DNA from: a virus
Direction: 5' to 3' (one strand)
IMG/VR virus record: IMGVR_UViG_3300027985_001316
Coordinates: 1-36,697 of that record
DNA: 36,697 bases
Position 1 is the stretch's first letter. Each line of letters opens with the position of its first letter. The position numbers and the translations under genes were made by a program. Under the pieces are notes generated by a model, which saw only the letters and a program-made list of their open reading frames with translations, ran no database searches and had not been told where the DNA came from. Of this stretch, positions 1-36,697 are shown one piece after another.

Positions 1-5
1 GGCCG

Positions 6-158
6 CTAAACTGATCCTTTCGAGGGGGGGGATCGCATTCTGATTCTTCGGTCCGACTTGGCACGGCACTTGGTGCAGGTCGACTCGTGGAATCGGCCGG
101 AATTCTCCCGGCAGTTGGCACGCCTCGGGCCGGTCTGGCTGGCTTGCTCACTTGGCAT
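6..158 (-). CDS. small basic protein downstream of terS candidate (50 aa)
   Basis: Unrecognised. The ATG at 158 has a strong purine-rich Shine-Dalgarno (AAGGAAAGGA) just upstream and overlaps the end of the preceding gene by 11 nt in another frame, which suggests translational coupling. The product is basic and has a CTKC pair plus one more upstream Cys, so a small metal-binding knuckle is possible but not shown. The stop is at 6-8, so the gene is complete. In a circular genome it would sit between the small terminase candidate and the acetyltransferase-like gene at the right edge. It could be spurious. Confidence 0.5.
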   Translation of the reverse strand: MPSEQASQTGPRRANCRENSGRFHESTCTKCRAKSDRRIRMRSPPSKGSV

Positions 159-696
159 GCTCCTTTCCTTCTCCGATTTCCCTGGAGATTGGCATGGTCC
201 TTTCCGGACAATTGAGTGCCCCAACATCCTCGCCCGACGCATCGACAGCTCCGAGGTCTCGGCGCAGGTCGTCGAGCAGTACGGATCGCTCCTCGGGTGT
301 CATCGCCAAAATTTCCCGCTCTCGCTGGAGAGCCACGTGGACCTCAGTGCGATCGACGAGCTGACCGGTGAGCCTAGCGAGCAGAGCGAGAGTGAGTCTG
401 GCCTCGCGCATGGCATGCAGCGAGAGCACAGGGTCGCTGCCCTCTGCCACGCGCATGGCGAGCGTGACCCATGCCCTGAGCTGCTCTGGGACAGGTGCCG
501 CGGCAGTCGTGGACCGCAGCGACAGACCGTGGTCGCTGCGCGCTCCTGGGCCGATGTGGTGCACGTGCCGGTACACGGCTGTCTTCGTCAGCCCGTACTC
601 GGCTGCGAGCTCGACGACGCTGCGTCCCTCTCCGAGTGCAGACTCGATCGCTCCGCGGTCGGGATGGGCGCATACGGGACAGCGAGGGCCAGGCAT
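148..696 (-). CDS. HTH protein, probable small terminase subunit (182 aa)
   Basis: The N-terminus has a Cys pair (CPVCAHP) followed by a clear helix-turn-helix (SVVELAAEYGLTKTAVYRH, about residues 29-47). A helical region then carries the pattern MREARLTLALLARLTGQL, which resembles small-terminase-like phage proteins, and the C-terminus is acidic and helical. Small terminases bind packaging sites and deliver DNA to TerL. The ATG at 696 is chosen because sequence upstream in this frame is the repeat array, whose translation is low-complexity Trp/Val. The SD is weak (GGGG about 10 nt upstream). The repeat array begins 14 bp upstream of the start, so this protein could bind it. Alternative: a transcription regulator of the same fold. 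Confidence 0.6.
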   Translation of the reverse strand: MPGPRCPVCAHPDRGAIESALGEGRSVVELAAEYGLTKTAVYRHVHHIGPGARSDHGLSLRSTTAAAPVPEQLRAWVTLAMRVAEGSDPVLSLHAMREARLTLALLARLTGQLVDRTEVHVALQREREILAMTPEERSVLLDDLRRDLGAVDASGEDVGALNCPERTMPISREIGEGKEHAK

Positions 697-710
697 CACG
701 AATCGCCCCG

Positions 711-885
711 AACCGTGGTGGGCCCACCACAGTTCTGATCTGTTCCCAAACTGACCCCCGAAGGGTGGGAACTGTAACTGTGGTACCGTGGTCTTAAATA
801 CCACGGTACCCACCACAGTTTCCCACCACAGTTCGGGACCGTGGTTGACCACAGTTCCACCACAGTTCCACCACAGTTCACAGTT
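711..885. repeat. array of direct and inverted ACCAC(A/G)GT repeats
   Basis: The core CCACAGTT occurs in direct orientation at 727, 813, 826, 849, 860 and 871. A 7/8 copy lies at 879-885 and an inverted copy at 776-783. Related ACCGTGGT/ACCACGGT octamers lie at 712-719, 785-792, 800-807 and 838-845. The copies at 849, 860 and 871 are 11 bp apart, about one helical turn. The block 711-734 is a near-perfect 24-bp palindrome (11 of 12 arm positions). The array fills the gap between the replicative ATPase gene and the small terminase candidate. Candidate roles are origin iterons, a pac or terminase-binding site, or an operator. Confidence 0.85.
782..810. repeat. perfect 11-bp inverted repeat inside the array
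   Basis: GGTACCGTGGT at 782-792 and ACCACGGTACC at 800-810 are exact reverse complements separated by the AT-rich spacer CTTAAAT. Outer inverted elements (AACTGTGG at 776-783, CCACAGTT at 813-820) flank it, giving a nested dyad. It could extrude as a cruciform or bind a dimeric protein. There is no U-tract, so a terminator is unlikely. Confidence 0.8.
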
Positions 886-2419
886 CGCCCTCCGATTCCG
901 CCACCACAAGAATCCAGGCAGTCCCACCACCACGTCCGGACCTCTTGTGGGCCTCCACCTTGCCTGCGTCGGCGAGTGACTGGAGCGCGTGAGCTACCAG
1001 CTTGCGGTCCTTGCCTCGGTACAGGTCTCGGATTTCGTTCCCCGACATCCCAGACCATTTCCCACCCTGGAGTGCGGCACGAGCGCTTGACCCCTCGAGT
1101 ATTGCGAGCACATCCTTCTCCACGTCTGTGATCGCCTCTGACACGGATCGTGGAGGATTGACCTGCTCCTCAGTCCTGTACTCTAGTCTAAGGCCCGCCT
1201 GCAGGTCGTGCGCGTCATCGTCTGGCACGTCTTCGATGGCCAGGTGGAAGGCCTCGGCGTGCTTTCCAGTAGCTGAGGCAGAGACCTTGACGATCTCGAC
1301 GAGGACGGGCTCGTATGCTGCCTTGGCGGATAGGGACAGCACGGTGCCACACGCGTCGAAGATAGCAGACGACCCTCGCGCTGTCTCTCGCTTGTCCCGA
1401 TCTGGATTGCTTTTTCCCGCGTGGTGCACGACGACGAACGCGCACCCAGTCCGCTCTGACACGCGCGTGAGCTTGTCTAGATACACACGCACCTCGGAGG
1501 CGTTTTCGTCGACGCCAGGGCATGCGGCGCGGAACGAATCAATCAGGCACAGGGACACGCCCTCGCAGGCCTTCACTAGCTCTTCCTCCGCCGTAGAGTC
1601 TGTGAGGTAGACCTCAGGGAAGTAGACGGTGACGAGATTCCCTGCGACCTGCTCCTCGGTGATCCCGCTGGCGAATGCCAGACGCTGGTACCTGCGACCT
1701 GTGGCGTGCCTGCCCTGCTCGTAGTCGAGATGCAGGACGCGGCCCTGTCGCGCGAAGAACCTGCCCCAAATCCGCTCACCTGCTGCCACCGCGAGGACCG
1801 CTGCCTGCGTCGCCAGGGTCTTCCCGGAGAATCCGTATCCGGCGACTAGGGTAGGGCGTCCTGGCCCGATGCACAGCTCTCGGCAGACCCACTGGACAGG
1901 AGGTAGCTGGGCGAACACCTCAGATGTCTGGACAAACTCGAATCGTGTCCGTCGCTGGACGGTGGATGCTCTCTGCATCTCATCGAGAGAGCTAGCCAGG
2001 AACGCGTCCGCATCCTCCGCCCCGTACCCCTCCGCGGCGATGCGCTGGGCTGTGGCGATGACACGTCGCAGTCGAGCCTTACCGACGACTATGGCTGCGT
2101 GCTGTGGGACGTGCGAGACGTGCCCTGGGGCTCCTGCGAGCTCTGCGATGACTGTCCCCCAGTCGCTCCCAGGCCTGACAGCGCGGAGTCGACCGAGCAG
2201 AGTGGCTGGGTCTGGGACTAGGCCATCGACCTCTATCTGGCGCATCGCTGAGAGGATGTGCCGGTGATCTGCGCCATAGAAATCCCCGATTTGAACGTGC
2301 TCGAGGATGGGGCGAGTCGATTCTCCGACGATGGCTATGGCGAGCAGAGCCCTCTCCGCGTCGAGGTCGTGCGGGGGGACACGCCCCTCTGGCTCCACCA
2401 CGCGCAGGGCCATGCTCAC
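878..2419 (-). CDS. replicative helicase-like ATPase (DnaB N-domain plus RecA fold, 513 aa)
   Basis: Residues about 14-115 look like the DnaB N-terminal helical domain (PPHDLDAERALLAIAI). A RecA/RepA-type ATPase core follows: Walker A GYGFSGKT at 194-201, Walker B SLCLIDS at 289-295, and a sensor-like FVVVHHAGK near 328-336. The last 90 residues look like a winged-helix tail. It is expected to act as, or load, the replicative helicase at the phage origin. The start is GTG at 2419, overlapping the upstream stop as GTGA; an ATG two codons on is possible. It lies directly before the repeat array. No separate primase gene is recognised, so priming is probably host-supplied. Confidence 0.85.
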   Translation of the reverse strand: MSMALRVVEPEGRVPPHDLDAERALLAIAIVGESTRPILEHVQIGDFYGADHRHILSAMRQIEVDGLVPDPATLLGRLRAVRPGSDWGTVIAELAGAPGHVSHVPQHAAIVVGKARLRRVIATAQRIAAEGYGAEDADAFLASSLDEMQRASTVQRRTRFEFVQTSEVFAQLPPVQWVCRELCIGPGRPTLVAGYGFSGKTLATQAAVLAVAAGERIWGRFFARQGRVLHLDYEQGRHATGRRYQRLAFASGITEEQVAGNLVTVYFPEVYLTDSTAEEELVKACEGVSLCLIDSFRAACPGVDENASEVRVYLDKLTRVSERTGCAFVVVHHAGKSNPDRDKRETARGSSAIFDACGTVLSLSAKAAYEPVLVEIVKVSASATGKHAEAFHLAIEDVPDDDAHDLQAGLRLEYRTEEQVNPPRSVSEAITDVEKDVLAILEGSSARAALQGGKWSGMSGNEIRDLYRGKDRKLVAHALQSLADAGKVEAHKRSGRGGGTAWILVVAESEGEL

Positions 2420-2604
2420 TGCTCCTCGATGGGGCTGTGGTCGTCAGGAGGGACGGGCGCAGCGTCTCCGTAGACCCTCACCTCGAGGCGCCCGTGAGCT
2501 GCCTGTCCACGAGGGCTGGACGCGCACAGGAGCGAGCGTAGCACCCCAGCCTCGGCGGTCGATAGCTGCAGGATTTGGTGACCATTTCTGGACACGAGGA
2601 TCAT
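2416..2604 (-). CDS. small hypothetical protein (62 aa)
   Basis: Not recognised. The ATG at 2604 overlaps the stop of the VRR-NUC gene (ATGA) and its own stop overlaps the GTG of the helicase gene (GTGA), so it is held in a coupled replication operon. The N-terminal part (MILVSRNGHQILQLSTAEAGVLRSLL) suggests a short beta hairpin followed by a helix; the C-terminus is acidic. The longer open frame to 2763 is rejected because it overlaps VRR-NUC coding and lacks an SD. Confidence 0.65.
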   Translation of the reverse strand: MILVSRNGHQILQLSTAEAGVLRSLLCASSPRGQAAHGRLEVRVYGDAAPVPPDDHSPIEEQ

Positions 2605-2948
2605 GGCGTCACCTTGCTGCGCGCTTGCTCGATGACTTTTTTTGCATCGTCGACGCTTCGTACGACCGCGTAGACTCCGCCGTGTGAGCGGATCAGATCC
2701 ATCCACAGCACCTGGTTGCGTGTCTGCTTGGCTCGCCCGGTCTTGGCCTCGAGGCAGATCCATGTGCCATGTGGAGCTAGTATCCCGATGAGGTCAGACA
2801 TCCCGACCGGTCCGGTGCGCATGGGGCGCCCAGTGACGTCGTGCACGCCACCTGGCTGGACGGGCCACAGGAGCAGGTCAGGCTCGTGCCCGAGGGCGAG
2901 TCGTATCTCGCTCACTAGTACAGTGTGTGGGGCAGATCGATTAGGCAC
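2601..2948 (-). CDS. VRR-NUC domain nuclease (115 aa)
   Basis: A stand-alone VRR-NUC endonuclease (PD-(D/E)XK superfamily). Visible catalytic elements are Glu14 in SEIRLALG, the acidic residue of GMSDLIG (Asp52), the E-x-K pair in CLEAKTG (Glu67, Lys69), and Gln79 in TRNQVLWMD. The C-terminal GVYAVVRSVDDA strand-helix is typical of the family. Length fits the single-domain phage version. Such proteins are commonly encoded next to phage SF2 helicases and are thought to cut branched or flapped DNA in replication or recombination. Stops and starts overlap both neighbours by a few bases. Confidence 0.85.
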   Translation of the reverse strand: MPNRSAPHTVLVSEIRLALGHEPDLLLWPVQPGGVHDVTGRPMRTGPVGMSDLIGILAPHGTWICLEAKTGRAKQTRNQVLWMDLIRSHGGVYAVVRSVDDAKKVIEQARSKVTP

Positions 2949-3270
2949 GGGACCTCCGCTGTCGGCACGTGTAGGGGTTTCGACGGACGACCTCAGGCCA
3001 CAGACCTAGGTCCCATAGGGCGGTGCGACCTGTCTCTGTCGCGCAGCCCATGTGCAGGCAGATCTTCTCGATCCTGCCCTCAAATCTAGCGACTGCGTCC
3101 TGCCACTGTGCTCTCTCTGACTCGAGTCTGTCGCGCCGCTCTCTCCAGCATTTGAGTTGGTATGCTATGACTGCGTCGAGGTTCTTGCGCCGCCACCTCC
3201 ATCGCCTACGCTTGCGCTTTGGCCCTTTCATATGTGCGCTCAGTACAGCGATTCTCTCTGTAGGTTTCAT
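2941..3270 (-). CDS. basic hypothetical protein (109 aa)
   Basis: Unrecognised, with a strongly basic N-terminal stretch (KGPKRKRRRWRWRRK) followed by a charged helical, probably coiled-coil, region and a C-terminal part with two isolated cysteines. The basic patch suggests nucleic acid binding (inference). The ATG at 3270 overlaps the helicase stop (ATGA); a GTG two codons earlier at 3276 is an alternative. The 3' end overlaps VRR-NUC by 8 nt. Position between helicase and nuclease genes suggests a replication or recombination accessory role. Confidence 0.65.
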   Translation of the reverse strand: MKPTERIAVLSAHMKGPKRKRRRWRWRRKNLDAVIAYQLKCWRERRDRLESERAQWQDAVARFEGRIEKICLHMGCATETGRTALWDLGLWPEVVRRNPYTCRQRRSRA

Positions 3271-4598
3271 CTCCACCCCGCCTGCTGTTTGAGGGCCTCT
3301 GATGGCCAGCGCTTGTATCTAACTTTGAATTGTAGATATGCCCACCCAGGCTTATATCCTTTGGATCGCGCGGTCTGTATCAGCTGCCGTAGAGCCTGTG
3401 CCTGGCGTGTGGACGTGTGACTTGCGCAAGCGTCCTCGATCCTCTGCCTGACCACGGACGGGTCAGCGCGCAGTGGCATCAGGGCGCCGCACCCTGGGCA
3501 TCTAGGAGGCACAACACCAGGCCCGCGGAATTCCGCCGCGCGAAAGACTCGGCCGCAGACCTCGCACTGGCGGATGGGTAGCAGTCCTGAGGCGCTCTTG
3601 ATGGGCTTGCCCTCGAGGCTGTATTCCCTGTCCTCGTCTGGCAGCCCGTGCTCGATAGACACGCCTGTGAGGTCGAGGACTAGCGCGTCCTGCTTGCCGG
3701 GGGCGGGGCGCATCACTCGCCCGACGGCCTGGATGTAGGACGCCTGCGAGGCGAATCCGCGCGCGAGGATTGCTACCCTCGCATCTGGCACGTCGAGACC
3801 CTCTGTCAGGGTGTGCACTCCTACGAGGATGCGGACGGACCCGGCTCGAAATCGGTCGATGGCTACCTCACGATCGCCGCTCCCCATCTCCCCCGTGATG
3901 GCGCGGGCAGGCACCCCCAGCGCCTCGAATCTGCCAGCCACATCGTTGGACGAGCGGACTGACGAGGCGAAGACAATAGCCTTGCTGTCTGCCCCATACT
4001 GCCTGTATGCCTCGACCGGGTCCTCGGCCAGAGAGCGGCTGGTCCTGGTCGGGCGCTTGACTCGGCACGGTACGAGCCACCCATTGGCGATCAGGTCCCT
4101 GGGCTGTGCGGCCGTCACCAGCGCGTCGAAAAGATTCCCCAGTCCGACACCATCCTGCCTCTCTGGGGTCGCCGTCAGCCCTATCCTGAGCGCATCACGG
4201 TAGGAGTCCGCGACGCTCCCCCACTGCTCTGCTACGTGATGGTGCGCCTCGTCGAGCACGACGACTGTCGCCTGTGGACGCGACTCACGAGCGACGAGTG
4301 TCTGCACCGACGCGACCTGGACACGGGCATGCGGCCGAGGGGATGCCCACGGAGCGATGATCCCCACGTCCTGTCCCTCTCGACGGAGGGCATCGGCGGC
4401 CTGCTGCAGGAGCTCCTGGCGGTGTGCGAGCCACAGGACGTGACCTCCCTTCGCGGACGCACCGCCGGCGAGCTCGCACCCGACTCTGGTTTTGCCCATA
4501 CCGGTCGGTCCGACGATCAGGATGCTGCGAGCGCCACGTCGGTAGTGAGCTCGAGCCGCATCGATCGCCCTCTCCTGATATGGTCGCAGGCCGCCCAT
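3267..4598 (-). CDS. SF2 DEAH-box helicase with zinc finger (443 aa)
   Basis: A complete SF2 helicase. It has Walker A GPTGMGKT (30-37), motif II DEAH (116-119), motif III TATPER (142-147), a second RecA domain with motif V LTEGLDVPD, and motif VI QAVGRVMRP (290-298). After the core comes a four-Cys zinc site (C345-x2-C348 and C367-x2-C370), then a C-terminal segment with the GYKPGWAYLQFKVRYKRWP pattern common in phage helicases of this type. It probably remodels DNA in replication or recombination together with the adjacent VRR-NUC nuclease. The start at 4598 lies 3 bp after the upstream stop. Confidence 0.93.
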   Translation of the reverse strand: MGGLRPYQERAIDAARAHYRRGARSILIVGPTGMGKTRVGCELAGGASAKGGHVLWLAHRQELLQQAADALRREGQDVGIIAPWASPRPHARVQVASVQTLVARESRPQATVVVLDEAHHHVAEQWGSVADSYRDALRIGLTATPERQDGVGLGNLFDALVTAAQPRDLIANGWLVPCRVKRPTRTSRSLAEDPVEAYRQYGADSKAIVFASSVRSSNDVAGRFEALGVPARAITGEMGSGDREVAIDRFRAGSVRILVGVHTLTEGLDVPDARVAILARGFASQASYIQAVGRVMRPAPGKQDALVLDLTGVSIEHGLPDEDREYSLEGKPIKSASGLLPIRQCEVCGRVFRAAEFRGPGVVPPRCPGCGALMPLRADPSVVRQRIEDACASHTSTRQAQALRQLIQTARSKGYKPGWAYLQFKVRYKRWPSEALKQQAGWR

Positions 4599-4601
4599 GC
4601 G

Positions 4602-5036
4602 TCACGCCCCCATCCCTGGTAGCTCGGGCGTGTATTCCTCCTGCGCCAGAGGCCGGGTCTTCTTCACACGACCGTCTAGCTTGGATTTGAGATAGGCCAC
4701 CCCGTCCTCGGGGACTACCACCCACTCATGCGTCACCCCTTCGATTTCGTGGATGACGTCGGACAGGCGTGCCTTTACGAGCTTGATTCGCTTGCCCATT
4801 GAGGCTTTCACCTCTGCAAGCTCCGTCTCCAGCTCGTCCCGGACGCGCTCGATGTCGGTCAGGACCTCGGCGAGGAAGTCCACGCTGCGGCTCCGGATTG
4901 CCGCGTCGATCGCCTCTGTGTCGAGGTCAGGGCTCTGCTCTGGGGACGGCGCGGCATCGACTGGATCGACCTGCACGTCGCATTCGGGCTCTACTACTCT
5001 CACTACTGCTTCTGCTGCGTTCTTTCTGCGTGCCAT
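4602..5036 (-). CDS. coiled-coil early phage protein (144 aa)
   Basis: Function not recognised. The N-terminus is basic (MARRKNAAEAV), followed by an acidic Pro-rich linker, a long predicted coiled coil (about residues 45-105, LTDIERVRDELETELAEVK) and a C-terminal RVKKTRPLAQEEYTPELPG tail typical of small phage early proteins. The ATG at 5036 has an ideal SD (AGGAG, 7-8 nt spacing) and overlaps the preceding TAA as TAATG. The longer open frame to 5213 runs through the upstream gene in another frame and is rejected. Location points to replication or recombination support. Confidence 0.75.
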   Translation of the reverse strand: MARRKNAAEAVVRVVEPECDVQVDPVDAAPSPEQSPDLDTEAIDAAIRSRSVDFLAEVLTDIERVRDELETELAEVKASMGKRIKLVKARLSDVIHEIEGVTHEWVVVPEDGVAYLKSKLDGRVKKTRPLAQEEYTPELPGMGA

Positions 5037-5236
5037 TACGATCTCCTGCCAAAGGGCACCTGCAATCGCGGGGTGCCCGAGTACACGTACACGGACAGCT
5101 CGTAGACGCCTGAGCGGTAGACGGCGACGGACACACCGTGCTCGAGGGAAATCGCGCGAGCGGCTCGTAGCGTGGCAGCCCTCGTGCTCGGTCGTGTGTG
5201 CTCTGCAGCACACCGAGCTGTCCAGATCCGTCTCAC
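5036..5236 (-). CDS. small early protein (66 aa)
   Basis: The GTG at 5236 overlaps the stop of the Cro-like gene as GTGA and the stop overlaps the next ATG as TAATG, so the frame is locked between two convincing genes. An AGGAG lies 11 nt upstream, slightly far. The sequence has an Arg-rich helix (RAATLRAARAISLEHG) and then a beta-rich tail (VSVAVYRSGVYELSVYVY). No family recognised. No other in-frame start codon lies near the upstream stop. Confidence 0.55.
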   Translation of the reverse strand: MRRIWTARCAAEHTRPSTRAATLRAARAISLEHGVSVAVYRSGVYELSVYVYSGTPRLQVPFGRRS

Positions 5237-5505
5237 TCCGACACAGACTCCTGAGGCGGGGCGAAATCCTCTGTGGGTGGGTATGCCCATGCCACCGCCG
5301 GGATCCCTGTCGCTCTCTCGATCTGTACCGCTGTCGTGAGCCGTGGCAGCCTGTCCCCCCACAGGAGCCTTGTGATCTGCGGGCCTGAAATCCCTATTTT
5401 CTTAGCCAATTTTCGGTGCGATCCAGCCCTGCCGACCGCCTCCCACATCAGGCGAGCCCCCTCAGAGAAGCGCTCGCCAAGCCGCTTTTGTGCGCCACTA
5501 CTCAT
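5233..5505 (-). CDS. Cro/YdaS-like HTH regulator (90 aa)
   Basis: A small DNA-binding protein with the HTH pattern SHRKLAKKIGISGPQITRLLWGDRLPRLTTAVQIE-like helices (the part after KKIGIS is the recognition helix), ending in the TGIPAVAWA extension common in YdaS/Cro-type phage regulators. It is the first gene of the leftward early operon and is transcribed away from the repressor at 5597 across a shared operator at 5526-5541, a lambda-like cro arrangement. The ATG at 5505 is preferred; an upstream in-frame ATG at 5541 would lie in the operator. Expected role: shut-off of repressor synthesis and commitment to lytic growth. Confidence 0.75.
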   Translation of the reverse strand: MSSGAQKRLGERFSEGARLMWEAVGRAGSHRKLAKKIGISGPQITRLLWGDRLPRLTTAVQIERATGIPAVAWAYPPTEDFAPPQESVSE

Positions 5506-5525
5506 GCTGGGAACCGTGCTGCATC

Positions 5526-5541
5526 TTGACAGCGCTGTCAA
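5526..5541. promoter_or_regulatory. 16-bp palindromic operator between divergent regulators
   Basis: TTGACAGCGCTGTCAA is a perfect dyad. Each arm begins with TTGACA, the -35 consensus, once on each strand, so a bound repressor would cover a -35 in both directions. No convincing -10 is found at 16-18 bp on either strand, so the exact promoters remain unassigned. It is the only strong dyad in the 91-bp gap between the Cro-like gene and the repressor. Confidence 0.65.
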
Positions 5542-5596
5542 CGAGAATCACCTGATAGGTATGACGTTGGCCGCTACCATCTGGCACCATTGGGAG

Positions 5597-6058
5597 ATGT
5601 CGATCGGTGACCGACTACGGATCGCTCGCGAGGAGGCCGGGCTCGGCGTGCGCGAGCTGGCGCGTGAGTGCGGTGTGAGCAACGCTCAGATCTCGCGCCT
5701 CGAGGCTGGCGGGCGCACACCGCGTCCGGACACGCTCCTGCTACTCGCCGACCACCTCGGAGTCCGTGTAGAGTGGCTGCTCGCGGGGCGCGGGGCGATG
5801 CGTCCTGACTCCACTCCGACCGAGCTCGGGCGAGCCGTCGAGTACCTGCGCGGGGAGCTTCCGGACGACTACCTCGACGACGCGCTGCAGAGCGCCGCCT
5901 ACCAGGGGCCGAGGTACACGCGAGACCAGATCGTAATGATGCTGCGAGCACGACACGCTCTGCTGCAGGATGGGGATCTGCCGGACGCGTCTGCAGAGCT
6001 CGCAGGCCAGATCGACAACGTGAGGAGACTGCCTCGGAAACTACCGCCTGACCGCTAG
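5597..6058 (+). CDS. XRE-family repressor without a peptidase domain (153 aa)
   Basis: The N-terminal HTH_3 domain is clear (SIGDRLRIAREEAGLGVREL, then ECGVSNAQISRLEAGGRTPRP and LLLLADHLGVRVEWLL, residues about 2-60). The C-terminal 90 residues are helical and contain no S24/LexA-type Ser-Lys peptidase, so RecA-stimulated self-cleavage is not expected. This is the likely prophage repressor, facing the Cro-like gene. The start at 5597 is chosen by alignment to the usual HTH_3 N-terminus; an ATG at 5561 in frame is an alternative because GGGAG lies too close to 5597. The 3' end overlaps the convergent ImmA-like gene by 18 bp. Confidence 0.8.
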   Translation: MSIGDRLRIAREEAGLGVRELARECGVSNAQISRLEAGGRTPRPDTLLLLADHLGVRVEWLLAGRGAMRPDSTPTELGRAVEYLRGELPDDYLDDALQSAAYQGPRYTRDQIVMMLRARHALLQDGDLPDASAELAGQIDNVRRLPRKLPPDR

Positions 6059-6694
6059 AGCCACGCGCCTCACGTCGTCAGTCAGCCTGACCACCTCCAC
6101 ACCAGGAGGCGGGCGCATAGCCGCACGACGTGCTGCGTCCTCTGTCCAGTCGAGCCCTCGCACGCGGACACGCTCTGGAGCGACCAGAGCCAGCCTCGCA
6201 CGACCGGACTCACCGAGACGCAGAGCCACTAGAGTCTGCGTCGCAACCACGGTCCTCGCGACTATGGCGACGTCTGCTGGAGAGCGCAGGATCCTGTCGC
6301 ACGCCGGGGCAGGGAGCACCAGCGCTGCCCCGAGCCAGTCTGCGGCCGCCTCCGAGTCCAGCCCCTCACGCCGCAGCGCCCAGTGCGCGAGCTCGTGACC
6401 TACGACGTGCCCGAGCAGCTGCACTGGGGTCCCGCTCCTCACGTAGATGCGCCACCTACCACGCGACCTGGCGAGCTCTCCGTAGGACAGGATCGCGCTC
6501 GGAGGGAGCACGCACACTGCCCCTGGTCCGAGGACTCGCGCTGCGAGCATAGGGGTGGATACAGGGTCGCACGGGTCAGCGTGAGCCGCCCTGTAGATGT
6601 CCCGCGCGACCTGCTCGAGCACGTCTGGGGCGCACCGCATACCGACCAGCGTACCCCCTAGATGCACACCGGAGAAAAAAATGTCGCTGCACAT
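6041..6694 (-). CDS. ImmA/IrrE-type zinc metallopeptidase (217 aa)
   Basis: The zinc motif HELAH is at residues 100-104 with a third ligand candidate in SEAAADWLG (Glu115), the ImmA/IrrE signature, followed by the usual LVLP segment. In known systems such as ICEBs1, ImmA cleaves the element's repressor to trigger induction. Here the repressor gene converges on it with an 18-bp overlap, supporting the same partnership (inference). The start at 6694 has an excellent SD (GGGAGG, 8 nt spacing); the next Met at 6640 has a poor one. The 5' end contains a run of seven T on this strand. The last 60 residues are Arg-rich and unassigned. Confidence 0.8.
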   Translation of the reverse strand: MCSDIFFSGVHLGGTLVGMRCAPDVLEQVARDIYRAAHADPCDPVSTPMLAARVLGPGAVCVLPPSAILSYGELARSRGRWRIYVRSGTPVQLLGHVVGHELAHWALRREGLDSEAAADWLGAALVLPAPACDRILRSPADVAIVARTVVATQTLVALRLGESGRARLALVAPERVRVRGLDWTEDAARRAAMRPPPGVEVVRLTDDVRRVALAVRR

Positions 6695-6722
6695 TGACAC
6701 CACCTCCCGCAGGTGATACGTA
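6694..6722 (+). promoter_or_regulatory. predicted sigma-70-type promoter of the rightward operon
   Basis: TTGACA at 6694-6699 is followed after 17 bp by TACGTA at 6717-6722 with an extended -10 TG at 6714-6715. The predicted start lies about 13 bp before the first ATG of the operon at 6742. The -10 hexamer itself is a poor match, so the call rests on the perfect -35, the spacing and the TGn element. Direct TGACACCA repeats at 6695-6702 and 6724-6731 flank the -10 and could be regulator sites. Confidence 0.45.
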
Positions 6723-6741
6723 CTGACACCAGGAGGTGATC

Positions 6742-6939
6742 ATGACGATGGGCGAGGCGCTGTATCGGCTGCAGGCGGCATCACTCCCGCACGTAAGGGC
6801 AGAGCTCAGGCACTCCCCGGATGCTGCGCTGGAGTGGCTACGTCGTATCGGGAAGCGAGTGGACGCCCTAGTGGACGCTGGGGACGTCGACGGTGTGCTG
6901 GAGCTGTGTGTGCTCCTCGAGGCTGGGAGGGCGGCATGA
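6742..6939 (+). CDS. small hypothetical protein (65 aa)
   Basis: Unrecognised helical protein at the head of the rightward operon. The ATG at 6742 has a perfect SD (AGGAGG, 5-6 nt spacing), so the GTG at 6736 inside the SD is rejected. The second half, KRVDALVDAGDVDGVLELCVLLEAGRAA, suggests two helices and a coiled-coil tendency. The stop overlaps the next ATG (ATGA). Confidence 0.7.
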   Translation: MTMGEALYRLQAASLPHVRAELRHSPDAALEWLRRIGKRVDALVDAGDVDGVLELCVLLEAGRAA

Positions 6940-7202
6940 TCAGACCCACCGTGATAGACGCCTCGAGGGGCCCCCTGTGTGGCACTCTCGCGCTCGCTGA
7001 CCTGGTAGGGGCCAGGACTCCGGCTCAGGAGGACCAGGCCCTGGACAGGTGCATGACGGCTCTGCTCGGTATGGCTGCAGGGCACGCTGGGGAGGCGGCC
7101 AATTCACCATTCACACGGCCAGTATGGCTCGCAAGGCTCGACAGGGTGTGGCTAGCCCTGGACGCAGTGCGTGGCGAGATGGCCCGCAGGAGGACGGTAT
7201 GA
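6936..7202 (+). CDS. small hypothetical protein (88 aa)
   Basis: Not recognised. ATGA overlap with the previous gene and GGGAGG SD 5 nt upstream fix the start. The chain is alpha-helical in appearance, with a central ALDRCMTALLGMAAGHAGEAA helix and an Arg-rich end. It ends inside the ATGA start of the next gene. One of five consecutive small coupled genes, which are probably delayed-early proteins with host-directed or regulatory roles (inference from position only). Confidence 0.7.
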   Translation: MIRPTVIDASRGPLCGTLALADLVGARTPAQEDQALDRCMTALLGMAAGHAGEAANSPFTRPVWLARLDRVWLALDAVRGEMARRRTV

Positions 7203-7537
7203 CACCAGCACAGATCCGATTCATGGCACTCCAAACAGAGAGTGCCAGCGCACGCATCGAGCTCGAGCGCGCTGCAGATGTCCTCGAGCGCGAACTGTCT
7301 GGGGCTGCACCTGCCCAGACGATGGTCAGCTGCTGGGGATGCGGGGGGACTGGTCAGCAGGAGGACTACCTGCTCTCGTCAGGCCGTCCACCCTGTGAGT
7401 GCCCGCACTGCGCCGGGACAGGGCGCCTGCCGGTGGGGAGCGCGCCTCCCAGGCTCACAGTCGAGCAGCGCATCGAGCAGCAGCGCCTAGTCGAGGCGAG
7501 GATCCGGGACGCAGCACTGAGGATGGTGTCGAGATGA
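7199..7537 (+). CDS. DnaJ-type zinc-finger small protein (112 aa)
   Basis: A helical N-terminus (about 50 residues) is followed by two CxxCxGxG-like modules, CWGCGGTG (about 47-54) and CPHCAGTG (about 71-78), plus a Cys-Glu-Cys just before the second. This is the zinc-binding layout of the DnaJ central domain, often seen in small phage proteins without a J-domain. The C-terminus is a charged helix. The ATG at 7199 overlaps the upstream stop and has AGGAGG 6 nt upstream. Likely a protein- or nucleic-acid-binding zinc protein; the actual partner is unknown. Confidence 0.75.
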   Translation: MTPAQIRFMALQTESASARIELERAADVLERELSGAAPAQTMVSCWGCGGTGQQEDYLLSSGRPPCECPHCAGTGRLPVGSAPPRLTVEQRIEQQRLVEARIRDAALRMVSR

Positions 7538-7794
7538 GCCTTGTCGACCACCCCATCTGGGGTCCCTGTGACGACCTGCGGAATACGCTGACGGTCGTGT
7601 CCTGCTGCAGCGCTGACTCGCGACTGCCAGACGAGGTGCGCCGCGACCTATCGCACACCATAGCGAGGGCTGTGGTGGCGATCGAGCAGCTCGAGGGGCA
7701 CGCTCGCCTAGATGCGGATCGCAGACGGCAGGCTGCGGCCGCTCTACGCGCAGGGCACCTGACACCTGATGAGTACGCCGAGGCCATTGGGTGA
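7534..7794 (+). CDS. small hypothetical protein (86 aa)
   Basis: Unrecognised. ATGA overlap with the preceding gene. The sequence begins MSLVDHPIWGPCDDLRN, has a CC pair near residue 28, and continues as two probable amphipathic helices (DEVRRDLSHTIARAVVAIEQL; DRRRQAAAALRAG) with an LTPDEYAEAI end. No motif supports a function. Confidence 0.65.
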   Translation: MSLVDHPIWGPCDDLRNTLTVVSCCSADSRLPDEVRRDLSHTIARAVVAIEQLEGHARLDADRRRQAAAALRAGHLTPDEYAEAIG

Positions 7795-7795
7795 C

Positions 7796-8002
7796 ATGGC
7801 GTGGTCGGAAGAGGTGCTCGCGGCCATGCGAGCGTTTGATGAGGAATGTAAGCACGAACGTCTTCGCATGCGAGACGCGTTGCCTTTCACGTGTGAACGT
7901 GCACCCTCTGCCCGTATGGCTCTAGCGTCTACGAAGATAGATGTTGTGGCCTTGATCGCAGGCGGATTGAAGAGGGGATACCCGTACCGGGGTGCAGGAT
8001 GA
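7796..8002 (+). CDS. small hypothetical protein (68 aa)
   Basis: The ATG at 7796 follows the previous stop by 1 bp; the SD is weak (GGGTGA overlapping the upstream stop). Codon use and base composition look less GC-rich than neighbouring genes. The product is helical at the N-terminus (WSEEVLAAMRAFDEECKHERLRMRDAL) with a short hydrophobic IDVVALIAGGL segment near the end. No family recognised. Confidence 0.55.
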   Translation: MAWSEEVLAAMRAFDEECKHERLRMRDALPFTCERAPSARMALASTKIDVVALIAGGLKRGYPYRGAG

Positions 8003-8012
8003 AAGGTGTGTG

Positions 8013-8963
8013 ATGCAAGACTACTATTCTGTTCAAGCAGTAAACATATCCTCCCTAAAGCACATGCGGCGCAGCCCGATGCACTACCTCGAGGTCGTTG
8101 CAAATCAGCGCAAGGACACGAGAGCGCTGGCCCTCGGGCGGGTGGCGCACATGGCTGTCCTAGAGCCGGAGCGATTCGATCGTGCCGCTGTGGTCACACG
8201 GATGTCGCGCACGACCAGAGCATGGGAGCTGCTCGAGCAGCTGTCGTCCACTGGTGAGGTCCCTGTCCTCTACGATGGAGGGGCACGCCGGGGCAAGGCA
8301 TGGGACGCGTTCGCCCGCGACCATGAGGGATGCACCATCGTCCTTGCCTCGGAGTGGGCAGAGATAGAGCCCGTCCTAGAGCGGACGATGGCAGGGGCTG
8401 TGCTGATCTCGGAGCAGGAGTACGAGCAGGCATCTCGCGTCGCTGCGGCAGTACATGCTCACCCGCGAGCGCACGAGCTGCTGCTGGCTGGGCAGGCAGA
8501 GGTGCCCATGTACTGGGCAGACGCCGAGACAGGGATCGACTGCAAGGGCAGGCCGGACTATGTCAGTCCGGCGGCACTAGTCGACCTCAAGCTGACGAGG
8601 AATATCGAGAGCCGGCCTTTTTTCGCGCAGCAATATGGCCTAGGCACTCACCTACAGATCTCGTTCTACTACGACGGACTAGATGCCATTGGGCGCCATG
8701 TCGATGAGGCATACGTGATCGCCGCGGAAAACGTGCGGCCGTATGACGTGGCCGTCTATCGTGTGCCTTCGGATCTGATCGCATTCGGGCGCGACGAGTA
8801 CCGATGGCTGCTCAGGCGTCTGCGAGAGTGCGTCGAGACAGACACGTGGCCTGGTACGTGTCCAGACGTGTCCGACTACGAGATCCCGGCATGGGCATGG
8901 GAGGGGGCACCAGGCGATGTGGAGCTGGATTTCACCGGTGTAGACGGGGCCGAGGCGGCTTAG
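8013..8963 (+). CDS. RecE-like PD-(D/E)XK exonuclease (316 aa)
   Basis: It resembles the phage RecE/exonuclease VIII-like nuclease family. Seen elements are NISSLKHMRRSPMHYL and GRVAHMAVLEPERF (His46) near the N-terminus, Glu163 in QAEVPMYW, Asp182 in GRPDYVS, the D-x-K pair in ALVDLKLT (Asp191, Lys193), and THLQISFYYDG (Gln215, Tyr219). These fit the core order E...D...DxK...QxxxY. The enzyme should resect duplex 5' ends to give 3' single strands for annealing. The ATG at 8013 has AAAGG 8 nt upstream. The next genes are the probable recombination partners. Confidence 0.85.
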   Translation: MQDYYSVQAVNISSLKHMRRSPMHYLEVVANQRKDTRALALGRVAHMAVLEPERFDRAAVVTRMSRTTRAWELLEQLSSTGEVPVLYDGGARRGKAWDAFARDHEGCTIVLASEWAEIEPVLERTMAGAVLISEQEYEQASRVAAAVHAHPRAHELLLAGQAEVPMYWADAETGIDCKGRPDYVSPAALVDLKLTRNIESRPFFAQQYGLGTHLQISFYYDGLDAIGRHVDEAYVIAAENVRPYDVAVYRVPSDLIAFGRDEYRWLLRRLRECVETDTWPGTCPDVSDYEIPAWAWEGAPGDVELDFTGVDGAEAA

Positions 8964-8972
8964 GAGGAATGA

Positions 8973-9005
8973 ATGAGCGAGGCAGGCCGAAAGGGACTCA
9001 AATGA
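8973..9005 (+). CDS. 10-codon minicistron coupled to the next gene
   Basis: A perfect AGGAGG (8962-8967) lies 5 nt before the ATG at 8973, which opens a reading frame of only ten codons (MSEAGRKGLK) ending in TGA at 9003-9005. That stop overlaps the ATG at 9002 of the following gene as ATGA. The strong SD thus appears to serve a minicistron that delivers ribosomes to the next start. It could instead be chance spacing with the real start at the in-frame ATG at 8969, which sits only 1 nt from the SD. Confidence 0.4.
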   Translation: MSEAGRKGLK

Positions 9006-9607
9006 CACGCAACCCACACCTATCCGAGCTGACACTCGACGTGATGTACCCCGACCGCTACCTGCGGGCAGAGCACCTCGTGGACAAGGTCGGGCGCACC
9101 GTCTCCCCCGTCGTCGAGATCGAGCACATCGCTGTGGAGAGCGTCCCCATGAGCGGAGGGAAAAAGGCATCTGCCACCGTCGTGACGCTGCTAGGAAAGC
9201 AGAAGCAGTGGATCATGAACAAAACAAACGCGCTCTCTGTCGCAGTCCTGCTCGGCTCCAAGCGGCCTGTAGAGTGGGTCGGCAAGCGCATCCAGCTCGT
9301 CGTGGACCAGGACGAGGACAGGAGGGTGCGTGGCATGGTGCCGTGCATCAGAGTCATCGGCAGCCCTGACGCGACTCCAGCACAGGCCGATGAGTACCGC
9401 CGTGCATGGCAGGGGCAGCGCAAGGGCGGGGCTCTATGCGCCAGACTCAAGGCAGCACTGTCCAGGATGGTAGTCACTGAAACAGCGCCTGTAGAGGACG
9501 CTCTCGAGGCAGACGAGCCCACCTCAGACGAGGTGCATGACCAGGTCGGGCAGGACTCGTGGGAGGACGTCCCTCTCGTGCAGGACGAGCCCGGGGCGAA
9601 TGGGTGA
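9002..9607 (+). CDS. conserved phage recombination-region protein (201 aa)
   Basis: Resembles a phage family adjacent to exonuclease or annealing genes, with the core pattern IMNKTNALSVAVLLG then VEWVGKRIQLVV and a CIRV strand. The fold looks like a beta barrel with inserted helix, so single-strand DNA binding is plausible but unproven. The C-terminal 45 residues are very acidic (EDALEADEPTSDEVHDQ), like the protein-docking tails of SSB proteins. It begins at ATG 9002 (AAAGGGA 6 nt upstream, ATGA with the minicistron); ATG 8969 in frame would add 11 residues. It probably works with the RecE-like nuclease upstream. No RecT or Erf family match is visible. Confidence 0.7.
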   Translation: MTRNPHLSELTLDVMYPDRYLRAEHLVDKVGRTVSPVVEIEHIAVESVPMSGGKKASATVVTLLGKQKQWIMNKTNALSVAVLLGSKRPVEWVGKRIQLVVDQDEDRRVRGMVPCIRVIGSPDATPAQADEYRRAWQGQRKGGALCARLKAALSRMVVTETAPVEDALEADEPTSDEVHDQVGQDSWEDVPLVQDEPGANG

Positions 9608-9612
9608 GACGT

Positions 9613-9846
9613 ATGGCACGATGCAACAGCTGCGGGGCCAAGATCATCTGGGCAGTCACGCCGAAGGGGGCGCGGATTCCAGTGGACGCGATTCCAACCG
9701 AAGATGGCAACCTGGTCCTCGAGGAGCATAGAGGGCAGCTGGTAGCGTGCGTGGTGGGCCAAGAGCCAGGGCTGTTCGCGTCCCCGCGGCACAAGTCCCA
9801 CTTCGCCACTTGCCCCCATGCCAGCCAGCACAGGAGGCCGAGGTGA
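9613..9846 (+). CDS. zinc-binding phage protein (77 aa)
   Basis: The start MARCNSCGAKIIWAVTPKG, then RIPVDA and GNLVLEE, with a late HKSHFATCPHA, is a familiar small phage protein pattern. C4-x2-C7 and the late His/Cys residues probably bind one zinc. The compact beta structure suggests a nucleic-acid or protein-binding knuckle. It lies 5 bp after the recombination protein and overlaps the next gene by GTGA. The open frame upstream to 9559 is not used. Confidence 0.75.
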   Translation: MARCNSCGAKIIWAVTPKGARIPVDAIPTEDGNLVLEEHRGQLVACVVGQEPGLFASPRHKSHFATCPHASQHRRPR

Positions 9847-10022
9847 CGAACGCCAAGCTCATCCGAGCACTCGCATCGGCGCTCAGAGCAGCCGCGCAGG
9901 AGCTCGAGCGCGAGGCAGCCGCAGCAGCCAGGGAGCGTCCACGTGCGGCGACTTCCCTTGAGATCTCCGAGCTGGACCAGGCGAGGGCGGACAAGATCCT
10001 GGCCAAGCTCGGGATGCTGTAG
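9843..10022 (+). CDS. short helical protein before integrase (59 aa)
   Basis: GTG start at 9843 overlapping the previous stop (GTGA) with a perfect AGGAGG 5 nt upstream. The product is almost wholly helical (an Ala/Glu-rich LASALRAAAQELEREAAAAA segment, then LDQARADKILAKLGML), so probably a coiled coil. No family recognised. It could be a recombination directionality factor by position and size, but it lacks a clear winged helix and this is only a guess. Confidence 0.65.
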   Translation: MTNAKLIRALASALRAAAQELEREAAAAARERPRAATSLEISELDQARADKILAKLGML

Positions 10023-10031
10023 GCTGTCGCA

Positions 10032-11387
10032 ATGACCGACGATCTCCTTGGCTCGATTGAGCCACTCCCATCCGGCCGCTTCCGCTACAGAGTGACCGTG
10101 CGTCGGGTCATCAGCCGGACCACATGCGACACGCTCGCAGAGGCCCAGACGCTGCAGCTCGCGGTGTCCAGCAGGTCGAGGACGCCGAACGCAAAGACGC
10201 TCAAGTCGTTCGGCGCGGAATTCTTGGACTGGCGCGAGACGGTCAAGAAGGCCCGCGGGATCGTGACGGACAGGTCGAGGTGGCGTGTACATGTTGAGCC
10301 GTCTCCGATGGCCCGGATCCCTCTTCGCGAGCTCAAGCAGAGCGACATCGAGAAGTGGGTGGACAGGCTGTCCGGATCAGGACGCACAAAACGCAACACG
10401 CTGAATCTCGTGCGTGTGGCACTCGGCCGTGCCAAGCGGGAGAGATTGATCCAGCAGAACCCTGCCATAGGCGTACACATCGACGAGCCTGACGAGAGCG
10501 CCTGGACGTACCTGTCCGCATCAGATCAGAGCACTCTGATGTCATCTGAGGTCATCCCATGGGCAGACAGAGTCGCGATCTCGTTTGCGATTGGGACAGG
10601 CGTACGTCAGGGAGAGCAGTGGGCGCTCGAGCTGCGAGACCTGCACCTCGACGACGACGACCCGCACGCAATCATCCGGTGGGGGAGCCGTGCGAAGCCC
10701 ACCAAGACAGGACGCGTGCGTCGAGTCCCAATCCTGCCGTGGCTCGTACCGATCATGCAGGCGTGGGTGCGTGCCTTGCCCGCATTCCTCATGAGCCCAT
10801 CAGGGAAGAAGGCCTACGCCAACGAGCACGGTCTCGTTTTCCCTACGGCTCGCGGGTGCTACAGGCGAGCGAAGAAGCCGCCTCGAGGCTGGGACCGATG
10901 GCTCACTCGTCTCGAGATCCGCGGAGTGACAGGGCACCAGGTCGTGTGGCACTCGCTCAGGCACACGTGTGCCTCGATGCTGGTGTCTGGAGCATGGGGG
11001 CGCAGGTGGACGCTGCAGGAGGTGGCCGAGCTGCTAGGTCACGCCAGCGTCACCACGACCGAGAGGTACGCGCACCTGGCAGAGGGCACGATCGCTAGAG
11101 CTGCCAGAGAGACGATGCCACGGTCGTGCCACGCCATCGTCCAATCTTCGCGCGCCACAGTGGATTCGAACCACTGGCCTTCGGTTCCGGAGACCTGCGA
11201 AAACCACGAGTGGATCCGAGGTCTTGAGCCATCTGTGGCATCAGACGTGGCACGGCTGGCAGCAGCTTACCTTGAGGCTGTCGCCGACGCAGACAAGCGT
11301 CACGTGGCGATTGGGTGCAGACTCGCTGAGGCTGTGCTCGCGTCGTTCGAGTCGGACGGCATGTCAGCCATTTCCAGAGTCCGTTGA
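10032..11387 (+). CDS. int: tyrosine integrase with attP inside its coding region (451 aa)
   Basis: A complete tyrosine recombinase. It has an N-terminal arm-type domain, a SAM-like core-binding domain (about 55-150), and catalytic residues Arg192 (GTGVRQGEQW), His307 and Arg310 (WHSLRHTCAS), His337 (LLGHAS) and nucleophile Tyr346 (TTTERYAHL). After the nucleophile a 105-residue tail follows, unusually long; residues 374-387 are encoded by a sequence matching the 3' half of a tRNA gene, the probable attP core. The catalytic core is therefore complete before the crossover, and only the tail (about 388-451) would be replaced on integration. Start ATG at 10032. Confidence 0.93.
   Translation: MTDDLLGSIEPLPSGRFRYRVTVRRVISRTTCDTLAEAQTLQLAVSSRSRTPNAKTLKSFGAEFLDWRETVKKARGIVTDRSRWRVHVEPSPMARIPLRELKQSDIEKWVDRLSGSGRTKRNTLNLVRVALGRAKRERLIQQNPAIGVHIDEPDESAWTYLSASDQSTLMSSEVIPWADRVAISFAIGTGVRQGEQWALELRDLHLDDDDPHAIIRWGSRAKPTKTGRVRRVPILPWLVPIMQAWVRALPAFLMSPSGKKAYANEHGLVFPTARGCYRRAKKPPRGWDRWLTRLEIRGVTGHQVVWHSLRHTCASMLVSGAWGRRWTLQEVAELLGHASVTTTERYAHLAEGTIARAARETMPRSCHAIVQSSRATVDSNHWPSVPETCENHEWIRGLEPSVASDVARLAAAYLEAVADADKRHVAIGCRLAEAVLASFESDGMSAISRVR
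11151..11192 (-). other. probable attP core: 3' half of tRNA-Arg(CCG)
   Basis: On the minus strand this reads as an anticodon loop CTCCGGA (anticodon CCG at 11190-11188), anticodon 3' stem ACCGA, variable loop AGGCC, T-stem AGTGG, T-loop TTCGAAT, T-stem CCACT, acceptor strand GTGGCGC and discriminator G. The T-arm pairs perfectly. Sequence 5' of the loop no longer pairs well with ACCGA (two mismatches), so identity to a host tRNA probably ends near the anticodon loop. No 5' half and no encoded CCA are present, so it is not a tRNA gene. Phages commonly carry such a segment to restore the tRNA they integrate into. Confidence 0.8.
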
Positions 11388-11418
11388 ATGGCTCAAGACA
11401 GGATGGTACGCTCTCCTG

Positions 11419-11997
11419 ATGCTGGTGAGAATCGTCACCGTGCTGGTGCTGGCCGCGATGGGTGTGGGGTGCGTGCACGGCGTGCCGATGGGGGAGGCCA
11501 GGCAGATCGAGCGGGACGCGCTGGACCGGGTGATCTGGTGGAGGTGCCGAGACGGCTCGACCTGGGGGCCGAGGTGCGGCCTGATCACTGACACCATGGC
11601 GACCGACGACTACCGCGCGCGCTTCGCATCTGAGAAATGCCAGCAGCTAACAGCGAAATCATGCTCCAAGCTCTACTGGCAGATGCTCGCCGCGCACTGG
11701 GAGGACCGCTACACGATGGCGGACTGGGACGCCGTCTGGCGTGAGTGCGACAAGGACCCGGGGTCGTGCGATGACCCACGCGTGCTCGAGACGCTGCTGC
11801 TCCAGTCACACGATCGAGCAGTCGAGGAGTGGGCAGCTGGCAGGATGCATGATGCCGCACAGGCCGCGGAGGATAGGCGTCGTGAGGCCTGGAGCGACTT
11901 CGGGGCCAGGATGTCAGGGAGCACGGTGTGCAAGACGCGCGAGACATCGACAGGGCTGCGCACCGAGTGCTCCCAGCCGATCGGACAGGCGAGATGA
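11419..11997 (+). CDS. predicted lipoprotein downstream of int (192 aa)
   Basis: The N-terminus MLVRIVTVLVLAAMGVGC is a short basic plus hydrophobic signal ending in a lipobox-like GVGC, with Cys18 the expected lipidated residue. The mature part is hydrophilic, has several Cys residues (WWRCRDG, GPRCG, EKCQQ, KSCSK, ECDKDPGSCDD) and ends with a TVCKTRETSTGLRTECS segment. Role unknown. An envelope lipoprotein beside the integrase could be a lysogenic conversion or superinfection exclusion factor (inference). The SD is weak, but the signal peptide fixes the start. The stop overlaps the next ATG. Confidence 0.75.
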   Translation: MLVRIVTVLVLAAMGVGCVHGVPMGEARQIERDALDRVIWWRCRDGSTWGPRCGLITDTMATDDYRARFASEKCQQLTAKSCSKLYWQMLAAHWEDRYTMADWDAVWRECDKDPGSCDDPRVLETLLLQSHDRAVEEWAAGRMHDAAQAAEDRRREAWSDFGARMSGSTVCKTRETSTGLRTECSQPIGQAR

Positions 11998-12287
11998 TGG
12001 TCCCGTGGTACATCTCGGCGCGAGCGGTCCGAGAGTGGGCTGCGCTGCGTGGAGTGCACGACCTGCCAGATGCCGGCCCTGCGTGGGACCGGTACGAGCG
12101 CGAGCTGCTCGAGATCTCCGCCGAGACAGCTGCGCGAAGGTCTCCGAAGCGCACCGCCGGCGGGCTGCTGTGCTACAGGATACGCCGACCTGTCGACGCG
12201 CAGCTCATGGTGAGCGACTCCGCTCGGCCAGAGGGGGAGCTTCCGCAGCTGGTCAGCGTCGTGCGCGGGTACGGCGGACGTCGGTAG
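11994..12287 (+). CDS. conserved small phage protein (97 aa)
   Basis: The pattern MVPWYISARAVREWAALRG, then WDRYERELLEIS, then LLCYRIRRP and LPQLVSVV, resembles a small conserved phage protein family of unknown function. The middle looks helical, the end beta-rich. ATGA overlap with the lipoprotein gene indicates coupling. The stop codon TAG lies immediately before a palindromic GCACGCGGTGTGC element. Confidence 0.65.
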   Translation: MMVPWYISARAVREWAALRGVHDLPDAGPAWDRYERELLEISAETAARRSPKRTAGGLLCYRIRRPVDAQLMVSDSARPEGELPQLVSVVRGYGGRR

Positions 12288-12300
12288 GCACGCGGTGTGC
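12288..12300. repeat. GCACGCGGTGTGC dyad (copy 1)
   Basis: A 6-1-6 dyad with one arm mismatch, immediately after the stop of the upstream gene and 14 bp before the ATG at 12314. A perfect version, GCACGCGGCGTGC, lies at 12738-12750, and a half copy (GGCACGC) at 14415-14421. CGGTAGGCACGC is shared exactly by 12282-12293 and 14410-14421. It may be an operator or leader element shared by the three rightward genes. Confidence 0.5.
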
Positions 12301-12313
12301 TTGCTGCCCTTTC

Positions 12314-12568
12314 ATGGATCTCCTCAAGAAGGCCGAGTACGACGGCGCGCGGTACGCTGTCTGGCAGGTCCTGCGGGACGCTCTGATCGCCGCCAAAGGC
12401 AGGCGTGCTGCAGCAGCATCAGCCCTAGGACTACCGCACCTCCGCGCTCTGCACCGCTACGTCCAGCGCTACCACCTGCTGGACGACGTGCGCCAGCTCG
12501 ACCGCGAGCACGGGTGGCGCGACTACTACCCGCACCAGCCCCGCCATGACACGGCGGACGGCCAGTGA
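12314..12568 (+). CDS. Fis-like HTH small protein (84 aa)
   Basis: The segment AKGRRAAAASALGLPHLRALHRYVQRYHLLD (residues about 27-57; GRR...LGLPHLRALHRYV is the HTH) resembles the Fis-type C-terminal helix-turn-helix, preceded by a helical YAVWQVLRDALIAA. Length fits a minimal DNA-binding regulator. The SD is weak. Its stop codon (12566-12568) lies inside the first operator of the array that follows, so it is a good candidate regulator of that array, possibly autoregulated (inference). Alternative: a transposase or Mu-C-like HTH remnant. Confidence 0.65.
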   Translation: MDLLKKAEYDGARYAVWQVLRDALIAAKGRRAAAASALGLPHLRALHRYVQRYHLLDDVRQLDREHGWRDYYPHQPRHDTADGQ

Positions 12569-12732
12569 CGAAACTTGTCACTACTGCCCAATCGAGCAGC
12601 GTGTTTTTCTCGAAGAAAACTCGTCGTGACAAAAACCGTCACTTGCTGGTGACGAAAATTGTCACATCATCGTGTGTGTTCACAGCATACACGCCAAAAC
12701 ACGCTGTATTTGCATGTGACGATAATCGTCAC
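12565..12732. promoter_or_regulatory. four-site operator array GTGAC-N7-GTCAC
   Basis: Four 17-bp dyads share GTGAC-N7-GTCAC: 12565-12581, 12626-12642, 12649-12665 and 12716-12732. The last, GTGACGATAATCGTCAC, is a perfect palindrome around a central A. Sites 2 and 3 are 23 bp apart (about two helical turns). The surrounding stretch is much more AT-rich than the rest of the genome. A possible -10 (TATACA, 12753-12758) lies downstream with its -35 region under site 4, so binding would block transcription of the 12796 gene. Site 1 overlaps the stop of the upstream HTH gene. Confidence 0.8.
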
Positions 12733-12737
12733 AAGTG

Positions 12738-12750
12738 GCACGCGGCGTGC
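12738..12750. repeat. GCACGCGGCGTGC perfect dyad (copy 2)
   Basis: A perfect 6-1-6 inverted repeat directly between the fourth operator and the possible -10 at 12753. It is related to the imperfect copy at 12288-12300. Its position between -35 and -10 would suit a repressor or activator site. Confidence 0.5.
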
Positions 12751-12755
12751 ATTAT

Positions 12756-12788
12756 ACATGGTCGTGACGCGGCGATGCCGCAGGAAGG
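12756..12788 (+). repeat. 33-bp leader repeat, copy A
   Basis: An exact 33-bp direct repeat of 14423-14455. It contains a small hairpin (GCGGC-GAT-GCCGC) followed directly by AGGAAGG, an SD. In this copy the SD serves the ATG at 12796 (7-nt spacing). An ATG inside the hairpin loop (12775) is in frame with the 12796 gene. Confidence 0.8.
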
Positions 12789-12795
12789 ACCGATC

Positions 12796-13122
12796 ATGAT
12801 CGACACAATCAAAAGGCTGCGCAACGAGACTGCTGCTTGCTGGGACTTGGCCGTCGATACAGCAGGCATCGCCGATTGTGGAGACAGACACGACCAGGAC
12901 AACGAGGACAGGGCTGCAGACGCTCGTGACTCCGCCATGGCATCCTGGGATGAGGCGGTGGCCGCTCTAGAGAATGGTGACGTAGATGCAGCCCGCGAGG
13001 CTCTAGATGGAGCACGCCGACTGGCATCGGAATGGGGAGATTCGTCAGCAGAGCTCGAGGCGCTCGCGATGCTGGATGAGGGTGAGGAGGAGGAGGAGGA
13101 GCCTTCCGAGCAATCGCACTGA
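12796..13122 (+). CDS. very acidic helical protein (108 aa)
   Basis: Unrecognised. About 30% of residues are Asp or Glu (32 of 108) against 9 Lys/Arg, giving a strong net negative charge, and it ends with six consecutive Glu encoded by GAG repeats. The middle (MASWDEAVAALENGDVDAA-like region, residues about 50-85) looks like two TPR-like helices. Such acidity is typical of DNA mimics and antitoxin-like or anti-defence proteins, but nothing more specific is seen. Start ATG 12796 with SD AGGAAGG; 12775 is an in-frame alternative. It is controlled by the operator array and is the first gene of a two-gene cassette. Confidence 0.7.
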   Translation: MIDTIKRLRNETAACWDLAVDTAGIADCGDRHDQDNEDRAADARDSAMASWDEAVAALENGDVDAAREALDGARRLASEWGDSSAELEALAMLDEGEEEEEEPSEQSH

Positions 13123-13140
13123 CCGACCCAGCTCCGCTCC

Positions 13141-13166
13141 GCCCCGTAGCCTCCGCGGTTCGGGGC
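13141..13166. other. intergenic GC hairpin
   Basis: GCCCCG (13141-13146) pairs with CGGGGC (13161-13166) around a loop containing CCGCGG. There is no U-tract, and it sits 25 bp before the start at 13191. It could be a weak attenuator between the two cassette genes. Confidence 0.3.
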
Positions 13167-13190
13167 TCGTGGACGTAGGAGGACTGTCAC

Positions 13191-14408
13191 ATGGGTAGCA
13201 CATTCAGGATCTGTCAGCGCGAGTACGGTGTCGACGACTCCTGCTCTGGGGGTCGTCAGTGGGCTAGACTCGGATCCATCCGCCCGCCCCGCCCCATCGA
13301 GACCGCCGCCCAGTACGTGGGCGTGTGCCGCTCGCTCGCTCGACGTACCCCGCCCCCCGAGTACGGCGGACCGCCGTGGCTAGAGGGTGAGGATCGCCTC
13401 GACGGCAGGCTCGTCGCCGTCGGATTCCGGCGCATACCGCCGCGGGAGTGGATCCTGGGTGATCGCCGTGACGGGCGCCCAGCTAGGACGCTTGCGGATT
13501 TCGCCGAGTGGTGGCGGGCGACGCAGCCCCGGCCCGATGTGGTCGGGTCGGACCACAACGCAAGCCCGGAGACGGCATTCCGGCTATGGTCAGCTGGGCC
13601 GGCCGTGCGACGCGCGGTGCGCCATGTACCGCACGTCTGGGGACTCCTCGTCACGAACCGGATCCACCCGCGCAACATGCGCCGCGCTGCAGATATCGGC
13701 AGGGCTGCGCGCCGCTCGTCGGCGCTGGAATGCTACGCACGCATCAGCGCTCGAGCGCTGGCCGCTCTCGGACGGTGCTGCCCAGAGATGCAGCGGGCCG
13801 CACTGGCTGGCGCGGGTGAGCGTGCCCGTGAGCGAGTAGCCGATCATGAACACGCGGTGATCCGCATCCGCGATCTGGACTGGGCCGAGGCAGCCCGGGT
13901 ACAGGCGGAGATCCTACGCGAGGGGGATCGCGCGCGACTTCGGTACGCCTACCGCGTATTTCCGCGGCGGCGTGGGGCGGAAGTGTCTTGGCGTTTCTGG
14001 GGGCTCGTACGTCGGGTTTTTGGGGCCGACACACCCATCGGGGCTTACGAGGCGCTCGAATGGGCGCGCTCGGATGGGTCGCTGACTCCGGCGGAGTGGC
14101 TTGAGCGGCGGCCCCGGACACTTTACAAGGTGCTCCGAGGTGGGCAATCATTCCATGGGGGCTCACTTGTGTGGAGCCTGCCTACCCAACGCGCAGATGG
14201 CTCCTGGGAGCCGGGGGCGTGGCACGAGACGCCCGAGGCGCGTCTGTGCTCGGTCGGGCTGCACCTCACCTGGGATCCCCCCGCGTGGGGCGGGGGTCTG
14301 GATGACACCGAGGTATACCTGGTGGAGGCAGAGGACGTCGGGATGCGGGATCTCGGCGCGGCTAAGGTAGTCGCGCGACGGGTGCGCTTACTGCGCAGGG
14401 TCGCGTGA
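13191..14408 (+). CDS. large accessory protein with a C-terminal DUF7666-like region (405 aa)
   Basis: Start ATG 13191 with a perfect AGGAGG 8 nt upstream. The N-terminal 260 residues are rich in Arg and Trp and show no recognised catalytic motif. Residues about 315-405 contain KVLRGGQSFHGGSLVWSLP, then PGAWHETPEARLCSVGLHLT, then VYLVEAEDVG and RRVRLLRRVA. That order (Lys-Val-Leu, His-Gly-Gly, Trp, Pro-Gly-x-Trp, Cys-x2-Gly-x-His, acidic strand) resembles the small DUF7666-type phage domain of unknown function. It forms a pair with the acidic gene upstream, between two 33-bp repeats. Likely a moron; function unknown. Confidence 0.7.
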   Translation: MGSTFRICQREYGVDDSCSGGRQWARLGSIRPPRPIETAAQYVGVCRSLARRTPPPEYGGPPWLEGEDRLDGRLVAVGFRRIPPREWILGDRRDGRPARTLADFAEWWRATQPRPDVVGSDHNASPETAFRLWSAGPAVRRAVRHVPHVWGLLVTNRIHPRNMRRAADIGRAARRSSALECYARISARALAALGRCCPEMQRAALAGAGERARERVADHEHAVIRIRDLDWAEAARVQAEILREGDRARLRYAYRVFPRRRGAEVSWRFWGLVRRVFGADTPIGAYEALEWARSDGSLTPAEWLERRPRTLYKVLRGGQSFHGGSLVWSLPTQRADGSWEPGAWHETPEARLCSVGLHLTWDPPAWGGGLDDTEVYLVEAEDVGMRDLGAAKVVARRVRLLRRVA

Positions 14409-14422
14409 GCGGTAGGCACGCC

Positions 14423-14455
14423 ACATGGTCGTGACGCGGCGATGCCGCAGGAAGG
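14423..14455 (+). repeat. 33-bp leader repeat, copy B
   Basis: Identical to 12756-12788. Here the repeat's AGGAAGG is followed by an ATG at 14460 that opens only a short frame (23 codons), while the downstream gene uses its own GGGAGG and ATG 14473. The hairpin GCGGC-GAT-GCCGC is conserved. The sequence just upstream (CGGTAGGCACGC) also matches that before 12294. Confidence 0.8.
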
Positions 14456-14472
14456 TTTGATGGGAGGACGAT

Positions 14473-14703
14473 ATGGAAAGAGACGAAGCGATCGCAAAAC
14501 TGGTGGAGCAGGACGTCGCCCGCTGGGGTGAGTCGGAGCGCGCGGCTAGCCTACGAATGCACTCCAGCCGCACGCTTGGCTTGGCGCTCAACGAGCTAGC
14601 GAACCGCGCCGAGCTACGCGGAGCACCTGACCCGGAGCTTCGGCGAGCGGCGAAGGAAGCGCTCACAGCTGCTGATCACGATTGGCTGAGGCAGGGAGGA
14701 TGA
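14473..14703 (+). CDS. small hypothetical protein (76 aa)
   Basis: Unrecognised helical protein, last gene of the rightward set. SD GGGAGG 5-6 nt before the ATG at 14473. The sequence AIAKLVEQDVARWG then SLRMHSSRTLGLALNELANRAELRG then ADHDWLRQGG suggests three helices. It is preceded by copy B of the 33-bp leader and ends 91 bp before the convergent lysin gene. Confidence 0.65.
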   Translation: MERDEAIAKLVEQDVARWGESERAASLRMHSSRTLGLALNELANRAELRGAPDPELRRAAKEALTAADHDWLRQGG

Positions 14704-14728
14704 GCTCGTATCCAACAGGGAATGTCGA

Positions 14729-14747
14729 GTGGGTAGTAGCTACCCGC
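14729..14747. terminator. possible bidirectional terminator hairpin
   Basis: GTGGGTAG and CTACCCGC form an 8-bp stem (one G-U) with a TAG loop in the gap between convergent genes. No U-tract follows on either strand, so intrinsic termination would be weak; position is the main support. Confidence 0.35.
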
Positions 14748-14794
14748 TACAAGAAGCATCGACCAGGTCATAGGCGCCGTCGACTGCTGCACTG

Positions 14795-15448
14795 CTACGA
14801 GCCTCCGACTAGCTCCGGCACCGTGACGAGTCCGGAGTACGGCAGGAGCTGCACGTCGATCCACCCGTCGACGACGCGCGACCCTAGTACGGCACCGCCA
14901 TGCGGCGTGTCGACCCACACCCTCCGGCGGACCGCGATGCACTGCAGACCGTCATCTGGATGCGCCTGCCCTCCGTCGACTGTCACGCAGACGTCACCGT
15001 CCCATCCAATCACCGTCGCGACGTGCATGGGTCCGAGTACCTGCACGACGTCTCCCACGCCAGGCCTCAGGCCAGGGATTGGCATGATCCAAGCCGGGCG
15101 AGGGGTGAGCGAGCGCGCCCACGATTTCGCCACGCGAAGGCCTGTGCCCAGGTCGTCGTGGTACCCGTCTCGGATGTCCTCGCAGTCCGCTCCAGCGCGT
15201 CGTAGCAGACCCAGCGCGACCATTGCGCACGTCGAGATTCCGCCAGCCCCATACGGCTTGGCGAGCGGCCAGATCCCGTACCGCCAGCTGGTCGACGGGC
15301 CGAGCAAGTGCTGGAAAAGGTCGACGGTCTCTCTCGTCCCGCCGTGCAGCCCGACGACTGACAGCGCGTTCGCGCGCATGACCTCGCGCATGTCCAGATC
15401 TGGACACCACTGGATTTGCACGAGCGGCGTGCGCCAGGTGATGCTCAC
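14795..15448 (-). CDS. NlpC/CHAP-like cysteine peptidase, probable endolysin (217 aa)
   Basis: The core GAGGISTCAMVALGLLRRAG places a nucleophile candidate Cys74, GDVVQVLGPMHVATVIGW gives His142, and VTVDGGQ gives Asp158. The order Cys...His...Asp and the PGVGDVV strand fit the NlpC/P60-CHAP papain-like fold used in peptidoglycan cleavage. There is no signal peptide, so export would need the holin. GTG start at 15448 overlapping the upstream stop (GTGA). Last gene of the leftward late operon. Alternative role: tail-associated peptidoglycan peptidase. Confidence 0.7.
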   Translation of the reverse strand: MSITWRTPLVQIQWCPDLDMREVMRANALSVVGLHGGTRETVDLFQHLLGPSTSWRYGIWPLAKPYGAGGISTCAMVALGLLRRAGADCEDIRDGYHDDLGTGLRVAKSWARSLTPRPAWIMPIPGLRPGVGDVVQVLGPMHVATVIGWDGDVCVTVDGGQAHPDDGLQCIAVRRRVWVDTPHGGAVLGSRVVDGWIDVQLLPYSGLVTVPELVGGS

Positions 15449-15720
15449 GGGTCACAACCTCGAGCTGACACGCGCGATGCCTCCTCGCAGGACTCTGCCT
15501 GCGCGACACATCCAGGGTGCATGCTCGTCCAGCCAGTCGCCTCTGTGTCCTCGCAGACCTGCTCGCACGGTACACCATCCGCAGTCGGATAGGCCCACGC
15601 GCACCCGAGCTCAGCGCCTCGTGTGCATGCAGCCTCGCAGGCGTCTGTGGTAACTGGGACGTCAGGCTGTACGTGACCGCATGCGGACACAGCTACAGCG
15701 AGCAAAAGCCACCTCGTCAT
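15445..15720 (-). CDS. Cys-rich lipoprotein (91 aa)
   Basis: A very short signal peptide, MTRWLLLAVAVSAC, ends in a good lipobox (VSAC; Cys14 lipidated). The mature part has nine further cysteines in regular spacing (CEAACTRG, LGCAWA, CEQVCED, GCVAQAESC, GCD), suggesting disulfides and an outer-envelope location. ATGA overlap with the papain-like gene. It could be an outer-membrane spanin-like subunit or a protector of the peptidase; neither is shown. Confidence 0.75.
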   Translation of the reverse strand: MTRWLLLAVAVSACGHVQPDVPVTTDACEAACTRGAELGCAWAYPTADGVPCEQVCEDTEATGWTSMHPGCVAQAESCEEASRVSARGCDP

Positions 15721-16475
15721 GACGTCGGCCTCCTCACCTTCTGGATCACGAACAGGTCCCGAATAAACGTGCGCGCACACCTCCACGAGATGCGTGCGAG
15801 CCCACCGACGCCCCAGTATGGTCCCCATGAATTTAGCACGTGCACGCCACCGGAGTCGTACCCGACGATCAGCTGCGCGTGCCCTCCGACAGCATTTCCG
15901 TCGAAATTCTGTGGCGCCCACGAATCCAGATCGAGGTAATCGGAGTCGACCATCGATCCGAAAACGATCGGGTGGCGCCCGACTCCGACAGCCTGCCTGA
16001 TCTGCTCCTCGCGCATGTCGCCCCAGGTGACGATCTGCGCTGTCTGCACTGTGTCTCGCTGGTCGTACGCGTGGTGACGATCGTCAGCGGACATCGGCGC
16101 GTCGATCAGGCCCTCGTCCCACTGGACATGCTCCTCAGAGGGCCATCCGAGGATAGACGGGACGTGCAGGCCTGCCGAAATATAGGTCCCCTCGTCTACG
16201 TCACCATCGCCGTGCGTCTCTCGTGCGAGGCGATAGATCCAGCGGCGAGCCGGGAGCGGGTAGTCGAGAGCGTCGGTGAGCTGCCCCTCGAGGCGGACGC
16301 CACGCGCGATCGCCTGCGCCACGCACGACGACGTGGACCCCTGGTCGAGGACGCCCATGGCTGCAGTCGGTAGGTCAGCCACGAGCGACGCCTCGGCAGG
16401 AGGTGCACCGCTGAGCCTCAATTTGGCCCACTGCTGGGCCGCGAGCACCCTGGATGGCTCGATGGTCTCAGGCAT
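15717..16475 (-). CDS. papain-like C1 peptidase in the lysis region (252 aa)
   Basis: All four papain-type active-site residues are visible: Gln45 and Cys51 in DQGSTSSCVAQA (six residues apart, as Gln19/Cys25 in papain), His199 in GGHAQLIVGYD and Asn215 in VLNSWGPYWG (the classic N-S-W-G). The pro-region is absent and there is no signal peptide. The length matches a mature C1A enzyme plus about 35 N-terminal residues. ATG 16475 has AGAGGA 9 nt upstream; a GTG at 16493 overlapping the previous stop would add six residues. It lies between two lipoprotein genes. Possible roles: cutting host envelope protein at lysis or injection, or processing a phage protein. Confidence 0.85.
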   Translation of the reverse strand: MPETIEPSRVLAAQQWAKLRLSGAPPAEASLVADLPTAAMGVLDQGSTSSCVAQAIARGVRLEGQLTDALDYPLPARRWIYRLARETHGDGDVDEGTYISAGLHVPSILGWPSEEHVQWDEGLIDAPMSADDRHHAYDQRDTVQTAQIVTWGDMREEQIRQAVGVGRHPIVFGSMVDSDYLDLDSWAPQNFDGNAVGGHAQLIVGYDSGGVHVLNSWGPYWGVGGLARISWRCARTFIRDLFVIQKVRRPTS

Positions 16476-16489
16476 CCACCCGAGTCCTC

Positions 16490-16723
16490 TCACGGGGCAC
16501 CCCCGTCCTGCTTCTGCGCACGGACAGCTGCCGCTCGCAGCTCCTGCATGGGGACACGTGCGGTCTGCTCCTGCCCATCGTCGTCCAGGTACCGGATCGG
16601 CAGGACGTCGCACGCGGTGTCTGCCACGTCGACTACGGCGCATGCGGTGGCCCCGTGCCCACATCCTACGCCGACCAGGATGGCTGCGGAAAGGACTATG
16701 ACTGTCAATCTGACCTCTTGCAT
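16490..16723 (-). CDS. small lipoprotein, possible outer spanin (77 aa)
   Basis: N-terminus VRLTVIVLSAAILVGVGC is a signal with lipobox-like GVGC (Cys21; the -3 Gly is unusual). Mature length about 57 residues, with further Cys and a C-terminal charged helix (MQELRAAAVRAQKQDGG). Size and location directly after a coiled-coil membrane protein gene are what an o-spanin would show, but Pro-richness is lacking. ATG 16723 with GGAGG 5-6 nt upstream; the preceding stop is 1 bp away. Confidence 0.7.
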   Translation of the reverse strand: MQEVRLTVIVLSAAILVGVGCGHGATACAVVDVADTACDVLPIRYLDDDGQEQTARVPMQELRAAAVRAQKQDGGAP

Positions 16724-16724
16724 C

Positions 16725-17213
16725 TCAGCCTCCAAACACGCGCGGCAGAAGGGCTGCCAGCGCGCCAATCACGGCCACGATCGCGCCTGCTACCGCTGCA
16801 ATCGTTGCCTTACGTGCGTGTGACCGCGCCTCGATCAATCGCACCTCTGCTCCGGCCCTCGCAGTCGCCTCTCGCTCGGCCAGCTCTGCTGTCATGCGCG
16901 CCCTGTGCGCCCACGTGCTGGCCGAGTCAGCGTCTCCAGGGTGCGTAGGCTCGTCGATGTCCCACCCGAGCGATGGGAGCGGTCTGCGTGGCGATTCCGG
17001 TGGGCGAGCTGGTACGATTGCTCCAATCGATATCCCCTCCAGGATGCGGTCCACCTTGGTCTCGATCCTCGACACGGTGGAGTGCACCGAGATCATCTGC
17101 TCGGTGTGCCGCTGATTGGACCGGCTCTGACTGACGTGTAGAGCCTGGATGTCGGCAGAGTGCGCGAGGCACAGTGCCGGGGGGGACTGCCCGTCTGTCT
17201 GCAGGTCAGGCAT
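16725..17213 (-). CDS. coiled-coil membrane protein of the lysis module (162 aa)
   Basis: The N-terminal half has a heptad-like helix (HTEQMISVHSTVSRIETKVD), then a Pro-rich linker, a second charged helix (ARMTAELAEREATARAGAEV) and a C-terminal transmembrane segment (ATIAAVAGAIVAVIGALAAL, residues 137-156). This tail-anchored coiled coil resembles XhlA-type lysis proteins or an inverted spanin. ATG 17213 with a strong SD (GGGAGG, 5 nt spacing) overlaps the holin-like gene by 8 nt. Confidence 0.7.
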   Translation of the reverse strand: MPDLQTDGQSPPALCLAHSADIQALHVSQSRSNQRHTEQMISVHSTVSRIETKVDRILEGISIGAIVPARPPESPRRPLPSLGWDIDEPTHPGDADSASTWAHRARMTAELAEREATARAGAEVRLIEARSHARKATIAAVAGAIVAVIGALAALLPRVFGG

Positions 17214-17544
17214 CGTCGCCTCCCACCTCCCGGCGCGTGGGTGCCTCGCTGGCGTCGTAGGTCGGCTCTGGCGCCTCCACGATGGTGACGTTGCGCGCGC
17301 CCCTGCTCGCCACGTGCTGGGCCGTCTGCACCCCGCCGAGTGCCAGGACAGCGGCGAGCAGCGGCCCAGCGGCGGCCCACACCTCCTGCGGGATAGCGTC
17401 CCGGTAGTGAGCGAGCACGGCCCCAGCGATCGTGAGCACGAGCACGACGAGCGCGACGTAGGCGCCATCGACCTGCGGCCACCGCTTGCGGACCAGCGCA
17501 GTCACGGCGACTGCGAATGGCACGGACACGAGAGTGTTGGTCAC
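17206..17544 (-). CDS. holin-like membrane protein (112 aa)
   Basis: Three hydrophobic segments are visible: residues about 3-18 (NTLVSVPFAVAVTALV), 28-46 (AYVALVVLVLTIAGAVLAH) and 56-72 (AAAGPLLAAVLALGGV), then a charged tail, as in class I holins. GTG 17544 overlaps the preceding stop (GTGA) and has AAAGGA 9 nt upstream; ATG 17571 in frame is an alternative that would overlap the upstream gene by 31 nt. Its job would be to permeabilise the inner membrane for the lysins encoded next. Confidence 0.7.
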   Translation of the reverse strand: MTNTLVSVPFAVAVTALVRKRWPQVDGAYVALVVLVLTIAGAVLAHYRDAIPQEVWAAAGPLLAAVLALGGVQTAQHVASRGARNVTIVEAPEPTYDASEAPTRREVGGDDA

Positions 17545-17948
17545 TTGTCCAATCCTTTCGCTGGCGCCCATTCCGGTGGACCTGGGGGCAGCTCATCCAC
17601 AGCAGCGGCGCGGGCCTGGGCCCATGCGGTGCGCTCCTCGGCAGTCAGCCTGGTGCTCTGTGACATGTCGGCCGAGACGTCGTACGCGTAGACTCCATCT
17701 TGCGTGTACACCTCTCGCACTGCGAGCCAGCATCCGCGGGGGTCCGACTCCGCAGTCCAGCCGCACGATGGGCAGGTGTACGGCAGCGGCGTGACGGGCG
17801 TGAGAGTGCCTCGCTCGCAGCACCTGGGGCAGATATTGACGCGCTTGCCTGCGATCTTGCGTGAGCCCGGGCCGGGCCCGCCGCTGTCGCGGGTCTCGAT
17901 CGCCTGCAGTGCGCGGGCGTCCTCGAGGGTGGTGATTCGATGGCTCAT
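17541..17948 (-). CDS. zinc-ribbon protein between tail adhesin and holin (135 aa)
   Basis: Two Cys pairs form a zinc ribbon: CPRCCERG and CPSCGWTAESD, about residues 40-65. The rest has a beta segment with REVYTQDGVYAYDVSADMS and a helical end. No exact family recognised. The ATG at 17948 overlaps the adhesin stop (ATGA). The position at the tail/lysis border suggests a tail accessory or chaperone, but it could be unrelated. Confidence 0.65.
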   Translation of the reverse strand: MSHRITTLEDARALQAIETRDSGGPGPGSRKIAGKRVNICPRCCERGTLTPVTPLPYTCPSCGWTAESDPRGCWLAVREVYTQDGVYAYDVSADMSQSTRLTAEERTAWAQARAAAVDELPPGPPEWAPAKGLDK

Positions 17949-19114
17949 AGCGACACCCCGTATTTGGACGCCAGTAGCCCGCGCATAGCGGCACGCGTGT
18001 CGGGGCCCATGTATCCGCTCACGACTAATCCGGCCATCGAGCCTATCAGCGAGGACCCGGCCGAATATGCTCCAAGAATCCACAGTGGGATAGCTGGGTC
18101 TGCGGACGACGGAGAGCCAGTGGGCGAGCCGGTCTCTTCGACCGCATTGACCGCGTGCACCCACGTGCCAGACACGAAATGCCCCTCGACTATCGCGAGC
18201 TGCGATGCCGGGATAACTGACGCGTGCGTGTCATTCACGATCGTGCCGCTCGCGTTGTCGACAACGAACTGTAGGTTGCCCCCAGCATTTATATACAGCG
18301 CGAAGGCGTTGCGCGCCGTGGAATCGCGCGTGCCAAGCACGTATCGGTCAGTCGACGTGCCACGATTGACGACCGCGAACACGGACGCGCCTACGCCGCT
18401 ATGCAGGAAGGCCCAATTCGCGGCGCTCCCAGCTGGTAGATAATCGCCCCCGTCGCCTGTCAGCCCGCCGCTCGCCTCATAGGGCATATTGGCCGCGGTA
18501 GTCTGCGAGCCTGTGACGCCTGCCAGCGCCCCGCGCGCCACGACCGGCGTGCAGGCTTTGACTGAGTTATTGGCGAGGGTGATGTCGTCGGCGTACGCCG
18601 ACTTGCTCTCCGCCAAGAGGCGGATTAGGACGGCCGTCGCGCCCGTCGTGCCGCTGCCAGAGACGTACTGCCAGCCGCCGGGTGGTGGTGCTAGAATAAT
18701 AGAGCCGTCTCCCGTGCGCAAGTTGACCGCGTCGTCGTGCGATAGCCACCCTGACAGAGTATAGTGATTGCCCGAGATCGTGACGGCGGACTGAAGAACC
18801 CAGTGATTTTCGACGACCCCAGTGGACACGAGCCGTGCGATACTTGCGCCCGTACCCCCGGGGCGGCCCCCAGCGACGGTGTCAAATGTAGCCAGCCCAG
18901 TCCAAGACCAACCCGTTACACCCGACTCGAAGCCGCCGTTGACGAGCACCGGCTGCGTGTTATTCTCGATCAAAGCGCCGCGCGTGAAGTCGAAATACAC
19001 GCCATTCGCGCCGAGGAGGGAGGAGATAGACACGCCACCGCCGCCGAGCGGGTCCCCGATCCCGATAGCTCTCGCGGCGACACGCATCCGATCGCCTGTC
19101 AGGATGCGACCCAT
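17945..19114 (-). CDS. tail adhesin with carbohydrate-binding and LamG-like domains (389 aa)
   Basis: After an N-terminal linker (about 45 residues) comes a CBM-like beta sandwich beginning VNGGFESGVTGWSWTG and containing HYTLSGWLSHDD and GGWQYVSGSG (about 60-180). A concanavalin/LamG-like segment follows (about 200-375), with FAVVNRGTSTDRYVLGTRD, AFALYINAGGNLQFVVDN, LAIVEGHFVSGTWVHAVN and PLWILGAYSAG. Such domain pairs bind surface polysaccharide, so this is a probable receptor-binding tail protein. ATG 19114 overlaps the previous stop (ATGA). The same frame is open far upstream (to 20326) but that part is the antisense shadow of the 19506 gene. Confidence 0.75.
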   Translation of the reverse strand: MGRILTGDRMRVAARAIGIGDPLGGGGVSISSLLGANGVYFDFTRGALIENNTQPVLVNGGFESGVTGWSWTGLATFDTVAGGRPGGTGASIARLVSTGVVENHWVLQSAVTISGNHYTLSGWLSHDDAVNLRTGDGSIILAPPPGGWQYVSGSGTTGATAVLIRLLAESKSAYADDITLANNSVKACTPVVARGALAGVTGSQTTAANMPYEASGGLTGDGGDYLPAGSAANWAFLHSGVGASVFAVVNRGTSTDRYVLGTRDSTARNAFALYINAGGNLQFVVDNASGTIVNDTHASVIPASQLAIVEGHFVSGTWVHAVNAVEETGSPTGSPSSADPAIPLWILGAYSAGSSLIGSMAGLVVSGYMGPDTRAAMRGLLASKYGVSL

Positions 19115-19497
19115 CACAGCACCCGGAGCCAGACGCCGATGGTATTGGTCGCGTCGCTCGTGACGATTTTGACGCGGATCGCTTCCACATCCAAACCATT
19201 GCACTGCAGGATTTTGTTCGCGTCGGCGAAAGACGCTGTCCCGTCCAGAGCAGTGCTTAGGTCCTTGAACGACTTTGTGATATCGACCCACGTCTGCGTG
19301 ACACCGGACTCCTGGTCCAGGCCAGACCCGCGCTGCATGGTGGCCTCGATCGTCGCGGTCGCGCCACCTGCCAGCACGAGGCCGACCGTCGCGCAGACAT
19401 TGCCACACATCTCCTGCCCAGCTGGAGGGTAGTAGTACGTGTCTGCAGCCTTGTTTGTGGCGTATTCGAGTCGAGAATTTTGGTAGGGAGATCCCAT
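19114..19497 (-). CDS. small beta-rich structural protein (127 aa)
   Basis: Beta-rich sequence with a conserved-looking opening (GSPYQNSRLEYATNKAADTYY) and a jelly-roll-like middle (ATVGLVLAGGATATIEATMQ, then DITKSFKDL). ATG 19497 with AGGA 7 nt upstream. Lies between the injection protein and the adhesin, ATGA-coupled to the latter. Likely a tail adaptor, collar or head-decoration-like protein. Confidence 0.65.
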   Translation of the reverse strand: MGSPYQNSRLEYATNKAADTYYYPPAGQEMCGNVCATVGLVLAGGATATIEATMQRGSGLDQESGVTQTWVDITKSFKDLSTALDGTASFADANKILQCNGLDVEAIRVKIVTSDATNTIGVWLRVL

Positions 19498-19505
19498 GGT
19501 GTGTC

Positions 19506-21812
19506 CTATTCTGTCGCCCTCTCAGCAGACGTCTCGTACGCATCTGCGACGCCAGATAGGGCGTCTGATTGGCTCTGTGGTGGATGTGGAGGTGGAGCGA
19601 CGTATACGGCCTGCCGAGCGGCGATCGCCTCCGGTCGCAGTGACGGGTCGAGTGGCTGCCCGAGCAGCAGAGAGAGCCGGACCCGCTCGCTGTACGGGGG
19701 CGGGCGATCCATGTCTGCCACTCCAGCCGCCACACGTGCTGTGATCTGTGCCGCGAGCGTGGGGTACACCTCGCGGATGACCTGCATCGTCTCGCGCGAC
19801 AGGGTCCCGGCCTCGAGCTCGGAGGTGAGAGTCCCGACGGGGTCCTCGACAGCTGAGACGAGCTTCGCGAATTTTGCGATATCCGCCGCGGATGGCTCCG
19901 AGCGCGCCCACGGGCCAGTCTGGCGAGCACGAGGCATCCTCGAGGCGAGGTACGACTGTGCACGCGCGACACTGGCTCGTACAGCCGCAGCAACCTCGGG
20001 TGCATCCGCATCGACGTGACGAGTGCTACGGGCCACCGCCGCCGCCAGCCCGCGAGGGTCATCGTGGGCCGCCTCGAGCTGCTCTCGGGCTCTGTCGTAG
20101 GTCCGCCTGGCAGATGCCCCGGCGGCACGCGTCGTCGCGCTAGAGGCCGTCCTCGCAGCGACACGGGCGCCTCCACTGACCTGCGCCAGGTACCTGTCCA
20201 GCCCGCCATCGAGCCTCGAGGACAGCCCCTGCGCCAGGCGCTCCACGGTGGCGAGTCGCTCGAGCGCGGACCCGGGGGCGCTGAGAGCACGTACGGCAGA
20301 CCGCGCGGAGTTGAGAGCAGCCCCACCCGCCAGAGGTAGAGCAGAGTCGAGGGCCAGTGAGGCCACTGTCCCGAGCCCTATTGCGCTGTCCTGCCCCCCA
20401 CTGGCCTGCGTGAGGGCTCTGGCCTGGTTGGTCAGCACGACGGCATCTGATGCCTTCGCCGCGGCTGCATTGGCCCTCGATGCTGCTGCGCGGTAGTGCG
20501 CGATCGCCTGCCCGAGCTCGCTCTTCGGGGGCGCGTCGACCTTCGACAGAGCATCACCAGCCTTCATCCAGTCGCTGATCGCCGTGCTCGTCTGGTCGCG
20601 CACTGGGTCGGTGAGCTGCGACAGGTGACTGCGCACACCATCCGTGTCAGCCCCTGCATCCGGCCGGAAAATGCGCATGTTGGCTAGACGGGTGTCGGCG
20701 GTGTCGACCTTGCCGATCGCGTCCAGAGCCCCTGTGGCGACTGCAGACGGCTCTCGTGCTGCTGCCACACGGACTCGAGACAGGGCGGCTCTCGTGTCCG
20801 ACAGCGACTCGGACAGCTCCTGCACAGTGCGCTCCCGCGCCTCAGCTCCGTATGCGAGAGCCCGATTCGCTCTAGCGCTCTCGGACAGGATCCCGCCTCC
20901 TGAGTCCCCAAGTGCCAGGCGTGACAGGGCGGCCGGGTCGTCTCCAGACATCGCCGCGGACAGGCGCACGAGCTGCTTGCCCACCCCAGGGTGGGTGGCG
21001 TCTCCGAATACCCTCTTCGCGAGCGCCTGATACGCCTGATACGCCTCGGCTGAAGACCTCGTGGCGCCACCGAGGATGCTGCCTGCCATCCCGCCGGCGA
21101 TCGTCTCGAGCCCCACCTGCGCGAGGATTTTCTCGGCAGTCGCATCGCGGTCGAGGAGTGCAGTCGACACCCCGTGCCCCACTGCGCTCGGGAGCTGCTC
21201 CACAGCAGCCCCTACGCCCTTGGAGATCGCAGACCGCCCGATCCTGCCGAGTGCTGTCGTCCCCTCGCCCAGTGCGCGCGCCACGGCGGACTCAGCTGCG
21301 AGACCACCTCGTGCTGCGAGGCGGGGGAGTGCTGTCGCTGCACGGGCCCCTCGAGCGGCGAGAGATGTCCCCGAGGCGCCGCCTGATACGAGAGCAGGCA
21401 GGACAGCCCCGGCGACCTCTCCGCTGATAGACGCAATCGGATTTGCCTCGGCTCGTGCTCGTGCCGCAGCGGCGTAGTCGTCCCCCAGCGCTGCCCCGAG
21501 GGCTCCCTCTGACAGGCCGAGTGTGAGCCCCCTGCCAGCACCCTCCACACCTGCCAGGGCTGCGCTCCCGAGACCACCGTGGAGCGCCTCGGACTCCGCG
21601 CGCGCGAAGGCCTCCTGACTCGCGACCTGGAAGCCAGCATCCAGCGCTCCCCCGAGTCCCTCCTGTCGCACTGCCACGTACTGGCCTGACGCGTCGAGCA
21701 TGGGGATCTCGGCGTCTCGCTGCAGGCGGTAGGCTCCCTCTCTGTACCCGGAGACAGCTTCCGACTCGGAGACGTCTCTGACCTGCCCAGTGGCGACGTC
21801 GAGGACTCTCAC
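19506..21812 (-). CDS. large internal virion / injection protein (768 aa)
   Basis: An Ala-rich, largely helical protein with few aromatics. The opening VLDVATGQVRDVSESEAVSGYREGAYRL is a short beta domain seen at the head of such phage proteins. Gly/Ala-rich segments (about residues 75-240) could be amphipathic or membrane-active, and the rest is coiled coil. In short-tailed phages, large helical proteins of this kind are ejected with the DNA and span the envelope. GTG start at 21812 directly follows the previous TAG; there is no ATG before residue 38. No catalytic motif is seen. Confidence 0.65.
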   Translation of the reverse strand: MRVLDVATGQVRDVSESEAVSGYREGAYRLQRDAEIPMLDASGQYVAVRQEGLGGALDAGFQVASQEAFARAESEALHGGLGSAALAGVEGAGRGLTLGLSEGALGAALGDDYAAAARARAEANPIASISGEVAGAVLPALVSGGASGTSLAARGARAATALPRLAARGGLAAESAVARALGEGTTALGRIGRSAISKGVGAAVEQLPSAVGHGVSTALLDRDATAEKILAQVGLETIAGGMAGSILGGATRSSAEAYQAYQALAKRVFGDATHPGVGKQLVRLSAAMSGDDPAALSRLALGDSGGGILSESARANRALAYGAEARERTVQELSESLSDTRAALSRVRVAAAREPSAVATGALDAIGKVDTADTRLANMRIFRPDAGADTDGVRSHLSQLTDPVRDQTSTAISDWMKAGDALSKVDAPPKSELGQAIAHYRAAASRANAAAAKASDAVVLTNQARALTQASGGQDSAIGLGTVASLALDSALPLAGGAALNSARSAVRALSAPGSALERLATVERLAQGLSSRLDGGLDRYLAQVSGGARVAARTASSATTRAAGASARRTYDRAREQLEAAHDDPRGLAAAVARSTRHVDADAPEVAAAVRASVARAQSYLASRMPRARQTGPWARSEPSAADIAKFAKLVSAVEDPVGTLTSELEAGTLSRETMQVIREVYPTLAAQITARVAAGVADMDRPPPYSERVRLSLLLGQPLDPSLRPEAIAARQAVYVAPPPHPPQSQSDALSGVADAYETSAERATE

Positions 21813-23582
21813 CTACTCACCAGCCTTTCGCGCCTGGACAGGGCGAGGGACTGGTACGCTCGTCGGCTGCTCGCCCGTGTACTCGGTGGCAGGACCGGTG
21901 GGAGTCATGACGCGTCTCGCCGGGTCAAATCCCATTGCGGACAGCGTCGAGTGAGTCCTGCGCTGGGACTGCGACGACAGGGAATCGAGGGCTGCAGTGC
22001 GCCCGCCAAGAGAAAATACTGACACCGGGTTGCCTGTCATCTGCTCAGCGACGAGCATCGAGTCCTTGTCCAGCGCGCCCATGTCGTATGCGTCCTTGAT
22101 CGCGAGTCTCAAGCCTGCGAGCTCCGACGAGGCCTGCGCGCGCTTCTCCGGGCTCATCCTGTCCCATGTCGACGCTGTCAGCTGGCGGATGCGAGCGATC
22201 GACTGCTGCAGCTGGTCGTTGGCCGCCAGGGCCGCTCGCCCCTTCTTGGCCTCTTCGGGCGTAGGTGCGAGTCCGTACCCGGGTACGTATCGCGCAGCCG
22301 CATCCTTCGGGGCCTGACGCGATTGCCCTGTAGACACAACGCGATCCGGGACCACCTCGGTCGTGCGAGTCACACGCCTCGAGTGCAGGTCCGAGAGCGT
22401 CTGCGCTGCCCGTCGGTCGTACTCGGCAGACAGTCGCAGTGATTCCGCCGCTGCGGTCTCGTCCTTGGCCGCGTTCGCCATCCTCGCGAGGGTCCTCGCT
22501 GCCTGCTTCTCGAGGAGCGCCTGAGACGCGATTTGTGCGTCTTCCTCGTCGCCAAATCGAGCAAGCATCTCGTTGTAGACGTTGACTTTGCCCTCTACAG
22601 ACTTGCGCCCTTGGTCGATTGCCACCTTCTGGGCGTCGATGTTATTTTTGATCGCCTGGTCGAGCATCTCCTTCGCGGCGTTCGGGGCTCCCGTCAGCGC
22701 CTGCCCAGCGGCCCCTAGAGCGAGCGCCAGACCCAGCGTAACCTTCTCGAATCCACTCTTGCTCTGCCAGTAGGCGTCGGGATTCACGCGCAGCGAATCC
22801 ACCTCGCGCTGTGCATCAGCGATCTTTGCGGCCTCCTGCTCGCGCCTCTGCAGATTCCGCTCTCTCAGCTTCCTGAGCTGGTCCTCCTCGTATCGCAGGG
22901 CCTGGTCGGTGGCGCGCTGCTGTGCCGCCTGCTGGTCTCGCAGCTTGCGAGCGGTCATGAGCTCGATTTGCCCAGCCTGATTCTCAGCGTCATTCGCCGA
23001 ATCGAGACGCTCCTCGACCTCTGGTGGGGCATCGGTGTACTGCTCCTGCCAGCCACGCACCTGCGGGCCACCCTTGATCCGGATCGCAGACGAGCCAAGA
23101 GCTCGCGTTTTTTGAGCCAATTCATAGGGGTTTGGCGCAAAGTATCCACCTTGCACGGCCGCAGCTTGGGCTGGTGGCGACTGCGGGGCCGGGCCTGCGG
23201 CTGCCCTCTCCTCGGGCGTCGAGCGCGGCGTGTACGAGCTGCCACCCGTCATGTCAGGTGGAGACGCCGCTGGGGCACCTCCCATGCCCCCTGCCCCGCC
23301 TGTCGCGTCGCTAGCCACCGGCGCGGGGGGAGCCCCTGAGTATGGGTCGTAGCCCGGCCCGTATCCGGACCTCTCTGACTCCCATCGGTAGTAGTCGCTG
23401 GTCTGTGACCGAGGGTCGTATGGGTTGACCGCGTCGGCTGTCGCGCCCTCGAGACGGTCGGGCAGTTGTCGATCCATCGAGAGCGTGAATGGGTTAGCCG
23501 GCGCCACCGACTCTTCCCCGTCGTCCCATCCGAATCGGATCTGCCCATCGGGCTGCTGCTGGCTCCACACTGGACGTGCCAT
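21813..23582 (-). CDS. internal virion protein with coiled coil (589 aa)
   Basis: N-terminal 160 residues are Pro/Gly/Ala-rich and probably disordered. A long coiled coil follows (about 195-275, rich in Gln/Arg/Glu), then the segment YWQSKSGFEKVTLGLALALGAAG with a hydrophobic helix (about 285-300) and PNAAKEMLDQAIKNNIDAQK, a pattern seen in phage injection proteins. The C-terminal third is helical. ATG 23582 overlaps the previous stop (ATGA); GTG 23585 is one codon earlier. Probably ejected with the 768-aa protein. Confidence 0.65.
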   Translation of the reverse strand: MARPVWSQQQPDGQIRFGWDDGEESVAPANPFTLSMDRQLPDRLEGATADAVNPYDPRSQTSDYYRWESERSGYGPGYDPYSGAPPAPVASDATGGAGGMGGAPAASPPDMTGGSSYTPRSTPEERAAAGPAPQSPPAQAAAVQGGYFAPNPYELAQKTRALGSSAIRIKGGPQVRGWQEQYTDAPPEVEERLDSANDAENQAGQIELMTARKLRDQQAAQQRATDQALRYEEDQLRKLRERNLQRREQEAAKIADAQREVDSLRVNPDAYWQSKSGFEKVTLGLALALGAAGQALTGAPNAAKEMLDQAIKNNIDAQKVAIDQGRKSVEGKVNVYNEMLARFGDEEDAQIASQALLEKQAARTLARMANAAKDETAAAESLRLSAEYDRRAAQTLSDLHSRRVTRTTEVVPDRVVSTGQSRQAPKDAAARYVPGYGLAPTPEEAKKGRAALAANDQLQQSIARIRQLTASTWDRMSPEKRAQASSELAGLRLAIKDAYDMGALDKDSMLVAEQMTGNPVSVFSLGGRTAALDSLSSQSQRRTHSTLSAMGFDPARRVMTPTGPATEYTGEQPTSVPVPRPVQARKAGE

Positions 23583-24688
23583 CACTTGCGGCCCTTTCCG
23601 CTCTCGATCGAATCGATTCGGTCATTCAAATGCGTAAGGCCGGCCAGCATCGCCCCGTATGCCTGGCCCGTGTCGACTCCCAGCATGCCTGTACGCGGGT
23701 CCTCGACGACCATTGTGCGGCCTACCTTCGTCCTCTGGAGGTCCTGCGCCATCGGGCCAATGTGCTGTCTACCGCCGTCGTCCCATCTCTCTCCTCGCTT
23801 GTAGCGCCACCAATACGCCTTGGTTTTCTCGAGGAAATCATCGACGTCTGGATTGCCTGCGTCTCCACCCTTGTCCTTCGCTCGCTCGTCGGAGCCGATG
23901 ATCCCTCCTGCTGCCATCAGACCGGTCCCGAGCGTACCCATCGCGTCCTGTCCGCTCTGCTGTGTCGCTGCCTGCGATCTCTCGTCCTGGATCCTGCGCA
24001 GCATCATGTCGTCCCACTCATCCCGCCTGCGCTGCGCGTCGTCACGATCAAGCTCTGGCGACTTGCTCACCATCTTGGTGAGCACCTTGTCCCCAGGCGT
24101 CTCCTCCACGGGCCGGATGTCTGTCTTGGCTCGGACGTCGGACATCATCGCGCCGGCAGCGATCGCTGCGCCAGCTGCGGACACGAGGCCGCCTCCTGCA
24201 CGCTGGTCTCGTGACACCTGGGCCTCACTCTGATTCGACCAGTTCGACTGCCACTGGTTGTGCGCTGCGGCCTTGCCTAGCTGGTAATCCTGCTCTGCCC
24301 GGCGCTGGTCAGCGAGCATCTGCCCGTATGCCTGCTCGGCCTGCGCCTGCTCCGCCGCCCGCATCTTCGCCGCGTCGGCTGCAGTCTGCTGCCCCATATT
24401 CGCGGCGTTTTGCGCTGCATTGTACTGCGCTGCCCCGCGTGCAGCACCCGACCCGGTGGCAGACCTCGACTGCGCCCACTGCGCCGCCTGCGCCTGGTTG
24501 AGGCCGGACCTCAGCTGCGCCTCCGCTACGGATGGGGACTTGCCCTCGATTCGGTCGCGGTACTTGTCTTCGAGCCAATGCTGGTACGACCGATTTAGGG
24601 TGATCTGCCTATCATCGTAGGTGTACTGCTCGGGCACGTGCGAGTCGCCGCCCGACATCCCTGTCCAGAGCCAGTCAAATACCGACAT
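23582..24688 (-). CDS. virion protein with C-terminal S74 intramolecular-chaperone-like domain (368 aa)
   Basis: The N-terminus is a helical Gln/Ala-rich region (residues 40-165) with internal-virion-like composition and a short hydrophobic GLVSAAGAAIAAGAMM. From residue 266 the sequence SDERAK, then FLEKTKAYWWRYK, GPMAQDLQRT and MLGVDTGQAYG, LTHLNDRIDSIE matches the peptidase S74 (endosialidase chaperone) domain, whose Ser-Lys pair in SDxRxK self-cleaves. A second SDVRAK at 183-188 precedes a shorter spacer. ATG 24688 overlaps the upstream TAA (TAATG). S74 domains normally cap trimeric fibres, so this may be a trimeric tail or injection component. Confidence 0.75.
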   Translation of the reverse strand: MSVFDWLWTGMSGGDSHVPEQYTYDDRQITLNRSYQHWLEDKYRDRIEGKSPSVAEAQLRSGLNQAQAAQWAQSRSATGSGAARGAAQYNAAQNAANMGQQTAADAAKMRAAEQAQAEQAYGQMLADQRRAEQDYQLGKAAAHNQWQSNWSNQSEAQVSRDQRAGGGLVSAAGAAIAAGAMMSDVRAKTDIRPVEETPGDKVLTKMVSKSPELDRDDAQRRRDEWDDMMLRRIQDERSQAATQQSGQDAMGTLGTGLMAAGGIIGSDERAKDKGGDAGNPDVDDFLEKTKAYWWRYKRGERWDDGGRQHIGPMAQDLQRTKVGRTMVVEDPRTGMLGVDTGQAYGAMLAGLTHLNDRIDSIESGKGRK

Positions 24689-26586
24689 TATCCTCTTGCC
24701 TCCGAATGCAGCCGGAACAGCCCAGTCACGACTCCTATCTGCAGCGACATGGCCTCCCAACGAACGCATTTAGCGGGCTTCGCCTCAGGTGTAGCAGTCA
24801 CCTTGACGCGCATTGCCTCGCATTTTCTAGCGATGTGGATCTCTAGCTGTTCTCTGCTCCCGACCAGCGCTGCTGTCACCTGTGCAGGTGTGCGGGTGAT
24901 CGTAGCTGCCGCTGTCGCGCTGTGGTCGAAGTAGAGGTCGACCTGGAGTGAGTGCGCCGACAGCCATGTCCCGAGCAGCTGCAGCTTGCGGATCTTCTGG
25001 AATCCTTGCACCCCTGCGAATTGGACCCACGCTGAAGACACGACCATAGCGGCCCCGTCTCCAGTCCCTGTATCGTCTGTCCTGTCGTCGTCGTCCAGAT
25101 ACAGGACGGAGGCAGTCCCCTGCATGAGGTGGTACTCCTGCTCCGCATCAGACGGCGTGCCGGCTGTGCCTCTGCTCGCCATGCACGAGGACCATGTCAT
25201 CGAGTCAGCACCACCGCCGACTGTCGGGAGGTGCCAGATCACCCATTCGTTTGAGGCATGGTCCCATGCAGCAGTCACACCGTTCTTTGTTGCATCCGAC
25301 AGGCTGACGAGCACGAGCCCTCGGGCAGCGTCGTACACGGCGCTGGTGACCACAGGATACGCCTCCAGCGTGTCGGTGATTGGGGCGCTGACGAGCTGCA
25401 CGTCCAGTCCTCGACCTATGACGTACAGCCCATCCTGTGCCTGGAATACGACGCCTGCCGGGCAGCTCACGACGGACCTGGCATCGATGCACCCGCACTC
25501 CACGCTGAGCTGCACAGGGCCGTCGAGCTGCCCTCCCTGTCCCATGTCGTTGTCTGGAGTCCCGACCAGCGCGTAGATCGTCGTGCGCTTGAAGCACAGC
25601 AGCTTTTCGTCGAGCGGTGCAAGCGCGACGAACTCGCCGTCGACATCGTGACGGATCACCCTCGTATACGGGTCCCACCCCGGTGCTCGCGGCCAGTCGC
25701 TCGTGTCCTTCGAAATCCAGATCTCCGTCGCCCTCTCGGCCGAGATCATCCACAGCCACGTCCTGTGCGCCACGATGTGCCTAGCTGCAGGTGGCTGCCA
25801 GTTCGGCATCACTCCACCGTCCGTGTAGAGCACCTCTCTCGCCTGGATGTCATCGTCTGTCGCGTACTTCCCGGGCTCCACCGTTATGACGTAGTCCTCC
25901 CTCACGTTCTCGTACTCGTGTTCGAGGTAGTACGTCGTGCCGTTCGCGACCGTGCGATACAGCTCGATCCAGACTGGGAATTCCTCGCAGTCCGCATCCC
26001 AGCGCTCAGTCAGAGTGAGCGGGAACGCGTCGAAGGTGTAGTAGTCGTCGGCGTACGGCGCTCCGAACGAGTGCACGACAGGCAGAGACGGGATAGACCT
26101 GTGCACGACACCGCGCTGGTCGATCCACTTGTAGACGATTTTTGCCGAGTAGTCTGCAGCGTCAGACCCTGTAAGCTTCCCTCCAGACGGCTGGTATGTG
26201 GTGCTATTTGACACGACAGGAGCCGTGTGGAATCCGGCCTCGCAGCACCTGTGGTGGTCGACGATTGCAGGGACCCCACCGCTCAGCACAGGCCCGCCCT
26301 GGCACACTGTAGGGAGGTGCATTGTGCGCATGTCGTCGAAGTCGAAAACGAACGCGTCGAATCCCTCGGACGCCTCCACGAGAGCCCTGTGCCCGTATCC
26401 GACGTCCTCTGTGAGCGAGTCAGAGACGATCGGGACTGATACGATGTACCTGTCTGACGTCTCGCACACTGCGAGGTTGGATGGCAGATCTCCGCCGCCC
26501 TTCGCGTCCGCCAGCTTGTAGATCTCGCCAGTGGCGAATCTCGACACGACTCTGACCTGGCTCGCCTCGTCGCATGTCAGGACCAT
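24688..26586 (-). CDS. beta-propeller-like tail/portal-vertex protein, second part (632 aa)
   Basis: Long beta-rich protein with repeated strand motifs such as VYDAARGLVLVSLSDATKN, AAWDHASNEWVIWHL and GLYVIGRGLDVQLVSA, typical of the propeller-like stabilisation/stopper proteins of short-tailed phages. No enzymatic motif. ATG 26586 comes 1 nt after the stop of the gene before (TGACATG), with GGAG 8 nt upstream. It and the 26588 gene probably build one assembly, and may correspond to a single longer protein in relatives. Confidence 0.7.
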   Translation of the reverse strand: MVLTCDEASQVRVVSRFATGEIYKLADAKGGGDLPSNLAVCETSDRYIVSVPIVSDSLTEDVGYGHRALVEASEGFDAFVFDFDDMRTMHLPTVCQGGPVLSGGVPAIVDHHRCCEAGFHTAPVVSNSTTYQPSGGKLTGSDAADYSAKIVYKWIDQRGVVHRSIPSLPVVHSFGAPYADDYYTFDAFPLTLTERWDADCEEFPVWIELYRTVANGTTYYLEHEYENVREDYVITVEPGKYATDDDIQAREVLYTDGGVMPNWQPPAARHIVAHRTWLWMISAERATEIWISKDTSDWPRAPGWDPYTRVIRHDVDGEFVALAPLDEKLLCFKRTTIYALVGTPDNDMGQGGQLDGPVQLSVECGCIDARSVVSCPAGVVFQAQDGLYVIGRGLDVQLVSAPITDTLEAYPVVTSAVYDAARGLVLVSLSDATKNGVTAAWDHASNEWVIWHLPTVGGGADSMTWSSCMASRGTAGTPSDAEQEYHLMQGTASVLYLDDDDRTDDTGTGDGAAMVVSSAWVQFAGVQGFQKIRKLQLLGTWLSAHSLQVDLYFDHSATAAATITRTPAQVTAALVGSREQLEIHIARKCEAMRVKVTATPEAKPAKCVRWEAMSLQIGVVTGLFRLHSEARG

Positions 26587-26587
26587 G

Positions 26588-27880
26588 TCACATCTCCATC
26601 CTGTCGACGTATGGGAGGCAGGTCAGCTCGAGCAAGTAGCCGAACCTGAACGTCGCTGAGTCGGCTCCTGTTGAGTACCCCTTGTGGCAGAAATACCCTG
26701 CGATATATGCGTGAACGCCATGCACAATCGGCTTCGAGGCGGCACGCACGTGGTACGTGTAGCCACCCGCCGTATCGACTCCAGTGGCGTTGTTGATCTT
26801 CGCGTAAGCCACAAAGTCGTTGTACTGCAAATCCTGCATACAATCCCACACCAGATAGCTGTACACGGGTCCGGATACTGCGACGCCGAGCCTCTGCACA
26901 GTCGTATCTCCACCAGACGCCGCGATCGACAGGTGCGGGGACGGGTGAGACAGTGAGGTGGTCGAGTACCGAGCAGTGAGCGACGGATAATCGAAGCTCC
27001 TGTGCTTGATTACCTGCGCGACGTCTGCATCCCACATGACTGTCGCGATGGCCTCTGACGCATTGGCACCTATCGCTACACCAGCGTAAGGCATGTCCGA
27101 TAGAGTCCACGTGTCGTCGGTGTCTCCAACGAACGTCAGGCCGTATTCTGTAAAGCACCAGATGTGCAGGCCTGTCGAGGTCTCGTACACGAGCAGGATA
27201 TCCTCGCCGGCCCCGCACGCATCGAGCGACGCCCCAGCCCTTGCGTCGGACGCGACCAGGTGAGGTGAGACTGCGGACTCCAGGTCCTGCGCGTCCCACG
27301 TCGCGATGTGCACCGTGTGTCCAGTGTCGTCGAGGTACACCAGGTGGATGTACCGGCCGTAGGTCTCGATTAGCCTCCACGACCGCACACTGGTGAGCGA
27401 CACTTGCTGCTCGTCGTACTTTGCGCCTGTGTCGTAGTCGGTGAATCGGATCGAGATGCACGACGCCCCGGCATCGGTCCAGGCTGTCGCGAGCACTCCA
27501 GAGGCGTAGACGACGTCAGACCTCGTGCCGTACGTGCTGCGACCTCGCTCCCCCTGATACCTACGGACGACAGTCGCCTCGTACGCTAGGTCGCGATGGA
27601 TCCAGTGCTGCCCACTCTCGGAGTACTCGTACAAATTATCAGGAGTCGTGATGTATAGGTGATTCCCGTGGGAGAAGATTCGGAAGCCGTCCGACAGCGT
27701 GCCAAACCCGTAGAGGTCGCGCGTAATCGCCCGAGTACCCGGCCTGTGCTCCACAGACCCATCCTTGTGGATCCATGCGTCGTCCCCCTGCAGGAGCTTG
27801 CCTGTGGGCACCAGAGACGGCGCAATCTGCTGCGCGAGGCCCTGTCCGAATGGGATTGTGAGGGTCTGCCACTGGAGCAT
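26588..27880 (-). CDS. beta-propeller-like tail protein, first part (430 aa)
   Basis: The start LQWQTLTIPFGQGLAQQIAP followed by KDGSVEHRPGTRAI is a typical opening of phage propeller/stabilisation proteins, where a long N-terminal arm contacts neighbours. Then come repeated beta-strand units (GNHLYITTPDNLYEYSES, GRYIHLVYLDDTGHTVHIA, EDILLVYETSTGLHIWCF). ATG 27880 overlaps the stop of the upstream gene (ATGA). It ends in YVDRMEM just before the next gene. Confidence 0.7.
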   Translation of the reverse strand: MLQWQTLTIPFGQGLAQQIAPSLVPTGKLLQGDDAWIHKDGSVEHRPGTRAITRDLYGFGTLSDGFRIFSHGNHLYITTPDNLYEYSESGQHWIHRDLAYEATVVRRYQGERGRSTYGTRSDVVYASGVLATAWTDAGASCISIRFTDYDTGAKYDEQQVSLTSVRSWRLIETYGRYIHLVYLDDTGHTVHIATWDAQDLESAVSPHLVASDARAGASLDACGAGEDILLVYETSTGLHIWCFTEYGLTFVGDTDDTWTLSDMPYAGVAIGANASEAIATVMWDADVAQVIKHRSFDYPSLTARYSTTSLSHPSPHLSIAASGGDTTVQRLGVAVSGPVYSYLVWDCMQDLQYNDFVAYAKINNATGVDTAGGYTYHVRAASKPIVHGVHAYIAGYFCHKGYSTGADSATFRFGYLLELTCLPYVDRMEM

Positions 27881-28206
27881 CAAAACACCATGAGGGCCAC
27901 TGTCTGCCCAGCTACTGAGGTGGATTCGAACGTAATCCGCTTCGCGTCGGCTGACACCTCGAAGAACGCCGGTGGCTCGACTGTCCACCGCACGACGTAG
28001 TACCCGCGCGGGGCCCTGCCGAGCTTGTGTGCGACGACGAATTGGGCCCCCGCCGCAGGGACTGCCACGTCCGAGATCAGGCGTCCGGAGTACTCGGAGC
28101 GGCTCTGCCTCTCCACCTCGCGACGGATAGCGTCTGTGTTCGCGTCGGCGGCTGGGGCACCCTCTCGGCGTGTGAGTACAGACCGCGCTGAGAAGCTACC
28201 TTGCAT
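27880..28206 (-). CDS. small virion/adaptor protein (108 aa)
   Basis: Beta-rich C-terminus with FVVAHKLGRAPRGYYVVRW followed by PPAFFEVSADAKRITFES, a pattern common in small phage tail or collar proteins; the N-terminal 45 residues are charged and helical (ADANTDAIRREVERQSRSEY). ATG 28206 with GGAGG 5 nt upstream, overlapping the preceding gene by 11 nt. Function inferred from context only. Confidence 0.65.
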   Translation of the reverse strand: MQGSFSARSVLTRREGAPAADANTDAIRREVERQSRSEYSGRLISDVAVPAAGAQFVVAHKLGRAPRGYYVVRWTVEPPAFFEVSADAKRITFESTSVAGQTVALMVF

Positions 28207-28882
28207 TGCGCCTCCAAGTCGTCGCAGCTCGTACACGCTGGACTCGATGCGGCGTGCCTCTATCTCGATTTGTGGCGGCCTCGATGATCAGCTCCTGCGT
28301 GCGCTCTCGCTCTGCCAGGTGCGTGCGTACGTCGCTTTCCTCCTGGATGCGCATTTTGATTGCCACATCCCACGTGACCCAGTCGTCCCATCCGGCGATG
28401 CCGTCGAGCTGCACTGGTGACCCCGAGTCCGTGAGAGTGGCGAGCCGCGGGATGTACTGCATGCGCAGCGTGTAGGCCGTGTCAGGAGTCGGGGTAAGCC
28501 AGAGATTTTGGCCTCGGATTGCGTACGCTGGGATCGAGTACAGATCCCAGCCACGAGTCACGTCTGGCAGCCACTCATCCTCGAGCGCAAACGGCTCCAG
28601 CCGATACGGGTCATCGCCTGAGGCAGCGACCCACCCGACCTTGACCAGCTCGAGGAAGTCAGCAGGGAGCGCGACGTAGGCCTGTGAAGCTGTCGTCGTG
28701 AGGTCCGTCTGCGCGAAGTCCCACGCATGCCCGCGGTGCGACAGGAGCATGCACCAGAACGCCTGCGCGCTCTGCTGCACCTCGTCCTCCCACTCCGCAG
28801 TAGTGCGAAACGTTGAATTGCTCATGTCCGCCCGCCTCTTGGCGCGCGCTACGAGATTTGCCAGAGAGACGGTGCGGGACAT
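28196..28882 (-). CDS. head-tail adaptor protein (228 aa)
   Basis: Sequence features WEDEVQQSAQAFWCMLLSH, LPADFLELVKVGWV, AYAIRGQNLWLTPTPDTAYTLRMQYIP and DDWVTWDVAIKMRIQEESD form the helix-beta-helix order of phage adaptor proteins that bind under the portal in short-tailed phages. Length is in the usual range. ATG 28882 has GAGGAG 9 nt upstream. Neighbours are capsid genes upstream and tail genes downstream, as expected for this connector. Confidence 0.75.
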   Translation of the reverse strand: MSRTVSLANLVARAKRRADMSNSTFRTTAEWEDEVQQSAQAFWCMLLSHRGHAWDFAQTDLTTTASQAYVALPADFLELVKVGWVAASGDDPYRLEPFALEDEWLPDVTRGWDLYSIPAYAIRGQNLWLTPTPDTAYTLRMQYIPRLATLTDSGSPVQLDGIAGWDDWVTWDVAIKMRIQEESDVRTHLAERERTQELIIEAATNRDRGTPHRVQRVRAATTWRRNAR

Positions 28883-28888
28883 GTGCGG

Positions 28889-29095
28889 CTACTCCTCGGA
28901 CATCCCCTCGAGCTGGCAGGTGCGGATCAGAGCAGTCACCGCATCAGCGACGCCACCCGGGTCAGATGCCTTGATCGCGTCAAGCAGCTCCTCTGCTGCT
29001 GCGGTCTTGCGCTCCGAGTAGTCCTCAGGATCTGTGGACTCTGCTGCGTCTTCAGGCTCTGAGATGAGGGCTAGCAGCCCTTTCCCCTTCGGCAT
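28889..29095 (-). CDS. small structural-region protein (68 aa)
   Basis: A basic N-terminus (MPKGKGLLALI) and acidic middle (EPEDAAESTDPEDYSERKTAAAEELLDAI) with a C-terminal helix. Unrecognised. ATG 29095 has AGGAGG 5-6 nt upstream and overlaps the preceding stop (ATGA). Sits between a repeat-bearing virion protein and the adaptor gene. Confidence 0.65.
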   Translation of the reverse strand: MPKGKGLLALISEPEDAAESTDPEDYSERKTAAAEELLDAIKASDPGGVADAVTALIRTCQLEGMSEE

Positions 29096-29871
29096 CACGC
29101 CCTCCTGCTCACCAGCGAGATTAGGTGGATTTCGCCCGATACGACGTTGCACGCTGTCGCCAGGCCCGCAGCGATGTGGGCGTTGTAGTCGGTTTTGATT
29201 TCGTTCAGCAGCGTGTACAGCGACGCTGCGTCTGTCGCGTCTGCGGAGCTCACGACGTTGGTCGCGTCCGCAGTGGCGTGGTAGGACGTCGACGCTCTGT
29301 GGGTGTTGTAGTCGGCCTTGATTTCGTTCGCGAGCGTGATCGCCGACGCCTCATCAGTCGCGTCCGCAGAGCTCACGCCATTCGAGCTGTCGATTGCGTG
29401 GTGAGCCCCGTCGACTCCAGCGCTCGCAGCGCTCGCGATGTGGGCGTTGCAGGCTGCCTTTATGGCGTTAGCGAGCGCTACCGCTGTGGGCGTGTCGCTC
29501 GCGTCTGTGGTGGATACTGCAGTCCCAACGAGCGCGTGGAAGATCGTCCCCGCCTGCAGCTTGAGCAGCGAGGCTCGCGCGGTCTCTCTCACCTCGATAT
29601 CGATGTACGGCGTAGATGCACCGACAGAGTGCCCGTACACGTGAGCCTGTACGTCCGCGTCCTCGGACAGCTTGATCGTCGGGATCGCCGAGATCAATCG
29701 CTTCCATTTGTCTGTCAGTACGCACCGGTACCTGCCTACAGCTGTGCGCGACACGCTCGCGAATCCGGACTCCTCGAGCAGAGTCGGGTCTCCTGACCCG
29801 TCTGTGGTCATAGACAGACCGATTGTGTATACCTCGTAGTCTGTCGCCCAGGCTTGCTTTCTGCTTTCCAT
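29095..29871 (-). CDS. virion protein with three NAH-type repeats (258 aa)
   Basis: N-terminal 110 residues are a compact beta domain. Three imperfect repeats of about 40 residues follow: about 113-146, 158-194 and 198-235. Each contains a V-x-x-D-A-[ST]-D run, an ALANAIK/TLANEIK helix and a [CY]NAHIAS-type end. Similar repeats occur in phage decoration and fibre-like proteins. ATG 29871 with AAGGAG 8 nt upstream. Placed just after the capsid gene in transcription order, so a capsid decoration or head-fibre role is likely. Confidence 0.75.
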   Translation of the reverse strand: MESRKQAWATDYEVYTIGLSMTTDGSGDPTLLEESGFASVSRTAVGRYRCVLTDKWKRLISAIPTIKLSEDADVQAHVYGHSVGASTPYIDIEVRETARASLLKLQAGTIFHALVGTAVSTTDASDTPTAVALANAIKAACNAHIASAASAGVDGAHHAIDSSNGVSSADATDEASAITLANEIKADYNTHRASTSYHATADATNVVSSADATDAASLYTLLNEIKTDYNAHIAAGLATACNVVSGEIHLISLVSRRA

Positions 29872-29933
29872 TTCGTCACTCCTTGGCTGGCGGTGCCCCA
29901 GGTCCTGCCCGGGGCTCACGCCAAGTCAGTCAC

Positions 29934-31160
29934 TCAGGAGAAATCCAGCCTGAAGTTGCGGCCTGGGGCCTCGCAGTAGAGCTGGTGATACGCCGCTATC
30001 TGCGCGCGCTGCTGGTCATATCCGGACCGAGGAGTCCAGATCGTGCCTGTCCCGTGCGTCTTCTGCCAGCGCGGTCGGCCCTTGAGAGTCCACACGCTCG
30101 GGTCCAGCCCGAACGCCGTGGAATACGGGCAGAAGTCGGATGGGATAACCTCCACATCGCCGTTATTTGTGGCGAGGATGACTGCTGTGTAGCCGAGACC
30201 TGCCTTCTTGTCCGTCACTGCGTCCCGACGCTGCACACGCGATCCAAGCTCGATGACAAGCTCTGCCCATCGCATGCTGTTGATGATGATCTTCGAAACG
30301 CTCTTCGCCCCTCGAACGCTCGCCTTGTAGACGGCGTTCACGAGCGCGTCTTCGTTCGTTTCTCCTGTGCTCGTGAGGCGGATACCTGAGAGCTTGTTGA
30401 CCGCCGCACTGCGATCTACGGAGAAGAACGAGTCGCCTAACGTCGGGGCTGTCGCAGGCAGCCATGCCTCGAGGCCGTATAGATTCCAGCTCCCGCCGAC
30501 GGAATAGGCCCTGAAGAGGTAGTCGGACGCGGCGACAGTGGCGATCCCGGCTGCCCACGAGGCGCCTGTGACGGTGATCGTACCTGCCTCTGTGTCGATG
30601 CTCTCGATCGTCACGTACCCTGATTTCGCCGACGTGGCAGGCGTAGCAGTGGTCTGTGCCTGCAGTAGCATTCCCTCCTTGAAATAGTGGATATCGTTTG
30701 TGTCAGCGAGCGTGATCGTGTCAGTCGCGACGTTGGACGTCGCCGAGATTTGCCCACGGACACCGCTCCCGTTGCCGTAGAATTGGAACGCGATATCCTC
30801 TCCGAACTCGTCTGTTACGCCCTTCACTTCGCTGTCGAGCGCCTCAAGGAATGTGTCTTTCTTGTCCTTAGCGATCTCAAACAGCTCGTTGTCCAGGTTG
30901 CAGAAGCCGTAGTACTTCGAGCGCGTCACGATGAAATCCTCGTAGGTGTTGTGCCCGTCGATCGCCTCGACGGATGCGAATACACCGCCGACCGATTGGC
31001 CTCTGCCGTACTGGATCGGTACGGCGCAGGATTTGCCGCTGAAGACGTCGACCTTCTTGATCAGCTGCGGAAGCGGATCCATGTGCTCCGGCAGGCGGTG
31101 GAGGGTCGCGTCGTAGTTGATGTGCAGAAGGCTGTCGAACGTCGTCGGAGTCGGTGCCAT
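29934..31160 (-). CDS. major capsid protein (408 aa)
   Basis: Position after the scaffold gene, length and sequence fit an HK97-fold capsid protein: an N-arm (TFDSLLHINYDATLHRLPEHM), an E-loop-like VPIQYGRGQSVGGVFASVEA, a long helix (DTFLEALDSEVKGVTDEFGE), an inserted beta subdomain (about 165-235), and a P-domain with SKIIINSMRWAELVIELGS and a C-terminal A-domain. ATG 31160 has GGGAG 8 nt upstream; that SD can pair with an upstream complement at 31225-31234. It is preceded by a 214-bp untranslated gap, the longest in the late region, fitting high or separately controlled expression. Confidence 0.88.
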   Translation of the reverse strand: MAPTPTTFDSLLHINYDATLHRLPEHMDPLPQLIKKVDVFSGKSCAVPIQYGRGQSVGGVFASVEAIDGHNTYEDFIVTRSKYYGFCNLDNELFEIAKDKKDTFLEALDSEVKGVTDEFGEDIAFQFYGNGSGVRGQISATSNVATDTITLADTNDIHYFKEGMLLQAQTTATPATSAKSGYVTIESIDTEAGTITVTGASWAAGIATVAASDYLFRAYSVGGSWNLYGLEAWLPATAPTLGDSFFSVDRSAAVNKLSGIRLTSTGETNEDALVNAVYKASVRGAKSVSKIIINSMRWAELVIELGSRVQRRDAVTDKKAGLGYTAVILATNNGDVEVIPSDFCPYSTAFGLDPSVWTLKGRPRWQKTHGTGTIWTPRSGYDQQRAQIAAYHQLYCEAPGRNFRLDFS

Positions 31161-31162
31161 GA

Positions 31163-31234
31163 TGGCTCTCCCGTGCCTCGTGCGAGGCGAGCAAACCGTT
31201 TTGGGTAGGACCCGAAACCAGTCGGGGAGAGCCA
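31163..31234 (-). promoter_or_regulatory. capsid mRNA leader with SD-sequestering inverted repeat
   Basis: TGGCTCTCCC at 31163-31172 and GGGAGAGCCA at 31225-31234 are a perfect 10-bp inverted repeat. On the leftward mRNA the 3' arm is the capsid gene's own SD region. Between them a compact hairpin (GCCTC-GTGC-GAGGC, 31175-31188) can form. Pairing could hide the SD or set up a translational switch. Confidence 0.45.
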
Positions 31235-31302
31235 CCAGCACCGGCCTGTGGAGGCCAGCGGCAGAAGCTTGCGTCGAGGGCGGCTCGGCTTCTGCTCACA
31301 CA

Positions 31303-31331
31303 AATATGAGCCAACAACACCACCTCAACAA
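31303..31331 (-). promoter_or_regulatory. weak candidate promoter for the capsid gene
   Basis: On the minus strand TTGTTG (31331-31326), 17-bp spacer, then CATATT (31308-31303). Only 3 of 6 and 4 of 6 consensus matches, but it lies in the one sizeable late intergenic gap (31161-31374) and in a locally AT-richer stretch. Confidence 0.3.
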
Positions 31332-31374
31332 GCAGGTGGGTAAGATTGCCTGCAAGCTGTTGTCCTGATTGGGA

Positions 31375-32307
31375 CTATTCGAGTTTCGAGAGTAGGTCTA
31401 GCGCAGCAGCTCGGCGCTCTTCCGGCGTCATGTCTTTGGGCTCGATCGACCGCGCCGACTCGCGTGTGCGTGACGACAGCGCAGGAGCTCGAGCGGCTGG
31501 AGATGGCTGCGATCGCTTGGCAGCGGCCTTTGCAAGGCGATCGTACTGAGCGGAGATCCGGCGCTCCAGCTCAGCGGCTGCAGCCGACGGGTCCAGCTCT
31601 GTGTGCGTGCGCATCCAGTGCCGCTTTCGGATCTCGTGCATAGCCTCTCCTACGTCCTCCGGCGACTCGTCCGCGAGGAATGGGTACGCGTCAGCCTTCG
31701 TCCGCACGTACTCCGCACACGCCTCCTGGTCCGCTCTCACAGCCGCGGCAATCCGGCTCTGCTGGTACTCGGATCGCGACTGCTCCTGCTCTCCCTTGAG
31801 GCGATCCACCTCCTGCCTGAGCTTCGCGATCTCTGGGTCGACCTTCGGAGGGACATCCTTCGCTGGCTTGCCCAGGATTGCTTGGGTCAGCGCCTGGAGG
31901 TCGACGCCAGCGCGCTCCAGGAATGCAATCGGGTCCGACGTGGCGAGAGCCTTCGTCGACTGCCATTCGGAGCGATCTCGCTCGAATTCCTCGCGCTCTG
32001 CCTTCAATTTCGCGCGTGCCTCAAGCGCGCGCAACTCCTTCGCCGCGAGGTCAGACAGCAGCTTTGACCTCTTTCTCTCGGCCTGTGACGGCTCCTTGGG
32101 CTGCTCCTCGGACTGCTCCTCGGCCTGAGCGCTCGTTGTGTCTGCCGGGGCATCGGCGGCCTGAGTCTGCTCAGACTCTTCCCCCAACGCGTCCAGGAGC
32201 GCGTTGGCTCGCTCCGTCGCGGTGGGCTCGTGTGTCGAGTCCTGTCCAGCCTCCTGCACGCTCTCGGCGGCATCCTGGGTCTCTGTCGCTGTGTCAATCT
32301 GCTTCAT
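31375..32307 (-). CDS. scaffolding protein (310 aa)
   Basis: Highly charged, Ala/Glu/Lys-rich, helical and coiled-coil protein between the portal and capsid genes, the classic scaffold position. The N-terminus is acidic and disordered (TATETQDAAESVQEAGQDS), a long coiled coil spans about residues 70-185, and the C-terminus is basic then ends RRAAALDLLSKLE, a helix-turn typical of capsid-binding tails. ATG 32307 overlaps the portal stop (ATGA). No protease motif, so it is probably not self-cleaving. Confidence 0.8.
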   Translation of the reverse strand: MKQIDTATETQDAAESVQEAGQDSTHEPTATERANALLDALGEESEQTQAADAPADTTSAQAEEQSEEQPKEPSQAERKRSKLLSDLAAKELRALEARAKLKAEREEFERDRSEWQSTKALATSDPIAFLERAGVDLQALTQAILGKPAKDVPPKVDPEIAKLRQEVDRLKGEQEQSRSEYQQSRIAAAVRADQEACAEYVRTKADAYPFLADESPEDVGEAMHEIRKRHWMRTHTELDPSAAAAELERRISAQYDRLAKAAAKRSQPSPAARAPALSSRTRESARSIEPKDMTPEERRAAALDLLSKLE

Positions 32308-34133
32308 GACGGCATCTCCGGTGGTGTCGCGACGGGGGGCTGCCCCGGCGGTATCTGCTGCTCTGCACCTGGAGGTGGAGCAGGCTGGCTGTCCTCCTCG
32401 AGGAATATGACCTCGTCGAGCCACTGGCGGACCAGGCCGATGCGCTCTTCTGGGGCCTCGTCCAGGTGCGCGAGGAGGATCGCCTGCTCTGCCCTCTCAC
32501 GAGCGTACGCGAGAGGTAGCTCGGGCCATGGTGGCTCGTATTTGCCCTCCTCAAGCATCCTCTCGATGAATCGCTCCACGACCTGTACGCCAGCGGTCTT
32601 TCGCGCGACGACACCATCCAGATCCGGTAGCTCGAGCAGGCTCATCGCCTCCATCGGTGTGAGCTCACCGGCCTGCTTGTACCGAATGATCAGGTCGATG
32701 TCGTGCGAGGGCTCGCCTGTCAGACCGCTGACCGGATGCGGACGCAAGACGTACTCCTCGCCCTCCTCGGGCTCCCAGTAGTCGATTCGCTTGGCGATCT
32801 CCTTGCCGTACCGGCGCCCGACGTAGAGCGCGCTGTACCCTCCCTTCCGCTTCGCCAATTGGCCAGCAGTCGCCAAGCAAAGCTTCGCCGAATCGACATG
32901 CCAGTCCTGGTACTCCTGCGACGGGTGGACGTACCGGCCTGACTGCACGTCCTCATACATGCGAATCGCCTCACCGCTTTCGAAGCGCGCAGGGAGCTTT
33001 GCCTGCGCGCTCATCTCCGACAGCCCCACCTGCTGGAATGCCCTTGAAACAAGCTGCCATACGAGCTCGTAGACCTCAGGGGGGACGACCTGGACCGTCA
33101 CGATCTGCGGAGGGCGACCGGTGTATTCAATGAAATCTACCTCGTGTGCGTCGGTGAACTGCGCTGGATTTACCTTGCTTCCGCGCTCGAGCATCACGTG
33201 AGCCTTCCCCAGCTCGCGCAGAGAGGTGAGGATCTGCGTCATGAGTGCGTTGATCGCCATCTGGATCCCGTAGACGTCGTCTAGCACTGACCTCCCCCAA
33301 AACCCTCGCAGGGGCGGGCGAAATCGCAAGAACGAAAACGGGAATCGGTCGAGCTCCCACGGCTCGTCGATCAGAGTCGCCCCCTCGATCGCGATCACAT
33401 GCCTGCCGTCATCTGAGTCGGGCGAGGACCTCAGATGCCACGCCTCTGTGACGAGTAGCTGGTCCGCCTGTGGGTCGTGCCCGGGGTACTCGAGGTCATC
33501 CGCGTCGCCGTCGCCCGCCTCGTCGATTTCGGCACCGTACGACGAGAACATCTCGATGAGCTGCGTACGGTCCCAATACGTGCGGTGGAACAGATTCCGC
33601 GGACGTCCGTACCTCGCGTCCACGTCGTCGACCCACAGCTCCTCGGGGGGGACAGCCTCCAGCACGACATCATCGAGCGCAGTCGCCTTGATCACTCCTG
33701 TCCCCGAGACAGCAGCCTCGAGCGCGCACATGCGGGCGAGCGTGCGCATTTGATTCGCGTACCACACGCCGTCGACGAATTCGGTTCGCTCCTGTGCCTT
33801 GCGCTGCAGTGAGTAGTCACCGCCAACGGAGACGTGCATGATGCGAGGCTTCGTTGCGGCGACGCGCGATGTGAATCCGTCGCATACCTGTGAGATGATG
33901 TTGATCGGCAAAGGCTCCCTGTTGTCCCTCGTCGTGACGTGCGTGAAGCCATAGAGCGTCTCTGCCCGTGCCCCGTACAGCTCGTGCGCCTCGAGGATGT
34001 CGGAGATCCGCGACTGCTGGTGTGTGCGGATTGCCCTGCACGTCGACAGCACCTTCTCGCCGACATCCGTCTTACTCGCGCGCCACCAATGCCCGGGGCG
34101 CTCCTGTCTTGCAGACCTTGAAATTCGTGCCAT
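32304..34133 (-). CDS. portal protein (609 aa)
   Basis: Length and order (TerL, small protein, portal, scaffold, capsid) fit. The N-terminal region has VLSTCRAIRTHQQSR and PLPINIISQVCDGFTSRVAATKPRI, the wing region LEAVPPEELWVDDVDARYG and NLFHRTYWDRTQLIEMF, and a long stem-crown helix around DVYGIQMAINALMTQILTSL. The C-terminus is Pro/Gln-rich. Such portals form the dodecameric DNA channel at one capsid vertex. ATG 34133 has GGAGGT immediately upstream (4-nt spacing), 2 bp after the previous stop. Confidence 0.88.
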   Translation of the reverse strand: MARISRSARQERPGHWWRASKTDVGEKVLSTCRAIRTHQQSRISDILEAHELYGARAETLYGFTHVTTRDNREPLPINIISQVCDGFTSRVAATKPRIMHVSVGGDYSLQRKAQERTEFVDGVWYANQMRTLARMCALEAAVSGTGVIKATALDDVVLEAVPPEELWVDDVDARYGRPRNLFHRTYWDRTQLIEMFSSYGAEIDEAGDGDADDLEYPGHDPQADQLLVTEAWHLRSSPDSDDGRHVIAIEGATLIDEPWELDRFPFSFLRFRPPLRGFWGRSVLDDVYGIQMAINALMTQILTSLRELGKAHVMLERGSKVNPAQFTDAHEVDFIEYTGRPPQIVTVQVVPPEVYELVWQLVSRAFQQVGLSEMSAQAKLPARFESGEAIRMYEDVQSGRYVHPSQEYQDWHVDSAKLCLATAGQLAKRKGGYSALYVGRRYGKEIAKRIDYWEPEEGEEYVLRPHPVSGLTGEPSHDIDLIIRYKQAGELTPMEAMSLLELPDLDGVVARKTAGVQVVERFIERMLEEGKYEPPWPELPLAYARERAEQAILLAHLDEAPEERIGLVRQWLDEVIFLEEDSQPAPPPGAEQQIPPGQPPVATPPEMPS

Positions 34134-34135
34134 TC

Positions 34136-34357
34136 CTACCTCCGCACGTGAGCGAATCGCAACGCCTCTGCCGCGTCACGGATCTCTCGTAGAGTCTGTT
34201 CCCTTGTTTTTGGCGGGGTCTTCTCCTCGCCAGGATCCAGAACAGAGTCCCACGCTGGGTCGACGCGCACCTCCAAATCGCCAACCCTCGCGTACACTAC
34301 TCTATTCTTTCGCATCCACCGAACAATCTCGTCCAACCTGTCGACGTCACCTGCCAT
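34136..34357 (-). CDS. small protein between TerL and portal (73 aa)
   Basis: Sequence opens with a helix (DRLDEIVRWMRKNRVVYARVG) then DLEVRVDPAWDS, and closes with a charged Lys/Arg helix. Small proteins of this sort lie between terL and portal in many short-tailed phages; function unknown. ATG 34357 overlaps the TerL stop by 11 nt with GAGG 5 nt upstream. Confidence 0.7.
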   Translation of the reverse strand: MAGDVDRLDEIVRWMRKNRVVYARVGDLEVRVDPAWDSVLDPGEEKTPPKTREQTLREIRDAAEALRFAHVRR

Positions 34358-35795
34358 ATTGCCTCGCTCTCTGCCACCACGTGGCCTTGTTCGCCTCGTC
34401 CGCCTCGCGGTCGTGTGCTTCCTCTAGCTCTTTCTCGAGCTCCGCCATGCGCTCCTCACGCGTCATCGCGTGCCTGCTACCGGTCGCGATTGCGAGGTAT
34501 CCCTTGCATCTGCGCCATGCGTACAGACCAGCGTCGAGCACGTGATTTGGTACCTTGCGGCGCTCTTTCGTTTTCGTTTTGTCAGACCACGGTAGCCTCC
34601 GCGCCTGCGATATCCACTCTTGGCATGCCCCTGCTACTACTCGGAGCATACCTGTCTTGAGGTCGCCGTTCATCAGCTCGATGTAGCCTCGTTTCCCTTC
34701 TTTTTCTGCCGGCTCGATGGGGATCCCGTACCTCTCTCGCAGCTCCCTGATGTACCCGATCCCAAGGGCTCCAGCGTCTCCGACGATGGCCTCGAGGTCG
34801 ACAGACTTCGAAAACACTCCTATCCGTCGGGCAATAGAGCTCGTCGTCGCCCCTGCCTCTGTCTCTGCCTCGACGAGGTACGCCACCGGCTGCGAGTCCG
34901 AGTACGCCGTCAGCACGTAGGCGGTAGTCGGGTCGTCCTCCGCAGCTCCAAAATCTACTCCGAGCACATACCTCCAGCACCCGGTAGGCATCGACGCCAC
35001 ATCGCACGCTGACGAGTACCCCGAGTAGACGAGCATCGACGGGTCGTGCACTCGCTCGCCGAGGTACTCGCGCCGGAACGTCGGGTGGTCTGGCGTCCAC
35101 TTGCGCCGGTGCAGCACGTGCTCGAGCTCACCGGGTGGCATGTACGGGTTGTCCCGCATCGTCCACGGCTCGCAGATCGTCCAGCCGTCCTGCTTGCCAT
35201 CGAGGATCTCGGGGACCAGCCCGACATCGATCGCGCCTGGACTCGTGATCATGTCCACAGACCCCTGCCAGTACGCGGTCGCAGGGGACAGGACCTCGTC
35301 GACCAGCTCGTGCAGGTAGTCGCCAAAAAACCAGGCCTCGTCTATCACGCACCTGCGGTACTTCGGGCCCCGAAATGGGCGGACGTGAGACCTGTCGGGG
35401 CAGCCCCTCACAGCTATTTTCGACCCATTCGGCAGGATGTATTCGAGGTCCTCCGACCGCCAAATACCCTGCAAATTGTGCGTCCGGTCCAGCTCGAGCA
35501 GCGTCGGGACGATGACTGTCACAGCCTCCTGCCGCGTGATCGCGATGTACAGCGACAGCGACCCGGGGGCATCGAGCGCGCCATCGATCAGCCTCGTCCC
35601 GGCACCGTAGGACTTGCCTCCCTGCCTCGCACAGACAGCCACGACATTGCGACCAGGTGCCTCAACGAACGCCCTCTGCCGTGGATGGCACGCGGACCGC
35701 AGGGATTCCCGCACGCCAGACACTCTGCGCTCTCTGGCCGCGATCTCTCGCAGCACAGCCAGCTCGGCCGCTATCTCCTCAGCTGTGCGAGGCAT
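34347..35795 (-). CDS. terL: terminase large subunit (482 aa)
   Basis: Packaging motor ATPase and nuclease. ATPase: Walker A CARQGGKS (55-62) and Walker B RRCVIDEAW (147-155, Asp152/Glu153), then a TSPGAID coupling-like motif at 184-190. Nuclease (RNase H fold): Asp281 in LGVDFGAAEDDPTT, Asp340 in IVGDAGALG, and Asp421 in NHVLDAGLYAWR. Length is at the short end of the family but complete. ATG 35795. Nearby small genes do not resemble TerS; the best TerS candidate lies at 148-696, next to this region if the genome is circular. Confidence 0.95.
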   Translation of the reverse strand: MPRTAEEIAAELAVLREIAARERRVSGVRESLRSACHPRQRAFVEAPGRNVVAVCARQGGKSYGAGTRLIDGALDAPGSLSLYIAITRQEAVTVIVPTLLELDRTHNLQGIWRSEDLEYILPNGSKIAVRGCPDRSHVRPFRGPKYRRCVIDEAWFFGDYLHELVDEVLSPATAYWQGSVDMITSPGAIDVGLVPEILDGKQDGWTICEPWTMRDNPYMPPGELEHVLHRRKWTPDHPTFRREYLGERVHDPSMLVYSGYSSACDVASMPTGCWRYVLGVDFGAAEDDPTTAYVLTAYSDSQPVAYLVEAETEAGATTSSIARRIGVFSKSVDLEAIVGDAGALGIGYIRELRERYGIPIEPAEKEGKRGYIELMNGDLKTGMLRVVAGACQEWISQARRLPWSDKTKTKERRKVPNHVLDAGLYAWRRCKGYLAIATGSRHAMTREERMAELEKELEEAHDREADEANKATWWQRARQYGR

Positions 35796-35804
35796 TGGGC
35801 ATAA

Positions 35805-36053
35805 TCACTTTTTCTTCTGTGCCTGAGGGAAGTCTACGTAAGCAACAATCGCGCGCCCGTAGAGCCTCACCTCACCCGGTGAATCCTTTCTCCAGGCGAG
35901 GACCCCGCCTGGTGTCAGTGACAGGACGTGGTCCCTGTCGTCGAGCGCTGACACAGGCGCTGTCCCCTGCACTCCTGCCTTCCTAGGAGCTAGCGTTTTC
36001 TGCACGAAAACGACTCGCGCAATAGGTATGCTGTCATTCATCAATTCGCTCAT
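35805..36053 (-). CDS. small hypothetical protein upstream of terL (82 aa)
   Basis: Beta-rich (HVLSLTPGGVLAWRKDSPG, EVRLYGRAIVAYVDF) with a Lys-rich C-terminus (QAQKKK). No family recognised. ATG 36053 has AGGAG 8 nt upstream; ATG 36041 is an alternative. It ends 9 bp before terL. Confidence 0.65.
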   Translation of the reverse strand: MSELMNDSIPIARVVFVQKTLAPRKAGVQGTAPVSALDDRDHVLSLTPGGVLAWRKDSPGEVRLYGRAIVAYVDFPQAQKKK

Positions 36054-36070
36054 GTCGTATCTCCTACGTC

Positions 36071-36298
36071 CTATTTGTCACCCCAAGAAACAGCCGGAGC
36101 TATAATTGCTCGATGTCTGTACTTCTCCACGCCTATGTCGTTGAAGACAATCAGCTCGGCATCAGGTGGAGCGTACCCATTCAGGAACATGTCGAGTCGC
36201 ACCCACGCAACGACGTCGATGCCAATGGCCTCGAGCCTTCCGTGGAAGGCCTTCTTCGCTGAATTGGTCTCGTTCGCAACTACGATTGCCTTACACAT
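36071..36298 (-). CDS. small Rossmann-like hypothetical protein (75 aa)
   Basis: CKAIVVANETNSAKKAFHG, then IDVVAWVRLDMFLNG and AELIVFNDIGVEKYRH form alternating strand and helix units. No match recognised. ATG 36298 has GGGAG 5 nt upstream; the longer frame to 36331 overlaps the GNAT gene and is not used. Confidence 0.65.
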   Translation of the reverse strand: MCKAIVVANETNSAKKAFHGRLEAIGIDVVAWVRLDMFLNGYAPPDAELIVFNDIGVEKYRHRAIIAPAVSWGDK

Positions 36299-36300
36299 GC

Positions 36301-36645
36301 TCACTCCCTCAACGCGGGCTCGAAGACCCACGTGCTGGGCACCGCGACTAGTAGGCGGTGCGTGTATCTCGCTCTCTCGGGCAGCCCAGAGAGCAGCATC
36401 TCCTCGACACCGAGGCCGCGGTACAGCGGCTTCACGTGTAGGTAATGCACGACATCATACCCCTCGACACACCGCCACCCTATGACCAGCCACGGTACCC
36501 GCCCCAAGCACACCACCTCGACACGGGCGCCACGGGCCAGGAGCCGGCCCACACGGCGTCGAGACACGTCCCCACGCCCTCCCATGGCCCGTACCCACGT
36601 CGACGCGACCAGGGGCATGTCTGAGACGACTGCGGGGCGCATCAT
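36301..36645 (-). CDS. GNAT-like acetyltransferase-fold protein (114 aa)
   Basis: The N-terminus RPAVVSDMPLVASTWVRAM and the core VVHYLHVKPLYRGLGVEEMLL match the small GNAT-like proteins encoded beside phage packaging and structural genes. The R/Q-x-x-G-x-G/A acetyl-CoA loop appears as YRGLGVEE. It is shorter than a full GNAT (usually 140 or more), so catalysis is uncertain. ATG 36645 or 36642; SD weak. A hairpin with a T8 loop lies just upstream. Confidence 0.65.
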   Translation of the reverse strand: MMRPAVVSDMPLVASTWVRAMGGRGDVSRRRVGRLLARGARVEVVCLGRVPWLVIGWRCVEGYDVVHYLHVKPLYRGLGVEEMLLSGLPERARYTHRLLVAVPSTWVFEPALRE

Positions 36646-36659
36646 GGCAGGGCCTAGGA

Positions 36660-36689
36660 CCGGGATCTCGTTTTTTTTAGATCGCCCGG
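36660..36689. other. hairpin with oligo-T loop at the right edge
   Basis: CCGGGATCT (36660-36668) pairs with AGATC-G-CCCGG (36679-36689, one bulged G) around a loop of CG plus eight T. On the minus strand it lies between the window end and the GNAT gene. It is not a canonical terminator because the T-run is in the loop. It could be an RNA structure at the junction of the early and late leftward sets. Confidence 0.5.
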
Positions 36690-36697
36690 ACAGGGCC

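Follow-up and report, generated by a model that had tools for sequence, protein, structure and literature searches.

A likely attachment-site core inside a phage integrase gene and the likely exchange of the integrase tail on integration

The integrase gene of an IMG/VR virus record (36,697 bases, ~64% G+C, analysed over its whole length and hereafter called the window) contains, within its open reading frame and read antisense, the 3' half of a tRNA-Arg(CCG) gene. In this virus of soil bacteria, the segment is likely the core of the phage attachment site (attP), and integration likely exchanges the C-terminal tail of the enzyme. That the window phage itself uses the site is inferred; hybrid integrase ends and far repeats are shown in integrated relatives.

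Systems of this kind are already known from the Myxococcus phage Mx8. Attachment sites in integrase genes have been attributed to 'very few' elements, with Mx8 named (PMC4701971), and the Islander authors allow for integrases extending across attP, naming Mx8 and SSV (PMC4383910). New here are the clade-wide extent of the arrangement, the range of target tRNAs and of their orientations, the stop codon in the D-arm, and evidence for a conserved detachable tail domain, of which we found no description in the open-access literature searched (most subscription journals lay outside the search). An intragenic attP, once thought rare, is the rule in a clade drawn from Polyangiales genomes and metagenomic phages. 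For annotation, this means that the phage and prophage integrases of one element differ in their C termini, and that the missing piece of int is left as an orphan frame at the opposite end of the prophage.

The integrase gene and its probable attP core

The gene int (10032..11387, plus strand) encodes a tyrosine integrase of 451 residues in the phage (attP) form (PF00589, E 4e-16; phrog_1 integrase, E 6e-45). The catalytic set of R192, K225, H307, R310, H337 and Y346 (codons within 10605..11069) is intact, and these residues are invariant in eight relatives and likewise in 40. All six precede the attP core, Y346 being the last. The core is in frame with int and sits between Y346 and a tail of exactly 64 residues (388-451; 11193..11384), which belongs to the phage form only and is predicted to be lost on integration. 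An earlier note on the window had placed the catalytic residues before the core and about 64 residues after it; both statements held, with K225 added to the set. Residues 362-387 (11115..11192) form a linker that is disordered in the structural model (pLDDT <50), the second half of the linker being encoded by the antisense tRNA segment. Apart from the tail, the model has a fold like those of Tn1549 Int and lambda Int, with an N-terminal domain resembling those of arm-binding integrases.

The core comprises 41 nt (11152-11192 on the plus strand), and identity to the host tRNA continues for 2 nt, to 11150. On the minus strand it reads CTCCGGA (the anticodon loop, with CCG), ACCGA, AGGCC (a 5-nt variable region), AGTGG TTCGAAT CCACT (a perfect T-arm), GTGGCGC (acceptor strand) and G; the whole match (11150..11192) runs from the anticodon loop to the discriminator plus 1 nt. 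Host tRNA-Arg(CCG) genes, for example from Sorangium cellulosum So0157-2, Polyangium and other Polyangiales, agree at 42 of the 43 bases (blastn E about 1e-14), and with one mismatch in 43 and this E-value the match is not due to chance. The earlier note's reading of the segment as the 3' half of tRNA-Arg(CCG), with its named arms, is thus upheld by a near-exact host match, and the alignment to tRNA-Arg genes that it proposed showed a host tRNA match spanning the anticodon loop and everything 3' of it. A relaxed core pattern found 16 loci in GTDB contigs, of which 15 are titled Sorangium, Polyangium or other myxobacterial or deltaproteobacterial names and one only 'Proteobacteria'. ARAGORN, and Rfam at its gathering cut-off, called no tRNA in the window, as expected where only half a tRNA gene is present.

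The sole mismatch in the core is at tRNA position 39, where the phage has A and all hosts found have G. At position 31, immediately beyond the core, the phage has T and the hosts have C; the phage sequence would therefore fit a host whose tRNA pairs U31 with A39. The true host tRNA probably has this pair, an inference made from the sequence alone. None of the 184 Polyangiales genomes contains a tRNA-Arg(CCG) with A39, so these genomes hold no exactly matching host tRNA, and the exact 41-nt core has no match in the viral contigs or the GTDB contigs.

The gene content of the window suggests, again by inference from sequence, that it likely represents a temperate podovirus-like phage. Genes for a terminase (34347-35795), a portal (32304-34133), a major head protein (29934-31241) and an internal-virion-like protein (24688-26586) are on the minus strand, exonuclease VIII (7992-8963) is on the plus strand, and helicase and primase genes are located in the left part. 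A CI-like repressor (5273..6058, plus strand; phrog_8, E 3e-17, and further repressor families) supports a temperate life style. Distant kin of the terminase occur in four of the 184 Polyangiales genomes, and on one contig (G092:C37) the genes for terminase, portal and head protein are ordered as in the window. A small ORF (9747-10022; 91 residues counted from the first start) stops 10 nt short of int and is, by position only, a possible candidate for a directionality factor.

With the window fused in silico to the 5' half of the Sorangium tRNA, the predicted prophage integrase has 393 residues instead of 451. It lacks residues 388-451 and in their place has ADALSS and a stop, giving the C terminus SVPEADALSS (...RATVDSNHWPSVPEADALSS). 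The stop (TGA) falls within the antisense D-arm. The earlier note had proposed that the hybrid frame would run through the host tRNA 5' half 'and beyond'; the latter part failed, since in this frame the stop lies inside the tRNA. The rebuilt tRNA is still recognized as tRNA-Arg(CCG) by ARAGORN, and with a Sorangium-like host it contains a C31-A39 mismatch in the anticodon stem.

Integrated relatives and extent of the clade

We used an alignment of eight relatives (A1) as the query for profile searches. It gave matches in 87 of the 184 Polyangiales genomes, and in a phylum-wide draw of 379 genomes strong matches occurred only in genomes already found. Viral contigs searched with the single Int protein yielded no relative. 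The A1 alignment retrieved 77 loci from IMG/VR, about 27 of them close, and most of these IMG/VR relatives have a tRNA 3' part within int, followed by a tail.

In the integrated relatives, int enters an intact tRNA gene antisense and mostly stops 63-64 nt into it, in the D-arm. One of these (L096/G157:C172) is integrated in tRNA-Arg(CCG) and reads it in the same frame as the window; its integrase ends in RATEDSNLWPSAPEADALSS followed by a stop, which is the end predicted for the window. A 47-bp direct repeat is present at the far end of this element, which measures about 34 kb. We rejected the possibility that it is the same phage as the window, as only int matches.

An intact tRNA beside int is not in itself proof of integration, because on one phage contig (L101, 3515-3589) the int 3' end faces a complete tRNA-Trp gene in antisense, with phage sequence on both sides. 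The pairing of L101 with L102 as prophage and phage forms in tRNA-Trp was rejected, as the two are collinear again 1.3 kb past the tRNA. Integration was counted as proven only with far repeats. When the far side of seven int loci was searched, a second copy of the tRNA 3' part was found in six. Besides the tRNA-Arg(CCG) element, these are G013 (Lys; repeat of 56 bp), G010 (Arg-TCT; 145 bp), G022 (Arg-CCT; 65 bp), and G053 and G054 (both Thr; 46-47 bp). All six relatives combine a hybrid int 3' end with a far repeat, and rejoining the six repeat pairs in silico keeps the frame open and restores a phage-form integrase with 47-139 extra residues. The expectation in the earlier note that prophage int would end in the antisense 5' half of the host tRNA is met in silico for the window and by the hybrid ends of the integrated relatives; the genome search that it suggested did not find a lysogen of the window phage in the bacterial genomes searched.

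The 60-kb element in tRNA-Lys of G013 has a second integrase remnant (C1, near 4962850-4963101) immediately beyond its far repeat, a possible hint that the site has been used repeatedly.

We counted arrangements in 84 non-redundant clade members, treating related sequences as separate. Half of them (42) run into an intact antisense tRNA, where 30 stop inside and 12 read through into host sequence. Another 27 have a tRNA 3' part inside the ORF (20 antisense, a few of them at contig ends, and seven sense), in five the ORF closes ahead of an antisense tRNA, and the remaining members could not be assigned. Some attP-like members have very short tails. As a control, 26 further tyrosine integrases encoded in these genomes were counted, and none overlaps a tRNA. 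The tRNAs neighbouring clade members represent about a dozen isoacceptors, in both orientations.

A minority of the clade carries the tRNA 3' part in sense orientation inside int (L003, 4519-4559; L047, L053, L056, L060, L063, L115 and L124), so intragenic attP occurs in both orientations. Two integrases outside the clade profile (L005, 246-2075; L012, 3557-4921) have C termini that overlap tRNA-Arg(CCG) sequence, one in the attP form and the other ending inside an intact tRNA; the intragenic tRNA habit is therefore not confined to the clade.

The tail as a probable protein domain

Within the window tail, residues 400-441 (11229..11354) are predicted with confidence to form a helical hairpin (AlphaFold2, pLDDT 83-93), and the modelled L100 integrase has the same hairpin. 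We consider it likely that the detachable tail is a real conserved domain, a helical hairpin that follows a disordered linker encoded by tRNA sequence, with the hairpin resting on model prediction and a function inferred.

The homology of the tails is shown by several comparisons. The score of the window tail against the L100 tail, whose core derives from a different tRNA, was reached by none of 3000 shuffles (z 9.2), and that against the L118 tail was equalled or exceeded by only three of 3000. Two unlike integrases with different targets, L005 and G013, have tails that are 58% identical over 65 codons (z 20). A tail-only profile built from three tails, with the window excluded, was run on 20,122 six-frame segments; after its own seeds, its top matches were the L048 tail, with E 0.018, and the window tail, with a modest E 0.13. 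With the L048/L104 and L098/G157 tail profiles, the first match was likewise another integrase tail, and overall the tail-only profiles recovered chiefly tails of other integrases. No family in Pfam or PHROG fits the tail, and a tail profile gave only chance-level matches in the 184 Polyangiales genomes.

Coding character is shown by tail dN/dS values of 0.2-0.7 in five of six informative pairs, the exception being L100/L109 (about 1, with no synonymous excess). GC3 is lower in the window tail than in int (0.62 versus 0.77).

An alternative is that the tail has no protein function, attP having drifted into the int 3' end and both tails being tolerated read-through in high-GC DNA. In its favour, chance open frames are long in this DNA, 12 of the 84 relatives read through the tRNA into host sequence and so acquire arbitrary tails, and some attP-like members have hardly any tail. 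Tail length was accordingly rejected as evidence of function: random joins are open for as long in 30-44% of trials. We nevertheless regard this alternative as unlikely, as the tails are homologous as proteins among phages with different tRNA targets, most close pairs show a synonymous excess, and the hairpin prediction is confident. It is this homology across different tRNAs, and not length, that makes the tail more than read-through.

A second alternative holds that the conserved DNA past the core consists mainly of arm-type Int/Xis binding sites (a P' arm), with the protein reading as a by-product. Lambda-type systems need arm sites near the core, and the integrase model has an N-terminal domain of the arm-binding type. 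However, the similarity is at the amino-acid level with synonymous sites diverged, and no clear family of arm-type repeats was found around the core; we find this explanation very improbable.

A third, proposed by analogy, gives the tail the role of a degron or stability switch, such that free-phage integrase would be short-lived and integration would remove the tag. The mycobacteriophage BPs provides the model: its attP is in the repressor gene and integration removes an ssrA-like tag (PMC4557955). Tails of several relatives end in small hydrophobic residues (e.g. GVA, EVA, VVA, ETA). The window tail, however, ends in SRVR, which is not ssrA-like, and the conserved part is the internal hairpin. 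A degron is in our judgement not a likely explanation.

A perfect 12-nt inverted repeat (11221-11232/11388-11399) flanks the int tail, with one arm directly after the int stop.

Proposed tail exchange and known systems

We favour the reading of the tail as a conserved detachable domain and propose the following mechanism. The attP lies within the int coding sequence, in the disordered linker that joins the complete catalytic domain to the C-terminal helical-hairpin domain. In a Polyangiales host, the integrase would recombine the core with the tRNA-Arg(CCG) 3' half and thereby restore the host tRNA. Integration would detach the hairpin domain and move its coding sequence, without a start codon, to the far prophage end, while the prophage int would end in the antisense host tRNA, the D-arm providing the stop (about 393 versus 451 residues). 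Excision would reverse the exchange and return the domain to the integrase.

The likeliest purpose would be a state-dependent enzyme, with a long integrase in the free phage and a short one in the lysogen that perhaps differ in activity or direction as in Mx8. The function of the tail is inferred and there are no activity data for the clade, and we see the case for a regulatory role as evenly balanced; the suggestion in the earlier note that the two forms may differ in excision activity is likewise hypothetical. In a bolder reading, which could equally prove right or wrong, a widespread integrase clade has evolved a detachable regulatory domain as a built-in directionality switch. As recombination takes place in the linker, the integrase would by its own reaction remove the domain at integration and restore it at excision, and the host tRNA would supply the stop codon of the prophage form. 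The conserved hairpin makes it testable whether such phages switch integrase state via recombination itself.

The closest precedent, also named in the earlier note and confirmed here from the literature, is Mx8 (AF396866; Tojo 1996; Magrini 1999), likewise a temperate myxobacterial phage with a tyrosine integrase and attP inside the int ORF. On integration, its integrase exchanges a C terminus of 112 residues for one of 13, and the enzyme so modified has lower activity (PMC4701971); a change of specificity and a lysogenic-lytic switch have also been described (PMC6070905). Behind its catalytic domain, Mx8 Int shows a stretch that resembles antisense tRNA (ARSTGLEPVLLGSF), as does the window integrase. 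The similarity of the Mx8 tail to tails of the window clade is weak. The two integrases share only 25% identity over 249 residues (E 2e-11 as a single comparison), and Mx8 is not among the tblastn matches of the window integrase at 1e-5. The myxophage Mx9 (Julien 2003), which recombines at specific attachment sites, is described as similar in principle (PMC6070905).

Other systems share only part of the arrangement. The 'suicidal' archaeal integrases of the SSV type also have attP inside int, but integration splits the N-terminal from the catalytic part and disrupts the gene (PMC8371274); in the window, all catalytic residues stay with the N-terminal part. In BPs, attP is inside a regulatory ORF and the prophage form has a shortened C terminus, as here, but the gene encodes a repressor whose tail carries the degradation tag (PMC4557955); the window core is in int, and the repressor-like ORF is elsewhere (5273-6058). 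Streptococcal ICE integrases at rumA have the att site in the integrase gene and exchange the C terminus (PMC4701971), but they are serine recombinases with a protein-gene target.

Two further observations concern sequences around the core. Two contigs of one MAG (L008, 715-833; L005, 536-654) are identical over 119 bases around the core and diverge beyond them, which would fit the coexistence of excised and integrated forms in the sample, although this is only a possibility. In two related phages, L118 and L119, the int genes (2474-3847) differ at 51 positions, mostly at codon position 3, but at none of the last 261 nt. This stretch contains the core along with the linker and the tail, and a recent exchange of the tail module at attP is possible.
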